Positions 1-64,000 of a stretch of DNA of 64,000 nucleotides are shown here, piece by piece. The position numbers and the translations under genes were made by a program. Under the pieces are notes generated by a model that searched no databases, was not told the origin of the DNA, and saw only the letters and a list, made by a program, of their open reading frames with translations. Numbering within the stretch: position 1 is the stretch's first letter; the number at the start of each line of letters is the position of its first letter. Source of the DNA: Shouchella clausii (lineage in GTDB: Bacteria; Bacillota; Bacilli; Bacillales; Bacillaceae_D); the NCBI RefSeq assembly GCF_001598215.1, contig NZ_BCXJ01000004.1, positions 496,001-560,000 on the forward strand. The letters are read 5' to 3'.

Positions 1-249
1 AACTAAAAGCTACGACTAAAAAACAGGCCATGCAAACGATGCTTATCGTAAGCGAATTTGTATTCATTTTCATTCCAAGCACCACCATTTATCATTTAAT
101 ACATTCACATTGCTTACTGCTTTTTAACGTTCCCACTTTTCTTATTAAAAAAACGCTAATGAATAGGCAATGCCTTCTTTATTCGCCGAGCGTTTTCCTT
201 TTCTGTAGGACAAAGTCTATGATACACTCACTTCACATATAATTCCCAC
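1..249. other. No supported gene; upstream flank of tcyP
   Basis: No reading frame here has a ribosome binding site and a recognisable protein. The only longer open frame begins near position 30, encodes a low-complexity hydrophobic peptide and lacks a Shine-Dalgarno sequence. The stretch is AT-rich and leads into the tcyP promoter. Confidence 0.5.
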
Positions 250-278
250 TTGACTCATATGATTATACAGAATACTAT
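250..278 (+). promoter_or_regulatory. Sigma-A promoter of tcyP
   Basis: A TTGACT -35 box (250-255) and a TACTAT -10 box (273-278) are separated by exactly 17 bp and lie 40 bp upstream of the tcyP start. I did not see a convincing CymR or S-box element, although cystine transporters of this type are CymR-controlled in B. subtilis. Confidence 0.6.
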
Positions 279-317
279 AAAGAACGTTGTATATTTTAAC
301 CAAAGGAGTTTAAGCAT

Positions 318-1715
318 ATGGACTTGTTCTTAACTTTGTTGATTATTGCAATCGTCCTCGCTATAGCTGGACTGTTGCTTTACATGCAAAAAAAGCACGT
401 ATCTTTCTCGATTCGTGTTTTGTTGGCGCTAGGAGCCGGCGTTGTATACGGCCTTTTGCTCCAATTTTTCTTCGCCCCTGATTCATCTGTTATCCAACAA
501 TCAATGGATTGGGTCAATATTTTAGGAACCGGTTATGTCCGTTTCTTGCAAATGATTGTCATGCCGTTAATTTTCATTTCAATTCTGTCTGCGTTTACAC
601 GTATGACGTTAACAAAGAATCTAGGAAAAATTAGCGCCTTGATTCTCGGCACATTAATTGCTACGACAGCAATTGCCGCCGCCATTGGGATCACTGCTTC
701 ATCCGTCTTTCAACTTGAAGCGATTGACATTACCGCAGGCGAAGCAGAACTTAGTCGTGGCGATGCCCTTGAAGAAAGTTACGCTGGCATGGAAGCAGCG
801 ACATTGCCGCAACAAATTGTCGAACTAATCCCAGCTAATCCATTTCTTGACCTAACTGGCGAACGACCTACTTCAGCCATTGGTGTTGTGATCTTTTCTG
901 CCTTTCTTGGCGTCGCCTATTTAGGTGTACGCCGCAAACAGCCGGAAGCAGCCGACACGTTTAAAAGCATCGTTGATGCCCTTTACGCGATCATTATGCG
1001 CGTCGTTACATTAATTTTACGGTTGACTCCTTATGGCGTTTTGGCCATTATGACTAAAACAGTTGCAACAAGTGATCTACAGGCGATTTCCACACTTGGA
1101 ACGTTTGTACTTGCTTCTTATATCGCACTAATTGTCATGTTTGTTATTCATTTGATCATTCTGGCAGCGACTGGACTCAGCCCAATTACGTATGTAAAAA
1201 AGGCATTTCCGGTGCTTGCTTTTGCGTTCACTTCACGCACGAGCGCAGGGGCGTTGCCAATGAATATCCAGACACAAAAGAAATTAGGCGTTCCAGACGG
1301 CATCGCTAATTTTGCAGGTTCATTCGGCTTATCAATCGGCCAAAATGGATGTGCTGGGATTTATCCAGCCATGCTTGCCGTTATGATTGCGCCAACCGTA
1401 GGCCAAAATCCCCTTGAACCAACGTTTATTCTGCTGTTAATTGTGGTCATTGCCATTAGTTCGTTTGGCGTAGCAGGCGTTGGCGGCGGAGCAACTTTCG
1501 CTGCCATTCTCGTCTTGTCCGCACTTGATTTCCCAATTGCGCTTGCTGGCCTCCTTATTTCGGTTGAACCACTTATTGATATGGGCCGCACTGCTTTGAA
1601 CGTTTCAGGCAGCATGGTGTCCGGCATCTTTACTTCGAAAGTGACAGGCAACCTTAACAAAGAAGTATTCTCAGATCCGAACGAGCAACTTGGCACGCAA
1701 GACATGCAAGGCTAA
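318..1715 (+). CDS. tcyP: L-cystine/dicarboxylate-type Na+ symporter TcyP
   Basis: A 465-residue polytopic membrane protein of the dicarboxylate/amino acid:cation symporter (DAACS, GltP-like) family. In B. subtilis TcyP (463 aa) imports L-cystine with high affinity. The sequence shows an N-terminal hydrophobic segment, the TM2-3 stretch RFLQMIVMPLIFISIL, a scaffold region with SRTSAGALPMN near residue 310, and the C-terminal ISVEPLIDMGRTALNV segment that carries substrate- and cation-binding residues in this family. AAAGGAG sits 9 bp before the ATG. It is monocistronic: a repeat element and a hairpin terminator follow. Cystine as substrate is inferred from similarity to TcyP; a related acidic amino acid transporter is the alternative. 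Confidence 0.88.
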   Translation: MDLFLTLLIIAIVLAIAGLLLYMQKKHVSFSIRVLLALGAGVVYGLLLQFFFAPDSSVIQQSMDWVNILGTGYVRFLQMIVMPLIFISILSAFTRMTLTKNLGKISALILGTLIATTAIAAAIGITASSVFQLEAIDITAGEAELSRGDALEESYAGMEAATLPQQIVELIPANPFLDLTGERPTSAIGVVIFSAFLGVAYLGVRRKQPEAADTFKSIVDALYAIIMRVVTLILRLTPYGVLAIMTKTVATSDLQAISTLGTFVLASYIALIVMFVIHLIILAATGLSPITYVKKAFPVLAFAFTSRTSAGALPMNIQTQKKLGVPDGIANFAGSFGLSIGQNGCAGIYPAMLAVMIAPTVGQNPLEPTFILLLIVVIAISSFGVAGVGGGATFAAILVLSALDFPIALAGLLISVEPLIDMGRTALNVSGSMVSGIFTSKVTGNLNKEVFSDPNEQLGTQDMQG

Positions 1716-1721
1716 CCTTAC

Positions 1722-1883
1722 TCAGACTGATAGAAAACGCTTGTCAGACGAGGAGTGCAGCCGAGGGAAGATGGGAATAGAACGGGGGTTCATGAGCAGC
1801 GGTTTTCTTGCGCATGAAACGACCGTTTCAAAGCATATGAGTGAGGGAAACGACGACGTATGCGAGCGTTTGCCTACAGTCTG
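1722..1883 (-). repeat. Interspersed non-coding repeat, copy A (long form)
   Basis: The segment is bounded by TCAGACTG (1722-1729) and CAGTCTGA (1876-1883), an inverted repeat that extends imperfectly through AAACGCTTG/AAACGCTCG. Read on the minus strand it matches the copy at 35240-35364 almost throughout, but has an extra internal block of about 37 bp containing TGAAACGGTCGTTTCA, itself a near-palindrome. It lies between the tcyP stop and its terminator, at the convergent junction with the next gene. No coding capacity and no obvious target-site duplication. Confidence 0.8.
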
Positions 1884-1916
1884 AAGCGCGGCAATCTAAT
1901 CAGTTGCCGCGCTTTT
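1884..1916 (+). terminator. Terminator after tcyP
   Basis: An 11-bp GC-rich stem (AAGCGCGGCAA paired with TTGCCGCGCTT) with a 9-nt loop, followed by a short T run. It is placed between convergent genes and may act in both directions. Confidence 0.7.
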
Positions 1917-1923
1917 CCTATGC

Positions 1924-2397
1924 CTATAGGCCAAAAAACGGGAGAAGCCAATGGCTTGCATACACACAAACAACGCCGAAAAGGATTGCCCAAAGGACAA
2001 CACCGATAAGCGTCCACAAAATCGCATAACTGCGTGAAACGCCAAGTGCAACAGCGGTTACGGCGCCAATATGGCTGCTTAGCAAAATGGGTGCAAGGAT
2101 ACCTACGCCTGGCATTCCATACTTTTCTAGGAAATGCTTCGTCTTTTCCATCTGTTTGCTGGACTGTCGCCCGCTTTTCTGGCTGTTTTGTCTTTTCAGT
2201 GTCGAACCGCGAATTTTTTCGCTAAGCAACACAAGAAGCACGACTCCGAGGCTATTGCCTAAAATCGATACCAATACGGTCAGTACAGGGGGTTGATTGA
2301 CAAAAAGAATACCGACTGGTACAGCAAGTGTATACTCAATGAAGGGAACCATGCTCGCCACGAACAGTAAGCTGAGCCATAGACTATCCGCTTCCAT
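1924..2397 (-). CDS. Small multidrug export-type membrane protein (COG2426 family)
   Basis: A 157-residue integral membrane protein of the small multi-drug export family, a set of short proteins with four or five membrane segments and little direct functional evidence. Visible are N-terminal hydrophobic helices with the PFIEYTLAVPVGI motif, a basic loop around residues 60-80 (EKIRGSTLKRQNSQKSGRQ), and the family-like stretch KYGMPGVGILAPILLSSHIGAVTAVALG, followed by a C-terminal membrane hairpin. GGGGAG precedes the ATG by five bases. The gene stands alone, convergent with tcyP and divergent from the DinB gene. Export activity has not been established for this family. Confidence 0.75.
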   Translation of the reverse strand: MEADSLWLSLLFVASMVPFIEYTLAVPVGILFVNQPPVLTVLVSILGNSLGVVLLVLLSEKIRGSTLKRQNSQKSGRQSSKQMEKTKHFLEKYGMPGVGILAPILLSSHIGAVTAVALGVSRSYAILWTLIGVVLWAILFGVVCVYASHWLLPFFGL

Positions 2398-2484
2398 ATT
2401 AACTCCCCTTTCCCACTTAAAATCAATGCAATCTTTAGCTGTTTTCGTTATACTTTAACCATCATACCGAAGGGAGCAAAAACG

Positions 2485-2943
2485 ATGACCCACGTCGCCT
2501 TTTCTTTTGCCCGCATGGCCAATGAACAGGTCATACAGACCATTCCTGCAGAAAAACACGACATTATTCCCGCCGGTTTCAAAAACTCTGTCCATTGGAA
2601 TTACGGGCACATCTTGATCATCGCAGACCATGTTCTTGGGCATGCGCCAGCTTTTGAAAAAACGGTTCCAAAGGAGTATTACCACCCTTTTGCTAAAGGA
2701 TCGAGCCCTTTGCAATGGACCGACAAAGTTCCCTCTATTGAAACGCTTCAAGAAGCAGCAGCGAAACAAAAACAAGCAGCCGAGAAGTTAGCCGCCGAAA
2801 CGGGAGGAACCGAAAAAACGGCTCCTTTTACTTTACACGGTCAATCGTTTCAAACAGTAGATGAACTTTTCAGTTTCGTCGCCTTCCATGAAGGCATGCA
2901 TTACCGCACACTCCTCCATTACCGCAACGTGTTCTTAAACTAA
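2485..2943 (+). CDS. DinB-like (DUF664/DinB_2) putative metal-dependent protein
   Basis: A 152-residue protein of the DinB/YfiT four-helix-bundle superfamily. These soluble proteins bind a divalent metal through three histidines, and several act as thiol-dependent transferases (for example bacillithiol S-transferases). The likely ligands are in HWNYGHIL (about residues 37-43) and FHEGMHY (about residues 133-139), the spacing seen in the family. A good ribosome binding site (AAGGGAGC) lies 8 bp before the ATG. It stands alone, between a divergent membrane protein and a convergent yisL. The exact reaction cannot be told from the sequence. Confidence 0.75.
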   Translation: MTHVAFSFARMANEQVIQTIPAEKHDIIPAGFKNSVHWNYGHILIIADHVLGHAPAFEKTVPKEYYHPFAKGSSPLQWTDKVPSIETLQEAAAKQKQAAEKLAAETGGTEKTAPFTLHGQSFQTVDELFSFVAFHEGMHYRTLLHYRNVFLN

Positions 2944-2974
2944 AACAAAGCATGCCATGGCATGCTTTGTTTTA
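2941..2974. terminator. Perfect 34-bp palindromic bidirectional terminator
   Basis: The 34 bp are fully self-complementary, centred at 2957/2958, with a GCATGCCATGGCATGC core flanked by CAAA/TTTG and A/T runs. The palindrome includes both convergent stop codons (the DinB gene and yisL). The A and T runs on each side make it suitable for terminating either transcript. Confidence 0.75.
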
Positions 2975-3352
2975 AAAGCGGATGATCCCATATCCCATCA
3001 GCACGATGACAACAAGCACCACAAGGACAGCAAACAGCATGCCTAGGCTGTTTTCATTCCGTTTCGCTTTTCCAAGCGCTGCTTCCATAAAACCGATAAG
3101 CAATACGGCGAGGAGGCCTTTGATAAAGAAAAAATAAGCAAATTGGTAGGCAATCAGCATGCTTGCGCCTGTTACGAGCATGATAACAAAGAATAGCCGG
3201 GCAATCATATGTATAATCGTTCCAGCCTTGCTTTTACCTCCGCGGAATAGAAAATAAGCAACTAAAAACAAAATTGCTAGAATCGCCCATGAACCTTCAT
3301 GGGAAGCTTGAAAAATGGAAAAGTTATCTTGAATAAACCCGCCAGAATTCAT
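2972..3352 (-). CDS. yisL: YisL family (UPF0344/DUF1516) membrane protein
   Basis: A 126-residue membrane protein with four predicted membrane segments, matching the DUF1516/UPF0344 family in length and pattern (WAILAILFLVAYFLF; MIARLFFVIMLVTGASMLI; FIKGLLAVLLIGFMEAAL; LFAVLVVLVVIVLMGYGI). No function is known for the family. The start at 3352 is preferred over one 19 codons upstream because a consensus AAAGGAGG lies 7 bp before it. The gene ends inside the shared palindromic terminator. Confidence 0.8.
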   Translation of the reverse strand: MNSGGFIQDNFSIFQASHEGSWAILAILFLVAYFLFRGGKSKAGTIIHMIARLFFVIMLVTGASMLIAYQFAYFFFIKGLLAVLLIGFMEAALGKAKRNENSLGMLFAVLVVLVVIVLMGYGIIRF

Positions 3353-3435
3353 TGAATATCCTCCTTTACGATTGTCTTTCCATTCCAGTATAGCGTGTCT
3401 GTTTTTCAAACGCTATCCATAGCCTGTCACGGCTT

Positions 3436-3924
3436 TTAAGTGGCCAACTTGTCGCTATCACGCTTGAGTTTTAGATAACGAACGAGCATTGCCACCCGCC
3501 AAGGCAACAACATTCCATAGGCAAGCAAAAAGAACATCCCTGACAGTTCCTCAGGATTTAACTCTTGCCCCATTACGATTCGAAATGCCACTCTTATCAC
3601 AAGCAAGCCGATTAAGAGATAAGCAAACGCTTTCGAACGTTTTAAATAAATAGCACCATCCCGCACTTCAAATTTTGATGTGCAAATGAGGACGATCGAA
3701 AAAAGCGCACCGACAATAAGCGCTTCGCCAACATGGAAGGCTGAAGGCCTTGTTGGCTCATATAAAAACATCAAGAAGCCAGTTGACATCGCTAGCGGCG
3801 GCACCATAATCCGCTTCACCGAAGTAGGGCGTTTCGATGCTTTCATGCGGATCACGAGCGCTGCGCTTCCCATAGCAACCGCGATTAGCGTTGGAACCGC
3901 AATTAACAGCCAATTGTTCTCCAT
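3436..3924 (-). CDS. ccdC: CcdC-family membrane protein
   Basis: A 162-residue protein of the CcdC/DUF1453 family, with about four or five membrane segments. B. subtilis CcdC is encoded with the cytochrome c maturation protein CcdA, but its own role is undefined and it is dispensable there. Seen here are an N-terminal signal-anchor-like helix, a basic loop (RMKASKRPTSVKRIMVPP) leading into a second helix, LYEPTRPS at the loop near residue 55, and a C-terminal LLAYGMLLPWRVAMLVRYLKLKR segment. It follows ctaB on the same strand but is separated by a strong terminator, so it probably has its own transcript. Confidence 0.7.
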   Translation of the reverse strand: MENNWLLIAVPTLIAVAMGSAALVIRMKASKRPTSVKRIMVPPLAMSTGFLMFLYEPTRPSAFHVGEALIVGALFSIVLICTSKFEVRDGAIYLKRSKAFAYLLIGLLVIRVAFRIVMGQELNPEELSGMFFLLAYGMLLPWRVAMLVRYLKLKRDSDKLAT

Positions 3925-3958
3925 TGAAACATCCCCTTTCTAACCAAAAGCTAAACCC

Positions 3959-3994
3959 TAAAAAAATGGCGCCTTGCCTAGGCAAGACACCACT
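3959..3994 (-). terminator. Terminator after ctaB
   Basis: A 12-bp stem (TGGTGTCTTGCC with GGCAAGGCGCCA on the minus strand, two G-U pairs) with a 2-nt apex, followed by seven T residues on the minus strand. This is a strong intrinsic terminator directly after the ctaB stop. Confidence 0.85.
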
Positions 3995-3997
3995 TTG

Positions 3998-4933
3998 TTA
4001 AAACAAGGGAGAAAGCAGTGAAAAACCAATAATCACCGTAAAAAGAATCGTAAGATAGTTAAGTGAAAAAACAAACATAAGGGTCGCCCATTTTTTAGGC
4101 TCCATTCGTTTATAACCAGCTAAGCTCAACGTCAGCCAAATCAATGACAACACAAGAGCGACAATGGTGATGAACCAACTTAACGAAACAAAGAAAAAGC
4201 TGGATGCAGCCAGGACAAACAAATAAACATTCGTTTGGATAAACGTCCGCTTGAACCCTTTGACGACCGGCAACATTGGTACTTTAGCCGCTTTGTATTC
4301 GTCATAGCGGCGAATGGCGATCGCATAAAAATGCGGCATTTGCCAAAGGACCATAACGACAAACAAGCCAATAATCGCCGGGTGAACCAAGTCTCCTGAA
4401 ATCGCGGCCCAGCCAATAAGGGGTGGGACTGCACCGCCAACACTGCCAATTTCGGTATTATAAATCGTACGCCGTTTCGACCACATTGTATAGGGCACAA
4501 CATATAAAAAGAGGCCAAGGAAACCAAACAACGCTGCACGTGGCGAAGCGACTCCGAGAAGCAACAACCCAAGCAATGATAAAGATATGCCAAGCACTAA
4601 CGCATTGGCAGGCTGCATTCTGCCTGTTACAGTCGGCCGATTTTTCGTCCGGTCCATAATGGCGTCAATGTCACGGTCGTAAATGTTGTTAAAGGCACCT
4701 GCTGCCCCAATGACAAAGGCTGAGCCAAAAATAGCAAAAAGAATTTCTGGAAGCTTTTCGCCAATAGGAATGCCCGTAACGTAAAGAGCAAGGCTCAATC
4801 CCGCCGCCATCGCAAGCAGATTGGATTTAATGATCCCTGTTTTTAATGTTTCTGAGAGGACTTGCGAAAAAGCTTGTTTAGGCGTAGCAAGAGAGGCATT
4901 GTGTATGCTCTTATCTATTTTTTCCGTTCTCAT
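3998..4933 (-). CDS. ctaB: Protoheme IX farnesyltransferase (heme O synthase) CtaB
   Basis: A 311-residue polytopic UbiA-superfamily prenyltransferase that attaches a farnesyl group to heme b, giving heme O for terminal oxidases. The Mg2+/diphosphate-binding motif NNIYDRDID (about residues 103-111) is intact, and the second acidic loop contains YKAAKVPMLPVVKG near 215. Eight or nine hydrophobic helices follow the family layout. A purine-rich site (AGGAGGAAGAGGGGG) precedes the ATG. The usual partners ctaA and the cta oxidase genes are not adjacent, so this may be a stand-alone or second copy. Confidence 0.92.
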   Translation of the reverse strand: MRTEKIDKSIHNASLATPKQAFSQVLSETLKTGIIKSNLLAMAAGLSLALYVTGIPIGEKLPEILFAIFGSAFVIGAAGAFNNIYDRDIDAIMDRTKNRPTVTGRMQPANALVLGISLSLLGLLLLGVASPRAALFGFLGLFLYVVPYTMWSKRRTIYNTEIGSVGGAVPPLIGWAAISGDLVHPAIIGLFVVMVLWQMPHFYAIAIRRYDEYKAAKVPMLPVVKGFKRTFIQTNVYLFVLAASSFFFVSLSWFITIVALVLSLIWLTLSLAGYKRMEPKKWATLMFVFSLNYLTILFTVIIGFSLLSPLF

Positions 4934-5284
4934 AAACCCCCTCTTCCTCCTGTCTCATTAAACTGTTTAATATAACCACTATTATTCCTATTTTATTATT
5001 TTAGCATAGACAGCTTATTGCGCAGCTACTTAAACAAACTGTCGAAGTCCTGTCAAGAAGTTGTGACCAATTTCCGAAAAAACGCTACAGCCTGTCCAGT
5101 TTCCGCACACACATTTTTTATTATACGCTTTTTCCGGGCCAATGGAAAGTATGAAATCGCTTACTACCTATTTAAAGGAGTTTAAAGGAGGATTCACCGA
5201 ATCGACCGACAAATGCTTCAAGTCTTCTAGCGAAGATGATACTATAGTAATGTTGAACATACTATGTAAAAGGAGTTTTATCAG
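4934..5284. other. Divergent ctaB/ppaC intergenic region
   Basis: About 350 bp with no supported gene. It holds a candidate ppaC promoter, TTCAAG (5217-5222) then 17 bp then TACTAT (5240-5245). It also has two near-identical TTTAAAGGAG units in tandem at about 5171-5190; they resemble ribosome binding sites but are not followed by a usable start codon. A frame beginning at 5142 overlaps ppaC and is not convincing. Confidence 0.45.
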
Positions 5285-6220
5285 ATGCCTAAAACACTTA
5301 TTTTTGGCCACAAAAATCCTGACACGGATACGATTTGCTCAGCTATCGCTTACGCCGATTTTAAAGGTCAGCTTGGTGTCGACACAGAAGCCGTACGACT
5401 AGGTGAACCGAATGGGGAGACATTGTATGCACTTGAAGCATTCGGCGTAAGCACGCCACGCTTCATCGAAAAGGCAGCAGACGAAACAGACCGAGTCATT
5501 CTTGTTGACCACAATGAACGCCAACAAAGCGTCAGCGACATTGACGACGTGCAAGTTGTAGAAGTGATCGACCATCACCGCATTGCCAACTTTGAAACAG
5601 CTGACCCCGTTTATTATCGTGCTGAACCTGTCGGCTGCACGGCGACGATTATTAAAAAGCTCTACAAAGAACACGGCCTTGACATTCCTAAACCAATTGC
5701 AGGCTTGATGCTTTCTGCAATTATTTCTGATTCGCTTTTGTTCAAGTCGCCAACATGCACAGAAGAGGACAAGCTAGCAGCCAAAGAATTAGCGGAAATT
5801 GCTGGCGTCAATGCCGAAGAATACGGATTAAACATGCTAAAAGCAGGCGCTGACATTTCTGATAAGACGGCTGATGAGCTGTTGACAATGGATGCCAAAG
5901 CGTTTGCAATGGGCGCTGCCACAGTTGAAATTGCCCAAGTGAATACTGTTGATACAAATGACGTGCTCGCTCGCCAAAGCGAACTCGAAAAAGTGATTAC
6001 CGCCAAAATCAATGACAATGGGCTTGACTTATTTGTCTTTATTATTACAGACATCCTCGAAAATGATTCAGTCGCCCTCGTTCTCGGCGACAAAACAGCT
6101 GCATTTGAACAAGCCTTCCAAACAACGTTAACAAACCATACGGCTATTCTCAAAGGCGTTGTTTCCCGGAAAAAACAAGTCGTCCCGCCGCTCACAGAAG
6201 CAATTGCCAACATTAACTAA
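5285..6220 (+). CDS. ppaC: Manganese-dependent inorganic pyrophosphatase PpaC
   Basis: A 311-residue family II (DHH) inorganic pyrophosphatase, which hydrolyses cytosolic PPi to phosphate and so pulls biosynthetic reactions forward. The metal-binding motifs are present: GHKNPDTDT (residues 8-16), LVDHNE (about 74-79) and the signature DHHRI (about 96-100). The DHHA2 substrate domain ends with [10 protein letters not shown] near 293-302, the usual active-site segment. Length matches B. subtilis PpaC (309 aa). AAAAGGAG lies 9 bp before the ATG. Monocistronic, with a hairpin terminator downstream. Confidence 0.96.
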
Positions 6221-6241
6221 AACACACGATGTTCATCAAAA

Positions 6242-6277
6242 ACAAGCCAGTTGATATGTTCTCAACTGGCTTGTTTC
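6242..6277 (+). terminator. Terminator after ppaC
   Basis: A 13-bp stem (ACAAGCCAGTTGA with TCAACTGGCTTGT) around a 7-nt loop, followed by a short T run. Confidence 0.8.
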
Positions 6278-6361
6278 TCCTTACCTTTCCAGGGCGAAGA
6301 TAAATGGTGAACCATCTCCAATGCAAGGCACACAACTAATAAAAGGAGGATGGCTTTTGTA

Positions 6362-6775
6362 ATGTTCGATCGTCCCGAAAAGCAAAACAACGAAGAGAAC
6401 CGGATTACCATAGATGTCAAACGAATTTACGAAACGCCCTCTCCTGAAGATGGCGTGCGAATTCTCGTCGACCGGCTCTGGCCCCGTGGCGTGTCAAAAG
6501 AGCGAGCTGCCATTGATGAATGGATGAAGGAAATTGCGCCAAGTCCCGAATTGCGTATATGGTTCAGCCACCGGCCGGAGCGATTTGCATCATTCGCCAA
6601 GAAATACGAGTTAGAATTGGCGCAGGACCCCATTCGCTACGAACGAGCGGTTCGAATATGGGAGATGGCGGTACAGAAACCCGTTACTCTTGTATATGCC
6701 GCAAAAGATCCCGTTCATAACCACGCTAATGTTCTGCGGGATTGGCTAGTTCAGTCTTGTTCGCATGAAGCCTAA
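6362..6775 (+). CDS. DUF488 family protein
   Basis: A 137-residue DUF488 protein (YeaO type). Family features are ILVDRLWPRGVSKE (about residues 35-48), WMKEIAPSPELRIWF, and the C-terminal VTLVYAAKDPVHNHANVLRDWL. The function is not known. The start is placed at 6362 because AAAGGAGG directly abuts the earlier ATG at 6350, leaving no spacing there; the later ATG has a 12-bp spacer, slightly long, so the longer form is not excluded. It follows ppaC after a terminator and is convergent with the TetR gene. Confidence 0.8.
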   Translation: MFDRPEKQNNEENRITIDVKRIYETPSPEDGVRILVDRLWPRGVSKERAAIDEWMKEIAPSPELRIWFSHRPERFASFAKKYELELAQDPIRYERAVRIWEMAVQKPVTLVYAAKDPVHNHANVLRDWLVQSCSHEA

Positions 6776-6889
6776 AGCAAAAAACGACGCTCCAAAGGAA
6801 GTGATGCATATTCCGCTCAGCACTTGAATTATAGGAGAGTTATCTGATTTCGTACCACCAATGGTTTCGGAATATACCAAGCATGTGAC

Positions 6890-7549
6890 TTAGTTGCTTG
6901 TTTTCAACGTACTATTTAAATAATCTGTCGTATAAGCAACGAACTCGGAAAAGTCATCAATAAAATGAATCGGTTTGTAACTCATACCAGATTGCTCCAT
7001 GGCTTGTTTTTGAATCGGTGCAGGTGATGTATAAGGAAATAATCCGATCACATAATGGGATTGAAGCTGAAGGAATTTATTGACAGTTTTATCGTCCCAA
7101 GCTGGGAACACAACCCTCACGACGTCATTCACCTCGGTCATTGCGGTAAGATATTGCTTTTTAAAATCTACAAGCCTTTCCAGTGAAACATTTCTCTCAA
7201 TCATTGTGAAAAGCATGGAAACAAGCTTTAAAAACCGTGGATGACGATCTAATACTTGAGCCCATTGTCGTGCAAAATTGTGTATATCGTGAGTCATTTC
7301 AGTTACAAAAGTCTTCTTAATGTCGCTAACCCAGTCTTTGATTTCATCCAAAGCGACCAAAAGATAAATTTCTTCTTTTGAAGAGATATATTTATATAAA
7401 TTTCCACGTGTAAATGTCGTTTCGTTGGCAATTTTAGCAAGGTCAATTTCATGAAATTGCAATGTATCAAAGAGCTTAATCGCCGCATTTTTAATTTGCT
7501 CTACTCGAATCTTTCGTTGTTCTTCATTCCTGACTCGATCGAATTCCAT
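6890..7549 (-). CDS. TetR family transcriptional regulator
   Basis: A 219-residue regulator with the N-terminal TetR helix-turn-helix at about residues 17-63 (AIKLFDTLQFHEIDLAKIANETTF, then TRGNLYKYISSKEEIYLLVA) and a variable C-terminal ligand/dimer domain. It is divergent from the SDR gene, and a 14-bp palindrome lies just after the predicted start point of the SDR transcript, so it very likely represses its neighbour. The inducer is unknown. A purine-rich site (AAAGGAGAG) precedes the start. Confidence 0.88.
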   Translation of the reverse strand: MEFDRVRNEEQRKIRVEQIKNAAIKLFDTLQFHEIDLAKIANETTFTRGNLYKYISSKEEIYLLVALDEIKDWVSDIKKTFVTEMTHDIHNFARQWAQVLDRHPRFLKLVSMLFTMIERNVSLERLVDFKKQYLTAMTEVNDVVRVVFPAWDDKTVNKFLQLQSHYVIGLFPYTSPAPIQKQAMEQSGMSYKPIHFIDDFSEFVAYTTDYLNSTLKTSN

Positions 7550-7592
7550 CTTTCATGTCTCTCCTTTCGAAAAAAATTATAACACAAAGAAC

Positions 7593-7621
7593 TTGCGAAA
7601 CCATAAATTACAATCTATAAT
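7593..7621 (+). promoter_or_regulatory. Sigma-A promoter of the SDR gene
   Basis: TTGCGA (7593-7598) and a perfect TATAAT (7616-7621) spaced by 17 bp. The expected transcription start is near 7628, just before the palindrome described next. Confidence 0.8.
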
Positions 7622-7633
7622 CAGTTTAAAGTA

Positions 7634-7647
7634 ACGTGACGTCACGT
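7634..7647. promoter_or_regulatory. Palindromic operator, probably for the adjacent TetR regulator
   Basis: A perfect 14-bp palindrome, ACGTGACGTCACGT, about 6-20 bp downstream of the predicted start point of the SDR transcript. Its place in the divergent TetR/SDR intergenic region fits the usual TetR arrangement. Binding by this regulator is inference. Confidence 0.7.
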
Positions 7648-7682
7648 CAATTATGTGGCTTGGAAGCCAGGAGGAGTAAACA

Positions 7683-8498
7683 ATGCATATGAGAAAAGTT
7701 GTTTTGATCACAGGGGCATCGGCAGGAATCGGTAAAGCTACTGTAGAGTTGCTTTTGAAAGAAGGATACATTGTATATGGAGCGGCCAGACGCATCGATC
7801 AGATGAGGGATATTGAATCGAAAGGCGCACATATTCTCGCAATGGATGTAACGGATGATCGGTCCATGAGAAATGGCGTTAACCGAATCATACAAGAACA
7901 GGGCAGAATCGACGTGCTATTCAATAATGCGGGTTACGGTGCTTATGGAGCGGTCGAAGATGTACCAATGGAGGAAGCAAGACGTCAATTTGAAGTCAAC
8001 CTTTTTGGATTAAGCCGTCTGACCCAATTGGTTCTCCCCTATATGAGAACACAACAATCAGGAAAGATCGTGAATACTTCGTCTGCAGGCGGAAAAGTTT
8101 ATACACTCCTAGGTGCTTGGTATCATGCTGCAAAACATGCGCTGGAAGGATTCTCTGATTGCCTGCGCGTGGAAGTCAAGCCATTCGGAATTGATGTCAT
8201 TATCATCGAGCCGGGGGCTACCGAAAGTGAATGGGCAGAGGTTGTATTTGAACACGTTCGGAAAATATCAGGGAATACAGCATACAGTAAAATGGCCGAT
8301 GCTTTTATAAATACGTTAAAAAAACCAGGTGCAGTTTATCCTCCTGCTCGGATTGCCCAATTGGTTTTAAAGGCAATCCGATCCCAAAAACCAAAAACTA
8401 GATACGTGGCAGGCAATGCCATACCAGTTTTAATGTTGCGAAAAATTTTATCCGATCAGATGTTCGATCGTGTTCTCTCTCAAATGTTTAAGATATAA
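7683..8498 (+). CDS. Short-chain dehydrogenase/reductase (SDR)
   Basis: A 271-residue classical SDR oxidoreductase. The NAD(P)-binding motif TGASAGIG is at about residues 11-18, NNAGYG at about 84-89, the catalytic serine in NTSSAGG near 138, and YHAAK (the Tyr-x-x-x-Lys pair) near 148-152. AARR after the second strand suggests NADP(H) preference. GGAGG stands 8 bp before the ATG. The substrate cannot be deduced. The gene is probably repressed by the divergent TetR protein through the palindrome in its leader. Many TetR/SDR pairs of this kind act in detoxification, but that is a generalisation. Confidence 0.9.
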   Translation: MHMRKVVLITGASAGIGKATVELLLKEGYIVYGAARRIDQMRDIESKGAHILAMDVTDDRSMRNGVNRIIQEQGRIDVLFNNAGYGAYGAVEDVPMEEARRQFEVNLFGLSRLTQLVLPYMRTQQSGKIVNTSSAGGKVYTLLGAWYHAAKHALEGFSDCLRVEVKPFGIDVIIIEPGATESEWAEVVFEHVRKISGNTAYSKMADAFINTLKKPGAVYPPARIAQLVLKAIRSQKPKTRYVAGNAIPVLMLRKILSDQMFDRVLSQMFKI

Positions 8499-8683
8499 AC
8501 TCGATCTTTAGGTAACGTATGTTAGGTTAAAACCAGGAGGATGTCCCATTCTTCATTTAACTTTCTCAAAGACGACAATAGCCGGAAAAATACAATTAAA
8601 GAACTCGGAGCTTACGCTTGATCAATGAGATAAATCATTAATCTCGTATGCGCGAAAATCCTTTAGTAACAGATACCTAATTT

Positions 8684-8724
8684 AAAATAAAAAAGGAAGC
8701 TGATCGTCTGAATCAACTTCCTTT
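8684..8724 (-). terminator. Terminator of the tRNA-Ala transcript
   Basis: On the minus strand a 12-bp stem (AAGGAAGTTGAT with ATCAGCTTCCTT, one G-U pair) and a 7-nt loop are followed by a T-rich tail. It sits about 15 bp after the tRNA 3' end. Confidence 0.8.
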
Positions 8725-8738
8725 CTTATCTTATTTAA

Positions 8739-8811
8739 TGGAGCCTAGGGGGCTCGAACCCCTGACCTCAACGCTGCCAGCGTTGCGCTCTCCCAGCTGA
8801 GCTAAGGCCCC
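8739..8811 (-). tRNA. tRNA-Ala (anticodon GGC)
   Basis: A 73-nt gene folds into the full cloverleaf. The acceptor stem GGGGCCT/AGGCTCC contains the G3-U70 pair that identifies alanine tRNAs. The D arm is GCTC...GAGC; the anticodon stem CAACG/CGTTG encloses the loop CTGGCAG, giving anticodon GGC, and the T arm contains GGTTCGA. The discriminator base is A73 and CCA is not encoded. The gene stands alone with its own terminator. Confidence 0.97.
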
Positions 8812-8923
8812 ACACGGTTATGTATGTCCAATAACGTTACTGCAATAATATAACATAGCTCACCGCTGTTTGCAATACAAAAAAACAAAAAATCGCAGCC
8901 TCGCGTTTACAAATTTACTAGTA

Positions 8924-9088
8924 TCAAGAAGGCAAAAACAAACCGATAATAAACCAGACCAACCCGCCGAGTAAACCGACGACTGCAGATTGGATAGCAG
9001 CTTCCTTTGTGATTCGTTTCGCCTTTACAAAATCGAGTATTAACCAACCGCAAAAAATAGCTAAAGCAATAATGATCGCTTCACCCAT
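8924..9088 (-). CDS. Small two-helix membrane protein
   Basis: A 54-residue protein with two hydrophobic helices (EAIIIALAIFCGWLILDFV and SAVVGLLGGLVWFIIGLFL) joined by a short basic stretch (KAKRITKEA). The start at 9088 has a strong GGAGGGGGAG site; a start 17 codons upstream would add a non-hydrophobic basic tail and has none. I do not recognise the family. It follows yugN on the same strand with about a 57-bp gap and could share its transcript. Confidence 0.55.
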   Translation of the reverse strand: MGEAIIIALAIFCGWLILDFVKAKRITKEAAIQSAVVGLLGGLVWFIIGLFLPS

Positions 9089-9145
9089 TTTCACTCCCCC
9101 TCCCGCTATTACTTTAGCAACTTTTCTCCCATGTAGCAATGATTA

Positions 9146-9559
9146 TCAGGCAAGCGTTTGCTCAAGCTCTGCTACTAAGTTGTCCGCTAACGAGCGGTAT
9201 TTGTCGAAAACCTCCCCGTCCTTGTCAACAGGTGCTTGAAACTGGTTTACAAGCCCCTCGGCTACCGCCGGCACAACACCGCTTAACGACTCTTCATCAT
9301 TGTCTTGTTGATAAACATGGTTTAGCAAGTACAACGTTCCAACTTGGATGACGGCGTTTTTTGAGCCTAGCTCCCCTTCCACTGCCTGAACGGGAATACG
9401 CAAAAACGTATATCCATTGTCCGCCGAAATTTTGTAATCGTAATAGCCATGATCATAGTCCCAATTGCCACCGAGTGTGTAGCCTAGTGATTCCAATACA
9501 CTTTGCAATTCTTTTGCTTTAAATTGTTTGCCTTCGATTGTTGATTCAAGTGCGATCAA
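9146..9559 (-). CDS. yugN: YugN-like family protein
   Basis: A 137-residue soluble protein resembling the YugN family, which is found next to pgi in Bacillus. Motifs include ALESTIEGKQFKAKELQ, GGNWDYDHGYYDYKI (about residues 32-46) and FLRIPVQAVEGELG. The function is unknown. A TTG start at 9559 is preferred, because AAGGGAG lies 8 bp upstream and no ATG near the conserved N-terminus has such a site. It follows pgi after a terminator hairpin. Confidence 0.75.
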   Translation of the reverse strand: MIALESTIEGKQFKAKELQSVLESLGYTLGGNWDYDHGYYDYKISADNGYTFLRIPVQAVEGELGSKNAVIQVGTLYLLNHVYQQDNDEESLSGVVPAVAEGLVNQFQAPVDKDGEVFDKYRSLADNLVAELEQTLA

Positions 9560-9640
9560 ACAAATCGCTCCCTTCGTTTTTCCATCGCCATTAGTGTGGG
9601 AAAGGAGCCTCGAACTTATACACCGGCAAGACATAAAAAC

Positions 9641-9663
9641 AACGCAGCCCAATGGACTGCGTT
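9641..9663 (-). terminator. Terminator after pgi
   Basis: Minus-strand stem AACGCAG/CTGCGTT with a 9-nt loop, followed by GTTTTTA. It separates pgi from yugN. Confidence 0.7.
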
Positions 9664-9681
9664 GGCCAATTTACACAATGT

Positions 9682-11037
9682 TTAGTTGTCCGTTAAGCGA
9701 CTTTCAAGTTTGTTTTTCTCTTCCTCGAAGCCTGGCTTTCCGAGCAAAGCAAACATGTTTTTCTTATAGGCTTCAACGCCTGGTTGGTCAAATGGATTCA
9801 CGCCTAGCAAGTAACCGCTCATAGCAACCGCTTTTTCGAAAAAGTAAACGAGATAACCAAATGAGTATTCATCCAATTTTGGAATGGAAACGACAAGGTT
9901 TGGCACATTCCCGTCAGTATGAGCAAGCATCGTCCCTTTAAACGCTTGTTTATTGACAAAATCCATTGTTTTTCCTGCTAAATAGTTTAAACCATCAAGA
10001 TCGCTTTCTGCTTCTTCAATCGTAATATGCTTGTCAACCGTCTCTACATGAAGAACGGTTTCAAATAAATCACGGCGCCCATCTTGTACATATTGGCCCA
10101 TTGAATGAAGGTCGGTTGAAAAGTCGACTGATGCTGGGTAAATCCCTTTTTGGTCTTTCCCTTCGCTTTCGCCAAATAATTGTTTCCACCATTCAGACAC
10201 ATAATGGAGGTGCGGTTCATAGTTCACCAACAATTCAATCGTTTTGCCTTTATTGTAAAGGATATTGCGAATGGCTGCGTATTGATAAGCCGCATTTTCG
10301 GTTAATTCACCTGTTGAAAAAGCTTCTCTTGCATCAGCCGCACCCTTCATCATATCTTCAATCGCTAAGCCACTTACAGCAATTGGCAAGAGACCTACAG
10401 TTGTCAATACAGAAAAGCGACCGCCAACGTCGTCTGGAATAACGAAAGATTCGTATCCCTCTTCATTCGCCAATGTTTTGAGGGCCCCGCGCTCTTTGTC
10501 AGTCGTTGCGTAAATGCGTTTGCGCGCCTCTTCCTTTCCATATTTTTTTTCAAGGTAGTCGCGGAACACGCGGAAAGCAATCGCTGGTTCTGTTGTCGTT
10601 CCTGATTTAGAGATAACGTTGACTGATACATCCTTACCATCTAGAAGATCAAGCACATCGCTCAAATACGTTGAGCTAATGTTTTGGCCAACAAAAATGA
10701 CTTGCGGTGCGTTGCGCTTTTCTTTCGGAAGCTGGTTAAAAAAAGAATGGTTCAACGCTTCAATCGCAGCGCGTGCCCCTAAGTAAGAACCACCAATGCC
10801 GACAACGAGCAACACATCGGAATCTTGGCGAATTTTTTCTGCCGCTTTTTGAATGCGGGCAAATTCTTCTTTATCGTGATCGACAGGCAAATCGATCCAT
10901 CCTAAAAAGTCATTTCCTTGGCCTGTCTTTTCATGAAGCGCTTTATGTGCAGCGCGTACTGCCTCTCCCATATAGGCGACTTCATGCTCTCCGAAAAAGG
11001 AAAGAGCTTTGCTGTAGTCAAATTGAATATGTGCCAT
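9682..11037 (-). CDS. pgi: Glucose-6-phosphate isomerase
   Basis: A 451-residue phosphoglucose isomerase, interconverting glucose-6-phosphate and fructose-6-phosphate in glycolysis. Conserved parts include [16 protein letters not shown] (about residues 80-95), [16 protein letters not shown] (about 142-157), [14 protein letters not shown] (about 205-218), and the [16 protein letters not shown] region (about 290-305) that carries active-site residues. Length matches B. subtilis Pgi. The ribosome binding site GGGAGG lies 9 bp before the ATG but is inside a stable hairpin that separates ddl from pgi. Gene order (yugJ, pgi, yugN) matches B. subtilis except for the inserted ddl. Confidence 0.97.
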
Positions 11038-11045
11038 AAAAAATA

Positions 11046-11091
11046 GCCTCCCTTGAGTTCGGTACCTTTTAAATGTACCGAACGGAGGCTA
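11046..11091 (-). promoter_or_regulatory. Hairpin holding the pgi Shine-Dalgarno sequence (possible attenuator)
   Basis: On the minus strand, AGCCTCC-GTTCGGTAC pairs with GTACCGAAC-(5-nt bulge)-GGAGGCT. The outer 7-bp helix includes the GGAGG that serves pgi, and a run of six T follows the stem. It could therefore be a ddl terminator, a translational block on pgi, or both. Confidence 0.55.
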
Positions 11092-11101
11092 AAAACACAA
11101 G

Positions 11102-12208
11102 TCAATTGCGGTCAAAAACCGAGCTTTTCAACTGTTTGTCACGTTCATGGCGCTCAATCGCAAGCTCAATTAATGTCGTAATCAAGTCTTGATAAGAAAC
11201 GCCACTTGCTTCCCATAATTTCGGGTACATGCTAATTTTCGTAAAGCCAGGCAATGTATTCACTTCATTAATGATCACTTCGCCTGCTTCAGTCAAAAAC
11301 ACATCAACACGAGCCAAGCCCTCGCAATTCAATGTTTTGTAAGCTTGAATGGCAATGTCTTGGATACGGCGATTGACTTCTTCCGGCAAATCTGCAGGAA
11401 TCGCCAATTTGGCGCCGTCTTCATCAATGTACTTCGCATCATACGAATAAAACCCGTCTTGCGGCAAAATTTCCCCGCAAGTACTCGCTTTCGGGTAGTC
11501 ATTTCCGAGAACGGCACATTCAATTTCGCGCCCTTTAATGGCTGCTTCAACAAGCACTTTATGATCATACGAGAATGCTTCCTCAATAGCAGCCATAAAT
11601 TCCGCTTCAGTCGTTGCTTTGTTGACGCCGACAGAAGAACCTTGGTTGGCAGGCTTTATAAATAGAGGCAGCCCCAATTGTTCAGCAATGCTCTCGAAAT
11701 CAATCGTTTTCTTAGCAGTACGGGTAAACGTCATCCCACTTGCAACATGGAGGCCAGCCCCTTGGAGAAGCCGCTTCGCAATGTCTTTATCCATGCTGAC
11801 TGCCGAGCCAAGCACATTTGACCCGACAAACGGCAAATTGGCAAGACGAAACATCCCTTGCAGCGACCCATCTTCTCCAAGGGTACCATGTACAATCGGA
11901 AATACCACATCAAGCTGGTCAAGAACCGACTGGTTTGACGTACCTACCAGTTGCCTGTCTTCCTTCCCAGGGATAAGGGCCACGCCTTGATTCGATTTAT
12001 TTAGCTCAATTAAAGCTGGATTGTCTGCATTAAGTAAAAAATTAGACGCTTCATTTATATGCCACTGGCCTTGTTTATCAATGCCAATCAATGTCACGTC
12101 AAAACGATCTTTATCAATCGCCTCAACAATATTTTTTGCTGATTGCAATGAAACTTCATGCTCAGCCGATTTCCCTCCAAAAATAATGCCTACTCGTTTC
12201 TTGGCCAC
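11102..12208 (-). CDS. ddl: D-alanine--D-alanine ligase
   Basis: A 368-residue ATP-grasp ligase that makes D-Ala-D-Ala for peptidoglycan. Visible are the N-terminal [19 protein letters not shown], the [14 protein letters not shown] loop (about residues 109-122), the ATP-grasp stretch [13 protein letters not shown] (about 182-194), and the metal-binding C-terminal [15 protein letters not shown] start at 12208 is chosen because AAGGAG is properly spaced from it, whereas the upstream in-frame GTG at 12217 touches the Shine-Dalgarno sequence. In B. subtilis ddl lies elsewhere, so its placement before pgi is a local rearrangement. Confidence 0.95.
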
Positions 12209-12281
12209 TTTTTTCACTCTCCTTCCCGTACATTATACACGGAAAAAGCTTGTTGAAGAATGAAAAAATATGGCCACTGAC

Positions 12282-13445
12282 TTAAAGTGCCGCCTTTAAA
12301 ATTTCAAGCGTTTCAGGCTTTCCGAGTTTATGGTAATTGCCATAAATCCCGTGCTCACAAGCAATGTCCGCAATTTGCTCCAGTTTGCTTTCATCAATGC
12401 CATAATCAGCCAAACGGCTTGGAGCCCCTAAACGTTTCCAAAAAGCAGCTAACTTGTCAATCCCCTCAAGAGCGACATCACGTTTGTCTCTGCCTGTCGA
12501 ATCAACGCCAAACACGTTTACAGCAAGCATCGCACTTCGTTCTGGGTTGACATCGACGCTGTGGCGGAGCCAATGAGGAAACAAAATCGCAAGCCCGCCA
12601 GCGTGTGGAATATCAAAAACAGCAGAAACCGCGTGTTCGAGGTTATGTGTGCCCCAATCACCTCGTGCGCCCATTTGCGTTATTCCATTTAAAGCCATTG
12701 TTCCGCTATATAGAATCGTTTCCCGCAACTCTACATTTTCGAGATCATCTAATAACGGGAGAGCTGCTTCGATCACTGTATGCAGAATCGATTCGCAAAT
12801 CCGGTCTTGCAATGGCGTATTCTCCGCTGGATGGAAATAGGCTTCTAGGACATGGCTCATCATGTCAACAATGCCATAAACGGTTTGATCTTTTGGAACC
12901 GAAAGTGTGTTAATTGGGTCGAGAATGGAAAAGTTAGGAAAGCTAAAAATGCTACCCCAGCCCTTTTTTTGATGGGTTTCCCAATTGGTAATCACTGAGC
13001 CGGAATTCATCTCGGATCCCGTTGCTGCAAGCGTCAAAATGGTGCCAAACGGCAACGCATCCATAGGCGTTTCTTTCTTAGTGATAATATCCCAAATGTC
13101 GCCATCATGACGGGCGCCTACCGCAATTGCTTTGGTGGCATCAATTACACTGCCGCCGCCAACCGCTAGAATAAAGCCAATTTGCTTTTCTTTGCACAAA
13201 TCGATTCCTTTCTGTACAGTTGTCAGCCGTGGGTTTGGCTCTACGCCTGCCAATTCGGTGACCGTACATCCGGCAAGTTCTAATTGTTTCGTAACTTTTT
13301 CATACAAGCCGTTCTTTTTGATGCTCCCGCCTCCGTAAACAAGCAAGACATTACGGTCATAAACAACAAGCTCTTCTGCCAAATGTTCGGTTTTTCCTTG
13401 GCCAAAAATTAATTTGGTCGGATTGTAAAAAGTAAAAGCATCCAT
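12282..13445 (-). CDS. yugJ: Iron-containing alcohol dehydrogenase (YugJ/BdhA type)
   Basis: A 387-residue group III, NAD(P)H-dependent alcohol dehydrogenase of the butanol dehydrogenase type. The nucleotide-binding [13 protein letters not shown] is at about residues 96-108. The metal ligands are supplied by the acidic helix [12 protein letters not shown] (about 193-204) and the histidines in [22 protein letters not shown] (about 263-284). A good ribosome binding site (AAAGGAGG) precedes the ATG. The substrate is probably a short aldehyde or alcohol. The place next to yuzA/yugI matches the yugJ locus of B. subtilis. Confidence 0.9.
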
Positions 13446-13637
13446 TTGCTCATTTCCTCCTTTGCTTAAAAAGCACCCTTTTTAATCCTATCTTTTCTTA
13501 TACTCCATTGCAAAACAACTGCTTATCTGCAACCAACCGATTATTGCCAACTAGCGCTGCGTATATTCTGGAAGGCTATTCCACACCATAAAGGTAGCCA
13601 CATCACAGATGTGTGCACAGAACGGGAGGTGAAAAAG

Positions 13638-13871
13638 ATGAGCGGTATTCAAAGAACTGCGCTGGTCCTTGCGATTATCGGCGCGATCAATTGGGGTCTA
13701 ATCGGTTTTTTCCGTTTTGACCTTGTCGCTTTTATCTTTAACGGCCAGGCATCGATTATTTCCCGCCTCATTTACGCTCTTATCGGTTTATCCGGATTGT
13801 ATGCTATTTCAATCTTAATGAAGCCGAAAGAAGAACTTGGGCGTGACCACGAAGTTGAGCCACAACGATAA
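13638..13871 (+). CDS. yuzA: YuzA-like DUF378 membrane protein
   Basis: A 77-residue DUF378 protein with two membrane helices (TALVLAIIGAINWGLIGFFRFDL and SRLIYALIGLSGLYAISIL). AINWGL is characteristic of the family; the function is unknown. GGGAGG lies 8 bp before the ATG at 13638; an upstream in-frame ATG at 13611 lacks a site. It is divergent from yugJ and convergent with yugI, as in B. subtilis. Confidence 0.85.
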   Translation: MSGIQRTALVLAIIGAINWGLIGFFRFDLVAFIFNGQASIISRLIYALIGLSGLYAISILMKPKEELGRDHEVEPQR

Positions 13872-13872
13872 G

Positions 13873-13903
13873 AAAAAAGCAGCTAGACCGTCTAGCTGCT
13901 TTT
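13873..13903. terminator. Bidirectional terminator between yuzA and yugI
   Basis: A 12-bp stem (AAAGCAGCTAGA with TCTAGCTGCTTT) and a 3-nt loop, with A and T runs on both sides, placed between two convergent genes. Confidence 0.85.
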
Positions 13904-13909
13904 ACCTTA

Positions 13910-14311
13910 TTATTTTTTCGCGCGTTTGTTCAAATCAGCTTGAATTTCATTGGATTGTTTTAACCACTCTTTAAGCTTGTCTTCAAGGGTATTGAAGCCT
14001 TGTTGTTTTTGTTGGGCACCTTGAGGTTTCCCCTTGCCGGCACGTGGTTTCCCTTGCGGGCGAGCAGGCGCTTCTTGTGTCGCGCGGATCGACAAGGAAA
14101 TCTTTCCAGATTCCTCGTCTACAGACATAATTTTTACTTTTACCTCATCTCCTACTGCCAATACATCGGCAATGTCTTTTACATAACCGTGCGCTACTTC
14201 AGAAATGTGTACAAGCCCTTGTTTTTTTTCGTCAATTGCGACAAAAGCTCCGAACGGCTTTATACCGGTAACTTTTCCTTCAACAATGCTGCCTTCCTCA
14301 TAATTCGCCAT
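13910..14311 (-). CDS. yugI: S1-domain RNA-binding general stress protein 13 (YugI)
   Basis: A 133-residue protein with one N-terminal S1 RNA-binding domain (about residues 5-75: GSIVEGKVTGIKPFGAFVAI, GLVHISEVA, VGDEVKVKI). A basic glutamine/proline-rich linker follows (RPQGKPRAGKGKPQGAQQKQQ), then a charged helix. It matches B. subtilis YugI (GSP13), a ribosome-associated general stress protein. AGGAG precedes the ATG. Confidence 0.9.
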   Translation of the reverse strand: MANYEEGSIVEGKVTGIKPFGAFVAIDEKKQGLVHISEVAHGYVKDIADVLAVGDEVKVKIMSVDEESGKISLSIRATQEAPARPQGKPRAGKGKPQGAQQKQQGFNTLEDKLKEWLKQSNEIQADLNKRAKK

Positions 14312-14395
14312 AAATCACAACTCCTAAACATGTTTTAACCTTTTGATTTTACCACAGGACCTTCCTTTTAGTAAAGGAAGATCGAACTTTTCCTT

Positions 14396-15532
14396 CTAAT
14401 CGGTTAAAACCAAGCGCCCGCGTACAAGTGCAGCCGCTTTTATGTCGATGCCGAGTTGCTTTTCGTACTTTTCTTTTTTATAGTGTTCTCGCTGTTCAAA
14501 AAGTGTTACGACTTTACCGCTGCGCTGCATTCTTCCTGTACGGCCTGCACGATGTAAATAACTGTCTGGATCGGACGGCGCTTCTAACTGGATAATATGC
14601 GTCACCCCTTCAAGGTCGAGGCCTCGTGCAGCCACATCCGTTGCCACCAAAATATGGGCTTCGTTTGCAGAAAACGAAGCAATCGCTTTTTCCCGCTCTT
14701 GTTTTCCACTTTCAGAAGAGAGTGCCACCGCCTTCACTTTGCGGAAGCGCAGTTTTTCCACCGTCTCATTTAATTTTTGCAAATGGTTGACAAACACAAT
14801 CCCTTTTTCAATGTTCTCGGCAGCAATCAGTTTTCTCGTTACATCAACGCGATTCCTTGCTTCCACCCACAAGCATAGGTGCTCGACACTGGCAGGAACA
14901 AGGGAACCTTTCGCTTCAATTCGTTTAATCGCTGGCGCAAATAGCGCTAATTTTTCTTCGAGCTTATCCGGGACAGTCGCTGATACAAACAAATACTGAG
15001 CATCTCGGCCGATGCGTTTGCCGAGCTCTTCCATTTCTGCCCACTGCTCATCTTCTACAAACCGGTCAACTTCATCAATCACACATGTGTGGACCGTTGC
15101 CAATTTGATTTTTTTCAAACGCACAAGTTCAAGCAGCCGCCCAGGCGTGCCTACTACAATATGGGGCTTGCCTTTTTTTAATTTCTCTATTTGCCGTTTT
15201 ATATTGGCGCCTCCGATGAACGGCATGCTTGTAATCGTTGTATGTTCCGTTGTTTCTTTTAAAACTTGGACAATTTGCATCGCCAATTCTTGTGACGGAG
15301 CCACAATCACTGCTTGTGTCGCCTGCTTGGAAACATCGATTTTAGCAAGCAGTGGTATGAGATAAGCGAGTGTTTTCCCTGTTCCCGTTTGAGAACGAGC
15401 CACTATATTCCCACCAGCCAAAGCTGCTGGAATAACCGCAGCTTGAATGGGGGTTGGCTCTTCTATCCCTTTGGCAAGCAAATTGGCGCCAATGGCGTCA
15501 GGCCAATTGGCCGATTGAAAATGGTTAATCAT
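14396..15532 (-). CDS. DEAD-box family ATP-dependent RNA helicase
   Basis: A 378-residue superfamily 2 RNA helicase of minimal length, most like YfmL. Motifs in order: Q-motif region EPTPIQ, Walker A ARSQTGTGKT (about residues 44-53), GTPGRLLEL, a variant Walker B DEVD in place of DEAD, SATVP (motif III), then the second domain with VFVNHLQKL, LVATDVAARGLDL and HRAGRTGR. It lacks the long C-terminal RNA-targeting extension of DbpA or CshA. Such helicases unwind structured RNA in ribosome assembly. The start at 15532 has AAAGGAG 6 bp upstream; an upstream in-frame codon has none. It lies between thiM and yugI. Confidence 0.88.
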   Translation of the reverse strand: MINHFQSANWPDAIGANLLAKGIEEPTPIQAAVIPAALAGGNIVARSQTGTGKTLAYLIPLLAKIDVSKQATQAVIVAPSQELAMQIVQVLKETTEHTTITSMPFIGGANIKRQIEKLKKGKPHIVVGTPGRLLELVRLKKIKLATVHTCVIDEVDRFVEDEQWAEMEELGKRIGRDAQYLFVSATVPDKLEEKLALFAPAIKRIEAKGSLVPASVEHLCLWVEARNRVDVTRKLIAAENIEKGIVFVNHLQKLNETVEKLRFRKVKAVALSSESGKQEREKAIASFSANEAHILVATDVAARGLDLEGVTHIIQLEAPSDPDSYLHRAGRTGRMQRSGKVVTLFEQREHYKKEKYEKQLGIDIKAAALVRGRLVLTD

Positions 15533-15595
15533 TGGTTGCTCCTTTACATAGGCGATCAGGCTACCCAGCCTCATTCGCCTTAGCTGGCTTCTTTC

Positions 15596-16378
15596 CTAAC
15601 AAATCTGTGCTACTCGTTTCAATGCCGCCGCTTTTTCGTCCGTCATATTGCCGAGCTCATTTAAAAATGTTTGCTGGAAAGAGCCGATTCCTTCGTTCTT
15701 TGTTTGCTTATACGCCTGTTCTGCGCATACACCGTAAAAGGCAAGTGCTTCAACCGCAGCGTCGACAAGGCTATTAGGCTGAACAGCAGCATAAGCAGCA
15801 ATCACACCTCCGAGCAAACAGCCTGTACCAACGACTTTCGTGAGCCACTCGTGACCATTTGCAACTGCTACTAGTTGTTCGCCATTTGAAACAGCGTCAA
15901 CCTCTCCTGTTACAACGACAACGGTCTCAAGCGATTTTGCTGCCTCCAGGCATAGCTCTTTCACATCAGCATTGATCTTGCCATCAACACCTTTAACTGT
16001 ACCTGCCTCTCCAAGGAGGGCAGCAATTTCCCCAGCATTTCCGCGAACGACGGCAACATCGACTTCGTTTAAAATTCGTTTTGATATTTCGTTGCGAAAT
16101 GGCGTAGCCCCTACTCCAACAGGGTCAAAAATGACAGGTTTGCCTGCTTTGTTTGCCGCTTTTCCCGCTAAAACCATTGAGTCGACACCTTCGTTTGAGG
16201 GTGTGCCTATATTAAGGAGAAGCGCATCTGCCACAGAGGCCATGTCTTCAGTTTCTGCAGCGGAAAAGGCCATTACTGGCGAAGCGCCAATAGCAAGCAA
16301 GCCATTGGCGGTAAAATTCATCACCACGTCGTTTGTCATACAGTGGATTAACGGGTTGTTTTGCCTTACCAGTTCCAA
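15596..16378 (-). CDS. thiM: Hydroxyethylthiazole kinase
   Basis: A 260-residue ThiM of the ribokinase-like fold. It phosphorylates 4-methyl-5-(2-hydroxyethyl)thiazole for thiamine salvage. Family stretches: NPLIHCMTNDVVMNFTANGLLAIGASPVM near the N-terminus, VIFDPVGVGATPFR (about residues 108-121), RGNAGEIAALLG, and VVGTGCLLGGVIAAYAA, which holds the catalytic Cys/anion hole. A TTG start at 16378 has a strong GGAGGGAG site; an ATG seven codons upstream (16399) is the alternative. No thiE, thiD or TPP riboswitch is adjacent, so it stands apart from other thiamine genes. Confidence 0.9.
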   Translation of the reverse strand: MELVRQNNPLIHCMTNDVVMNFTANGLLAIGASPVMAFSAAETEDMASVADALLLNIGTPSNEGVDSMVLAGKAANKAGKPVIFDPVGVGATPFRNEISKRILNEVDVAVVRGNAGEIAALLGEAGTVKGVDGKINADVKELCLEAAKSLETVVVVTGEVDAVSNGEQLVAVANGHEWLTKVVGTGCLLGGVIAAYAAVQPNSLVDAAVEALAFYGVCAEQAYKQTKNEGIGSFQQTFLNELGNMTDEKAAALKRVAQIC

Positions 16379-16480
16379 TTTGTCTCCCTCCAAACACACA
16401 TAGCAAGCATAGCCTTATTTTGCAAAGCAACGCTAGATCTATACGATCCTTTCAATTTGTGGTCGTTTATCTTTGTTCTT

Positions 16481-17653
16481 TTAGCGCAACTCGAGCCTTC
16501 TTAAAAAGCGTCCAATCCGCTCAAGCGCTTCTTCTAAGTGGGTTAGCGAAGTTGCATAAGAGCAACGAATATGCCCTTCTCCGCCCTCACCAAACACAGA
16601 ACCTGGCACAACAGCGACACGTTCTTCCTTTAATAAGGCTTCCGCAAATTCTTCTGACGTAAACCCTGTATGGGCAATGGATGGAAATGCATAAAGGGCG
16701 CCGTCTGGATGATGGCACGGCAAACCAATTTCTTTCGCCGTTTTCACAAAAAAGTTGCGCCTTTGTTGATAAGACAGCTTCATCCGTTCTACATCATCCA
16801 TTCCGTGTTGCAACGCTTCAAGCGCTCCATATTGGGCCATTGTTGGCGCACACATGAGGCTGTATTGGTGGATTTTCAACATCGCTCCTAAGAGATCAGG
16901 AGGTGCTAGCGCAAAACCGACGCGCCAGCCTGTCATCGCAAATGCTTTCGAAAACCCATTAATAACAATCGTTTGCTCTTTCATGCCAGGAAGGGTAGCA
17001 AAGCAAACATGCTCTTTGTCGTAGGCGAGTTCGGCATAAATTTCATCAGAAAAAACAAACAGATTGTGCTTGCGGACGATGGCGGCAATTTCCTCTAGAC
17101 ATTTTTTGCTAATCGAGGATCCTGTTGGGTTATTTGGGTAACAAATCATGATTGCCTTTGTTTTATCGGTAACAGCTGCTTCAATATCAGCAGGCCGCAC
17201 TTCAAAATTTGTTTCAGCCGACGTCCCTACCGGCACAGGAACGCCACCTGCCATAGTGACAAGGGGGGCATAAGAAACAAAAGTCGGCTCAACGATAATC
17301 ACTTCGTCCCCTTCATTTAAAATCGCCCGCATGCCAAGATCAATTGCTTCGCTAGCTCCTACTGTCACTAAAATTTCTGTTTCTGGATTGTATGAAACGG
17401 CAAATCTTGCTTCCATGTAATTCGAAATCGCCTCACGCAATTCAATCAAACCGGCATTCGCTGAATAAGCAGTATACCCTCGCTCAAGAGAGAAAATGCT
17501 TTCTTCTCTAATATTCCATGGTGTCACAAAATCCGGTTCACCGACACCTAATGAAATCACATTCTCCATTTGCGAAGCTAAATCGAAAAAGCGACGGATG
17601 CCCGAAGGCTTGATTTCTGAAACACGGTCTGATAAGCGGGAATAGGAAGTCAT
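16481..17653 (-). CDS. alaT: Alanine/aspartate-type PLP aminotransferase (AlaT-like)
   Basis: A 390-residue class I/II fold-type I aminotransferase. It has LGVGEPDF near residue 33, CYPNNPTGS (about 160-168), the aspartate and tyrosine of VFSDEIYAELAY, and the PLP lysine in INGFSKAFAMTGWRVG (about 226-241). B. subtilis AlaT (YugH) makes alanine and is encoded with AlaR, as here. A start at 17653 has GGAG with a 9-bp spacer; an ATG five codons upstream (17668) overlaps the alaR stop as TAATG. The exact amino donor is inferred from gene order. Confidence 0.85.
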   Translation of the reverse strand: MTSYSRLSDRVSEIKPSGIRRFFDLASQMENVISLGVGEPDFVTPWNIREESIFSLERGYTAYSANAGLIELREAISNYMEARFAVSYNPETEILVTVGASEAIDLGMRAILNEGDEVIIVEPTFVSYAPLVTMAGGVPVPVGTSAETNFEVRPADIEAAVTDKTKAIMICYPNNPTGSSISKKCLEEIAAIVRKHNLFVFSDEIYAELAYDKEHVCFATLPGMKEQTIVINGFSKAFAMTGWRVGFALAPPDLLGAMLKIHQYSLMCAPTMAQYGALEALQHGMDDVERMKLSYQQRRNFFVKTAKEIGLPCHHPDGALYAFPSIAHTGFTSEEFAEALLKEERVAVVPGSVFGEGGEGHIRCSYATSLTHLEEALERIGRFLRRLELR

Positions 17654-17667
17654 CGCTACTTTCTCCA

Positions 17668-18165
17668 TTATGGGCTCACCACGATTCGTTTATCAGACTC
17701 TGGCTCTTTAAAAATCACGCCATCATGCTTATATGTTTTTAATTGAAAATGGGTTGTTGTTGATAGGACTGAATCAATCGTCGATAGACGTTCTGACACA
17801 AAACGGGCTGTTTCTTGCATCGTCTTGCCTTCGATCACGACGGACAAGTCATAGGCGCCAGACATTAAATAGAGTGCCTTCACTTCTGGAAAACGGTAAA
17901 TTCGTTCGGCAACTTCATCAAAGCCCACGCCTCTTTTTGGAGCGACTTTCACATCAATTGTCGCTGTAACCGTTTCTTTGGCAGGCAATTTCGTCCAGTC
18001 AACGACTGCCGAATAGCTGAGGATGACATTTTTATCTTCTAGCTCTTTTACATATTGATCGACTTCTTCGCTTGTCAAATCAACCATTTTTGCAATTTTG
18101 CTTGATTCCATACGTCCATTCGCTTCAATAATCTGTAAAATTTCATAAGCTTTTTGGTCTAACAT
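17668..18165 (-). CDS. alaR: Lrp/AsnC family regulator (AlaR-like)
   Basis: A 165-residue Lrp/AsnC protein with an N-terminal winged helix-turn-helix (LDQKAYEILQIIEANGRMESSKIAKMVDLTSEEVDQYVKEL) and a C-terminal RAM/ligand-sensing domain. The latter ends in FQLKTYKHDGVIFKE. In B. subtilis AlaR activates alaT. A strong GGGGGGAG site points to the start at 18165 rather than an upstream in-frame codon. It overlaps the following aminotransferase frame, which implies translational coupling. Confidence 0.87.
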   Translation of the reverse strand: MLDQKAYEILQIIEANGRMESSKIAKMVDLTSEEVDQYVKELEDKNVILSYSAVVDWTKLPAKETVTATIDVKVAPKRGVGFDEVAERIYRFPEVKALYLMSGAYDLSVVIEGKTMQETARFVSERLSTIDSVLSTTTHFQLKTYKHDGVIFKEPESDKRIVVSP

Positions 18166-18287
18166 GGACGCTCTCCCCCCATCGTTTGTTCTTTCTTGCA
18201 GCATTTTTGTATTCCTAATGATACCACACAAGCAGCTAAATTGGTCTAATGAAAAATGAAGGAAAAACGCCTGCCTTACTTGTGTCT

Positions 18288-18322
18288 ATAAAAAAAAGCC
18301 GCACATCAATATGCAGCTTTTA
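18288..18322 (-). terminator. Terminator after luxS
   Basis: Minus-strand stem AAAGCTGCA/TGCGGCTTT with an 8-nt loop, followed by a run of eight T. Confidence 0.8.
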
Positions 18323-18327
18323 ACACT

Positions 18328-18798
18328 TTAAAATACTTGCTTTAACGATTGTTTATCCTCAGTAAGCCATTTGCGCATGACTTCTTTCGTTCCTTCCAAA
18401 TCATGCAATGCCGCTTGCCCACATTCTTTTTCCGTTGCCGCAGGAACTGTTTCAATCGACAGCGAATACGTCATTGTCTTTTCAAGCACATCGATGATTT
18501 CTTCGACAGACGGGGTTCCGCTCATAATTAAATAATAGCCGGTTTGGCAGCCCATTGGGGAAATATCGATGACATCAAAATGGTCATATTCCTCTGAAAA
18601 GCGGCGAATGTTAATAGCAAGCAAATGTTCTAACGTATGAATCACACCAGGTTTTAGCGCTTCTTTATTAGGCTGGCAAAACCGAATGTCAAACTTATTC
18701 ACTTCGCCGTCACTGCCAATCTTGTGTTTCCCACAATGGCGGACATACGGGGCCTTTACAATCGTATGGTCAAGTTCAAAACTTTCTACTGAAGGCAT
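18328..18798 (-). CDS. luxS: S-ribosylhomocysteine lyase LuxS
   Basis: A 156-residue LuxS that cleaves S-ribosylhomocysteine into homocysteine and DPD, the precursor of autoinducer-2, as part of the activated methyl cycle. The metal site is complete: H54 and H58 in HTLEH (with catalytic E57) and the cysteine of [11 protein letters not shown] near residue 126, plus RHCG near 20-23. The ATG at 18798 is chosen because GGAG is 8 bp upstream and the protein then begins [11 protein letters not shown] as in B. subtilis. Monocistronic. Confidence 0.97.
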
Positions 18799-18924
18799 CG
18801 TATCCACTCCTTTTGTATTTCCTTTTAGTATATAGGATAATGAGTCGTCCTGTCGAAGTGTTTGTTTATGATTTTAGAAGATCGGGTATAAATGAATGGG
18901 TTGTTTCATGTCTGGAGGGAGAAT

Positions 18925-19755
18925 ATGGACTTGCGTTTTGCTCGTTTGTTTACAAAGAAATTGATTGCCCAAATAAAAAGCGATCCTATTCCTGACTTGG
19001 CGGCTACGCTTGCTTTTTATTTTATTTTATCGATTTTTCCACTCATGATTTTTGTGCTCGCCGGCGTATCCTTTTTTGAAATTAACAATGATGAAGTACA
19101 AAACTTAATTAATGCCTATTTTCCTGGTGAAATTGGCGACACGTTCAGCCGAATTGTCCTAAATACCATTGGTGAACCACAAGCAGGCTTGCTGTCAATT
19201 GGGATCTTAGGCACGCTCTGGTCGGCTTCAAACGGGATCAACGCTTTTATTCGTTCAGTAAACCGCGCTTACAACATTGAAGAGACGAGACATTTTTTAA
19301 AGCTTCGCAGCATTGCGATTGGATTGACAATTGGTATGGTGTTGCTTATTATCATCACACTCGCTCTTCCCGTATTTGGGAATCAAATTTTAACCATTCT
19401 TGAGGCGTTTTTGCTTCTTCCAACCGAGCTCGTTTCCGCACTCGACAATTTGCGCTGGGTTGCAGCATTTGCAATCATGATTGTCGCTCTAATGGCGTTG
19501 TACTGGATTGCACCTAACACGAAACAGCGCTTTCGCGACGGGCTAACAGGGGCTATTTTCGCCACAATCGGTTGGCAGTTAATTTCCTTTTTCTTCTCCC
19601 TTTATGTCAGTCATTACGCCAATTATGAAAGCACATACGGCCCGCTGGCAGGCGTGATCATTCTTATGTTTTGGTTCTTTCTGACCGGGATTATCCTCAT
19701 TGTAGGAGCGGAAATAAACGCGACTTTGCACCATTTGCGAAAAAAAAGCGCTTAA
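18925..19755 (+). CDS. YihY/BrkB family inner-membrane protein (YfkH-like)
   Basis: A 276-residue YihY/virulence factor BrkB family protein, once misnamed ribonuclease BN. Six membrane helices are visible, with the family stretches LAATLAFYFILSIFPLMIFVLA (about residues 28-49), LWSASNGINAFIRSVNRAYN and YGPLAGVIILMFWFFLTGIILIVGAEINA near the C-terminus. The function is unsettled, possibly transport. GGAGGG precedes the ATG at 18925; an ATG 11 codons upstream lacks a site. Divergent from luxS. Confidence 0.87.
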   Translation: MDLRFARLFTKKLIAQIKSDPIPDLAATLAFYFILSIFPLMIFVLAGVSFFEINNDEVQNLINAYFPGEIGDTFSRIVLNTIGEPQAGLLSIGILGTLWSASNGINAFIRSVNRAYNIEETRHFLKLRSIAIGLTIGMVLLIIITLALPVFGNQILTILEAFLLLPTELVSALDNLRWVAAFAIMIVALMALYWIAPNTKQRFRDGLTGAIFATIGWQLISFFFSLYVSHYANYESTYGPLAGVIILMFWFFLTGIILIVGAEINATLHHLRKKSA

Positions 19756-19827
19756 AACGTATAGAAACGAGTTATGTGGGTATGATGGTAGCAGAACTTA
19801 CCAATTAGTCATTTGAGGAGTGGTATG

Positions 19828-20100
19828 ATGAATAAAACAGAATTGATTAATGCCCTTGCTGAACGCACCCAGCTTTCAAAAAAAGATGCATCGGCTGCCG
19901 TTAACAGCATGTTTGATTTAATTTCAGAGTCACTTGGCAAAGGTGAAAGTGTCCAACTAATTGGCTTCGGCAACTTTGAAGTCCGCGAGCGAGCAGCAAG
20001 AAAAGGCCGCAATCCACAAACAGGTGAAGAAATCGATATCGCCGCCACAAAAACGCCTGCATTTAAAGCAGGCAAACAACTAAAAGACGCTGTAAAATAA
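19828..20100 (+). CDS. HU-type DNA-binding protein
   Basis: A 90-residue HU/IHF nucleoid protein. It begins [21 protein letters not shown] and carries the HU signature [21 protein letters not shown] (split here: [12 protein letters not shown] at about 46-57, then [10 protein letters not shown]) and the C-terminal [13 protein letters not shown]. The beta-arm arginines and proline at RNPQTG that insert in the minor groove are present. The start at 19828 gives the usual N-terminus. It is close to HBsu in size and could be the main HU or a paralog. It ends at a strong terminator. Confidence 0.92.
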
Positions 20101-20103
20101 GAG

Positions 20104-20139
20104 AACGCAAGCGCTCGCCCGCGAACGCTTGCGTTTTTT
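20104..20139. terminator. Bidirectional terminator between hu and yuiF
   Basis: A 10-bp GC-rich stem, AACGCAAGCG with CGCTTGCGTT, followed by six T on the plus strand. It is located between convergent genes. Confidence 0.85.
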
Positions 20140-20154
20140 CGTTCCCACCCTTCC

Positions 20155-21483
20155 CTACAAGACCATTGCTGCGATCCAACCAAATACAAACAACGGAACG
20201 GTAAAGTGGAGAAAAGTCGGCACACATGTATCCCAAATATGGTTGTGTTGGCCGTCGGCATTTAAGCCTGCAGTAGAGCCTAGAGTTGAATCAGATGCAG
20301 GCGCTCCTGCATCGCCAATTGCCCCTGCTGAACCAATGAGCGAAATAATCGCCATTGTGGATAAACCTAGCTCCATGCCAAGGGGCACAAATAACACAGC
20401 AATGATCGGAATTGTCGAAAACGATGAGCCAATGCCTAAAGTAATAACTAGCCCAACAGCAAGCATCGCCACTACCGCAATCGCTTTATTGCCTCCAAGG
20501 GCAGCGACGACGTCGGCCACAAGTGTTTCTACGTGCCCCGTTTCCCTAATTACATCAGCAAAACCAGCAGCGGCAAGCATAACAAAGCCGATAAAAGCCA
20601 TCATTTTCATACCGTCGGTAATCATGTCGTCGGCAATTCGAAATTGCACGGCTCTCGTAGCCAACAATACGAAAATGCCAGACAACGCAGCTGGTACCAT
20701 CGAGTCGCTATATGCCCATTGCACAGCAACTGTAACGACAACTGCCACCCCAGCGGCGGTCAGTGTCCACTTTGTATAGGACTGCTGTTCTTGTACATGC
20801 CCAAAGCCGGCCAGTGGTTCGTCATCATACGCTCTGTTTTTGCGATAACTTACAAATACGGCAATCGCCAAGCCAAGTACAGAACTTGCTGTAGGCAGAA
20901 GCATGGCTTCAGGTATCATCGCCATATCGATTACAAGCCCGCTTTGTGCCATATTGTCGGCAATGATACGATGAAAAAGTTGGCCGAACCCATAAGGGAG
21001 AAGCATATAAGGAGCTGTGAGGCCAAAGGTGAGAATACAAGCAATTAAACGTCTGTCTACTTGTAGCTGATTTAAGATGGTCAAAATTGGCGGAATTAAA
21101 ATTGGAATAAAAGCAATGTGGATCGGTATCAGATTTTGTGACATGCACGCGACAATGGTCAACATTAGAAAAAGCAACATTTTTGTCAACGTCTGCCGCC
21201 TGCTCTCTCCTTTTCGTTCCATCCACTGCTGGAGTTTGCCAATTAAAAAGTCTGGTAGCCCTGTTTTAGCTAGTGCAATAGCAAATCCGCCCAACAGAGC
21301 GTAGCTAAAAGCAATTTCTGCATTGCCTCCCAATCCAGCCGTAAACACTTGGACTGTTGTGTTAAAACTTAGCCCACCAACAAGCCCGCCAACAATAGCC
21401 GATATCGCTAAAGCCAACACAACGTGCACACGTAGCAAACTCAAAAGCAGCATTAAGCCAACTGCGACGACAACAGCATTCAT
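20155..21483 (-). CDS. yuiF: YuiF-like Na+/H+ antiporter/amino-acid permease family protein
   Basis: A 442-residue membrane protein of the COG2056 (NhaC-like) family with about 12 helices. Characteristic parts are ALLGGFAIALAKTGLPDFL, MSQNLIPIHIAFIPILIPP and the C-terminal GSAGAIGDAGAPASDSTLGSTAGLN, where a broken helix resembles the ion site of NhaC-type carriers. B. subtilis YuiF is assigned as an amino-acid transporter. AAAGGA precedes the ATG at 21483; a TTG three codons upstream is an alternative. The next genes (pepA, yuiD, yuiC, yuiB) keep the B. subtilis order. Confidence 0.83.
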   Translation of the reverse strand: MNAVVVAVGLMLLLSLLRVHVVLALAISAIVGGLVGGLSFNTTVQVFTAGLGGNAEIAFSYALLGGFAIALAKTGLPDFLIGKLQQWMERKGESRRQTLTKMLLFLMLTIVACMSQNLIPIHIAFIPILIPPILTILNQLQVDRRLIACILTFGLTAPYMLLPYGFGQLFHRIIADNMAQSGLVIDMAMIPEAMLLPTASSVLGLAIAVFVSYRKNRAYDDEPLAGFGHVQEQQSYTKWTLTAAGVAVVVTVAVQWAYSDSMVPAALSGIFVLLATRAVQFRIADDMITDGMKMMAFIGFVMLAAAGFADVIRETGHVETLVADVVAALGGNKAIAVVAMLAVGLVITLGIGSSFSTIPIIAVLFVPLGMELGLSTMAIISLIGSAGAIGDAGAPASDSTLGSTAGLNADGQHNHIWDTCVPTFLHFTVPLFVFGWIAAMVL

Positions 21484-21651
21484 ACATACCAATTCCTTTA
21501 TCTTATTAAATCATTAAACAACGAAAACATTTACTACGTTACCATGCCTGTTTTTTTCTGTCAACCATTGCCGTGCTGCCAAAAAAACGCCTCCATCTAG
21601 AATCAAATCAACACGCCTCACATTGATCGGCACACACATATGCATATGCAA

Positions 21652-21684
21652 AATAAAAAACGCTAAAGGAATAACCTTTAGCGC
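21652..21684 (-). terminator. Terminator after the 93-aa gene
   Basis: Minus-strand stem CGCTAAAGG/CCTTTAGCG with a 5-nt loop and a following T6 run. Confidence 0.8.
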
Positions 21685-21689
21685 TTCGA

Positions 21690-21971
21690 TTAAAAAGCAA
21701 TGATTTTTGTAAACGATAATGATTTGTTGCGGCGCCCTTTTAATTGGTAAGAAATAGTGTCGCCTGCTTGAACAGACAATTTTACTGGTTCCGTAAAGGA
21801 TGCATCATTTGTAGCAAAAAGCGTATGGGTGCCTGCTGGAACTTCGATCGTCATTTTTTGTTTTCGTTTTAATGCACCGACAAAATGGTCGTTAAGAAAA
21901 ACACGGCATTTCCGCCCCATGGTGCCAAGTTCTCGCGTACGCTTTATTTCGACATAGGCCGTTTCAATCAT
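21690..21971 (-). CDS. Small basic beta-rich protein of unknown function
   Basis: A 93-residue soluble protein, basic, with predicted beta strands: CRVFLNDHFVGALKRKQKMTIEVPAGTHTLFATN and VKLSVQAGDTISYQLKGRR. The pattern 'x-V-x-L-N-x-x-x-V-G-x-L' followed by 'V-P-x-G-x-H-x-L' resembles PEGA-like or DUF2846-type beta sandwiches, but I do not assign a family. A good ribosome binding site (GGAAGGAG) precedes the ATG. It lies between yuiF and pepA, both on the same strand, and has its own terminator. Confidence 0.7.
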   Translation of the reverse strand: MIETAYVEIKRTRELGTMGRKCRVFLNDHFVGALKRKQKMTIEVPAGTHTLFATNDASFTEPVKLSVQAGDTISYQLKGRRNKSLSFTKIIAF

Positions 21972-22081
21972 TTTGTTCTCCTTCCTCGTCCAGAAACAAT
22001 CTGCTCACACGAATCCTTACTCCGTATTATAATCCTATTTCGCCATGCGTACAAGAACAAAAAATGGGAAACGAAAGTAAG

Positions 22082-23572
22082 TTATGCTTCGCTTAACGAC
22101 TCAACATAATGGGCTAACGTCCGCGCCATCACCCCTGTGGCTCCTGCCGGACCAATGTTTGTTGCTTTGTTTAAATAACCCGTTCCGGCAATGTCGAGAT
22201 GGACCCACGGCGTTTTTTCGGCAAAGGCGCCGATAAACAACCCAGCTGTTATGCTTGCGCCTGGACGCCCAGGTGAATTGTTCAAGTCGGCGATATCGCT
22301 CGATTCTAACAGCTTTTTATACCCTTTTCCACTTGGAAACTGCCAAATTGGCTCTCCTGCTTTATCGCCTGCTGCTTTAACCGCCTCCATGAGCGCATCA
22401 TCGTTAGCAACTGCTCCAGTCGTTTCGTGGCCAAGAGCCACAACACAAGCGCCTGTTAACGTTGCTACATCGATAAGCCGTTTGGCGCCAAGCTGTTTCG
22501 CATACGTAATCCCATCTGCTAAAACCAAACGCCCCTCGGCGTCTGCATTGCGCATTTCAATTGTTTTGCCGCTTAGTGAACAGATGACATCACCTGGCTT
22601 CATCGCGGAGCCATTAATTAAATTTTCACTTGATGGAATGACGGCCAATACATTGACTTTCGGTTTCATTTCACCAATAATGGCCATCGCCCCAAGCACT
22701 GCTGCCGCTCCGCCCATATCGTTTTTCATTTCATGCATGTTGGCAGGAGGTTTTAACGAATAGCCGCCAGAATCAAACGTAATTCCTTTTCCGACAAGCC
22801 CTGTTACATCGTCGCTTTCAGGGTTGCCATCGTAGCGGATAATAATCATTTTCGGCGGTTGATCGCTTCCATTAGCGACAGCTAATAGCGCCCCCATTCC
22901 AAAGCGTTCCATATCCTCTCGCTCAAGAACATTGAATGCAAAGCCGTATGTTTTAGCAAGCGCCTCTGATTCATTGGCCAAGTCGCTTGGCGTCAAGAGG
23001 TTGCCTGGCATATTCACGAGCTTGCGCGCCAAATTTGTCCCCTTTCCATATGTATATCCCCGGTCAGCATAAAAGGTGAGCCCTTCTCTGTTGCTATAAA
23101 GCGTTACTTTTGCAAGGGTTCTAATCGGTTCATTGCTCTTTTCTTTATACGTCTGTTTATCGTAGCTACCAAGAGCTATGCCTTCTCCAATCCCAAAGGC
23201 AGCATCTTCCGCCGAAACAACGTCTGTCACAAAACTATCCAGCAACACCCCTGCAGTTTCCACACGTTCTTTTTTTAGTTGCTTTCCTACATGGCCGAGA
23301 CATTCCCGCAACTCGTCTGTCCCGAATCCATCCTCTTCCCCTAAGTAGATCGCATAAATACGTTTAGCAGCAATCAAACCAAGCGTAGGAATGGTGAGGA
23401 TACCACCGCTTTTCTTTGGAAAAACGGTTTGCTTTTTTAACTCTCCCAACTGTCCTGCCAATGCCTCGTCTAGCGACTTCACTATACCGCTAAAAGGCTT
23501 TTTCTTCCATATTCCGACAACGAGCACTTCCTCCGATGAAGCCATTGTCCATTGATCTGTTAGATAAAACAT
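22082..23572 (-). CDS. pepA: Leucyl aminopeptidase (M17)
   Basis: A 496-residue cytosolic M17 leucyl aminopeptidase with two catalytic metals. The N-terminal macro-like domain runs to about residue 160. The catalytic domain has GKGITFDSGGYSLKP (about 263-277), KNDMGGAAAVLG and the signature NADAEGRLVLAD (about 345-356), with the active-site lysines and acids in place. GGAGGG lies 6 bp before the ATG. It corresponds to yuiE of B. subtilis and is divergent from yuiD. Confidence 0.96.
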   Translation of the reverse strand: MFYLTDQWTMASSEEVLVVGIWKKKPFSGIVKSLDEALAGQLGELKKQTVFPKKSGGILTIPTLGLIAAKRIYAIYLGEEDGFGTDELRECLGHVGKQLKKERVETAGVLLDSFVTDVVSAEDAAFGIGEGIALGSYDKQTYKEKSNEPIRTLAKVTLYSNREGLTFYADRGYTYGKGTNLARKLVNMPGNLLTPSDLANESEALAKTYGFAFNVLEREDMERFGMGALLAVANGSDQPPKMIIIRYDGNPESDDVTGLVGKGITFDSGGYSLKPPANMHEMKNDMGGAAAVLGAMAIIGEMKPKVNVLAVIPSSENLINGSAMKPGDVICSLSGKTIEMRNADAEGRLVLADGITYAKQLGAKRLIDVATLTGACVVALGHETTGAVANDDALMEAVKAAGDKAGEPIWQFPSGKGYKKLLESSDIADLNNSPGRPGASITAGLFIGAFAEKTPWVHLDIAGTGYLNKATNIGPAGATGVMARTLAHYVESLSEA

Positions 23573-23709
23573 GCAATTCCCTCCTCACTGCCAGTATACC
23601 ATAGCGGCTAAAATCCCTTACAAAAAATCAATATCCCGTCAAGGAAATCGCCATGAACGTATGTTATACTATACGAATTAAAGAGGCTTATCAGCGAAAG
23701 GAAGAGAAC

Positions 23710-24180
23710 ATGGAAATTTTGGATAATTTCCCGCTTTGGGCGGCATTTACGGCAATTATTATTGCGCAAGCGATTAAGATTCCACTCGCCTTTTTTGCTA
23801 CAAAAAAACTTGATTTTTCATTGTTCACAAGTACAGGCGGGATGCCCAGCTCTCATTCGGCGGCTGTTACCGCCTTGTCTACTGCCGTAGCGATTGAGCA
23901 TGGGTTGGACTCTTCCCTTTTTGCCGTATCCGCTGTGCTTGGCATTATTGTCATGTTTGATGCTACAGGCGTTAGGCGCCACGCAGGCTACCATGCCACT
24001 GTGTTAAACCAGCTCGTGCAAGACTTCAACAAGCTTGTAGAAGAAATTAAAACGTGGCCTAAGAAAGAAAATGAACAAAAACTAAAAGAGTTACTTGGCC
24101 ATCAGCCAATTGAAGTATTTTTCGGCGCGTTGCTGGGAATTATCCTCGCGTTGCTATTGCATACATGGTTCATAGGTTAA
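23710..24180 (+). CDS. yuiD: Divergent PAP2 family membrane protein YuiD
   Basis: A 156-residue membrane protein of the divergent PAP2 family (YuiD). The phosphatase-like motifs GGMPSSHSAAVTALSTAVA (about residues 40-58) and FDATGVRRHAGYHATVLNQL (about 84-103) are present, followed by a charged helix and a final membrane segment. AAAGGAAGAG precedes the ATG at 23710. Phosphatase activity on lipid pyrophosphates is possible but unproven. Divergent from pepA, ending in a shared terminator with yuiC. Confidence 0.87.
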   Translation: MEILDNFPLWAAFTAIIIAQAIKIPLAFFATKKLDFSLFTSTGGMPSSHSAAVTALSTAVAIEHGLDSSLFAVSAVLGIIVMFDATGVRRHAGYHATVLNQLVQDFNKLVEEIKTWPKKENEQKLKELLGHQPIEVFFGALLGIILALLLHTWFIG

Positions 24181-24184
24181 ATGC

Positions 24185-24220
24185 GAGCGGACAGGCTTTT
24201 TTAACAGCCTGTCCGCTCTA
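24185..24220. terminator. Bidirectional terminator between yuiD and yuiC
   Basis: A 12-bp stem GAGCGGACAGGC/GCCTGTCCGCTC with a T-rich loop, between convergent genes. Confidence 0.75.
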
Positions 24221-24841
24221 TTATGTGCGACGACGAAACACATGTATAGATGCATCGCTATTTAAATCATCAAGCTCTTTTTGCGTCAATTCGCCGCTTC
24301 CTTTTTTAATCATATACACATCAAGCTCTTGTTTCCCCCACTCGTTATAGACATCCGCAACGGTAGGATAATATAAATCGATGTGTTTCCCCTTTATAGC
24401 GGATCCTGTATCTGCCACTACCCCATACCCGTAACCTGGTACAAATAAAATGGAGCCAATCGGAAACACAGCAGGGTCTGCAGCAATCGTTGAATACGTA
24501 TTGCGCTCCACCGGCAAGCCAGAATACGTGATGCCATAGGCAGGATCGCCAGGCGCTTTCCCAGTTGACTCGACCCCTGCCGTATAGCCAGTGGCAGTTA
24601 CTCTTGTCCGTTCATAAAGACTGGTATCCAATTCCTTTTCCATCATTTTGTAAACCGGCACTGTTACGCCTGGAATCGTCTTTGCTTGAACAGCAGTGCG
24701 CTTTTCTACGCTTGGTAGAGAATGAAAATGGAAGACAGTTAAATTAGTAAAGACATGAACAGTTGTGAGCAGCGCGGCCATAAACAAAACGACCATCACC
24801 GCGCGAAACATCCATTTTCTTAAGTGGGTTGATTTAAGCAT
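24221..24841 (-). CDS. yuiC: 3D-domain (double-psi beta-barrel) protein YuiC
   Basis: A 206-residue protein with an N-terminal membrane anchor (about residues 13-33) and a C-terminal 3D domain related to MltA/Sps lytic transglycosylases. The three defining aspartates lie in [21 protein letters not shown] (split: [11 protein letters not shown], then KHIDLYY); TATGYTAG and [10 protein letters not shown] lie before them. B. subtilis YuiC is a stationary-phase survival protein homologue with muralytic activity. It acts outside the membrane on peptidoglycan. Confidence 0.87.
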
Positions 24842-24923
24842 ACGTCACACTCCTCTTTTTACAGCATTGCCAGCAAAAGAGAGAATATGCACAAAAAAAC
24901 AGGCTAAAATCACGCCTGTTTGC

Positions 24924-25250
24924 TTAAAACATTTGATAGCCCGCTTTGCGGAGCAGTTTCATAATAATCCCCGAGGCAACGGCCCCTAAAAAGCCGCTTG
25001 CTAAAATAATCAAGTCTGCTAGATGAAGAGACACGACTTTTTCAAACAAAGCCGGAAATGCTTGTCCTGGAGCAGCGATATATTGGCGATAAGGCTCTTC
25101 GTTAACAATCAGCAACACTACAATTGGATAAAGAAACGCCATAATCCATGTTAACCGCAGCACCATATTAAGCAAAAAGCCGATACCCGCAAACAAAACA
25201 AAAAACAGCAAAATCGATACGATCAGTTGCAGTATATGGATTTCATTCAT
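24924..25250 (-). CDS. yuiB: YuiB-like membrane protein
   Basis: A 108-residue membrane protein with three hydrophobic segments (about residues 7-30, 34-49 and 78-97) and NEEPYRQYIAAPGQAFPALFEKVV between the second and third. Length and position between yuiC and yumB match B. subtilis yuiB; the function is unknown. A good GTAGGAGG site precedes the ATG. Confidence 0.75.
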   Translation of the reverse strand: MNEIHILQLIVSILLFFVLFAGIGFLLNMVLRLTWIMAFLYPIVVLLIVNEEPYRQYIAAPGQAFPALFEKVVSLHLADLIILASGFLGAVASGIIMKLLRKAGYQMF

Positions 25251-25320
25251 GTAAGCGCCCTCCTACAAAACTTAGTGTACTAAAAAAGCTTGATGTTGTC
25301 GACAAAGTCGAACATATCAA

Positions 25321-25437
25321 CCAGACGGTAGAAAACGTGTCAGACAAGCCCAGGCAAACGAAAATACAAACGTACAGCCATGAGCAATAGAACAAGTCTA
25401 TAAGCGGGATGTCTGCGAGCGTTTGGCTAAAGTCTGA
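25321..25437 (-). repeat. Interspersed non-coding repeat, copy C (divergent)
   Basis: The ends match the family: CCAGACGGTAGAAAACG...GTCAGAC at one side and TGCGAGCGTTTGGCTAAAGTCTGA at the other, in the same orientation as copy A. The interior is diverged, with short matches such as CATGAGCAATAGAAC. It lies between yuiB and the terminator of yumB. Confidence 0.6.
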
Positions 25438-25450
25438 GCTTCTGAACATA

Positions 25451-25487
25451 GAAAAAGGACGAATTTTGGCTAAGCAAAATTCGTCCC
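25451..25487 (-). terminator. Terminator after yumB
   Basis: A 12-bp stem (GGACGAATTTTG with CAAAATTCGTCC) followed on the minus strand by five T. Confidence 0.8.
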
Positions 25488-25497
25488 GTTTCGCTCA

Positions 25498-26706
25498 TTA
25501 AAAAGGAAATTTGCCTTTTTTCAACGTGAGGAGTGGGCCGCCAAGAATAAAGAGTGCCCGGTTATCAATCATTTTTTTCATAAAGTTTGCTGTGCCGCCG
25601 TAAATTTTGCGGGAGCCAACAACGCCAATTGCTTGCTTTCCGCCAAGAGAAGCGACAGTCCCTTTATTATCAAACTTGAAGGTTTCGAGGTTAGAGCTTC
25701 CCTTGTTCAGGGCAATTAAGTTATTCGAACAAGTTTTCGCCATTTGCATCGCGATTTGCGCAGTCGGCGGATATGGCCTGTCTGTTTCTTCATTGATGAT
25801 GAGTGCACAATCGCCAATAATGAAGACATCTTCATGTCCTGGAGCACGCAAGTCAGGATTGACTTTGACACGGCCGCGCATTGCTTCAAATCCTGATTTC
25901 TCAATAACAGGGTTTCCGCGCACACCAGTCGCCCAAATAACCGTTTCTGCTTTAATTTCTTCACCTTCGCCGACAATGACGCCAGAAGCAGTGACTTCTT
26001 TAATCGGTGTGTTGATTTTAAACTCAACGCCGCGGCTTTCCAACAAGTTCATAGCGTATTCGACCAGCTCTGGATCGAAGCCAGGCAATGCAGTTGGCGC
26101 TGCTTCAACGACAAACAGCCTTACTTTTTCACGAGGCACATCATATGTTTTGCAAAGCTCAGGCACACGCTCTGAAAGTTCGCCAATAAACTCGATTCCT
26201 GTAAACCCTGCACCTGCAACAACAAATGTAAGCAAGCCTTCATGCTTGTCTTCTACATTGTTATAGTTGGCAAATTGGGCATCAATATGGTCTTTGACTT
26301 GGCGCGCTCCGTTAAGCGTCCATTTTGTGAAGGCATGCTCGTGTACGCCAGGAATGCCAAACGTCTCAGCAGTTGCTCCTAGCGCTAGGACTAAGTAGTC
26401 ATATTCGAGCTCGCCATCTTTTAACATCACTTTCTTTTCGTCGGTTTTTACTTCCAATACTTCATCTTGCACAAAGTTGACCCGACTTGTGTTTAAAACG
26501 TCGGTGATCTTGACTCGTGTGCGGTCGGGCTCAAGCGTTCCCGCAGCCGGTTCATGGAGCCAAGTTGTTTGGTAGTGGTAATCATGTTTGTTTACAAGGG
26601 TAATGGATGCATCATTTGGCCCTAACTTCTTTGACAGCGTAACCGCTGTATTCATGCCGCCATATCCTGCCCCAGCGATTACAATTCTTGCCTTGTTCAC
26701 TCTCAT
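25498..26706 (-). CDS. yumB: Type II NADH dehydrogenase-like FAD oxidoreductase (YumB)
   Basis: A 402-residue NDH-2 type flavoprotein that passes electrons from NADH to menaquinone at the inner face of the membrane. The FAD-binding [14 protein letters not shown] is at about residues 8-21, the NADH-binding [16 protein letters not shown] at about 162-177 and the second FAD contact DVFIIGDCA near 293-301. A C-terminal hydrophobic/basic tail ([18 protein letters not shown]) would bind the membrane. The ATG at 26706 is taken as start; a GTG one codon upstream is also possible. It is divergent from yumC, as in B. subtilis. Confidence 0.9.
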
Positions 26707-26927
26707 CACTTCCGCTTTCGTTAAATATTTTTGTGTTTGTGATTCATTTCACTTTCTCTTTCAGAGAATCCCCATTTTCAATAATTCGCCACAATCTCTA
26801 ACACTTTAATCATATTCGTTTTTTGTTCAAATTTCAACTCCCCTATAAAAAAAAGTAGCCGCTATTTCTGCTCCCTTTTCTTTCATCGGCGAAAACGGAT
26901 GTGAGCAAGGAAAAACAGACCTGTCCT

Positions 26928-26956
26928 TTGTATTTGCCTGAAAGTGCATGTATAAT
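26928..26956 (+). promoter_or_regulatory. Sigma-A promoter of yumC
   Basis: TTGTAT (26928-26933), 17 bp, then perfect TATAAT (26951-26956) preceded by TG one base earlier. The start codon of yumC follows 36 bp later, so the leader is short. Confidence 0.75.
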
Positions 26957-26992
26957 GAGAAAGGATTTCATTTTCATTTGGGGGTGGAGGTT

Positions 26993-27985
26993 TTGCAAGA
27001 GCAGAAAGACATGTTTGATCTAACCATTATCGGCGGCGGTCCTGCTGGATTATTTGCTGCCTTTTATGCGGGAATGCGCAAAATGAAAGTAAAAGTGATT
27101 GAAAGCATGCCTCAACTTGGCGGACAGCTTTCAGCCCTTTATCCTGATAAATACATTTACGATGTTGCTGGATTTCCAAAAGTGAAAGCGCAGGACTTGG
27201 TTGACCAACTGACTGCCCAAGCGCAACAGTTTCAGCCAGAAATTGTTTTAGAAGAAGCAGTGCAAACGCTTGAAAAGCAAGAAGATGAAACGTTTGTATT
27301 GACCACTGATGCCAATATCCATTATACAAAAGCGGTGTTGATTACGGCCGGAGCTGGCGCATTCGCCCCGCGTAAGCTCCAAGTCGAAAAAGCGGACTTC
27401 TATGAAGACAAAAACATTCATTATTTTATTCGCGACTTAAGTGCTTTCACCGGCAAACGTGTTGTCGTTATCGGCGGCGGCGATTCAGCCGTTGACTGGG
27501 CGCTCATGCTTGAGCCAATTGCCAAAGAAGTCACGCTCGTCCATCGCCGTGACGCGTTCCGCGCCCACGAGCACAGCGTCGATTTGCTAAAAAAGTCGTC
27601 TGTACGAATTTTGACGCCCTATGAAACGGCAGAGTTGCATGGCGATGAAAACGGCGTAACTGCGGTAACATTTTCAGAAGTCAAAGGAGATCAGACAGAA
27701 ACGATTGCCGTCGATGACGTCATCGTAAACTTTGGCTTCGTGTCAACGCTAGGTCCCATTAAAGAGTGGGGGCTGGAAATCCGCAAAAATGCGATTCCAG
27801 TAAACACCAAAATGGAGACAAACATTCCTGGCGTTTATGCCGCTGGCGACGTCAGTACGTATGACGGCAAAATCAAATTGATTGCCACCGGTTTTGGCGA
27901 AGCACCTACCGCTGTCAACAATGCGAAAGTATATATTGACCCGACGGCTCGCGCATTCCCTGGACATTCAACAAGCCTGTTTTAA
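26993..27985 (+). CDS. yumC: Ferredoxin--NADP+ reductase (YumC, TrxR-like type)
   Basis: A 330-residue flavoprotein of the thioredoxin-reductase-like ferredoxin-NADP reductase family. It reduces ferredoxin or flavodoxin with NADPH. FAD-binding [17 protein letters not shown] (about residues 11-27), VAGFP, NADP-binding [17 protein letters not shown] (about 159-175) and [15 protein letters not shown] (about 303-317) are present; there is no redox CxxC, as expected for this type. A TTG start at 26993 follows GGTGGAGG and gives an N-terminus the same length as B. subtilis YumC; an ATG at 26948 would lie inside the promoter. Confidence 0.94.
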
Positions 27986-27992
27986 AACATAC

Positions 27993-28032
27993 AAGAAGCC
28001 AGTTTCGGCGAAACGCCTAGCTGGCTTCTTTT
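27993..28032. terminator. Bidirectional terminator between yumC and mtlD
   Basis: Stem GAAGCCAG/CTGGCTTC with an inner CGGCG/CGCC helix, followed by TTTTCATTTTT on the plus strand. Confidence 0.75.
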
Positions 28033-28070
28033 CATTTTTACGTTCCCTGCTATGTCTTTGCCAAAGCCAT

Positions 28071-29198
28071 CTACTCTTTAGCGACGATTTCAACAAGCGG
28101 GTGGTCTTTTTCTAATTTAGAAATTTCACAGAACGCGTCCACATACCCTTTTTCATCGACAAGAGCTCGCAGCTGCTCGCTTTCTGGGTCCCCTTCCGCA
28201 TAAAAGTGAAGGGCATCGAAAATCGTTTCTGCCAAAGACTCAGGATGAAGCCCTTTTTCGGCTAAATACTTCGCAGGTTTAACGAGTCGATCTGCTGGTC
28301 CAAGCTTACGGATAGGGCCGCGGCCAACTCGTTCAACCAAGTCTTCAAGATGAGGATTTTGAAAACGGAGAAGAATTTTGTCGATATAATCTTCATGGGC
28401 TTCGGCATCAAACTGGTATTCCTCTACAAGCATCGCTTTCGTCTCATTAAGAGCACCGCGGACACGGTGTTTAATATAATCATCTGCCAAAGCCTCTTTA
28501 ATTGTTTTCTTTCCTTTGCGATAGCCAACATAAGCGGCAACAGCGTGCCCAGTGTTAACTGTGAATAACTTGCGCTCAATGTATGGAGCTAGGTCATCAA
28601 CAAGCACTGCTTTGCCAAGCTGTACAGCATCTCCTTTCAGAGCAGGCTTTTCGACGACCCACTCAAAAAAAGGTTCTACTGTAACATGAAGGATATCATC
28701 TGATTGGACATTCGGCACAATCCGATCGACGGCAGCGTCGGCGAAGCCAGCATCCTCCAACAATGCTGTCGTTTCTTCTTCAGAAAGATAGGACAAAACG
28801 TCTTTCTTCAACTGAGAAGTCGCCCGGATTGCATTTTCACAAGCAATAATGTTGACTGGCTTACCTGCAGTCCGTTGCTTTAACCCTTGTGCGATCGTCT
28901 TAGCAATATAGGGCAAAACAGTCGGCCCTACTGCAGTTGTAACGATATCCGCTTCGACAATTGCGTCAATCGCTTCCTTTTCATTTGTTTTGCTGTTAAT
29001 TCCGCGCACATTTGTAACCGTCTCTGTCTCTTTTCTTTCGCCCGCAATCGTTACTTCGTACTCATTTCGCTCGTTAAGGGCGTCTATGATCTCCTCGTTT
29101 ACATCAACAAATGTCACTTCATAACCTGCATCGACCAGTAAGGCGCCAATAAAACCACGGCCGATATTGCCTGCGCCAAAATGAACAGCCTTCATCAT
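28071..29198 (-). CDS. mtlD: Mannitol-1-phosphate 5-dehydrogenase
   Basis: A 375-residue NAD-dependent dehydrogenase that oxidises mannitol-1-phosphate to fructose-6-phosphate. The N-terminal AVHFGAGNIGRGFIGALL binds NAD, KLFTVNTGHAVAAYVGYRKG (about residues 210-229) is the family signature with the catalytic lysine region, and length matches the family. It is the last gene of the operon: its ATG overlaps the mtlF stop (ATGA), with AGGAG 7 bp upstream. Confidence 0.96.
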   Translation of the reverse strand: MMKAVHFGAGNIGRGFIGALLVDAGYEVTFVDVNEEIIDALNERNEYEVTIAGERKETETVTNVRGINSKTNEKEAIDAIVEADIVTTAVGPTVLPYIAKTIAQGLKQRTAGKPVNIIACENAIRATSQLKKDVLSYLSEEETTALLEDAGFADAAVDRIVPNVQSDDILHVTVEPFFEWVVEKPALKGDAVQLGKAVLVDDLAPYIERKLFTVNTGHAVAAYVGYRKGKKTIKEALADDYIKHRVRGALNETKAMLVEEYQFDAEAHEDYIDKILLRFQNPHLEDLVERVGRGPIRKLGPADRLVKPAKYLAEKGLHPESLAETIFDALHFYAEGDPESEQLRALVDEKGYVDAFCEISKLEKDHPLVEIVAKE

Positions 29199-29626
29199 TC
29201 CGTTACTCCTGAAAAAAAGTAAAGTACGTCGTCGGCTGTTTTCACTTGGAGAAGTGCTCTAACATTGTCCTCTTCTGAGCAAGCGATCGCTATTTTGGAG
29301 AGTATCTCTAAATGCTCATCTCCTTTGCCGGCAATGCCGATGACAAGCTGTACAGGGTTACCGTCCCAGTCAATTTCATCATCAAGCAGTAAAATCGATA
29401 AGCCCGACTGTGTAACATCCTCTCGGGCATCCTCTGTCCCATGAGGAATGGCAAGCAAGTTCCCCATATAAGTAGACGTCAATTCTTCCCGGGCAAACAT
29501 TTTGTCAATGTACTGTTCATTCACATAGCCTTGGTCAGCCAGCACTTGTCCGGCAAGTTTAATCGCTTCTTCTTTCGAGGCCACGCTCGCGCCAATTTTA
29601 ATGTTCTCTGCTTTTAAAATGCTCAT
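29195..29626 (-). CDS. mtlF: Mannitol PTS EIIA component
   Basis: A 143-residue stand-alone EIIA of the mannitol/fructose PTS family. It carries phosphate from HPr to the IIB domain of MtlA. The phosphorylated histidine is in YMGNLLAIPHGTEDAR (about residues 55-70). Both ends overlap neighbours by 4 bp (mtlR upstream, mtlD downstream), implying coupled translation. With two IIB domains on MtlA, this is the only EIIA in the operon apart from the regulatory EIIA-like domain in MtlR. Confidence 0.95.
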   Translation of the reverse strand: MSILKAENIKIGASVASKEEAIKLAGQVLADQGYVNEQYIDKMFAREELTSTYMGNLLAIPHGTEDAREDVTQSGLSILLLDDEIDWDGNPVQLVIGIAGKGDEHLEILSKIAIACSEEDNVRALLQVKTADDVLYFFSGVTE

Positions 29627-31695
29627 GATTGGTCCACTCCTTCATTTATATACGATATCATAAACTCGCGGCACTTTTCTTCAAGAAACTGTATAATCTC
29701 GCGCTCTCTTCCTTGATAGAAAAGTGCCGTTTCGTCATCTGAGCCAATCAGCAAAATGCTAACAAAACTCATAAACGCAAGCTCCTGTTCTTCCAAGGGT
29801 TCAGGAGCAAGCATGAGAATCGCCCGTTTAATCCTTTCATTGCCATCTGCCATTGAAGCAACTTGCGCTTCCGTTTTTAGATCCAAAAAAACAAACGTCG
29901 GCCGCTTTATTTCGTTTAAACGAGTATGGAACAAGGCCAACCCTGTACCAGGAATGCCAATCCCACCTAGTCGTTCCCTTGCAAGCAGCGCATCATAAAC
30001 TTGTTTTGCCCCGGATAATGCCCCTTCTTCCTCAAGAATAGCGCAACAAGCACGAATGCCTCCAAGGAGTTCATCCACAGGGACAAGGCGAACCGACTGT
30101 AAAAAAGATTCGATAAAGGATGCCATCCGTTTAATGTCTGCAAATGAACGCTTTTCTTCCACGTTTGTTCGGACAGTCGGCGCTGCCGTGATCGTTTGCT
30201 CATTTAAAAGCTCATCGATATTTGCTTTAATTAAACTGGCCTCGTCAGTAGTTAACATCGGGCTGACACGGAGCGCTTGCCTGTTATTCGTCTCCACCTT
30301 GACGGTTGAAATGAACAAATCAAAGCTGGCAGGGTCATATTTGTCCAAATCAAACAAAGAGGCGTTTGTAATAGAGGAAATTTCGGGAAATTCTTGTCTA
30401 ATACGGCTCGCCAACATTTTGGCCGAACCAATTCCACTTGAACATACAACCAATGCCGATAAAGACACGGATCGTTTGCGCCGCTCAAGTGCAGCCCCAA
30501 AATGAAGCGTTAAAAAACCAATTTCTTCTTCAGGCAGCTTAAGGGGCGCAAACGCCTCACTTGCTTGTTTAGCTGTCACGGAAAAAAGAGCAGCATAATC
30601 GGCCTTTACTTTTTCCAGCAGCGGATTATGGATTTTCATGCCTTGTCTCACCCGGTAGAGAGCAGGTTTAAGATGGGCGAGCAATCCTTGGAATAAGGAC
30701 GGTTCGGCTAAAGAGACAGACAATTCCTGTTCCATTCCGGCGATAAACTGCTTTAATCTGCCTGCCAATTCTGCATTGGATTGCTCAAACGGCTCTCTCT
30801 GTATATGCCCAATCCGCGCCCCACGCAAGTGCATCACTAAATAGCCAATCTCTGCCTCAGGAATTGTTATTTGGAACGTTCGCGCAAGCGCCTCGGCCAA
30901 CTCCTGTGCAATCGGCAGGCTGTCTTCTTTATGCAATGCTTCAAGCTGGCCTGCGTCCATTCTAATTTGTTCGCCTTGCTTAATTCGTTCAATCGCTAAT
31001 GTGGCATGGACGACAAGAGCAATAAATGATTGGTCAGCCATGTCATCAAAATGCTTTTCTTTCACACGTTGTATCGTTGACTGGACAAGGCGGATTGTAT
31101 CTAAGTCAACAAAATGCAAAAGACGGCTAGCGACTTCATTTTGCATTTGCCCCGAATAGACGGCTTCATAAAACGCTTCCTCCGTGAGGTTTTCAGCTAA
31201 GATTGCCGACATCGCTTGGCGAATATTCGTTTCGGTGCCTTTTACGGCAATGCCGTAGCCCCGTTTACGGATCAATTTAATACCAAACTGTTCAAGCCAT
31301 TCGGCCGCCTTTGTCAAGTCACTGCCAACAGTGGCAGGCGTGACGTTCAACTCTTTTGCAAGAGCGAACAGCTTAACTGGTTCATTGGCGTCTAGAAGCA
31401 GTGCCAACAGTAGCCCTACACGTTCATCGCTGGTGAAGTCAGCAGCATCGATCGTTTGCAGCTTCTCCTTTAACGCTAGCTTATACTTAGACGCCCCTTC
31501 TAATACAAGAAAATGACCTCTGTTTAACGAGAGTTGATAATGCGCGGCCACTTTCGCCAAACTTGGCAAGTCTCGTTGTATCGTCCGTACGCTGACAGAG
31601 GCCACATCAGCTAGCTCTTGTAATGTCAATCCCTGCTCGTTGGCAAGCAAAGCCTGAAGCAAGACGCGTTCTCTTGCCGTCATATGCACACTCAT
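29623..31695 (-). CDS. mtlR: PRD-containing mannitol operon activator MtlR
   Basis: A 690-residue PTS-regulated activator. In order: N-terminal DeoR-like helix-turn-helix (ALLANEQGLTLQELADVASVSVRTIQRDL, about residues 14-42), a second HTH near 115-135, two PRDs with histidines in VVHATLAIERI, YLVMHLRGARIGH and FLTLHFGAALERR, an EIIB-gat-like domain with cysteine in VVCSSGIGSAKML (about 417-429), and a C-terminal EIIA-mtl-like domain with histidine in GTGLALFHTRL. Phosphorylation at these sites couples activity to mannitol and glucose status. The ATG at 31695 lies against its Shine-Dalgarno sequence; a GTG two codons in (31689) or the ATG at 31683 may be used. Confidence 0.93.
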   Translation of the reverse strand: MSVHMTARERVLLQALLANEQGLTLQELADVASVSVRTIQRDLPSLAKVAAHYQLSLNRGHFLVLEGASKYKLALKEKLQTIDAADFTSDERVGLLLALLLDANEPVKLFALAKELNVTPATVGSDLTKAAEWLEQFGIKLIRKRGYGIAVKGTETNIRQAMSAILAENLTEEAFYEAVYSGQMQNEVASRLLHFVDLDTIRLVQSTIQRVKEKHFDDMADQSFIALVVHATLAIERIKQGEQIRMDAGQLEALHKEDSLPIAQELAEALARTFQITIPEAEIGYLVMHLRGARIGHIQREPFEQSNAELAGRLKQFIAGMEQELSVSLAEPSLFQGLLAHLKPALYRVRQGMKIHNPLLEKVKADYAALFSVTAKQASEAFAPLKLPEEEIGFLTLHFGAALERRKRSVSLSALVVCSSGIGSAKMLASRIRQEFPEISSITNASLFDLDKYDPASFDLFISTVKVETNNRQALRVSPMLTTDEASLIKANIDELLNEQTITAAPTVRTNVEEKRSFADIKRMASFIESFLQSVRLVPVDELLGGIRACCAILEEEGALSGAKQVYDALLARERLGGIGIPGTGLALFHTRLNEIKRPTFVFLDLKTEAQVASMADGNERIKRAILMLAPEPLEEQELAFMSFVSILLIGSDDETALFYQGREREIIQFLEEKCREFMISYINEGVDQS

Positions 31696-31722
31696 CCCCC
31701 CTTCCCTATTAAATAAACAGAC

Positions 31723-31743
31723 AACATCCCCTATAAGGGGATG
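31723..31743 (-). terminator. Intra-operon hairpin between mtlA and mtlR
   Basis: Stem ACATCCCC/GGGGATGT with a 5-nt loop, 6 bp after the mtlA stop. The T tract is poor (TGTCTGTTTATTT), so partial termination or mRNA stabilisation of mtlA is more likely than full termination. Confidence 0.55.
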
Positions 31744-31748
31744 TCGAT

Positions 31749-33455
31749 TTATTTTAGACGTTCCACAAGCTCGTCATAGCGGGGACTGCTTAAGAAATTC
31801 TCTACGGATAGATGTTCAGCATCAGGCTGTTTTTGTTTCGCTCGTTCTGTTAAGTCATTATGAGTAACGACAAGATCGGCGTCTGCTGGAATGTTGCTAA
31901 TGGCCGTATTCGATACATGGATACCCGTAATGCCCGCTTTTTTAAACTTGTCTTTTAATAATGAAGCGCCCATTGCGCTAGAACCCATACCAGCATCGCA
32001 AGCAAACACAATTTTTTCGATCGGCTTGTCTGTAGGCTGTTGTTCCTCTTGTGTGTGAGCCGCTTGCAGCTTCTCAATGATTTCTTGGTAGCGAGGGCTG
32101 TTCATAAAATTGTCGACCGATACATGAAGCGCATTCGGTTGTTTTTGTTTGGCACGCTCTGTTAAATCTTTGTGTGTAATGATCAGATCTGCGCTATCTG
32201 GTATGTTGCTGATGGCTGTATTGGCCACCGAGATGCCTTCAAGTCCTGCTTTTTTGACGCGGTCTTTCATAATTGAAGCGCCCATCGCACTTGATCCCAT
32301 TCCTGCGTCACAAGCAAAAATAATCGATGATACCTTTCCATAGTCGACCTCTGCTGTCGCTTTTGGTTCGGCTGCAGCGGTCGTTTTCCCCTTCATTTCT
32401 TGGATTTTCCCTTGTGCTTTCTCTAAATTCTCTTCCTCGCCCTTGCGGTCAAATTTGAGAATCATGGATGCGACAGCAAACGAAATCGCCGTTGCGACAA
32501 GAACGCTTAGAATGACGCCCACATAACTATCTGACGCTGTAAGCAATAAAATGGAGATAATGCTTCCAGGAGACGGGACGCTCACCAATCCAGCATTAAA
32601 CAGCGACAAAGTGAAAATACCACCTGCTCCGCCAAGAATGGCTGCTACGATCAACAATGGCTTCATCAACACATATGGGAAATAAATTTCATGGATGCCG
32701 CCAAAGAAATGGATAATCCCTGCTCCATACGATGAGGCACGAGACGCACCTTTTCCAAAAATCATATAAGCGAGAAGGATGCCCATCCCTGGGCCAGGGT
32801 TGGCTTCAAGCAAGTAAAGGATGGACTTGCCGTACTCAGCGACTTGACCAGCAGCAATTGGGCCAATGACGCCGTGGTTAATCGCATTATTTAAAAACAA
32901 AATTTTTGCTGGTTCAATAAAAATCGAAACGAGCGGCAAGACGCCCCAGCTAATCATGGCGTCAACGCCAGTTTCTAATACTTGGGTAAAGGCAGCGACG
33001 AGGGGCCCAATCGCTAAAGAGCCAAATAAAGCTAAAGCTGCACCAAGAATACCGGCAGAAAAGTTATTGACAAGCATTTCAAAACCTTGCTTGATTTTCC
33101 CTTCCACCACCTGGTCAAACTTTTTAATGACATATCCACCAAGAGGCCCCATAATCATTGCCCCGATAAACATTGGCATATCAGCTGCAACGATGACACC
33201 CATCGCTGCGGTGGCGCCAACAACGCCGCCCCTAAAATCATGGACGAGACGCCCGCCGGTAAAAGCAATTAACAGGGGCAACAAATAGGTGATCATCGGG
33301 TCAACAAAGTTTTGGAACAACTCAATGCCAGACGGCACGGCAATTGCTGTAAGCAAGCCCCATGCAATGAAAGCCCCGATATTTGGCATAATCATACTAC
33401 TTAAATTACTGCCAAATTTTTGTACTCGAGAACGGATGCTCCCTTTTTCAGCCAT
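31749..33455 (-). CDS. mtlA: Mannitol PTS permease EIIC with two tandem IIB domains
   Basis: A 568-residue PTS enzyme that imports and phosphorylates mannitol. The IIC membrane domain spans about residues 1-345 with GGIHEIYFPYVLMKP as its sugar-site signature. After a linker, two IIB domains follow in tandem, each with ACDAGMGSSAMGAS; the phosphocysteines are C382 and C486. The repeats share most residues (for instance NTAISNIP, TERAKQKQP) but their codons differ, so the duplication is not recent. B. subtilis MtlA has one IIB (478 aa). AAAGGAGG precedes the ATG. First gene of mtlA-mtlR-mtlF-mtlD. Confidence 0.95.
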   Translation of the reverse strand: MAEKGSIRSRVQKFGSNLSSMIMPNIGAFIAWGLLTAIAVPSGIELFQNFVDPMITYLLPLLIAFTGGRLVHDFRGGVVGATAAMGVIVAADMPMFIGAMIMGPLGGYVIKKFDQVVEGKIKQGFEMLVNNFSAGILGAALALFGSLAIGPLVAAFTQVLETGVDAMISWGVLPLVSIFIEPAKILFLNNAINHGVIGPIAAGQVAEYGKSILYLLEANPGPGMGILLAYMIFGKGASRASSYGAGIIHFFGGIHEIYFPYVLMKPLLIVAAILGGAGGIFTLSLFNAGLVSVPSPGSIISILLLTASDSYVGVILSVLVATAISFAVASMILKFDRKGEEENLEKAQGKIQEMKGKTTAAAEPKATAEVDYGKVSSIIFACDAGMGSSAMGASIMKDRVKKAGLEGISVANTAISNIPDSADLIITHKDLTERAKQKQPNALHVSVDNFMNSPRYQEIIEKLQAAHTQEEQQPTDKPIEKIVFACDAGMGSSAMGASLLKDKFKKAGITGIHVSNTAISNIPADADLVVTHNDLTERAKQKQPDAEHLSVENFLSSPRYDELVERLK

Positions 33456-33515
33456 TCTATTTCCTCCTTTAGAATGATAATCATAAAAATGGATGAGTTC
33501 TATCTCTCGAGCTTC

Positions 33516-33544
33516 ATCTTAATTGCCTTTAGCATCTCCTTCAA
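33516..33544 (-). promoter_or_regulatory. Candidate mtlA promoter
   Basis: On the minus strand TTGAAG (33544-33539), 17 bp, TAAGAT (33521-33516), about 60 bp upstream of the mtlA ATG. The boxes are only moderately close to consensus, as expected for an activator-dependent promoter. Confidence 0.4.
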
Positions 33545-33571
33545 TAAAAGAAAAATGCAATTTCGTCGTTT

Positions 33572-33583
33572 TTGTCGCGACAA
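33572..33583. promoter_or_regulatory. Palindrome upstream of mtlA, possible MtlR site
   Basis: A perfect 12-bp palindrome, TTGTCGCGACAA, about 28 bp upstream of the candidate mtlA -35 box. TTGTCA-type half sites are known for MtlR of other bacilli. Assignment is inference; it could instead serve the divergent ABC gene. Confidence 0.4.
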
Positions 33584-33690
33584 GATTATATTTGTTGGAC
33601 TTATTTATAATGGAAGAAACAAGTTTCTTGATTGTTCGTCCGTTTATCCCCATACTAACATAGGACGTATACTTTCAGGAGGAATGATAG

Positions 33691-34530
33691 ATGAACAAGC
33701 AACTGTTTACTTACATTGGGCTTGCTGCTGGCTTGCTTAGCGCTTGCCAAGGAGAAGAACCAGCTGAAGAAAACGCGAGCGACGAGAACCAAGCATGGCA
33801 TGCGATCGAAGAAAAGGGGACGATCGTCGTTGCCACTGCAGGGACTTTGTTTCCGACTTCCTATCATGATGATGATAATGAACTGACGGGGTTTGAAGTC
33901 GAACTCGTTAAAGAAGTAGCTGACCTTCTCGATGTCGATGTAACATTTGAAGAAATCGGCGTGGAAACGATGACGCAAGCGCTAAACAGCGGGCGTGTTC
34001 ACCTTGCCGCCAACAGTTTGGCCATTACCGAGGAACGGCAAAAAAACTTTGATTTCTCATTGCCATATAAATTTTCTTATGGAAGCGCGATTGTACGTGC
34101 TGATGATTTATCTGGCATCGAAACATTGGAAGACCTAGATGGCAAAATTGCTCTAGGCGCGCCAACAACAACGTATATGCAAAAAGCGGAATCGTATGGT
34201 GCAGAGCCTTTGTTCTTTGACAATGTTACAAATGATGTTTATTTACGTGCAGTCGAAACAGGGCAAGGGGATGTGATTTTAAATGATTTTTATTTGCAGT
34301 CTATTACAGTTGAGGCGATGCCGGAAATAGACGTCGTTGTCCACCCATCGCTCTTTTACGACCCTAGTGAACAAGCATTTATGATGGCAAAAGGAGAGCC
34401 CCGTCTGAAAGAAGCAGTCGACGAAGCGCTTGAACAGCTCCTCGCTGATGGCACTGCCAGTGAGTTATCCAAACAGTTTTTTAACGGCCAGGATGTTACA
34501 ACGTTGCCTGATGATATTGAATTTCAATAG
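33691..34530 (+). CDS. Amino-acid ABC transporter substrate-binding lipoprotein
   Basis: A 279-residue extracellular solute-binding protein of family 3. The N-terminal signal ends in the lipobox LLSAC, so it is anchored on the outer face of the membrane by a lipidated cysteine (C19). An acidic linker follows. Family features are LTGFEVELVKEVADLLDVDVTF (about residues 66-87) and the C-terminal LKEAVDEALEQLLADGTASELSKQFF. It resembles YxeM/TcyA-type proteins, so cystine or another polar amino acid is the likely ligand. GGAGGAATG lies before the ATG. Confidence 0.87.
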   Translation: MNKQLFTYIGLAAGLLSACQGEEPAEENASDENQAWHAIEEKGTIVVATAGTLFPTSYHDDDNELTGFEVELVKEVADLLDVDVTFEEIGVETMTQALNSGRVHLAANSLAITEERQKNFDFSLPYKFSYGSAIVRADDLSGIETLEDLDGKIALGAPTTTYMQKAESYGAEPLFFDNVTNDVYLRAVETGQGDVILNDFYLQSITVEAMPEIDVVVHPSLFYDPSEQAFMMAKGEPRLKEAVDEALEQLLADGTASELSKQFFNGQDVTTLPDDIEFQ

Positions 34531-34541
34531 GGTGTTGGCAG

Positions 34542-35207
34542 ATGCGTTCATTTGACCTAAACCTTGCGATTGAATCCTTTCCCTTTATTTTAAAAGGCTT
34601 GCAATATACGCTTTTTGTTGCTGTGATTAGCATGGCCATTGCACTCGTGTTCGGGTTTATACTAGCGCTTGGACGTATGTCAAAACAAGCCTATGTTCGC
34701 ATACCGTGTATGCTGTTTATTTCTTTCAATCGTGGCGTGCCGATTTTGCTCTTATTGTTTTTACTGTATGCCGCTTTGCCGGAATTTGGGTTTCAGCTAA
34801 GCGCGGTAGCTGCAGCTATTGTAGGCTTCAGCCTTAATACGTCGGCGTACGTCGCTGAAGTGAACCGTTCCGCCTTGGCGGCTGTTGACCGTGGACAACA
34901 TGAAGCAGCTGCTTCCCTAGGATTGTCGAAAGCAAAAGCGATGCAGCATATTATTTTGCCACAGGCGGTCCGTATTGCTTTGCCACCGCTCAGCAATATT
35001 TTTTTAGGTCTAGTTAAAATGACGTCGATCGCGTCCACCATTGCTTTGCCTGAGCTGATGTACCAGGCTCGGATCGTCGGGGGCAGGGAATTTAATTATT
35101 TCACCGTTCTGATCGTTGCCGCCTTGATCTATTGGGGTATTTGTTCACTGCTGTCTCTTTTGCAGCGCTACTTAGAAAAACGGTTTAATCGTTATATTGA
35201 AACATAA
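34542..35207 (+). CDS. Amino-acid ABC transporter permease
   Basis: A 221-residue inner-membrane permease of the HisM/TcyB type. Five hydrophobic helices are visible; SFNRGVPILLLLFLLYAALP is the N-terminal family motif, and the EAA loop contacting the ATPase is HEAAASLGLSKAKAMQHIILPQA (about residues 121-143; split in the sequence by ASLGLSK). It starts 11 bp after the binding-protein gene with a weak site, so coupled translation is likely. No ATP-binding gene follows: after a terminator comes a repeat array and a convergent gene. Confidence 0.88.
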   Translation: MRSFDLNLAIESFPFILKGLQYTLFVAVISMAIALVFGFILALGRMSKQAYVRIPCMLFISFNRGVPILLLLFLLYAALPEFGFQLSAVAAAIVGFSLNTSAYVAEVNRSALAAVDRGQHEAAASLGLSKAKAMQHIILPQAVRIALPPLSNIFLGLVKMTSIASTIALPELMYQARIVGGREFNYFTVLIVAALIYWGICSLLSLLQRYLEKRFNRYIET

Positions 35208-35209
35208 GA

Positions 35210-35240
35210 AGCGGGCGGCAGAATAATTCTGCCGCCCGTT
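35210..35240 (+). terminator. Terminator after the ABC permease
   Basis: A 13-bp stem (CGGGCGGCAGAAT with ATTCTGCCGCCCG) with a 1-nt apex, directly abutting the first repeat of the array that follows. Confidence 0.75.
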
Positions 35241-35364
35241 CAGACTGTAGACAAACGCTCGCATACTTCGTCGTTTGTCTCACTCATATGTTCATGAACA
35301 CCTGTTCTATTCACATCTTCCTTCGCCTGCACTCCTCGTCTGACAAGCGTTTTCTATCAGTCTG
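35240..35364 (+). repeat. Interspersed non-coding repeat, copy B1 (type copy)
   Basis: 125 bp bounded by TCAGACTG and CAGTCTGA. The left end continues TAGACAAACGCTCG and the right end, reversed, ATAGAAAACGCTTG, giving an imperfect terminal inverted repeat of about 20 bp. The interior carries CTCACTCATATG and CTGCACTCCTCGTCTGAC. No coding capacity. Confidence 0.85.
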
Positions 35365-35372
35365 AAGGAAAG

Positions 35373-35489
35373 TTGTAGACAAACGCTCGCATACTTCGTC
35401 GTTTGTCTCACTCATATGTTCATGAACGCCTGTTCTATTTAATCTTCCCTCACATGCACGCCTCGTCTAACAAACGTATTTCAGTTTAA
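35373..35489 (+). repeat. Interspersed non-coding repeat, copy B2 (tandem)
   Basis: Nearly identical to B1 for the first 65 bp or so (from GTAGACAAACGC), then increasingly diverged and ending TTTCAGTTTAAAGG in place of CAGTCTGA. It lies 8 bp after B1 in the same orientation, as expected from tandem duplication. Confidence 0.8.
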
Positions 35490-35494
35490 AGGAA

Positions 35495-35537
35495 GTTGCA
35501 AACAAACGCTCGTTTTTGCTGACAAGCGTTTTTATTA
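35495..35537 (+). repeat. Interspersed repeat, copy B3 (internally deleted remnant)
   Basis: Only the two ends remain: GTTGCAAACAAACGCTCG then GCTGACAAGCGTTTTTATTA, joined by a few T. The remaining ends can form a hairpin with AAACGCT/AGCGTTT, followed by T residues, so this remnant may now act as a terminator near the sufA stop codon. Confidence 0.6.
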
Positions 35538-35888
35538 ACAATCCTCTGGCGTCCCTGCGTTAGCAGCTGTACGGAAAGATGCGCCGCAGCCGCAGTTGGC
35601 AATCGCATTGGGATTATCGAGTGTAAAGCCGCCGCCCATCATGTTTTGTTTATAGTCGATCACCAATCCTTTTACGATTGGCTCGCTTTCTTTGTCGATC
35701 AAGACGTCGATGCCATTTACATGGATTTTCGTATCCTCTTCGTCTTGCTCATTGTCGAAACCCATGGCGTAGGAAAGGCCAGAACAGCCGCCCCCTTTTA
35801 CGCCAATCCGAAGCATGAGGGACGCATCGCCTTCCTCTTTTTTCATCGCTTCGATTTGGCTTACAGCCGCATCCGTAAGAGTAATCAT
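35535..35888 (-). CDS. sufA: A-type iron-sulfur carrier (HesB/IscA/SufA family, YutM)
   Basis: A 117-residue HesB/IscA-type protein that carries Fe-S clusters to target apo-proteins. The three ligand cysteines are present: C34 in GGGCSGLSY and the CGCG pair near residues 100-102 (NCGCGASF). Length and motif match B. subtilis SufA (YutM). A good GGGAGG site precedes the ATG. A second Fe-S protein gene, yutI, lies 5.7 kb away in the same block. Confidence 0.93.
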   Translation of the reverse strand: MITLTDAAVSQIEAMKKEEGDASLMLRIGVKGGGCSGLSYAMGFDNEQDEEDTKIHVNGIDVLIDKESEPIVKGLVIDYKQNMMGGGFTLDNPNAIANCGCGASFRTAANAGTPEDC

Positions 35889-35941
35889 TCCACATGCCTC
35901 CCTTCTTTATTCTTACAGTATAGTGGGTTTTGCAAGAAGAC

Positions 35942-36121
35942 TCAAGTTTTCGGAAACGAGCGCTTCGATTCCATTTCTAACAAGTAATTATGAATCAAGT
36001 CAATTTCTTTGCTATATGTTAACACAATAGGATGTGACATGCCGTACTGCTTTGCTGCGATGAGCATTTTAGCTCTTAGGCTCTCTAGCCTTTCTAGACA
36101 AGCCTCATATGTTAAACGCAA
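35942..36121 (-). CDS. Spo0E-like aspartyl-phosphate phosphatase
   Basis: A 59-residue two-helix protein of the Spo0E family, which removes phosphate from Spo0A~P and so delays sporulation. The family core is the second helix, SHPIVLTYSKEIDLIHNYLL, equivalent to the S-Q-x-L-D-x-L-I motif. The TTG start at 36121 is chosen for the GGGGTGG site 5 bp upstream; a GTG ten codons earlier (36151) lies within its own purine run. The KEID replaces the more usual QELD, so activity should be tested. Confidence 0.72.
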   Translation of the reverse strand: MRLTYEACLERLESLRAKMLIAAKQYGMSHPIVLTYSKEIDLIHNYLLEMESKRSFPKT

Positions 36122-36265
36122 TACGACCACCCCATTATTATAACTATTCACCTTTTCGCATATTGCCTACATTTTACAGATTATCCCCTTGCCACGCAAC
36201 GATAATCTTCCATTTGTTATTTGTTTGTAATGTTTTCTTTTGCCTTTTCGTCTGGTTCACGCGCC

Positions 36266-36294
36266 TTTCATTCTAAAAATGGTAGTAGTATAAT
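36266..36294 (+). promoter_or_regulatory. Probable mqnE promoter
   Basis: TATAAT at 36289-36294 is preceded by a weak TTTCAT -35 at 36266-36271 with a 17-bp spacer. The mqnE start follows 66 bp later. Confidence 0.5.
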
Positions 36295-36360
36295 AGGTTC
36301 GTACGGATTTGAAGGGAACACGATGGCAAAAGTGAAGAGTTCCAAAAGGAGGAAATGAAG

Positions 36361-37455
36361 ATGAGTGTACTACTTGCAGACACGAAGCTTCAAGAAGTGA
36401 AAGAAAAAGTGTTACATGGCGAGCGCCTTTCGATAGAAGATGGCCTTGTTTTATATGAAACGCCTGATTTGCTCGGAGTTGCACAACTGGCTAATATCGT
36501 CAACGAGCGGAAAAACGGGCAAAACGTTTATTTTATCGAGAACCTTTATATCAATCCAACGAACGTGTGTGAAGCCAACTGCGGATTTTGTGGCTTTAAG
36601 CGCAAACCAGGCGAAAAAGGCGCTTATACGATGGATGAGGAAGCATTATTAAAATATGTGGAAGACCGTTGGAACGACAACATCCGCGAATTCCATATCG
36701 TTGGCGGGCACAACAATGAAGTCGGTTTCGAGTATTATGTGAATACCGTAAAAACGTTGAAAAAGCACTACCCGCAAGTAACGATTAAAGCGTATACAGG
36801 AGCAGAGATTGAATTTTTCTCACGCCTTGCTGGCATTTCTATGAAAGAAGTGATCCAAACGCTCATGGACGCGGGGCTGGCCACATTAACTGGAGGCGGT
36901 GCAGAAATTTTGACTGAGCGGTACCGTGCTATTATGAGCCCGGATAAAGCATCGACAGACCAATGGCTTGAAGCACACGAAACGGCTCACAACCTTGGCT
37001 TGCGCACTCATTCAACGATGCTTTACGGCTCAGTTGAAACGAAAGAAGAGCGCTTGATTCATATGCAACGGGTCCGCGACTTGCAAGACCGTACAAACGG
37101 TTTTATGGTTTTCATTCCTCTAGCGATGCAGCCGCGAAACGTAAAGGCAGGCTTAAACCGTCGTACTTCCGCTTACGATGATATGCGTACGATTGCTGTC
37201 AGCCGCCTCATGCTCGACAATTTCCAGCATATAAAAGCGTATTGGATCAACATTGGCGTTCAGTTGACACAAATGGCGTTGACTTTTGGCTCCAGTGACA
37301 TCCATGGCACATTAATTGAAGAACGGATTTCCCATTCTGTTGGTGCATTAACGTCTGCAGGCATTACGCGAAAAGAACTGATTCATATGATCAAAACAGC
37401 TGGCAAAACACCAATCGAACGCGATACATTCTACAATGAAATAAAACGCTATTAA
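36361..37455 (+). CDS. mqnE: Aminodeoxyfutalosine synthase (radical SAM) MqnE
   Basis: A 364-residue radical SAM enzyme that joins the adenosyl radical to 3-[(1-carboxyvinyl)oxy]benzoate, giving aminodeoxyfutalosine, in the futalosine route to menaquinone. The cluster motif CEANCGFCGFKR (CxxxCxxC, about residues 66-77) follows YINPTNV; HIVGGHNNEVGFEYYV and LTGGGAEIL are typical of MqnE/MqnC/CofH. GGAGG lies 8 bp before the ATG at 36361. MqnC, which shares the fold, is the main alternative, but the length and the INPTN context favour MqnE. It stands alone here; B. subtilis uses the classical men pathway. Confidence 0.85.
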   Translation: MSVLLADTKLQEVKEKVLHGERLSIEDGLVLYETPDLLGVAQLANIVNERKNGQNVYFIENLYINPTNVCEANCGFCGFKRKPGEKGAYTMDEEALLKYVEDRWNDNIREFHIVGGHNNEVGFEYYVNTVKTLKKHYPQVTIKAYTGAEIEFFSRLAGISMKEVIQTLMDAGLATLTGGGAEILTERYRAIMSPDKASTDQWLEAHETAHNLGLRTHSTMLYGSVETKEERLIHMQRVRDLQDRTNGFMVFIPLAMQPRNVKAGLNRRTSAYDDMRTIAVSRLMLDNFQHIKAYWINIGVQLTQMALTFGSSDIHGTLIEERISHSVGALTSAGITRKELIHMIKTAGKTPIERDTFYNEIKRY

Positions 37456-37460
37456 CATTT

Positions 37461-37497
37461 AAAAAGCCTGTCCGCAAACTTGCGGAACAGGCTTTTT
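37461..37497. terminator. Bidirectional terminator between mqnE and dapF
   Basis: Stem AAAAAGCCTGTCCGC with GCGGAACAGGCTTTTT (one base bulge), loop AAACTT, between convergent genes. Confidence 0.85.
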
Positions 37498-37506
37498 AAG
37501 CATCCG

Positions 37507-38355
37507 TTAAAAAAAGACATTCCCTGTGCAAATATAATCGGCTGGCCCACTCATGAGCACATCGCCATTTTCTTGCCATACAATTGTTAGATCACCGCCA
37601 AGCAAGTGGACCGTAACGGGGACACCCTGTTTTGCATATCCATTTAACACACTGGCGACGACTGCAGCGCACGCCCCTGTGCCGCACGCTTGCGTAATGC
37701 CTGAACCTCGTTCCCATACGCGAAAATGAAGTTCTGTCTCGCTGACCACTTCTACCCACTCGGCGTTAACCCAGTCTGGGAACAGAGAATGTTTTTCGAT
37801 CACAGGACCAAGCGTCTCAACAGGCGCTTCCTCGATTTGCTCAACAAACATGACTGCATGAGGATTTCCCATTGAAACAGCCGTCACTTGAACCGTTTCG
37901 CCATTGGCCTCCAGCTTTTCACCGACAACAGGCTTATCATCTCCGCCGATCATCGGAATTGCCTGCCTCATTAAACGCGGCGGTCCCATATTGATGGTGA
38001 CTGCTCCGACACGTCCCTCTTCATTCACATCAACAGTAGCAAAAACAGGACCGCCCAACGTCTCAATCGAAAATGCCTTTTCGTGAACCAACCCATGTTC
38101 GTAGCTATATTTTGCGACGCAACGCAATCCATTCCCGCAATTTTTTGCTTCCGATCCATCATTATTAAAAATACGCATTTTTATCGCGCATGAAGTAGAA
38201 GGGCCAATCAATATCATGCCGTCACTGCCAATCCCTCGGTTCGGATCGGCTAGCCAAACCGCTGTTTCAGCCAAGCGCTCTTCGGGTAAAGATTCCTTAA
38301 ATAGATTGATGTAAATATAGCTGTTACCGAGGCCGTGCATTTTTGTAAACTCCAT
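37507..38355 (-). CDS. dapF: Diaminopimelate epimerase
   Basis: A 282-residue cofactor-independent epimerase that converts LL- to meso-diaminopimelate for lysine and cell-wall synthesis. Both catalytic cysteines are seen: in [20 protein letters not shown] (about residues 65-84) and in [16 protein letters not shown] (about 214-229). The start at 38355 has a GAGG site and gives [11 protein letters not shown], the usual N-terminus. It follows the 79-aa zinc-ribbon-like gene after 8 bp. Confidence 0.95.
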
Positions 38356-38363
38356 TTTCTTCC

Positions 38364-38603
38364 TCACTTTCTTAACGGTTCGTCTGCCCAAAAATAATCA
38401 TCATCCGCTTCAAGAATGGTCATCACTTTATGGCAACATGGCATGACAAGACGAACTTTGAATGACTCTTTTGCCTGTGCAACATCCTTTTCTTTCAGGG
38501 GAGTCAGCACGTGTTCCGTTTGGCAATAAGGGCATGTTTCAATATAAAAGTCTTTGCCTTGCTGCTCATAAGGCCATGTGTGGCTAAAAGGTAAAAAGGC
38601 CAT
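38364..38603 (-). CDS. Small cysteine-rich protein, unknown function
   Basis: A 79-residue protein with a CPYC pair (about residues 24-27) and a later CCH (about 56-58), a spacing that could bind zinc, with aromatic-rich ends ([23 protein letters not shown]). I do not recognise a family. AAAGGAG lies 7 bp before the ATG. Its stop is only 8 bp before the dapF start, so the two are almost certainly co-transcribed and translationally linked. Confidence 0.65.
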
Positions 38604-38666
38604 TTTATCGCTCCTTTATCATCGAAAGGAGCTGCAACAAAGTAGGTGCAGCTTCCTTAGCAGCAC

Positions 38667-38903
38667 TTAAAACATAGGATTTTCTTCTAAATATTTATAA
38701 ATATTGGAAACTAGCGCTTCTGGGGTATCTCCAGCTATATACTCGCCGTTAACGAGAGCGAAATAGTCGAGCGCACATGTGCCGCAATGGTTGAGGCAAC
38801 CGTATTCAATTATATCTAAATTCGGGTCTTTTTCTAGCTCTTCCATCGCATCATGTGATCCGCTTGCCAAGTTGCTTAAACAAAATTCAATAATCGGTCT
38901 CAT
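38667..38903 (-). CDS. yuzB: YuzB family (UPF0349/DUF1450) protein
   Basis: A 78-residue protein matching the YuzB family by length and motifs: [41 protein letters not shown]. Three or four conserved cysteines (CLNHCGTC) resemble a thioredoxin-like 2Fe-2S or metal site. The function is unknown. GAGGTGA precedes the ATG at 38903. It is divergent from the TetR-YutJ gene. Confidence 0.87.
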
Positions 38904-39020
38904 GTGCGTCACCTCAACCGTTATGCTACTCTGTCTGTCCGTTAAAGTCAATCATCCCTTTTTAAGACCTCCAGAACAGTGAAGCGCTCATTCATTTTGT
39001 AACAAAACGTTCAAAAACGG

Positions 39021-39049
39021 TTGTCGGATCTCTCATCAATCGGTATAAT
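39021..39049 (+). promoter_or_regulatory. Sigma-A promoter of the TetR-YutJ gene
   Basis: TTGTCG (39021-39026), 17 bp, perfect TATAAT (39044-39049). The transcription start should be near 39056. Confidence 0.75.
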
Positions 39050-39055
39050 CAAAAC

Positions 39056-39067
39056 TGACCGAGGTCA
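39056..39067. promoter_or_regulatory. Inverted repeat at the TetR-YutJ start point
   Basis: TGACC-GA-GGTCA, arms of 5 bp, overlapping the expected transcription start. This is a typical place for an autoregulatory TetR operator. Assignment is inference. Confidence 0.45.
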
Positions 39068-39124
39068 CTTTTTCATATCCTCTAAAATTGGAGGTGAACC
39101 CGCCACTGTTATTGGTGGACCATT

Positions 39125-40759
39125 ATGGCCGTCCTCCAGAAAAAGAAGAAGACCCGTTTGGCCATTTTAAATGCGGCCGTGTCCCTTTTTCATCAAAAAG
39201 GGTTTCACTCAACAACGGTACAAGAAATTACAAATCATGCACATGTAGCAAAGGGGACATTTTTTAACCATTTTCCTACAAAAGAATCGATTTTGCATGC
39301 GCTTGCAGAAGAACGGCTGCTCTTGCTGGCAAACAGCCAATCCACCGGCGCAGGCAGCCAGTCACTGCTAGCAAATATTCGGGCAAGCCTGCTCTACTTA
39401 TTGGAAGACTACGATATTCATCCTACATTAACGGTGCTTATTTGGAAACATGCTGCTGAGCACGAAGATAGCCTGTTCGCCCATTGGAAGCAGCTGCTAG
39501 AAGAAACGAAAGAAGAGTGGGTTGCCAGTGGCATCGACCACGGCTTACTCGCCCACATTATTAACAGCCATGTTGCTTATGGGTTGCATGCATTTCGCTA
39601 TGAACCGACTTGCATCGGTCTTGTAGAAAAAATAATGACACTTGTAGAGACAAGTTTTGGCACCATTTCAAAAAGAAGGAGACCTTTTTCCATGAAGAAA
39701 CTCGTCGTATTAGGAGCAGGATATGGAGGCATGCGCTTGTTACAGCGTTTATTGCCAAACGACTTGCCAAAGGACTGGGAAATCATCCTTGTCGATCAAC
39801 TCCCTTACCATTGTTTAAAAACCGAATATTATGCCCTTGCCGCTGGAACGGCATCAGACCACCATTTGCGCGTCTCTTTCCCTGAAGATGAGCGCTTGCG
39901 CATCAAATACGCGACCGTTACTGCCATTCATTTGCAAGATTCAACAATTGACCTTGACAATGGCGAGTCGATTCCATTTGACAAACTCGTTATTGGCCTC
40001 GGTTGCACAGATAATTACCACGGCGTGCCTGGAGCTGACCAGTATACGTACAGCATTCAAACGATGGGCGCCACAAGAAGAACATATGAAGCGCTCAACA
40101 ATGTTCGTCCAGAGGGAGTCGTCTCCATTGTTGGCGGTGGTTTAAGCGGTGTTGAGCTTGCTAGTGAACTGCGGGAAAGCCGGCCCGATTTGACGATTCG
40201 CCTATTTGACCGCGGCGATTACATTTTGTCGATGTTTCCGAAAAAATTAAGCACGTATGTGCAAAACTGGTTTGTCGAACACGGAGTCGATGTCAGCAAC
40301 AATTCCAACATTACAAAAGTCGAGCCCGGCGCGATTTACAACCATGACGAGCGCATCGAAACAGATGCAGTCATTTGGACGGCCGGCGTTCAGCCTGTTG
40401 ATGTTGTCCGCACCCTTGACGTTGAAAAAGACCGCTCTGGCCGGATTGTCTTGACTCCCCAACACTTTATACCAGATCATCCTAATGTTTTTGTTGTCGG
40501 CGACTGCGCAAGCCTTCCTCATGCGCCAAGCGCCCAGCTTGCCGAATCACAAGCAGAGCAAATTGTGACGATTTTAAAGCATCAATGGAAAGGAGAAGAA
40601 TTGCCTGAGACGTTACCGCGCATTAAATTAAAAGGTGTGCTCGGTTCACTTGGCAAAAAACACGGCTTCGGCATGATGGGTGAAAGACCCCTTACCGGTA
40701 GAGTGCCGCGGATTCTAAAAAGCGGCGTGCTGTGGATGTACAAATACCATTCTGGTTGA
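39125..40759 (+). CDS. TetR regulator fused in frame to a YutJ-type NADH dehydrogenase
   Basis: One uninterrupted 544-codon frame. Residues 1-189 are a complete TetR regulator with its HTH at about 10-57 (FHSTTVQEITNHAHVAKGTF, then FNHFPTKESIL). Residues 190-544 are a complete 355-aa NDH-2-like flavoprotein with VVLGAGYGGMRLL, VSIVGGGLSGVELASEL and VFVVGDCASLP, the same length as B. subtilis YutJ. An ATG at 39692 (M190) follows AAGGAG by 11 bp, so a free YutJ could be made from the same mRNA. No stop codon separates the two parts. Either a true fusion or loss of the tetR stop. Confidence 0.85.
   Translation: MAVLQKKKKTRLAILNAAVSLFHQKGFHSTTVQEITNHAHVAKGTFFNHFPTKESILHALAEERLLLLANSQSTGAGSQSLLANIRASLLYLLEDYDIHPTLTVLIWKHAAEHEDSLFAHWKQLLEETKEEWVASGIDHGLLAHIINSHVAYGLHAFRYEPTCIGLVEKIMTLVETSFGTISKRRRPFSMKKLVVLGAGYGGMRLLQRLLPNDLPKDWEIILVDQLPYHCLKTEYYALAAGTASDHHLRVSFPEDERLRIKYATVTAIHLQDSTIDLDNGESIPFDKLVIGLGCTDNYHGVPGADQYTYSIQTMGATRRTYEALNNVRPEGVVSIVGGGLSGVELASELRESRPDLTIRLFDRGDYILSMFPKKLSTYVQNWFVEHGVDVSNNSNITKVEPGAIYNHDERIETDAVIWTAGVQPVDVVRTLDVEKDRSGRIVLTPQHFIPDHPNVFVVGDCASLPHAPSAQLAESQAEQIVTILKHQWKGEELPETLPRIKLKGVLGSLGKKHGFGMMGERPLTGRVPRILKSGVLWMYKYHSG
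39692..40759 (+). CDS. yutJ: YutJ-like NADH dehydrogenase, internal start
   Basis: The alternative product of the same frame, starting at the internal ATG with AAGGAG upstream. It gives a 355-residue FAD/NAD(P) oxidoreductase beginning MKKLVVLGAGYGG, the exact N-terminus expected for YutJ. The genomic place (next to yuzB, yuzD and yutI) is that of yutJ in B. subtilis. It is a second NDH-2-like protein, besides YumB at 25.5-26.7 kb. Whether it is made alone, only as the fusion, or both cannot be told from sequence. Confidence 0.6.
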   Translation: MKKLVVLGAGYGGMRLLQRLLPNDLPKDWEIILVDQLPYHCLKTEYYALAAGTASDHHLRVSFPEDERLRIKYATVTAIHLQDSTIDLDNGESIPFDKLVIGLGCTDNYHGVPGADQYTYSIQTMGATRRTYEALNNVRPEGVVSIVGGGLSGVELASELRESRPDLTIRLFDRGDYILSMFPKKLSTYVQNWFVEHGVDVSNNSNITKVEPGAIYNHDERIETDAVIWTAGVQPVDVVRTLDVEKDRSGRIVLTPQHFIPDHPNVFVVGDCASLPHAPSAQLAESQAEQIVTILKHQWKGEELPETLPRIKLKGVLGSLGKKHGFGMMGERPLTGRVPRILKSGVLWMYKYHSG

Positions 40760-40800
40760 TGGCTTTTATAGGCACACTGTTTGACGACAGTGTGCTTCTA

Positions 40801-41115
40801 CTATGCGAGAATCGCTTCCACTTTTTCAACAATCATTTTTAAATTCGGGTTGCCTTCTGCAACCACTTCACCATTTAGAACAACGAGCGGATAAAAATAC
40901 GCTTCATTTAAAATCGCCGCAGCCAAGCGCTTTTTTTCTTCCGATGATTGCGGTTCGTCAATGTCGACATAATCAAACTCAAGAGGCGCCTGTGGGAATT
41001 TCCGTAGTAAAGCCGCTTCGAGCCATTCCTTAGTATCTAATGCACTAGGCAAATGAACGCAAGAAGCACATTTTTGCTTAGCGCCATAAATGGTAAACAT
41101 GATTGATTTAGCCAT
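40801..41115 (-). CDS. yuzD: YuzD family (DUF1462) thioredoxin-like protein
   Basis: A 104-residue protein of the YuzD/DUF1462 family with a thioredoxin-like fold. It has a CASC pair in [19 protein letters not shown] (about residues 10-28), VDIDEP, and [16 protein letters not shown]. The family is linked with disulfide or Fe-S metabolism by context; the role is not established. Its neighbour yutI is a divergent NifU-type scaffold. A GGGGGAG site precedes the ATG. Confidence 0.85.
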
Positions 41116-41267
41116 TTGTTCTCCCCCATTCTTTTCTTACAGCTTACATGAGCACCGGCAAATCTGGCAACGCCTGTGTGATAAAAATCGAGAAAGATGG
41201 TGGCAATGCATGGATTTTTTTTTACGCGCCTATTATAATGGAGAATAAGCAGAAAGGAGTGGTTCGA

Positions 41268-41507
41268 ATGGAAACAAGCACTGAGTTGATGGAGCAAGTC
41301 CAAGAAGTACTTGACAAGCTTCGTCCGTTTTTGCTTCGTGACGGCGGCGACGTTGAGCTGATTGACGTAGAAGATGGCGTCGTAAAAGTTCGCCTTCTAG
41401 GTGCATGCGGTTCATGCCCAAGTTCAACGATTACGTTGAAAGCTGGAATTGAACGTGCTCTTCTTGAAGAAGTACCAGGCATTACGGAGATTGAACAAGT
41501 TTTTTAA
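41268..41507 (+). CDS. yutI: NifU-like Fe-S scaffold/carrier (YutI)
   Basis: A 79-residue NifU C-terminal-domain protein. It binds a cluster through the CxxC in [19 protein letters not shown] (about residues 46-64) and delivers it to targets. [19 protein letters not shown] is the typical N-terminal half. AAAGGAG precedes the ATG at 41268, and a TATAAT (41234-41239) lies 29 bp upstream, though its -35 is poor. It ends in a hairpin terminator. Confidence 0.92.
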
Positions 41508-41518
41508 TAGCTGAAAAT

Positions 41519-41550
41519 CAACAGCAGCATCGTTTCCATGCTGCTGTTTT
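41519..41550 (+). terminator. Terminator after yutI
   Basis: Stem ACAGCAGCAT/ATGCTGCTGT with a 7-nt loop and TTT tail. Confidence 0.75.
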
Positions 41551-41555
41551 GCACA

Positions 41556-41585
41556 CAAAAGCCGACCCCCTGGGTCGGCTTCTTT
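41556..41585 (-). terminator. Terminator of the hom-thrC-thrB operon
   Basis: Stem AGCCGACCC/GGGTCGGCT with a 3-nt loop; four T follow on the minus strand. It lies 50 bp after the thrB stop. Confidence 0.7.
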
Positions 41586-41635
41586 ATGTGTTCGCGTCGT
41601 TTGTCTAACGCTCCTCCTTGTATACTAGGAAAAAA

Positions 41636-42529
41636 CTATGCTTGTGCAATCGACACGGCTGATCCTTGAACAGCTGGACGCATGACCTCCGCACTGCAAG
41701 CAGGGAACTGCTTATTTAGACGGCTTGCAAATGCTTCGCCTTTCCCTTCTTTTACTAAGCAAAGAATAATAGGCCCTGCGCCGCTAAGCGCCGCTCCGTA
41801 TGCGTCCTCATCTGCTTGAGCATAGGCGCAAACATCCGGTAAGTGGGGAATCAACTGCTGACGGTAAGGCTGGTGGAAGCGGTCTGCTAACATCATTTTT
41901 CCTACTAGTTCCCAATCTTGCTTTACAAGTGCCGCTGCCAGTACATTGGCGACTGAACTTGCCTGAACGGCTTCCTTGTACGATAACATATCTGGCAAAA
42001 CCGCACGCGCTTTTTTCGTAGCCAGTGTCTTCGGAGGGATAAGGGCAACAAGGTCGATGTTTGGCGCTTCCACATGAAGGATCTCCGTCGATTCTTCGCT
42101 GTGTGTGCCAATCACTAAGCCCCCATAAATAGAAGCAGCTACATTGTCTGGATGCCCCTCCCATAAGGAAGCAAGACGGGCCTTTTCCGCTTTTGAAGCA
42201 AACTGGCCACAAACAGAAGCAGCCAATTCAATGCCAGCAACGATCGCTGCGGCACTGCTGCCGAATCCTTTTGAAAGAGGGATGCCATTATTCATGACAA
42301 CGCGACATGGGGGCAAAACCTTTCCCCATTCTTTGCTCGCAAAAGCAGCGGCTTTTGTCACTAAATTATCGGTACCTATATTCTCCAAGCCAGGCGAAGA
42401 ACAAATAAACGACCACTTGCTTGCTTGTTCAACTTCCAAGTGCAAATAACGGTTTAAAGCAAGGCCAATTGAATCAAATCCTGGCCCTAAATTGGCTGTG
42501 CTAGCGGGAACAGTAATCGAAAAAGCCAT
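41636..42529 (-). CDS. thrB: Homoserine kinase
   Basis: A 297-residue GHMP kinase that phosphorylates homoserine for threonine synthesis. N-terminal VPASTANLGPGFDSIGLALN (about residues 7-26), the ATP loop GIPLSKGFGSSAAAIVAGIE (about 85-104) and C-terminal AALSGAGPIILCLV are the three GHMP motifs. Its ATG overlaps the thrC stop (TAATG). Last gene of the operon. Confidence 0.96.
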   Translation of the reverse strand: MAFSITVPASTANLGPGFDSIGLALNRYLHLEVEQASKWSFICSSPGLENIGTDNLVTKAAAFASKEWGKVLPPCRVVMNNGIPLSKGFGSSAAAIVAGIELAASVCGQFASKAEKARLASLWEGHPDNVAASIYGGLVIGTHSEESTEILHVEAPNIDLVALIPPKTLATKKARAVLPDMLSYKEAVQASSVANVLAAALVKQDWELVGKMMLADRFHQPYRQQLIPHLPDVCAYAQADEDAYGAALSGAGPIILCLVKEGKGEAFASRLNKQFPACSAEVMRPAVQGSAVSIAQA

Positions 42530-43599
42530 TACTTTACCGCCGGCTTTGTGGCCATTAAATAATCGGCCAGCGCTGTTTTTGAATCTTCAACCGTTGTCGT
42601 TTGCACATTGGAGAGGTCTATAGCCGTTGTCGGATCCTTTAAACCATTGCCAGTTAGAACTGCGACGATTTTGGAGCCCTTTGCTACTTTCCCTGCTTGA
42701 ATCTGTTTTTTTAAGCCTGCTAATGATGCACATGAACCTGGTTCAGCAAACACGCCTTCTTTTTTCGCTATTTCCCGGTACGCATCAACAATTTCTTCGT
42801 CCGTCACCGAGTCGATTTCGCCTTTTGACTCATTCGCAGCTTGTACAGCCAATTTCCAACTCGCTGGATTGCCAATGCGGATGGCAGTGGCAATCGTCTC
42901 TGGATGCTCAATGACATGCTGCTTCACAATCGCTGCCGCCCCTTCCGCTTCAAAACCATGCATACGCGGCCGGCCCGTTTGGTACAACTCATCGTATTCT
43001 TTAAAGCCCATCCAATAAGCAGAGATGTTTCCAGCATTTCCGACAGGGATTGCCAATACATCTGGGGCAGCCCCTAAGGCATCACAAATTTCAAAGGCTG
43101 CTGTCTTTTGACCATGGAGCCTATATGGATTGACAGAGTTGACAAGGGCTATTGGCTCGGTTTCGCACAATTCTCTTACGAGCGCAAGAGCACGGTCAAA
43201 GTTCCCTTCAATTTCGATGATTTCTGCTCCGTACATCGCCGCCTGGGCTACTTTCCCTAGTGCCGTTTTGCCTTTTGGGATAACAACAATCGAACGCAGC
43301 CCCGCTCGTGCTCCGTAGGCGGAAGCTGCCGCGGACGTATTGCCTGTTGAGGCGCAAATAAGCGCCTGCGCCCCTTCTTCTTTCGCTTTTGCCACAGCGA
43401 CAACCATTCCTCGGTCTTTAAACGATCCAGTCGGGTTTGCGCCTTCATACTTCACATAAAGCTCTACGCCCCATTCCTCCGATAAATGCTCGAGTTTAAG
43501 TAAAGGCGTATTGCCTTCGCCAAGTGTCAATGCCGGCGTGTTTTCCGTAATCGGCAAATACGAACCGTATTCTTTTAAAAGTCCTGCCCAAGCAGCCAT
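42529..43599 (-). CDS. thrC: Threonine synthase
   Basis: A 356-residue PLP enzyme that makes threonine from O-phosphohomoserine. The PLP lysine is in [20 protein letters not shown] (about residues 54-73), with [17 protein letters not shown] (about 83-99) and the phosphate-binding glycine loop [15 protein letters not shown] (about 186-200). Overlaps hom upstream and thrB downstream by single bases (TAATG), so the three are translationally coupled. Confidence 0.96.
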
Positions 43600-44900
43600 T
43601 ATCTTTTTCCTCCCTCAACTCGGTACGAGCTTGCTATCGTTTTAACTACATCTAGCTGCTCAAGCTCTTCCATTAATTCCTTATATACAGCTCGGTTGGT
43701 CACATGTGTAATGATCACAATTTCCGCCATTTCTTCATCTTCCATTGGAAGCTGCAAGAGCTTTTCAAAGCTGACGTCATATCTAGCAAATAACGATGTA
43801 ATGCCTGAAAACGTGCCTGTTCGGTCCTCTACATGCAAGCGAATAAAAAACTGTGATTGCTTTTCCTGCTCTTCTTTAAACACTGCTTCATATAGTGGCT
43901 TCGTTGCCGCATAGCCGTTGACGCGATGGCGCATATTTTTCATAACCGAAACGAGGTCGCTTACCACTGCTGTTGCAGTCGGCAACGAGCCAGCTCCAGG
44001 CCCGTAAAACATCGTTTCGCCAACGGCTTCTCCATGGACAAAGACAGCATTGTATTCATTTTGCACGCTGGCTAGTGGATGGTCCGATGGCAAGAGTGTT
44101 GGTTCAACACATACTTCCAACCGCCCCTCATCCCTTTTCGCAACGCCGATCAACTTCATGGTGAGCCCGAGTTGCTCGCAAAAATGCAAGTCTTTGCCTG
44201 ATACATTGGTTATCCCTTTCACGGCTACATCACTAAGCTGGACAGGCGCTGAAAAGCCAAGCGTCGCTAAAATTGCCATTTTTCTAGCCGCGTCCAGCCC
44301 TTCTACGTCAGCAGTTGGATCCGCTTCAGCAAACCCCAGCTCTTGCGCTTCCTTGAGTACATCTTCATAAGAGCGGTTTTCCTGGCTCATTTTCGTTAAA
44401 ATATAGTTGGTCGTGCCATTGACAATTCCCATCATTTTTGTAATCCGGTCAGCCGACAACCCTTCCGTGATCGTCCGCAAAATCGGGATGCCTCCAGCTA
44501 CGCTCGCTTCATAATAAACGTCCACCTCTTGCTCGGCCGCAAGCGCGAGAAGCGAAGCCCCCCATTCAGCCATGAGGTCTTTATTGGCTGTAACAATATG
44601 CTTTTTCTGGCGAATTGCTTTTTCAAGCAGTTGCTTCGTCTCGGTTACTCCACCCATGACTTCAATGACAACATCCAGGTCTGGGTCGCCAAGAATGTCT
44701 TCTGGATTTGTTGTCAATTCGACACCGTTTACTTCTGATCCTCGCACTTTATCTATTTGTTTGACGAGTGCTTTTTTTATCGCGACAGGCCTTCCGGCTT
44801 GGTGCGCCAATTCATTTTGATGCCGTTCCACAATCGACACTACGCCAGTGCCAACCGTTCCTAAACCTAAAAGGCCAACTTGAATCGCTCTCTCCCCCAC
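43599..44900 (-). CDS. hom: Homoserine dehydrogenase
   Basis: A 433-residue NAD(P)-dependent dehydrogenase converting aspartate semialdehyde to homoserine. N-terminal [16 protein letters not shown] (about residues 7-22) binds the nucleotide; [12 protein letters not shown] and [14 protein letters not shown] lead to the catalytic lysine region [13 protein letters not shown]-terminal ACT domain ([20 protein letters not shown], about 349-368) should give feedback by threonine. The GTG start at 44900 has GGAG 7 bp upstream and gives the same length as B. subtilis Hom; no ATG nearby has a site. Confidence 0.96.
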
Positions 44901-44954
44901 ACTAACACTCCCCACTGTCCTTATATGAAATACACATGTTTTCTTATAATGGAC

Positions 44955-44983
44955 ATTATAAAAGGAATTGCCAGCGAATTCAA
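44955..44983 (-). promoter_or_regulatory. Sigma-A promoter of hom-thrC-thrB
   Basis: On the minus strand TTGAAT (44983-44978), 17 bp, perfect TATAAT (44960-44955), 55 bp before the hom start. The leader is too short for a T-box. Confidence 0.8.
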
Positions 44984-45004
44984 GCATTACTTTTAGGCAA
45001 TGCT

Positions 45005-46045
45005 CTATAAAGTCTGCCCTTTTAACCAATCAAGCAACGGCATTTCCGGATAACGGCTCAGTTTTGCCTCTTCTGCCAATTCGCCGAGGAAATCGGCATT
45101 GCTCGTTTCCCGATCAAGCAACTGTTGGAATTGCTTTCCATACTCACGTTGCTCATGGGGAAGTTGTGCTTGGTAATAGTTTTCAATCACTTCAAAATAA
45201 TGCAGCGGGAAAATCAAACGGGCATACATCATTTGCCATGTATAGGGAGTAAGCACTTGCCACTCTTCATACCCCCCGCAGAATGAAGCGATCCGCTCCC
45301 AGTTCTCCCTAGACTCTCCCATGGGCCGGTTCTCACGGATCCACTCTGCTAAATCTCGTGCTGGGTGGTCATATAAAAAGGCAGTAGGTGGTTTGACAAT
45401 ATGCCCCCGCTCAGACATATAAAGCCAACTCGTCTCCCCAAAACGACGATGGCAAATCGTTGGTTCGTCGTGTAGCTCCTTTTTAACATCGAACTGCGTA
45501 TCAACAGCAAATTGAATCGCATTTTCCGTCATTCCCATAAAATAAGGGTATGTGCTGAGAAACGCTTCATCGGTTGTCGTCTGTGGTCCTTGATTAGCGA
45601 TTACTTGGTACCAATTTTCAAGTTGCTCCAATCTTGTCGCCCAGAGCTCTTGCCATGGTGTAAAGCTAGCTTTTTTCCAATGTTGGCGCCCTTGTTGCCC
45701 CCGCTTATGCCAGGTATAAAGCTGCTCGCCTAAATCCCAATCCGATTGAATCCGGACTCCGCGAAATTCGCTGAATTCAGGGACTTTAAACACGTACGAC
45801 TCAACACCGTCAATTAAGGCGGAAGACTGGTTAACACGATTTGGTACAAGCTCAAGGACAGATTCATCGCCTGCTTGGCGCATAAAGTCGCAAAAAGCCA
45901 TCATTTCCACTTCCTCGGCGATGCATTCATCCTTCGGTAAAATGAGATAGGCTTGGTTATTTGCTCTGAAACCTTCATACGGCCCAACAGTAAAACGCTC
46001 GTCACAGTAAAGTTTATACTGGTCATACAAATTCCGCTCTAGCAA
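45005..46045 (-). CDS. yutH: YutH-like spore coat-associated protein
   Basis: A 346-residue protein resembling YutH, a member of the CotS/CotI kinase-like group made in the mother cell during sporulation in B. subtilis. The kinase-like fold is suggested by ICHRRFGETSWLYMSERGHIV, in the place of the catalytic loop, but a canonical HGD/DFD pair is missing, so it is probably not an active kinase. A TTG start at 46045 follows AGGAGGG by 8 bp. Divergent from yutG, upstream of hom with its own gap. Confidence 0.82.
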   Translation of the reverse strand: MLERNLYDQYKLYCDERFTVGPYEGFRANNQAYLILPKDECIAEEVEMMAFCDFMRQAGDESVLELVPNRVNQSSALIDGVESYVFKVPEFSEFRGVRIQSDWDLGEQLYTWHKRGQQGRQHWKKASFTPWQELWATRLEQLENWYQVIANQGPQTTTDEAFLSTYPYFMGMTENAIQFAVDTQFDVKKELHDEPTICHRRFGETSWLYMSERGHIVKPPTAFLYDHPARDLAEWIRENRPMGESRENWERIASFCGGYEEWQVLTPYTWQMMYARLIFPLHYFEVIENYYQAQLPHEQREYGKQFQQLLDRETSNADFLGELAEEAKLSRYPEMPLLDWLKGQTL

Positions 46046-46146
46046 TGTTGTTCCCTCCTTGCTCCAATCCCTTTAGTCTATGAGGGCATCGCATAAAATG
46101 TGTGCTTGCACGTAGACTATAAAAAGAAGGTTAAGGGAGGAACATA

Positions 46147-46635
46147 ATGGGAAAAGACGCGGTTGCAGAGAAAGCAAAAGAATGGTTGCAAGATCGCGGT
46201 GTCAGTTTGCATGACATCGCCGTTCTCGTGTATTTCCTGCAAGAAAAATACCATCCTGACTTATCACTAGCGCTATGCTTGGAAAATGTCGAGCGTGTTC
46301 TTTCCAAACGGGAAGTCCAAAATGCAGTGTTAACAGGAATTCAACTAGATTTGCTAACTGAAAAGAAATGCCTGGAATCACCTCTACAAGAGATTTTAGC
46401 ACGTGATGAAGGGCTTTATGGCGTAGATGAAATTATCGCATTGTCAATCGTCAACGTCTACGGCTCTATCGGGCTAACCAATTATGGTTATATTGATAAA
46501 CAAAAGCCAGGGATTTTAAAGAAACTAAACGATAAATCGACAGGCGCTTGTCATACATTTTTAGATGATATTGTCGGCGCGATTGCTGCCGCCGCTTCGA
46601 GCAGGCTCGCCCACAGGAAAGCGAATACGGAATAA
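46147..46635 (+). CDS. yutG: Phosphatidylglycerophosphatase A-like protein YutG
   Basis: A 162-residue PgpA-family protein, cytosolic in form, unlike the membrane-bound E. coli PgpA. Motifs: LHDIAVLVYFLQEKYHPDL, DEGLYGVDEIIALSIVNVYGSIGLTNYGYIDKQK, and C-terminal TGACHTFLDDIVGAIAAA with an acidic pair. B. subtilis YutG is a probable phosphatidylglycerophosphatase homologue. AAGGGAGG precedes the ATG. Confidence 0.85.
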   Translation: MGKDAVAEKAKEWLQDRGVSLHDIAVLVYFLQEKYHPDLSLALCLENVERVLSKREVQNAVLTGIQLDLLTEKKCLESPLQEILARDEGLYGVDEIIALSIVNVYGSIGLTNYGYIDKQKPGILKKLNDKSTGACHTFLDDIVGAIAAAASSRLAHRKANTE

Positions 46636-46663
46636 GCCAGCCACATAGTGGCTGGCTTAGCTG
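46633..46663. terminator. Hairpin after yutG
   Basis: A perfect 12-bp stem, TAAGCCAGCCAC/GTGGCTGGCTTA, with a 3-nt loop that includes the yutG stop codon. It lacks a T tract on either strand, so termination may be inefficient. Confidence 0.5.
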
Positions 46664-46736
46664 ATAGGCAATTAACGTAAAACAAACGAGGCACACAGCA
46701 GCACTTCCTATAACGAAGGGATCGGCAAAGCTCCCT

Positions 46737-47489
46737 TTAAATTGGCCAATCTGCTAAAGAAGGAATACTATATGTCGGTTGAGTTTTATATGCAGATAAA
46801 TCGGTTGTGATCCCTGTTTGTACATGGATTGTGTCGATGCCCGCATTGATGCCAGCGAGCAAGTCTGTATCATAATTGTCTCCGACAAAAACAGTAAAAC
46901 GTGGGTCAAGCTTTAACTGTTTGATGGCAGCTTCGACAATCGCAGCTCCCGGCTTGCCAATAACAATCGGTTCTGTTTTTGCTGCATACGCCACCGCTGC
47001 TACAAGAGCGCCGTTGCCGACAACAAGCCCTGACTCGGTTGTAATCATCGCATCTGGATTTGTTGCAATCAAAGCAGCTCCACTTGCAACGAAGCGGGCT
47101 GCTTTGCTCAGTTTTTCATGGGTAATTGCCCGATCCAGCCCAATGACAACGGCATCAGGCTTGTCCTCTGTCTGCGTAAACGCAGCCAATGCTTCAAACA
47201 GCCCTTCTTCACCAATCACATAAAGTGAGGAATGAGGCATCTTTGCTTGTAAATAAGAGGCTGTCGCTACGCTTGATGTCATAATTTGCCAAGGGTCGGC
47301 TGAGATGCCCATTCCATTTAATCGTTTGGCAACTTGTTCAGGACTTCTTGTTGAATTGTTTGTAACAAAGCCATAAGGAACATGGTACTTGGCCAATTTA
47401 TTGATAAAATGGACCGCGCTTACGATGGGCTCACTGCCATGGTAAACGGTCCCATCTAAATCAAATAAGTAGCTTTTATAGGCCTTCAT
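46737..47489 (-). CDS. yutF: HAD-IIA family phosphatase YutF
   Basis: A 250-residue HAD phosphatase of the NagD/p-nitrophenylphosphatase group (TIGR01457). Catalytic DLDGTVYHG (about residues 9-17), YGFVTNNSTRSPEQVAKRL (motif II), the capping domain with VIGEEGLFEAL, GKPGAAIVEAA and metal-binding FVGDNYDTDLLAG (about 203-215). The start at 47489 has GAGGTG 7 bp upstream. The substrate is unknown, probably a small phosphorylated metabolite. Downstream of yutE in the same direction. Confidence 0.9.
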   Translation of the reverse strand: MKAYKSYLFDLDGTVYHGSEPIVSAVHFINKLAKYHVPYGFVTNNSTRSPEQVAKRLNGMGISADPWQIMTSSVATASYLQAKMPHSSLYVIGEEGLFEALAAFTQTEDKPDAVVIGLDRAITHEKLSKAARFVASGAALIATNPDAMITTESGLVVGNGALVAAVAYAAKTEPIVIGKPGAAIVEAAIKQLKLDPRFTVFVGDNYDTDLLAGINAGIDTIHVQTGITTDLSAYKTQPTYSIPSLADWPI

Positions 47490-47505
47490 TGTCCACCTCT
47501 TTGCG

Positions 47506-47958
47506 TTAACGATTGTCTTTATCTGGAAGAAAAGCAGTAATGACGCCAAGTTCATTTTTTAAATATTGGCGGACAGCAGGCGGGAAAGCCTCTAAACTTG
47601 GCTGGCTTTCTTGAAGCCAGCTCCAAACATCGTTCGCCTCTAGGCTTGCATACTGATAGACAAGCGCTTTACGGCGGCGAATCAACTGTTTTAATCCTGC
47701 TGCTGTTTCGTCTAGAATGACGTTTTCATCGAGCAAGATGTCGATAATATCTTCGTATCCCCCTGGATCACGCATAATAAAGGCATCAATCATCTGATTG
47801 CCGACGTCAATGACTGCTTCAATGAGCACAGAGGCTGTCCGTTCTAATGCGAGACGGTCCTTGTCGCTTGTACCGAACGCCTCTTCCTTCATCATTTTTA
47901 ATAAATGTTCCATATAATCAAGCGTTTGTTCGATCCGCTGCCTGTCAACAAAATACAT
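47506..47958 (-). CDS. yutE: YutE family (DUF86/HepT-like) protein
   Basis: A 150-residue all-helical DUF86 protein. MYFVDRQRIEQTLDYMEHLL starts the chain, and the GNQMIDAFIMRDPGGYEDIIDIL centre is typical. The HepT ribonuclease motif R-x(4-6)-H-x-Y appears here as RRRKALVYQY, with glutamine where histidine is expected. No nucleotidyltransferase (MNT) antitoxin gene is beside it; it lies 16 bp upstream of yutF. It is therefore better viewed as a YutE-type housekeeping protein than as a toxin. Confidence 0.85.
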   Translation of the reverse strand: MYFVDRQRIEQTLDYMEHLLKMMKEEAFGTSDKDRLALERTASVLIEAVIDVGNQMIDAFIMRDPGGYEDIIDILLDENVILDETAAGLKQLIRRRKALVYQYASLEANDVWSWLQESQPSLEAFPPAVRQYLKNELGVITAFLPDKDNR

Positions 47959-48027
47959 GGATACCTACTCCTTTTCCCAGCTATTGTTTGCCATTTTCCG
48001 GGCAGACTGAGCATGGAGGTGAATCAG

Positions 48028-48282
48028 TTGGCAAAAAGGAAAGCCCGACAAACGTATGACGAATTCACAAATGTCGAAGCAATGCTCCATTATATCATTC
48101 CGGAAGAATTGCCTGAAGGGCCTTACGGGGCACCAGTCGGAAAAGAGGAACCGGTCGTGAATAAAACAACCGAATGGGAAGAAGGCCAGCGCACTTATAG
48201 TGCTTTTAATTATGTAAACAAAGACCTTCATGCAGGCTTACCCCGGAAGTATCCGAATCACCATCCACCACACGACAAATAA
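48028..48282 (+). CDS. Small hypothetical protein
   Basis: An 84-residue hydrophilic protein starting at TTG with a consensus GGAGGTGA 5 bp upstream. It begins MAKRKARQTYDEFTNVEAML and ends with proline/histidine-rich PRKYPNHHPPHDK. EELPEGPYGAPVG is in the centre. No family is recognised, and there is no signal peptide or membrane helix. It is divergent from yutE and convergent with yutD. The good ribosome binding site and codon use argue for a real gene. Confidence 0.6.
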   Translation: MAKRKARQTYDEFTNVEAMLHYIIPEELPEGPYGAPVGKEEPVVNKTTEWEEGQRTYSAFNYVNKDLHAGLPRKYPNHHPPHDK

Positions 48283-48289
48283 AACGGAG

Positions 48290-48330
48290 CTGCACTCCTC
48301 GTTTGACAAGAAGCGTTTTCTATCATCTGA
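48290..48330 (+). repeat. Interspersed repeat, copy D (3' end fragment)
   Basis: About 41 bp matching the right end of copy B1 (CTGCACTCCTCG, TTTGACAAG, AAGCGTTTTCTAT, CATCTGA), with two small insertions or deletions. It lies between the 84-aa gene and the terminator shared with yutD. Confidence 0.65.
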
Positions 48331-48357
48331 GTGCGGTTATCGATTTTGTCGACAACC

Positions 48358-48386
48358 TCAAAAACGGAGCTGCGCTCCGTTTTTTA
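48358..48386. terminator. Bidirectional terminator before the yutD stop
   Basis: A 10-bp stem AAAACGGAGC/GCTCCGTTTT with a 3-nt loop; T runs occur on both strands. Confidence 0.8.
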
Positions 48387-48668
48387 CATCGCTTGTTTCC
48401 TTACTTTTCGCAAGACAAAATAAGCGCAACCAAAATTGCAGTACTCGTAAAGATAGTCGGGCAACGTGCTAATTTTTTTATCGAATGTCGATTTTTTGTT
48501 TTTGTCATCAAAAAAGCCGCGCAATCGCAGTTGGTTGTAGCCCCAATCGCCGACGATGTAATCATATTTGTTCAGTACATCGCTGTACCGCGCTTTGAAT
48601 GCCTCCTCATTCCAACCATTGCGCTCGTTTTCGAGAACTTCATATTCAATGCCTGAAATCGTCACCAT
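48384..48668 (-). CDS. yutD: YutD family (DUF1027) protein
   Basis: A 94-residue DUF1027 protein. The signature is YDYIVGDWGYNQLRLRGFF (about residues 36-54), followed by YLYEYCNFGCAYFVLRK. Function unknown, though the gene is conserved among bacilli and near lipA here as in B. subtilis. The ATG at 48668 has GAGG 8 bp upstream. Confidence 0.9.
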   Translation of the reverse strand: MVTISGIEYEVLENERNGWNEEAFKARYSDVLNKYDYIVGDWGYNQLRLRGFFDDKNKKSTFDKKISTLPDYLYEYCNFGCAYFVLRKVRKQAM

Positions 48669-48804
48669 CGTACGCACCTCAAATCGGATTGGTCTGCTGT
48701 TATTTTACCATAGGAACAAAAGACATGCTTGTCTCTAGCCATATTTTGTTACAGTTAGCTTTTCATAAAAGTGCGCATGCTATGAATGAAAGGAGCTGGT
48801 TCTA

Positions 48805-49350
48805 ATGAAGAATCGCTTTGTGCCTACTGTGGCAAGCCTCCTATTGCTGTGCGCTTGCACAGGCAACAATGCTGGTCTTAATGATGCAAATGGTCAACGC
48901 ATGCAAACACTGGACAATGATACACTTATGGAAGAAACAGGCAGAGATTTTGGCTATGGGTTTTCCCGCTATACCGAAAACGAAGTAGGACGGGCAAATC
49001 ATACCGTTGGCGCCTTAACAGTTGATAGAGGGATGCTTGCCGATGTGATCACCCGGTTAGTGCTTAGCCTCAAGCAAATTGAAGAAGCCGCAGCGCTTGT
49101 CACTGACAAATATGCGCTCGTCGTGTATGAACATCGAGCAGAGCAAATGACAGAAGAGGAAGTGGCCGAACAAGTTAAACGGGCGGCATCGGCTTCACTG
49201 CCGCGCTTTTACGAGGTATATGTGGCAAACGACCGTGCTCGCATAAGAGATATTGAGCGTTTTGCTTCACTGCCATCTGGAAATGGCTACCAACATCTTT
49301 TGCAAGATACAATCGAGACATTTAAACAATACCCACAGGGCGATCAGTAA
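48805..49350 (+). CDS. yutC: YhcN/YlaJ family sporulation lipoprotein YutC
   Basis: A 181-residue lipoprotein: N-terminal signal with lipobox LLLCAC (cysteine near residue 18), then a YhcN/YlaJ domain with RYTENEVGRANHTVGALTVDRGMLADVITRLVL and the heavy-metal-associated-like fold ALVTDKYALVVYEH. Such proteins occur in the spore membrane or cortex. AAAGGAG precedes the ATG. Divergent from yutD, convergent with lipA. Confidence 0.85.
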   Translation: MKNRFVPTVASLLLLCACTGNNAGLNDANGQRMQTLDNDTLMEETGRDFGYGFSRYTENEVGRANHTVGALTVDRGMLADVITRLVLSLKQIEEAAALVTDKYALVVYEHRAEQMTEEEVAEQVKRAASASLPRFYEVYVANDRARIRDIERFASLPSGNGYQHLLQDTIETFKQYPQGDQ

Positions 49351-49351
49351 A

Positions 49352-49380
49352 GAACGATTATGCTTCTTGCATAATCGTTC
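49352..49380. terminator. Hairpin between yutC and lipA
   Basis: A 12-bp stem GAACGATTATGC/GCATAATCGTTC with a 5-nt loop. T tracts are short on both strands. Confidence 0.6.
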
Positions 49381-49382
49381 CA

Positions 49383-49437
49383 CACTGTCAGCCAAACGCT
49401 CGCCTTCATTTGTTCGTCTTCGCCAATAAGCGTCAAT
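49383..49437 (+). repeat. Interspersed repeat, copy E (short, deleted form)
   Basis: CACTGTCAGCCAAACGCTCG at the left and TTCGCCAATAAGCG at the right recall the ends of copy B1, with most of the interior missing. It sits at the convergent yutC/lipA junction. Assignment rests on about 25 matching bases and on position. Confidence 0.45.
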
Positions 49438-49443
49438 CTTGTT

Positions 49444-50373
49444 TTATACGCGCTGTTGCTCCCCTTGTACTTTTCTCGCTTCCATGTTCACTTGCGCTTG
49501 GTTCACTTGTTCGTCTGCATGGTAAGACGAACGGACAAGCGGGCCCGCCTCGCAATGACTAAAGCCTTTTTGCATAGCGATTTCCTTTAACTCGGCAAAT
49601 TCGTCTGGATGGTAATACTTAATCACTTTTAAATGTTTCTTTGTCGGTTGTAAATATTGGCCAATCGTCAAAATGTCAACATCATTAGCACGCAAATCAT
49701 CCATCGTTTCTAAAATTTCTTCCTTTGTTTCTCCTAGGCCTACCATTAGGCTCGATTTAGTCGGAATATCAGGATGCATCTCTTTTGCTCTTCGCAAAAA
49801 CTCGAGTGTACGGTCATATTTCGCTCTCGCTCTAACTTTTGGCGTCAGCCTTCTTACGGTTTCAATATTGTGATTCATAATATTCGGGCGCGCATCCATT
49901 AATGTTTGCAAGCTTGATTCATTGCCAAGCATGTCAGAAGGCAAAACTTCAATCGTGCAAAACGGGTTTTTCCGGCGTATGGCCCGTACCGTTTCGGCAA
50001 ACACCGCGGCACCGCCATCTTTTAAATCATCACGAGCAACAGCGGTAATGACGACATGTTTTAATCCCATTGTCTCCACCGATTCTGCCACGCGCTCAGG
50101 CTCTTGCAAGTCAAGTTCTGTCGGCAAGCCTGTCTTGACTGCACAAAAACGGCAACCTCGTGTACAAATATCGCCGAGGATCATAAAAGTGGCCGTTTTT
50201 CGGACCGCCCAACATTCATGAATGTTCGGGCAGCGTGCTTCTTCACATACGGTATGTAGTTTTTTCTCACGCATCATTTTTTTCAAGCCTGTATAAGACT
50301 CGTTTGTATTCAGCTTGATTTTTAGCCAGTCAGGTTTGCGCATATGCTGCTCTTTTTCATCTTTTTCTGGCAT
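49444..50373 (-). CDS. lipA: Lipoyl synthase
   Basis: A 309-residue radical SAM enzyme that inserts two sulfurs into octanoyl groups to form lipoate on dehydrogenase E2 and GcvH proteins. Both clusters are accounted for: the auxiliary cluster cysteines in [12 protein letters not shown] (about residues 40-51) and the radical [11 protein letters not shown] (about 66-73); the C-terminal RSSYHADE supplies the serine ligand. The ATG at 50373 has GGGTGGGAG upstream. Length and place next to lytH match B. subtilis. Confidence 0.97.
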
Positions 50374-50563
50374 TGTCACTCCCACCCTTCTGCAAATAAA
50401 CCGATCTCTTCTGTTATCGTACCATGAATTCTAATTCGAACCAACAAGGGAAACGGAATTATTCCAACAAGAGTACAAACTACAACTGGTAAAGATTTTC
50501 TGTCATCATTTCATCCAATTGGCCGAAAACTATACAAAACCCCATAGAAAGGAGCTGGCACAA

Positions 50564-51583
50564 TTGTCTTATTTGCGACGCCGTGTATGGCTATGTTTGC
50601 TTATTGTCCTTCTTAGTTTTTCTACTTTTTGGCCAGACACAGTAGCAAGTGCGCAAAAGCAGACAGATCCAAACTTACATTCAGAAAGGCTTGCTTTGTA
50701 TAAAAAAATGGAAGTTCTTACGAGCGTCCCTTGGCACTATTTAGCAGCTGTCGACTCCTACGAACGGGGTTTACGGAAAGCTTTAAGGGACCGTGAACAA
50801 GCAAAAGGCCTTGTGTCCATTTATTATCCAAAAGAAGAATGGGTTGGCGCACTCAATCCAAACATAAACGACAATGATCCAACGACAATCAGCTTATTTG
50901 AAGGCATCGGCCTTGATGGCAACGGCGACGGGGAAGCGAACATCGAGGATGATGAAGACGTCCTTTATACATTTGCCCGCTATTTAGAGTCTCACGGTTA
51001 TTCAGAAGAGGATTTCCGTATTGCTCTTTGGCATTTTTACCAACGGGAACAAAGCGTGAACATTGTCAGTGGCCATGCCAAAGTATATGAAACGTTTCAA
51101 ACGCTCGACTTACATCAACATGCCTTTGTCATGCCCCTTCATCATAATTATAGTTACCGCAGTACGTGGGGCGACAAGCGAGGCTGGGGCGGTAGGCGCA
51201 TTCATGAAGGAACCGACATTTTCGCTAATTACAATGTCCCTATCCAATCTTCTTCATATGGCATCGTAGAAACGATTGGTTGGAACCCTTACGGTGGCTG
51301 GCGTGTAGGCATACGCGACCTCGACAACATTTATCACTACTACGCCCACTTAAATGGCTATGAAAAAGGATTGGAGAAAGGATCGGTTGTTAAGGCAGGA
51401 CAAGTCATCGGTTATTGCGGCAGCTCAGGCTACGGCAAACCAGGAACACAAGGAAAATTCCCGCCTCATCTTCATTACGGAATGTACAGAGACAATGGCA
51501 TCACCGAATGGTCATTTGACCCATTTCCTTCATTAAAACAATGGGAGCGTGCTGCTAAAATAGCGAAAAAAAACAGTTCGTAA
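50564..51583 (+). CDS. lytH: M23 peptidase, LytH-like sporulation cell-wall endopeptidase
   Basis: A 339-residue exported peptidase. The signal peptide is RRVWLCLLIVLLSFSTFWPDTVASA. After a central domain, the LAS-type M23 catalytic domain has HEGTDIF (H and D ligands, about residues 216-222), YHYYAHLNGY, and HLHYG (about 303-307). LytH cleaves L-alanyl-D-glutamate links in spore cortex maturation. A TTG start at 50564 follows AAAGGAG by 9 bp; the in-frame codon at 50519 lacks a site and would extend the signal peptide by a basic tail. Confidence 0.9.
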   Translation: MSYLRRRVWLCLLIVLLSFSTFWPDTVASAQKQTDPNLHSERLALYKKMEVLTSVPWHYLAAVDSYERGLRKALRDREQAKGLVSIYYPKEEWVGALNPNINDNDPTTISLFEGIGLDGNGDGEANIEDDEDVLYTFARYLESHGYSEEDFRIALWHFYQREQSVNIVSGHAKVYETFQTLDLHQHAFVMPLHHNYSYRSTWGDKRGWGGRRIHEGTDIFANYNVPIQSSSYGIVETIGWNPYGGWRVGIRDLDNIYHYYAHLNGYEKGLEKGSVVKAGQVIGYCGSSGYGKPGTQGKFPPHLHYGMYRDNGITEWSFDPFPSLKQWERAAKIAKKNSS

Positions 51584-51590
51584 ATCAATA

Positions 51591-51637
51591 AGCCTGCCAG
51601 GCTCTCGCGTTCGTCGAAATCCTGGCAGGCTGTTTAT
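51591..51637. terminator. Bidirectional terminator between lytH and the NhaC-type gene
   Basis: An 11-bp stem AGCCTGCCAGG/CCTGGCAGGCT with a 19-nt loop, then TGTTTATTA; it is between convergent genes. Confidence 0.75.
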
Positions 51638-53271
51638 TATGATTGGGTTGCTTGCTTACCGGAAGCTTGTTTGTTTAGCGCTTGAAGGGCCAACACCGTA
51701 GCAGCGAGGAGGGCACCAGCGGCCACCCAAGCAAAAATCGGGCCAAAGAAACCAAGAACGAGAAAAGCGACGCCTGCGATTATGGCCGTTAAAACCGCAT
51801 AAGGCAACTGCGTCAACACATGATCCATATGGTGAGCGCCAGAACCAGCTGCCGATAAAACGGTTGTATCGGAAATCGGCGAAATATGGTCGCCAAAAAT
51901 CGAACCAGCTAAAACAGCAGCAAACATTGGAATCGCCATCGACGGCTCGATCAGCGCTGCCATTTGCCCAGCAATCGGCAGCAAAATCCCAAATGTTCCC
52001 CACGACGTTCCTGTCGCAAGCCCAGAAAAGCAAGCAATGAAAAACAGCATGACAGGCAAAAAGCCAGGATTGACGGAATCGCTCACCAGTGATGCCAAAA
52101 ACGCACCTGTGCCTAGGCGATTAATCATGTCGATGGTCGTCCAGGCAAGCACTAGAATGTAAATCGCTGGCATCATCGCCGTCACGCCGGCTTTTAAGGC
52201 TCTTCCGAAGTCTGGCAAATTTGGCTTAGATGCTAACGTTGTTGCAACAGCAACGATAAAGCCAATGCAACTGCCAAGAAGCAACGAAAAGCCGATATCC
52301 GTGTACTCAAGCATATTGAGTAGTGTCGCCGGCAAGCCTTCATCAGCGGCTGCCGTCGCGCCGGTGTAAAACAAAAGCGAAGTAGTTGTGACAACAAGAG
52401 CCATGATGGGCAAAAATAGCTGATAAACGCGCCCATTTTCCATGACGAGCGCCTCATCCAAATCACCAGGCACTGCGCCTTTATCAGGGTCCGTCAACTC
52501 ACCAGTCGCTTTTGCCCGATCTTCATGACGTTTCATTAAGCCAATGTCGATGTTAAATAAAATAATTAGAACGATAAACAATAACGAAATTAATGCATAA
52601 AAATTAATCGGTACTGTGTATAAAAACGCTTGGAAAGCGCCAAATTCATTTAGCTGATTTGCTGTTAAAACAGTCGCCAACGTCCCAATAATAAAAGCAC
52701 CCCAGCTAGACAAAGGCGTGATCACACAAATGGGCGCTGATGTTGAATCGACAATGTAAGCCAGCTTCGCCCGGGAAACTCGGTACCGATCCGTTAACGG
52801 CCGGCTCATATTGCCGACAGTAAGGGAGTTAAAATAATCGTCGATAAAAATGATAATCCCTAACACAAATGGCAAGAACATCGATGACTTTCTCGTCGTA
52901 ATCCGCGTAGAAGCCCAACGACTGAACGCTTGTCCTCCACCGGAAAAGGTAATCAGGCTCGCGACCATGCCGACCAGGATTAAGAATAAGACAATATACA
53001 ATTCCCAGTCATTTAACGCAAACCCTGCATCCGTAATGGCTTGCCCAACACCGGAAAATGTAGGCGAAGCAACTGCCTCGAAGGAAAACACCAATCCGGC
53101 GATTGTTTGAAATATGCCAGCCAGTGCTTGCCCTATATGCTGGTCAAACACCATAAAGGCACCGACCAAAATCGCAATCCCGAGAGAGATTAACACTTTT
53201 CGAGTCAATATCACGAGCGTTAATGCCAGAATCGGCGGCAATAGCGACCACCATCCAAATGCATGTTCCAA
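51637..53271 (-). CDS. NhaC-family transporter under lysine riboswitch control (LysW-like)
   Basis: A 544-residue polytopic carrier of the NhaC Na+/H+ antiporter superfamily, with about 12-13 helices. Signatures include IIIFIDDYFNSLTVGNMSRPL (split: IIIFIDDYFNSL, then TVGNMSRPL), STSAPICVITPLSSWGAF, ATGTSWGTFGILLPIAG and GDHISPISDTTVLSAAG. The gene follows a lysine riboswitch and terminator, so its likely substrate is lysine (taken up with Na+ or H+), as proposed for LysW-type NhaC members, rather than Na+/H+ exchange alone. The TTG start at 53271 has AAAGGAG 8 bp upstream. Confidence 0.88.
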   Translation of the reverse strand: MEHAFGWWSLLPPILALTLVILTRKVLISLGIAILVGAFMVFDQHIGQALAGIFQTIAGLVFSFEAVASPTFSGVGQAITDAGFALNDWELYIVLFLILVGMVASLITFSGGGQAFSRWASTRITTRKSSMFLPFVLGIIIFIDDYFNSLTVGNMSRPLTDRYRVSRAKLAYIVDSTSAPICVITPLSSWGAFIIGTLATVLTANQLNEFGAFQAFLYTVPINFYALISLLFIVLIILFNIDIGLMKRHEDRAKATGELTDPDKGAVPGDLDEALVMENGRVYQLFLPIMALVVTTTSLLFYTGATAAADEGLPATLLNMLEYTDIGFSLLLGSCIGFIVAVATTLASKPNLPDFGRALKAGVTAMMPAIYILVLAWTTIDMINRLGTGAFLASLVSDSVNPGFLPVMLFFIACFSGLATGTSWGTFGILLPIAGQMAALIEPSMAIPMFAAVLAGSIFGDHISPISDTTVLSAAGSGAHHMDHVLTQLPYAVLTAIIAGVAFLVLGFFGPIFAWVAAGALLAATVLALQALNKQASGKQATQS

Positions 53272-53305
53272 AAAAACCTCTCCTTTAACGTGGCTGTTTG
53301 CTCTA

Positions 53306-53342
53306 TAAAAAAAGACAATGATGGAGATTTCCATCATTGTCT
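53306..53342 (-). terminator. Expression-platform terminator of the lysine riboswitch
   Basis: A 12-bp stem GACAATGATGGA/TCCATCATTGTC with a 4-nt loop and seven T on the minus strand, located between the aptamer and the transporter start. Such a strong terminator upstream of a start codon implies transcriptional attenuation. Confidence 0.9.
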
Positions 53343-53530
53343 CGCACAATAAACAGTCCCATCCATAGTAGTTCTCCACAGTTCCCTGTGACAGTCCGAC
53401 ACTTCTTCAATGCCGGCCCAGCTAAAAAGCAGCAGGCCCTGCTTTTTGCTTCGGCAAAAACCCCTTTCCCTTTTCTTCAAAGCTGGCCTTAGCTCGGAAA
53501 AGGTACTGATGGTGTTTGCGCCTCTACCCC
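53343..53530 (-). promoter_or_regulatory. Lysine riboswitch (L-box)
   Basis: Read on the minus strand from about 53530, the conserved L-box blocks appear in order: GGTAGAGGCGC, CATCAGTA, GAAAAGGGAAAGGGG followed by GCCGAAGC, GGACTGTCACAGGGA and TGTGGAGAACTACT. GGTAG (53528-53524) closes stem P1 with CTACT (53371-53367). When lysine is bound, the following terminator should form and stop transcription of the NhaC-type gene; without lysine the gene is expressed. Confidence 0.93.
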
Positions 53531-53567
53531 ATCTGGCAGATGAGGTGTTCCTATTCAATTCTGTATC

Positions 53568-53596
53568 AGTTTATCACATATTTTTACGCCAGACAA
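53568..53596 (-). promoter_or_regulatory. Promoter of the riboswitch-controlled transcript
   Basis: On the minus strand TTGTCT (53596-53591), 17 bp, TAAACT (53573-53568) with a TG one base upstream of the -10 (extended -10). It lies just after the yunB stop and about 40 bp before the aptamer. Confidence 0.6.
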
Positions 53597-53611
53597 CGAC
53601 AAAATCCGACT

Positions 53612-54376
53612 TTATTGGCTGTCATTTTCTTCCTCGGCCTGTTCTGTATTCGCCTCAAGTGCTGGATAATTGACGATAGGCAGTTGGCCTCCATAAAATT
53701 GTGGCACTTCTCCAGAAATAAAGGCAAAACCTGCCGGCAACTCGACAGATACTGTATCGGCCGTCTCAGAAAAGGGCAAAATCACGTCCATCCCCACTTC
53801 GATCGTGACGTAAAAAGACAACCTCGTATTGTTAATGCCGAGCTGCTCCGTTTCGTCCTTCATGCCTACTTTTGCATCGCCAATCAACGCAAACCGCATA
53901 GGGATGCCTGGCCCAACATCGTTTAAGAGCGAGTTGTTGAGCGCTCTTCCTAAAGGAATCGTCGCCACTGTACCTTCGCTTGCCCCGTATGTATTGTCTT
54001 CATTGCGTTGGATCGCATTTATCGCCTCATGGACACGGTGCTGGACATTGCCAAGGAGCTTGTTGTATTTTTGACTATCCAATGTGACATACGTAATCTG
54101 TCCGTCTCCGTTCGTTTCAGTAATGAGCATATCGTTCATATCGGTTTTGCCTAGCTCTTCGGTTAATGCTTGCTGAATCGTATACGTCGCTATCCGCTCC
54201 ATTTCCCGATGGGCGATTTGCGAAATAATCGGGCGAAGCTGATGGTCGACAAACCAGAGCCCTTGCAGGGACAAAATCGCGAATAGCACCGATGAAATGA
54301 GCAGCACATAGCGAAAAGGAAGCGGCCCTCTCTCTTGTTTTTGGCCTTTAATCGGGCCTCCTTTAAACCGTTTCAT
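53612..54376 (-). CDS. yunB: Sporulation protein YunB
   Basis: A 254-residue protein with one N-terminal transmembrane anchor (YVLLISSVLFAILSLQGLWFV, split at residue 30) and an extracytoplasmic domain. VDHQLRPIISQIAHREMERIATYTIQQAL and GRALNNSLLNDVGPGIPMRFALIGDAKVG are typical of YunB, a sigma-E-controlled protein required for spore formation in B. subtilis. AAAGGAGGGGG precedes the ATG. Precedes the riboswitch promoter. Confidence 0.9.
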   Translation of the reverse strand: MKRFKGGPIKGQKQERGPLPFRYVLLISSVLFAILSLQGLWFVDHQLRPIISQIAHREMERIATYTIQQALTEELGKTDMNDMLITETNGDGQITYVTLDSQKYNKLLGNVQHRVHEAINAIQRNEDNTYGASEGTVATIPLGRALNNSLLNDVGPGIPMRFALIGDAKVGMKDETEQLGINNTRLSFYVTIEVGMDVILPFSETADTVSVELPAGFAFISGEVPQFYGGQLPIVNYPALEANTEQAEEENDSQ

Positions 54377-54431
54377 ACGTCCCCCTCCTTTTCCTTACAT
54401 CTCTATGCAAAAGAAAGGGGACACTTACCTG

Positions 54432-54920
54432 TTATTTTGCTTGTTTACGTACGTAAGTCCGATATTCGTGGGGATAGCGGTTTTTTTCATCAATTGGTCC
54501 AGCCACTCTTTCCACTAGCTCCCATTCTTGCTCAGAAAGAGGGGGGACAAACGTATCCGCTTCAAATTCTTCGTCAATAACCGTGACAATGTGTTTGTCA
54601 CATATGTCCCATAACAGCGCAAAAATCTCCGCTCCACCTATGACGTAAATCGCTTCCTGTTTGCTAAGTTGCAGGACATCGTCGAGTGAATGGATTACTT
54701 CCGCTCCTTCTGCTTGAAAGGAGCTGCTTCTCGTGAGAACAACGTTTTTGCGATTCGGCAATGGCCCACCCATAGAGTCAAATGTTTTTCGGCCCATGAC
54801 AATCGTTTTACCTGTCGTTGTCCGCTTAAAATGGCGCAAATCAGCAGGCAAATGCCAAGGCAACCCGTTGTCTTGGCCGATCCCATAGTGGGCGTCTCGT
54901 GCATAAACAAACACAATCAT
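54432..54920 (-). CDS. dfrA: Dihydrofolate reductase
   Basis: A 162-residue DHFR that regenerates tetrahydrofolate with NADPH after thymidylate synthesis. Signature [35 protein letters not shown] (split: [16 protein letters not shown], then [16 protein letters not shown]) with the catalytic aspartate (about residue 27), and [12 protein letters not shown]. Its ATG overlaps the thyA stop by 4 bp (ATGA), so the two are coupled. Confidence 0.96.
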
Positions 54921-55711
54921 ACGGACACCTCTGCTTTAATGTGCGGATGAGGATCATAATGTTTCAGTTCAAAATCGTCGTAAGTAAACGCAAACAGGTC
55001 TGTTACCTCTGGATTGATATGCATCGTTGGCAGCTGTTTTGGTTTACGCGTTAATTGAAGCTTCGTCTGTTCAATATGGTTGCTGTACAAATGGGCATCG
55101 CCAAACGTGTGGATAAATTCACCAGGCTTTAATCCGCACACTTGGGCAATCATCATCGTTAACAGTGCATAAGACGATATATTAAAAGGTACACCAAGAA
55201 AAATATCAGCACTGCGCTGGTACAATTGGCAAGAAAGTTTTCCGTCGTTTACGTAAAACTGAAACAAGCAATGGCATGGCGCGAGCGCCATTTCTTCAAT
55301 CTCCGCGACATTCCACGCATTGACAATTAAGCGGCGAGAATTCGGATTCGTTTTTATTTGCTCAACCACTTCAGTAATTTGGTCGACTGTTTTGCCGTTT
55401 GCCCCTTCCCAGGAGCGCCATTGTTTTCCGTAAACAGGCCCAAGGTCGCCGTTTTCATCCGCCCATTCATTCCAAATACGAACGCCATTTTCTTGCAAAT
55501 AACGGATGTTCGTGTCGCCTTTTAGAAACCAAAGCAATTCATGGATGATCGAACGCATATGCAATTTTTTCGTTGTGACAATTGGAAAACCCTTTTCTAA
55601 ATCAAAGCGCATCTGGTAACCAAATACGCTAATGGTGCCAGTGCCTGTCCGATCTGATTTTGGCGAGCCGTTTTGCAAAACGTGCTCGCATAACTGCAAG
55701 TATTGTTCCAT
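54917..55711 (-). CDS. thyA: Thymidylate synthase (ThyA type)
   Basis: A 264-residue classical thymidylate synthase that methylates dUMP using methylenetetrahydrofolate. The catalytic cysteine is in [14 protein letters not shown] (about residue 146), followed by [20 protein letters not shown] and [13 protein letters not shown] at the C-terminus. Length equals E. coli ThyA. The ATG at 55711 is used; a TTG eight codons earlier is possible but less likely. First gene of thyA-dfrA. Confidence 0.97.
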
Positions 55712-55740
55712 AAAAACGTCAACTCCTGTTTTCAACTCAT

Positions 55741-56052
55741 TTACTTCGATTGTTTCATTTTTAAAAGCGCATCTTTTCCAGTCATTCCCTTGTGAATGCC
55801 TAACTCTTCACACTTGAGTGTAACAGATTCCAGCGGCGCTTCAAGCAACTGGTCAATCGTGCGCACGCCAACCGCACGTCCTGCAATAATTCCCCGTTCT
55901 TTCAGCTTTTCGTTTAACAGCTTCACGTCAAGGGCCCCACACATAATGTATCCTGTGTCGCACGTAACGGCCATAAAGTTTGTTTTCGGCAATTTGACCG
56001 TAATGGCGACAAACGTTTCCTTCGCGATCGTAATTGGCTGAACATCAATCAT
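55741..56052 (-). CDS. yunC: YunC family (DUF1805) protein
   Basis: A 103-residue DUF1805 protein with [25 protein letters not shown] and a region [21 protein letters not shown], as in YunC. Function unknown. GGAGC precedes the ATG. Ordered thyA, yunC, yunD on the same strand, with thyA-dfrA inserted relative to the B. subtilis yun block. Confidence 0.87.
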
Positions 56053-56106
56053 TGGCCCCGCTCCTTTGCAAATGGTTTCACCACAACATATGAGCAGGCA
56101 AAGAAA

Positions 56107-57453
56107 TCAGTGCCATTTTTTCAACATGTCCAGCAGAATATCGCGCAAAAATTCAGGGAGCAAATACGTTTTCTTTTTCGCCTCGGCAATTTTCGGAAAC
56201 AAAAACCCAAACGTATACATATCCAATGTCGCCAGTCTGTATATGTGTTCGTCAACAATCGGTTTGCCGCAAACGAAGATTCCTTCAGGCTTGATGTCAA
56301 TTCCTGTATACACCATCGTCCCGAGCACTTTTCCCCGGAAACCAAACCCTTTTAACTGCAATTGTACAATATCATCAGTTTGCGCACGCTCGATCGTTTC
56401 AGTCAGCTCCGCCCCAGTCAATTCAACAATGCACGGATTAATCGGATGAGGGCAAATACGATGAAGATCGCCATACGTGACTGGCCCTTCCGGCAAGCTT
56501 TCCAACAGCACGCCTGCATTTAGCATCCCAAGCTCAGCGCCGCACCAAACACTCAGTTCGTCACACAGCGCTTGCGGCCCAGCCGAATGTTCGAACCATT
56601 TGACTTCCAGCTTTCGTGTAAGCACGGCCGCAGGAGCACTTAAAGCAGCTTGCGCCTTTGTTTGCAACGACTGTAGGAGCATACGCGCACCCGGATCCTC
56701 ATCAAAATTCCGGGGATCAAGCAGTTCTTCTTCTGCGGAAAGAAATTCATGGCTTCCTTCTGCAAATTCAAGCGACAATTTCCCCAAATATTGGCCATGT
56801 TTGCCCGCTTGAGCGATCAGTTTCCCACTTATGCGCTTTCCATGTGGGAGGACATGGTGTGTATGGGCACCGATAATGACATCAATTTCAGCAATTTCCG
56901 CAGCAATTTGTTCATCCCGGGGCAGCCCTAGATGGGAGAGAAGGATAAGTGCATCTGCCTTGGCAGCAACTTGTTGCGCCAACTGGCGAAGTCTGTCTAT
57001 AGAAAAAGCAACATCCCAACCCAACTGCTCATAGAAGTGGATCATGGAGGCAGTGTAGCCAATATAGCCGATCCGAATGCCACCTTCCATTTCATCGACC
57101 CAATAAGGCTTGACCCAGTTCGGATAAGTCCCTGTTTGTTGGTCAATCAAATTGGCGGCAAGCACTTGGAATGAAGCATGCTCGTACATCTCGTGAAGCA
57201 TTTGTTTGGAAAAGGTCACACCTTCGTTGTTGCCCGGTACGGCAAAATCAACGCCTGCTTCATTTAAAAGCTCAATGTTTCCTTTTCCGTACGTCGCTTC
57301 TGTAAGCGGGTTTGCCCTGTCTGCATGGTCTCCTAAATCGACATAGCGCATAAGGGGATGGCGATGCCGCTTTATATATGAGACAATCCGGGGCCATGTG
57401 GCAAAACCGCTGTGGATATCGTTTGTATGATAAATGGTAACCGTCTTGGTCAC
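56107..57453 (-). CDS. yunD: YunD-like metallophosphoesterase/5'-nucleotidase
   Basis: A 448-residue protein with an N-terminal calcineurin-like phosphoesterase (YHTNDIHSGF, DLGDHAD, PGNNEGV, ILLSHLG and IGAHTHH) and a C-terminal 5'-nucleotidase domain (SAGPQALCDELSVWCGAELGMLNAGVLLE, VTYGDLHRICPHPINP). There is asparagine in the PGNNEG position where most family members have PGNHE, as is seen in the YunD branch. A GTG start at 57453 follows GGAGG by 7 bp. No signal peptide is present, so it is cytosolic. Confidence 0.88.
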   Translation of the reverse strand: MTKTVTIYHTNDIHSGFATWPRIVSYIKRHRHPLMRYVDLGDHADRANPLTEATYGKGNIELLNEAGVDFAVPGNNEGVTFSKQMLHEMYEHASFQVLAANLIDQQTGTYPNWVKPYWVDEMEGGIRIGYIGYTASMIHFYEQLGWDVAFSIDRLRQLAQQVAAKADALILLSHLGLPRDEQIAAEIAEIDVIIGAHTHHVLPHGKRISGKLIAQAGKHGQYLGKLSLEFAEGSHEFLSAEEELLDPRNFDEDPGARMLLQSLQTKAQAALSAPAAVLTRKLEVKWFEHSAGPQALCDELSVWCGAELGMLNAGVLLESLPEGPVTYGDLHRICPHPINPCIVELTGAELTETIERAQTDDIVQLQLKGFGFRGKVLGTMVYTGIDIKPEGIFVCGKPIVDEHIYRLATLDMYTFGFLFPKIAEAKKKTYLLPEFLRDILLDMLKKWH

Positions 57454-57497
57454 AAAGTCGCCTCCTCTTATTTCGATCTGTTCCTGATGTGTGGTGT

Positions 57498-58316
57498 TTA
57501 TAGCAGGCCTTGGATAATAAACTGCACCGCAAGCCCAATAAAGACAAGCTTCATCAACCACACGAGCAAGTTAGAGCGAATTCGTTGGTTGAGCCAAGCA
57601 CCCGCCTTGCCACCAAACCACGCGCCAGGAATAAGCGCCAGCGCATAAAGCCAGTGGATGTGACCAGCCGCAAAATGGGCAGCTGAACCTGACACGGCCG
57701 AAAACAAAATAACAAGCATGGCGGTAGCGGCAGCTATTTTAGCAGGGAACCCAAACCAGACAATCATGACAGGAACCATTAACGCCCCTCCACCGACGCC
57801 GAAGAGGCTCGATAAAAAGCCAACGCCAATGCTGACTAGAATGGCGGCAGTAGGCGAATAGCCATAAACAAAACGATTTCCAGCTTCATCCGTGCTTTCA
57901 CGGATCACCCCTTTAACAGGCGCATCTTTGCGTTTTAGCTTTCCCCGCAAAAATAAACTACCCGCAATAACGAGCATAAAAATGCCAAAATAAAACATAA
58001 ACGAATCCGTTGACAACACTTTGCTGGCGCTAGTCCCAAGAATCGCCCCAGGAACAATACCAATCAAAAAAAGAAGTGCGCTTTTCCAATCAATCGTTTT
58101 CTGTTTATGATAGGCGAGCACAGAAGAAATGCCAGTGAAAATCATAACAAATAAAGACGTGCCTGCAGCTGTTTGCGGAGAAATGACGTCGACAGCGGCA
58201 AACAAGCTACCGAGTCCAAGCAAAGCAGGCACGACGACCACACCGCCCCCAAGACCGAGCAAACTCCCAAACGCCGCTGCAGCAAAACCTACTAATACGA
58301 GCAGTACATATTCCAT
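57498..58316 (-). CDS. yunE: TauE/SafE family membrane transporter YunE
   Basis: A 272-residue TauE/SafE (sulfite exporter-like) membrane protein with eight predicted helices in two halves. GFAAAAFGSLLGLGGGVVVVPALL and GVGFLSSLFGVGGGALMVPVMI are the two family glycine motifs. Substrate likely sulfite or another organosulfur anion, but unproven. The ATG at 58316 gives the expected N-terminus, but its ribosome site is weak; an ATG nine codons upstream is an alternative. Confidence 0.85.
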   Translation of the reverse strand: MEYVLLVLVGFAAAAFGSLLGLGGGVVVVPALLGLGSLFAAVDVISPQTAAGTSLFVMIFTGISSVLAYHKQKTIDWKSALLFLIGIVPGAILGTSASKVLSTDSFMFYFGIFMLVIAGSLFLRGKLKRKDAPVKGVIRESTDEAGNRFVYGYSPTAAILVSIGVGFLSSLFGVGGGALMVPVMIVWFGFPAKIAAATAMLVILFSAVSGSAAHFAAGHIHWLYALALIPGAWFGGKAGAWLNQRIRSNLLVWLMKLVFIGLAVQFIIQGLL

Positions 58317-58420
58317 TAAAAAACCAGCTTTCTGTATAATCATATTTAAATATGGACACCCAAAAAGCTAGTGTCACCCTTAAACAGCACGAGGCTTAGA
58401 CGCTTGCTGTTCGTGTGCTT

Positions 58421-59272
58421 TTAAAATAAATCCAACTGTCTTGGCGCCAGGTCCGTATATTCGATGCCCATCATCTCGATCAATGAGCGGGCGTTTTGAG
58501 CCGCATGACCACCAGAATTGTTATTAAAAATCACATAAACATGTTCACATTGTTGTCGGAGCGACTGAAGGCGCGTTTTCCATTCAGCAAGCTCCCGTTC
58601 GTTGTAATCATACAAATAGCGAACATCACGCCATTCTTGCCCTTTGCTCGGGCCATTCCAACCATGGACATTGCGTCCATGCATACGGACCAATGTCTTA
58701 TGGCGGTCTGTTGGCTCGAGCACAGTTGGAATCGAGCGTGCCCCAGCTTGCGGTTCGTCACAAATGCTGTGAATCCAATTTTCCTCGCGCATCAACGCCA
58801 GCGTTTTCTCACGGTAAGCAGGCAAAAACCACGATTCATGCCTGAATTCAAGCGCGACTGGAAAATCTTTTAATTGCTCGCGCACTACACGAAGCCAAGC
58901 AACGTGTTTTTTCTGAACATCAAACCAAGGGGGAAACTGGCATAAAACCATCGCTAGTTTGCCTGCTTCCGCCATCGGTTGGATCGACTCCAAAAAAGCA
59001 GCAAACATTTCTTGTTTCGATTGAAAAGGAGAAGGCGTCTCTCCTCGCTGGTGCCCTGTTATTTCCTGATACGCTTTGACAACAAATTGAAAGGACGCCG
59101 GCGTTTCGTCTAACCACTTTCGGATCGACGATTGGGGTGGAACGGCATAAAACGAGGCATCCAACTCCACAATCGGAAAATAGCCCGCATACGTTTGCAA
59201 CTTTTCTGCTGGCTTTACGCCTTCGTATAAGCTATGATGGTCACCCCAGCCGCTTAAACCTATGTAAATCAC
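58421..59272 (-). CDS. yunF: YunF family (DUF72) protein
   Basis: A 283-residue TIM-barrel-like DUF72 protein. IYIGLSGWGDHHSLYEG, FPIVELDASFYAVPPQSSIRKWL, FQFVVKAYQEITGH and VALEFRHESWF are the family blocks; VYVIFNNNSGGHAAQNA near the end is the usual active-site-like segment. Function unknown. A GTG start at 59272 has GGGAGG 9 bp upstream; no ATG nearby is better placed. Confidence 0.88.
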   Translation of the reverse strand: MIYIGLSGWGDHHSLYEGVKPAEKLQTYAGYFPIVELDASFYAVPPQSSIRKWLDETPASFQFVVKAYQEITGHQRGETPSPFQSKQEMFAAFLESIQPMAEAGKLAMVLCQFPPWFDVQKKHVAWLRVVREQLKDFPVALEFRHESWFLPAYREKTLALMREENWIHSICDEPQAGARSIPTVLEPTDRHKTLVRMHGRNVHGWNGPSKGQEWRDVRYLYDYNERELAEWKTRLQSLRQQCEHVYVIFNNNSGGHAAQNARSLIEMMGIEYTDLAPRQLDLF

Positions 59273-59397
59273 TAAAAAACGCCTCCCGCACATTTCTCTC
59301 TATTTTAACGCAATCTCTTGTAAAATGTTAGTTCCACCTATGCAAACTTACGAAACGTAGACGGACAACATAGCCATTAACATTAGAAAAGATACCA

Positions 59398-59430
59398 CAA
59401 ACGCCCAGAGAACGATTCTCTGAGCGTTTG
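59398..59430 (-). terminator. Long hairpin after the DUF5082 gene
   Basis: CAAACGC-CAGAGAA pairs with TTCTCTG-GCGTTTG (one unpaired base on each side) around a 3-nt loop, 42 bp after the stop codon. There is no clear T tract. Confidence 0.55.
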
Positions 59431-59471
59431 TATGCATGAATATCGCTGGAAACCAAAAAACAGCGGCAATC

Positions 59472-59855
59472 CTACTCTTCCTTTTCCCTCTCGATCGCCC
59501 GTTCAAGACCAATTTGATAATTGCTTAGCAAACTGCTTTGAAAGTTGACGACATCTTGTGTAGCACTGATTTCGTTCGTCGCCTTTTCAATCGTGTCGCC
59601 GACTTCATTAAGGAGATCTTGATAAGGGCTCACAACTTCCGATTCACGCTCAGCATCAAATTCGTCCGCATGCTTCCCATACCAATTCTCTTTCGTTAAT
59701 TCCGCTTCTTTAAAAGTATGTTTTGTATCGCCCATGATAATTTCCTGTCCAATTAAGTGGGCCCTGCACGCTCTTAAGCGAGCAATTTTTTCATTGGCTG
59801 CTTGGATGGCATTTTCCGTCTCCCGAATTCGATTTCGATAAAATTCAACCGACAT
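59472..59855 (-). CDS. DUF5082 (YwqH-like) protein
   Basis: A 127-residue, mostly helical coiled-coil protein. The region NWYGKHADEFDAERE (about residues 57-71) with a W-x-G-x-x-A-x-x-F-D pattern resembles DUF5082 proteins such as YwqH, which accompany LXG toxins and type VII secretion genes in B. subtilis. Long amphipathic helices flank it. AGGAGG lies 8 bp before the ATG. The LXG toxin and immunity genes are not present downstream (yunF follows), so this is an orphan. It lies 11 bp after the PH-domain gene. Confidence 0.75.
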   Translation of the reverse strand: MSVEFYRNRIRETENAIQAANEKIARLRACRAHLIGQEIIMGDTKHTFKEAELTKENWYGKHADEFDAERESEVVSPYQDLLNEVGDTIEKATNEISATQDVVNFQSSLLSNYQIGLERAIEREKEE

Positions 59856-59866
59856 GTGTCTTCCTC

Positions 59867-60319
59867 CTATCGACTATCTGCTTTCACTTGCACATCTAAA
59901 TGTGGCGCACGTTTGAGCAGCTCCTGCTTAAATTCTCCCATCCGCTCAGGCGAGATTTTCACCTCTCCCTTTGGCCCATTATGCTTGATCGTGAATCCTT
60001 GAGAAGAGCCAACAATTCGTTCTTTTCCAGAAAAAGGACTGCCCATCGGTTCAAGCGCTGTCATGCTTTCATAAGAGTAAAAACGGCTGATTAAACCAGC
60101 TTGAACAAACAAACCCTCTTCTTTCAACTCATATGTAATAAACACCATCCCGCCAACAAAATAAATCATTCCAATCATAAATAAAAGGCCAAAAAACAAT
60201 AAACGCCCAATGGAGTCTTCGACCATGAACACAATCGCCATAATAGCAGTCAACCCCGCAACCAACGCACTGTAACCAAATACAACCTTCTTATCTCGTG
60301 ATGTTTTGTATATGTTCAT
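59867..60319 (-). CDS. Membrane protein with a C-terminal bacterial PH-like domain
   Basis: A 150-residue protein with two membrane helices (about residues 14-32 and 38-60) and a C-terminal soluble domain with YELKEEGLFVQAGLISRFYSYESMTALEP, IKHNGPKGEVKISPERMGEFKQEL. This matches the pattern of bacterial PH-domain (YyaB/DUF1200-like) proteins. AAAGGAGGGG precedes the ATG. It is directly upstream of the DUF5082 gene in the same direction. Confidence 0.7.
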   Translation of the reverse strand: MNIYKTSRDKKVVFGYSALVAGLTAIMAIVFMVEDSIGRLLFFGLLFMIGMIYFVGGMVFITYELKEEGLFVQAGLISRFYSYESMTALEPMGSPFSGKERIVGSSQGFTIKHNGPKGEVKISPERMGEFKQELLKRAPHLDVQVKADSR

Positions 60320-60334
60320 AAAAACACCCCTCCT

Positions 60335-60481
60335 TTATTTGGCAGCGTGGAAGACTGTCCGTTCAAGGAATTCGTTACACACTTCTTTCCATTTAGAAAA
60401 AGAGGTTTTTTGAATGATCACATCTTCGTTTGAATGAACATCTTTGTATCTTACAAACCAAACCCCATCCCGTGCAGGCAT
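60335..60481 (-). other. Short open frame or remnant ahead of the PH-domain gene
   Basis: From the ATG at 60481 a 48-codon frame reads MPARDGVWFVRYKDVHSNED and continues to FLERTVFHAAK before a stop just ahead of the Shine-Dalgarno sequence of the next gene. The frame stays open 12 codons further upstream without another start. No ribosome binding site is apparent. It could be a tiny gene or the C-terminal remnant of a lost one. Confidence 0.35.
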
Positions 60482-60526
60482 ATGAAACAACAGGCCATTT
60501 AAATTTGTTTCTGTTTGCTACCATTT

Positions 60527-60841
60527 TTAGATCATGTGGGGGATGTTGACTAAAATAGCGAGTACCACAAGTATCCCTATTCCTTCTAATAGGAAAACGA
60601 ACCTGCCCTTTATGCCTCCAAACCTTTCGATTGCAATCTGAAATAAAAGTACAGCAAGCCCAAAGTAAGCATAATAAAATGCATTCATTATTTTATCGTA
60701 TATATCTCTTGGCGTTTCTTCATACAACTTATTAACTAAAACAACAAAAGGCGTGTTTTTACCTAGAATGAGATGCAGCATAGCTATAATCAACTGAAAA
60801 GCGAGGGCTAGCCCTATTATATAACTGATAATATTTGCCAA
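60527..60841 (-). CDS. Small membrane protein, paralog of the frameshifted neighbour
   Basis: A 104-residue protein with three hydrophobic helices: ISYIIGLALAFQLIIAMLHLIL, MNAFYYAYFGLAVLLFQIAI and FLLEGIGILVVLAILVNI. LGKNTPFVVLVNKLYEETPRDI lies between the first two. The TTG start at 60841 is chosen for the GGGAGG 7 bp upstream. The neighbour at 60910-61217 has the same layout. No family recognised; similar to small membrane proteins in phage- or immunity-type cassettes, but this is a guess. Confidence 0.6.
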   Translation of the reverse strand: MANIISYIIGLALAFQLIIAMLHLILGKNTPFVVLVNKLYEETPRDIYDKIMNAFYYAYFGLAVLLFQIAIERFGGIKGRFVFLLEGIGILVVLAILVNIPHMI

Positions 60842-60909
60842 CTTTATTCCTCCCACCTCAGTTTCTAAAAATAATGGTCAAAACTGTAGGATTTATCTCT
60901 AAATAACAT

Positions 60910-61217
60910 TTAGAAATAACTCTCGCTTATTTGTCTAGCTAAAGAAAGAAGGACCAACGCTATCATGATGAATAAAAGCCATTGAAAAGCGTAAACTACT
61001 TTTCCCTTTATTCCCTTTTAATATAATGAGAAATAGCTAACCCATAATTTTCTATATAGAAAACGTTTATACAATCTTTTGGCTGATGTTCATAAAAATT
61101 TTCTACAAAACGAGCATATGGGGTGTTTCTTCCAAACATGAGAAACATAAATGCTGTTACATATTGAAAGGCAAGACATATGGATAATAAAAACAGAACA
61201 GTAGCGTAAAGGATCAT
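60910..61217 (-). pseudogene. Frameshifted paralog of the small membrane protein
   Basis: The frame from ATG 61217 (with AAAGGAG 9 bp upstream) gives CLAFQYVTAFMFLMFGRNTPYARFVENFY and then stops after YGLAISHYIKRE at 61008. In another frame the sequence continues KGIKGKVVYAFQWLLFIMIALVLLS to a stop at 60910. This aligns with GGIKGRFVFLLEGIGILVVLAILV of the intact neighbour, so a small deletion has broken a gene that originally covered the whole interval. A truncated 69-aa product could still be made. Confidence 0.7.
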
Positions 61218-61368
61218 TAATTTTTCTCCTTTCCCGATTTCTGACTATCACCCAATCGATAGTAGCACCTACAAAAGCTCTCCTCTATTGGCGAATGTCA
61301 CTCCAATGGATGCGCTAACTATTTCCCAGTCCCTCCAAAAATCGCCCCTATCAAAACTGTAAACACCT

Positions 61369-61839
61369 TTAAATGAGTTTTGTTTTCATTAGATTGTTAC
61401 AAGGCTTTTTGGGCCGATCTGCTGGATATCCGTGTTCTTTTCGGTATTTTTTCCGTTCTTCTGTAAAATCCCACCACTTTTTGTTTGAATGGGGCTTTTC
61501 TGCAAAGTGGACGACTAGTCTAAGTTGATCTTCGACACAAGGGTCAACCCAGCAGCCACAATGTTGTTCCAACAAATCGGTTAACTCACTGCCACTTTTC
61601 CCCTTCACATCATTAAGATGCAAGAAACCAAGATGGACTAAGTTCTCTGCTAAGACAGGACCGATTGACGGCAAACGTTGAAATTGTGCGCTGGCCACCA
61701 TTTGTTGGGCTTCTTCTACTGTTATCTCTAATATGTCAGTTAAATCGATAGGATTTATCGTATGTATAGTAGACATGCTTATTTTACTTTTTCTTAATTT
61801 TTTCTTCTGTTCGTCTGTAAGTCCAAGTTTAGCAGACAC
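61369..61839 (-). CDS. Cdd1-type helix-hairpin-helix protein
   Basis: A 156-residue protein of the pathogenicity-locus Cdd1 family (DNA-binding helix-hairpin-helix type). The HhH is in FQRLPSIGPVLAENLVHLGFLHLNDVKGKSGSELTDLLEQHCG, followed by VDPCVEDQLRLVVHFAEKP and KKWWDFTEERKKYRKEHGYP, all typical of the family. DNA binding is likely; no further function is known. The GTG start at 61839 has GGGAGGG upstream. Confidence 0.75.
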   Translation of the reverse strand: MSAKLGLTDEQKKKLRKSKISMSTIHTINPIDLTDILEITVEEAQQMVASAQFQRLPSIGPVLAENLVHLGFLHLNDVKGKSGSELTDLLEQHCGCWVDPCVEDQLRLVVHFAEKPHSNKKWWDFTEERKKYRKEHGYPADRPKKPCNNLMKTKLI

Positions 61840-62165
61840 AATGAACCCTCCCAATTTTTGTGATTTACGAACTTGTGGCGTTAAAGGAAATTTGGATATT
61901 CTTTGATTCTCCTTTTTCTTTTTCACTCCTTCTACACATTGTTAGACACATCGATCTCCCTCGGTTAAACCGATCTCAACAACACTTGCTAAATGCGACT
62001 TGTTAGCAATTCAAAAGAAATCGATACATTTCTTCTATCCTATAATAAAACGGAGTCATTTGTTCGTATAGAACAATGCCCTACCAAAATGGTTCGCTTC
62101 GCATCTATTGACTCATTATTTTTAGTATCTCTAACGAAATCAAGTGATTGGAAAGGATGAGGCCA
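61840..62165. other. Intergenic region without a supported gene
   Basis: About 325 bp between divergent genes. It contains a TATAAT at 62041-62046 without a convincing -35 and a TTGACT near 62108 without a matching -10, either of which could take part in expression of the DHFR-like gene. No hairpin terminator or repeat was seen. Confidence 0.4.
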
Positions 62166-62717
62166 ATGCGAAAGATTACCTTGTCAATGGTTATGTCTTT
62201 GGATGGATTTGTTGCTGGGAAAGAAGGAGATTGTTCGTGGCATGTAATGGATGAGGAAATGCACGATTTTATGGATCGCTTTTTGGATACTGTGGATACG
62301 TTATTGTATGGACGGATTGCCTACGAGAAAATGCTCCAGTATTGGCCTTCGGCTGAATTTGAGCAAACGAGCACAGAAAAAAACCGGTTATTTGCTAGGA
62401 AAATGAATCAGATGAACAAAGTTGTTTTTTCTCGCACGCTAGAAAAGGCTGAGTGGAATGCGAGAGTGGTAAAGGGAAATGTGCCTTTGGAAGCGGAAAA
62501 ACTAAAGCTTCAGCCTGGTAAAAATATTGCCCTCTTTGCCGGTGCACACATTGCGCAAACTTTTATCAAACATGACTTAATTGATGAGTACCGCCTCATC
62601 GTCAATCCTGTCTGTATTGGAAAGGGACAACGGTTATTTAACAATACTACGAAAAAGCTTACATTAGTCGAATCAAAAGCGTTTCAATGCGGGAACGTGC
62701 TGTTGGTTTACCGATAA
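62166..62717 (+). CDS. Dihydrofolate reductase-like (RibD C-terminal) protein
   Basis: A 183-residue protein of the RibD C-terminal/YyaP DHFR-like family. MRKITLSMVMSLDGFVAGKEGD opens the chain, LLYGRIAYEKMLQYWP (about residues 47-62) and LFAGAHIAQTFIKHDLIDEYRLIVNPVCIGKG follow, the typical nucleotide-binding frame. Function unknown; not the biosynthetic DHFR, which is dfrA. The ATG at 62166 is chosen with AAAGG 9 bp upstream; ATGs at 62157 and 62148 are possible. Confidence 0.85.
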   Translation: MRKITLSMVMSLDGFVAGKEGDCSWHVMDEEMHDFMDRFLDTVDTLLYGRIAYEKMLQYWPSAEFEQTSTEKNRLFARKMNQMNKVVFSRTLEKAEWNARVVKGNVPLEAEKLKLQPGKNIALFAGAHIAQTFIKHDLIDEYRLIVNPVCIGKGQRLFNNTTKKLTLVESKAFQCGNVLLVYR

Positions 62718-62811
62718 AGCGATTGGTTCGTTTCTAAAGCCTTGTCTGCGGGCTCTAGACGCTTCAAGGAACTGCAGTTGACCGCCGCCTTGCATAGCTG
62801 GAACATCCCTA

Positions 62812-62850
62812 AAAGAAAAGAGAGAGGCTATCCATCCATCTCTCTTTCAA
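62812..62850 (-). terminator. Terminator after the APH-family gene
   Basis: Minus-strand stem AAAGAGAGA/TCTCTCTTT with a 13-nt loop and TTTCTTTT tail. Confidence 0.65.
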
Positions 62851-62854
62851 CTCG

Positions 62855-63709
62855 CTAATCTTGTAAGATTTCTTTAATTGTGAAATGAGCATTTTGACGA
62901 ACGTCATCGACTTCGGAATTATACGTAATTAACGCTTTCCATAAAGCCCACCCTTTCCCGCGATTCCACGTATCTGCATCAAGACCCATTTCCTCTTTAA
63001 ATATGTTTCGGCTGTCTTTGTCAAAAAATGTCCATGCCATCACTAAATCGCATGCAGGGTCGCCTACACCTGAACTGCCGAAATCAATGACACCAGCCAG
63101 TTTTCGGTTTTTGACTAATAAATTCCCTGGAGCCACGTCTCCATGCACCCACACTGACGGTTTGCTCCATTTTGAGCTTAATGCTTCTTTAAAAATTTGT
63201 GCACATGTTTTCCCATCGATTTGCTCGCCTAACGTTGCCATTGCCCTTTCTGTTTCACGTTTATAAACTGCTAAATCTCCGCCACGGAAAAAGTTATGTT
63301 TGCCTGCTAATGGGCCATTTTTACAGTCAATCGATTGCAGTTTTTTTAAGAAAGCAGCTAAATCAACGGCTAATTGTTGTAAATCAGTGTTGCTTCTGTC
63401 CAGAGTTTGGCCTTCAATCCATCGATTGACAGACCAAGAATACGGGTACAAACGAGAAGGCTTCCCTTTCGCAATTGGTACTGTTATTGGCAAGTCAAAA
63501 TGAGGGGCAAGCATAGGCAACCATTTTGCCTCTTTCTCAACTTGAGGCGCGTATGCCTCATGACTAGGCAAGCGTATACTCATCGTATCGCCAAGGCGAA
63601 AAGTCCGATTGTCATGACCGCTTTTTTGCACATGTTTAATCTCTAGGTTTGACCACTCTGGAAACTGTTCATCGATTAATTTTCTCGCCAATTCAATCGT
63701 CGGTTCCAT
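62855..63709 (-). CDS. Aminoglycoside phosphotransferase (APH)-family kinase
   Basis: A 284-residue APH-fold kinase. HDNRTFRLGDTMSIRLPSHEAY forms the N-lobe with its nucleotide-binding lysine replaced by arginine; the catalytic loop is VHGDVAPGNLL (about residues 188-198) and the metal site is VIDFGSSGVGDPACDL (about 207-222). The family also includes small-molecule kinases, so resistance to any antibiotic cannot be inferred. The start at 63709 has a GGAGG site upstream. Confidence 0.88.
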   Translation of the reverse strand: MEPTIELARKLIDEQFPEWSNLEIKHVQKSGHDNRTFRLGDTMSIRLPSHEAYAPQVEKEAKWLPMLAPHFDLPITVPIAKGKPSRLYPYSWSVNRWIEGQTLDRSNTDLQQLAVDLAAFLKKLQSIDCKNGPLAGKHNFFRGGDLAVYKRETERAMATLGEQIDGKTCAQIFKEALSSKWSKPSVWVHGDVAPGNLLVKNRKLAGVIDFGSSGVGDPACDLVMAWTFFDKDSRNIFKEEMGLDADTWNRGKGWALWKALITYNSEVDDVRQNAHFTIKEILQD

Positions 63710-63881
63710 AAGCCCTCCATTTTATAACAGATATTATTTCAGAAGCCATAAGCCTATCTGCTTGTCTTGTATTTTTCATACGACCACCCCTAATTTGTCT
63801 TTCACCTAGATTCGCTTTACAGCGATGACGTTCCTCCCACTACCCAAAGCCCTGTTCTTCTGTTTAGCTCTGTTTCATCGT

Positions 63882-64000
63882 TCAACGATCATAAACACGC
63901 CTTGCTTCTTTTAGAAAGGCTTGCACTGCTGGAGATATTTTGCTGCTGTTAAACGCTAAAGATATATCACGTACATTTTTGACCGCTAGATCCCTATACT
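63882..64000 (-). CDS. LysR family regulator, C-terminal fragment (truncated by window edge)
   Basis: The last 38 codons of a gene running in from beyond 64000: ...NVRDISLAFNSSKISPAVQAFLKEARRVYDR then stop. 'SPA-x-x-x-F-x-x-x-A' is the typical end of LysR effector domains. The start and DNA-binding domain lie outside the window. Confidence 0.6.
   Translation of the reverse strand, partial: YRDLAVKNVRDISLAFNSSKISPAVQAFLKEARRVYDR

Follow-up and report, generated by a model that had tools for sequence, protein, structure and literature searches.

Does a bacterial gene that reads as a TetR repressor joined to a whole flavoprotein encode one working protein, and what would such a protein do? The question is raised by a frame in the window, the whole 64,000-nucleotide stretch of Shouchella clausii DNA analysed here. 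The original prediction read this frame as a TetR-YutJ fusion with an internal start, and named a lost tetR stop codon or a sequencing error as the simple alternative. The textbook flavoenzyme that represses its own gene is PutA. A second, unrelated construction in Gram-positives, built from a member of the TetR family, a very large family of repressors, and an NDH-2-like flavoprotein, would show that the PutA principle arose more than once. Among open-licence papers, we found no description of the fusion.

TetR and YutJ are encoded in one open reading frame

The listing of open frames in the window gives a single frame across both proteins, with no stop codon anywhere between 39125 and 40759:

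39125-40759, + strand: TetR-YutJ fused gene, 544 codons in one open frame, ATG start
39125-39691, + strand: TetR half with the linker included, residues 1-189, helix-turn-helix at residues 14-60
39692-40759, + strand: YutJ half, residues 190-544, a full-length flavoprotein with two dinucleotide-binding domains

A Pfam scan matched TetR_N (PF00440) to residues 14-60 (E 7e-17) and Pyr_redox_2 to residues 192-471 (E 1e-34), so that the predicted domain order, full-length YutJ and stop-free junction were all confirmed. The YutJ half is 100% identical to that of Shouchella tritolerans FJAT-45399. The fusion protein is almost certainly made by the cell; like the other probabilities given here, this is our own estimate and not a calculated figure.

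The predicted model of the fusion has a mean pLDDT of 90.1 and a pTM of 0.66. Behind the helix-turn-helix it places an all-helical domain of the kind that serves the TetR family for ligand binding and dimerization, with helices at residues 81-92, 100-113, 115-127, 139-156 and 163-185. The TetR helices run up to residue 185 and are followed by an ill-defined joint at 186-188 (pLDDT below 50), and the YutJ fold begins at about residue 190. In the model the joint is short, and at this pTM the placing of the two halves relative to each other is not confident.

Past the helix-turn-helix, residues L93, T103, W107, W121, S148 and Y152 of the TetR half are near-invariant (at least 90% of 30 sequences), as expected of a working domain. 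Together with the poorly ordered linker and the uncertain placing of the halves, this favors a reading in which the TetR half works as a conventional autorepressor that senses a ligand, for example a quinone-pathway or other small molecule. YutJ would then be merely target and passenger, the joining would fix the expression ratio or the local concentration, and the state of the flavin would never reach the DNA. We consider this reading possible but doubtful.

The fusion is conserved across the family and order

Using the whole protein as query, we found the fusion in a single frame in 37 of 41 family genomes, among them the single-contig genomes G010, G003 and G004; the window genome (G000) and G056 belong to the same species. 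Of the four exceptions, G006, G048 and G053 have YutJ only, and a tblastn search of these three genomes for TetR remnants, with eight TetR halves, gave nothing beyond weak matches (best E 0.04). In the fourth, G005, the halves lie in different frames, so the split may be tolerated or may be a draft error. G005 is the one point in favor of a sequencing error or a recent loss of the tetR stop codon, but it is a draft of 290 contigs (86% complete) and its close neighbor in the YutJ tree, G009, is fused.

To survey the order, a profile of 30 TetR halves was run against 397 genomes and eight candidates were scored per genome. The fusion was found in 39 of the 397 genomes, from seven families (15, 7, 1, 12, 1, 1 and 2 genomes); like all our counts of fused loci, these are not independent and are inflated by relatedness. 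In all 39 matches (E up to 4e-57) this TetR subfamily lay within a frame of at least 542 aa. The next-best TetR was an ordinary stand-alone protein at E 1e-32, and no stand-alone member of the subfamily was found among the eight candidates per genome in the 397-genome sample. YutJ itself matched at E ≤1e-50 in at least 349 of the 397 genomes, among the matches listed. Outside the order, the matches listed for 398 class genomes include at least one fused gene, in G502, with 51% identity; more distant fusions may exist beyond the matches listed for the order and class samples. A 593-aa frame over YutJ in Paenibacillus (L089) was rejected as a chance frame, its upstream part not being protein-like (judged without a family scan).

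Because the same single frame recurs across the family, the order and beyond, the fusion is neither an error nor a fresh stop loss. Comparison of the tetR-yutJ junction in related genomes was a check proposed with the original prediction, and conservation in eight families refutes the simple alternative, to which we attach next to no probability.

Both halves and the linker between them are conserved as coding sequence

The 60 fused loci that we compared carry 47 distinct linkers (last 12 residues). None of the 60 has a stop codon or an alignment gap between residue 176 and the YutJ Met, with 286 of 720 linker codons one change away from a stop. Among 74 non-fused yutJ loci, a set that excludes unaligned YutJ N-termini and two loci without a start codon at that place, 37 show an in-frame stop in the 12 codons that precede the YutJ start. 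The open frame of the linker thus seems selected, given that no stop or gap occurs in 47 distinct linkers. Both counts speak against a TetR half that senses a ligand with YutJ as passenger, since useless coupling should tolerate stops and indels in the linker.

In 11 close pairs, omega was 0.02-0.24 for the TetR half in 10 pairs and 0.02-0.06 for the YutJ half in 9 pairs, dS being saturated in the remaining pairs. The pattern is that of purifying selection acting on both the TetR and the YutJ half. Additionally, distances between TetR halves and between YutJ halves were correlated over 26 loci (r 0.72), with none of 5000 permutations as high.

In a 62-row tree of YutJ halves (midpoint root, long branches), families f1, f5, f35, f42 and f45 form one group with support of 90/96, which includes one non-fused f35 row, and members of f7, f46 and f65 lie on other branches. 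A label test on 28 fused and 4 lost or split rows gave a value as low in 70 of 500 shuffles. The tree fits a single old fusion that was later lost in places as well as a horizontal spread of the fused gene, and either may apply. The fusion probably arose once, when a tetR gene came to be read through into yutJ. More speculatively, separate yutJ genes like the one in B. subtilis may derive from the fusion by trimming.

A predicted start signal for free YutJ lies within the linker

The original prediction also considered that the internal start, if it works, yields a second product. Two features bear on this:

39676-39681, + strand: internal Shine-Dalgarno AAGGAG, translated as part of the linker
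39692-39694, + strand: internal ATG, the predicted start of free YutJ, encoding Met in 60/60 fused loci

The Shine-Dalgarno is present as predicted; the spacing is 10 nt, where 11 bp had been given. Upstream of the YutJ Met, fused loci read AAA, CAA or AGA, then AGG (57 loci) or GGG (3 loci), then GGA, AGA or AGT (rarely AGC or GGG), followed by three variable codons. Arg185 is thus encoded by AGG in 57 of 57 Arg cases; over these genes AGG makes up 127 of 1680 Arg codons (7.6%, this site included). Among 256 degenerate conserved columns, that of Arg185 shows the strongest codon conservation. The three loci with Gly in its place belong to one genus and use GGG, which preserves the Shine-Dalgarno.

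The calculated pairing energy with the anti-Shine-Dalgarno sequence at the internal ATG averages -8.56 over the 60 fused loci, with every value at -8.0 or better. For 617 other in-frame ATGs the mean is -2.90, with 28 at -8.0 or lower, and 19 of the 60 loci have another in-frame ATG that does at least as well as the internal start. Set against the first start, the internal ATG has the better signal in 43 of the 60 loci, the poorer one in 16 and an equal one in 1; the window values are -9.3 for the internal start and -4.9 for the first start.

Non-fused yutJ genes have the same kind of ribosome-binding signal. That of L193 would translate as KRGNS-Met, and the TetR-less G006 has AAAAGGAGA before its yutJ start, at the same distance as the internal signal of the fusion. 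Because these genes share such a signal, the linker looks most simply like a translated old yutJ ribosome-binding site, which readthrough from tetR would have turned into coding sequence. From this resemblance one might argue that only the fusion is made and that the internal Shine-Dalgarno is a fossil from before the fusion. A fossil would decay, yet the AGG codon is kept at Arg185 and the change from Arg to Gly leaves the signal intact. The G502 gene, which was held out from the definition of both the start signal and the operator, tells against a fossil as well: its joint reads AAGAAAGGAAGTCAAGCCATG, with other amino acids in the linker and yet AAAGGA before the internal ATG. The signal is kept at the nucleotide level and therefore seems selected, and we regard a mere fossil as quite improbable. 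The internal start at 39692 very probably works, and the near-invariant Shine-Dalgarno and invariant Met lend the proposed dual product good support.

NDH-2-like proteins are dimers. Two products predicted from one mRNA, with the stronger signal at the internal start in most loci, would also suit a gene-dosage feedback: free YutJ would pair with the fusion's own YutJ half, repression would become weaker or stronger through such mixed dimers, and the fusion would in this way gauge the amount of YutJ. Nothing in the sequence speaks specifically for mixed dimers, and we think this feedback unlikely.

A conserved palindrome lies at the promoter of the fused gene

Upstream of the fused gene we located a promoter and, just downstream of its -10 box, the palindrome AAAnTGACCnnGGTCAnTTT:

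39021-39049, + strand: sigma-A type promoter of the fused gene, TTGTCG, 17 nt, TATAAT, 10/12 matches
39044-39049, + strand: -10 box TATAAT, part of this promoter
39051-39072, no strand: operator palindrome AAAACTGACCGAGGTCACTTTT, predicted binding site of the TetR half
39056-39067, no strand: operator core TGACCGAGGTCA, at about +1 to +12

The core begins 6 nt after the -10 box in the window, and the flanks reach the full form of the palindrome in most fused loci. In 60 fused loci, each from a different genome, we searched the 250 bp before the likely start for TGACCnnGGTCA. The core was found in all 60 with at most one mismatch (50 exact, 10 with one mismatch), compared with 1200 mononucleotide shuffles that yielded 0 exact cores and 5 with one mismatch. 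The 300 bp upstream of the YutJ start in 83 other yutJ entries, a set with partly extrapolated starts and with duplicates (three of the split G005, two of G006), held 0 exact cores and 1 with one mismatch. The exact operator of G005 sits further upstream, ahead of its TetR frame. In five non-fused loci (L049-L052 and L109) an exact core lies inside or at the edge of the yutJ-matched stretch and not upstream of it.

In all 60 fused loci a -10 box (at least 5/6) precedes the operator by no more than 22 nt, and in 57 of them by 5-7 nt; a -35 box (at least 4/6) was found in only 39 of 60. With the -10 box at this distance, the transcription start would lie beneath a bound repressor.

The exact core occurs twice in the 4.66-Mb window genome, one copy being at the fused gene, and a reversed control pattern occurs 3 times genome-wide. 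Because the reversed control is equally common, the weight of the motif rests on its position and conservation, not on rarity alone. Within the window, allowing one mismatch, there are 3 matches to the motif against 1.01 expected, a number reached in 6 of 100 shuffles. In all 13 fusion genomes of a set selected by us, an exact site lies at the fused gene.

The three genomes without TetR also have no intact operator. In G006 (Shouchella lonarensis, 2.6-Mb genome, locus L037), a decayed ACTGACTAGGGTAATT stands directly behind TATAATCAAA, about 130 bp upstream of yutJ. G048 and G053 retain less of the operator than G006. Following a TATAAT, the decayed operator of G006 reads as the fossil of a lost regulation. 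The held-out G502 carries the operator with one mismatch, TGACTATGGTCA, behind a -10-like TAAAAT, so that both the operator and the internal start signal were found where they had been predicted.

Because the operator is kept at the gene's own promoter and is lost or decayed in TetR-less genomes, we regard the TetR half as an autorepressor. The palindrome is very likely the operator of this autorepressor, and we are confident that the TetR half would repress its own gene there. A palindromic operator at the own promoter, predicted here in 60 of 60 fused loci, and a TetR_N helix-turn-helix are shared with TetR family autorepressors, and the conserved palindrome supports the DNA-binding role that had been proposed for this half. 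Unlike in those autorepressors, the output is the repressor's own C-terminal half, and no member of the subfamily outside a fusion turned up among the candidates scored in the 397 genomes.

We looked for a shared regulon and found none: eight fusion genomes contain 19 further exact TGACCNNGGTCA sites, of which 16 lie inside long frames and three are intergenic. The only other exact core in the window genome (G000:C2:1808-1819; L160:1509) lies between two oppositely read genes and is possibly a second operator target. In G021, a stand-alone TetR paralogue (L172:916-1527) has TGACCATGGTCA directly upstream, so this sister repressor may read the same operator.

The YutJ half resembles NDH-2 but differs in the quinone motif

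The YutJ half aligns to the NDH-2 of C. thermarum with E 4e-32, reaching only residue 385 of 405 in 4nwz, and its fold matches are NDH-2s, SQRs and FSP1. The nearest fold entry is 9a5s, entitled 'Integrative model of YUTJ-FER by crosslinking MS and deep learning', which the PDB sequence searches did not list. Its YutJ chain, which we take to be the B. subtilis protein, is 65% identical to the YutJ half over 355 columns and has the same length (355 aa). The genes next to the fusion encode DUF1450, DUF1462 and NifU-like proteins, as presumably do those next to yutJ in B. subtilis; with its full-length similarity and this neighborhood, the YutJ half qualifies as a YutJ orthologue. Unlike the fusion, the stand-alone protein has no TetR half, and no exact operator core was found in the 300 bp upstream of the 83 other yutJ entries.

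We compared the YutJ half with the NDH-2 motifs given in PMC5299459. The fold and the motifs GxGxxG, GD, GxGxxGxE and WxxG are shared with NDH-2 (C. thermarum 4nwz, S. aureus 5na1, YjlD 9pxk). For FAD, the window protein has GAGYGG at 197-202; G197, G199, G459 and D460 are invariant in 31 YutJ sequences, and the third Gly (202) varies among relatives. The NADH motif with its catalytic Glu reads GGGLSGVE, with G337, G339, G342 and E344 invariant in the same sequences, as are W418 and G421 of WxxG. In contrast, the NDH-2 quinone motif (AQxAxQ, AQxAxR or APxAxQ) is absent from the YutJ half, where the window has AQLAES, the majority of the alignment AQLAEA, and the position of AQxAxQ reads AQLAE[SA]Q overall. 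The chain also ends earlier than in NDH-2, with a single modelled C-terminal helix (526-541), and carries TetR at its N-terminus.

In the literature, yutJ appears in a table as 'NADH dehydrogenase' (PMC9912610) and is treated as an NADH dehydrogenase-quinone reductase isoform that was undetected in spores (PMC12772218). The original prediction had likewise called the protein an NADH dehydrogenase; the YutJ half keeps the FAD and NADH motifs, but the missing quinone motif and shorter chain weaken this name. We take Fer in the title of 9a5s to be ferredoxin. The main text of PMC10090944, the likely source of the model, does not mention YutJ, so the pairing with Fer comes solely from the title of the deposited model. 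Given that title, the electron partner of YutJ may be ferredoxin rather than quinone.

Cys294 (window 40004-40006), within GLGCTDNYHG, is invariant in 31 YutJ sequences and is Ser in C. thermarum NDH-2. It is possibly a redox or partner residue.

A PutA-like model for the fused gene

The best reading of the locus, with a probability of roughly 0.75, is an autogenous, PutA-like repressor-enzyme whose mRNA would also supply free YutJ. A dimer of the TetR half would sit on the palindrome and block the gene's own promoter. Translation from 39125 would give the 544-aa TetR-YutJ fusion and translation from 39692 the 355-aa free YutJ, and in the window genome the stronger start signal is the internal one. 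A signal would then lift repression and provide more YutJ when needed. Against this reading stands the absence of the TetR half from 3 of 41 family genomes.

The signal would most plausibly be the state of the YutJ half, that is, reduction of its FAD by NAD(P)H or engagement of an electron acceptor or the membrane, as in PutA; alternatively, or additionally, it would be a ligand of the TetR half. By analogy with PutA, repression may be coupled to the state of the YutJ half, a step for which we hold the odds to be slightly below even. That the repressor senses NADH or quinone redox state, as the original prediction suggested, is plausible. In the fullest form of this proposal, the electron load of YutJ (NAD(P)H versus ferredoxin or menaquinone) would switch a repressor dedicated to its own gene and the second start would supply free enzyme, so that one gene would be sensor, repressor and output. 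This remains tentative, and we would not quite call it an even bet.

The comparison with PutA is instructive in both directions. According to PMC5293562, PutA has an N-terminal DNA-binding domain, acts as repressor of its own gene and relocates to the membrane once proline reduces its flavin. An N-terminal DNA-binding domain on a flavoenzyme is common to the trifunctional PutA of enteric bacteria and the fusion, and autogenous repression, described for PutA (PMC5293562), is predicted for the fusion. PutA family members without a DNA-binding domain exist (PMC5293562), as do YutJ proteins without TetR. In the fusion, as in PutA, DNA-binding and flavoenzyme domains lie in one chain with an operator, here a predicted one, at its own gene. 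In contrast, PutA consists of a ribbon-helix-helix and a proline dehydrogenase and the fusion of a whole TetR and an NDH-2-like flavoprotein; the Pfam scan found TetR_N and Pyr_redox_2 in place of the PutA domains, which sets the fusion outside the PutA family. The conserved internal start is a feature of the fusion, set against PutA. The redox-driven membrane move of PutA has been measured, whereas the fusion is known here from sequence.

The fusion would offer a handle on the role of YutJ, an NDH-2-like flavoprotein of uncertain role, and its operator renders the autorepressor idea testable. With its conserved internal start, it would be a clean natural case of one gene providing DNA-bound and free forms of an enzyme.

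Neighboring genes

The following genes and sites surround the fused gene in the window:

38667-38903, - strand: yuzB (DUF1450), divergent neighbor
38951-38923, - strand: promoter-like site of yuzB, no overlap with the operator
40801-41115, - strand: yuzD-like gene (DUF1462), convergent neighbor
36355-37455, + strand: mqnE, aminofutalosine synthase of the futalosine menaquinone pathway, a recurrent neighbor of the fused gene

The promoter-like site of yuzB is clear of the operator in the window, and we make no claim that the operator controls yuzB. mqnE was found in 34 of 39 fused genomes and in 37 of 358 other order genomes, and 30 of those 34 fused genomes have it within 5 kb of the fused gene. 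These counts are uncorrected for relatedness, and we do not build a menaquinone link on them. Judged by eye, the stretch immediately before yutJ in Paenibacillus woosongensis (L055) resembles the end of mqnE. Two adjacent mqnE-type genes, both above the family cut-off, occur in G113, G195, G220 and G309 (family f35, genus g63) and in G015 (family f1).
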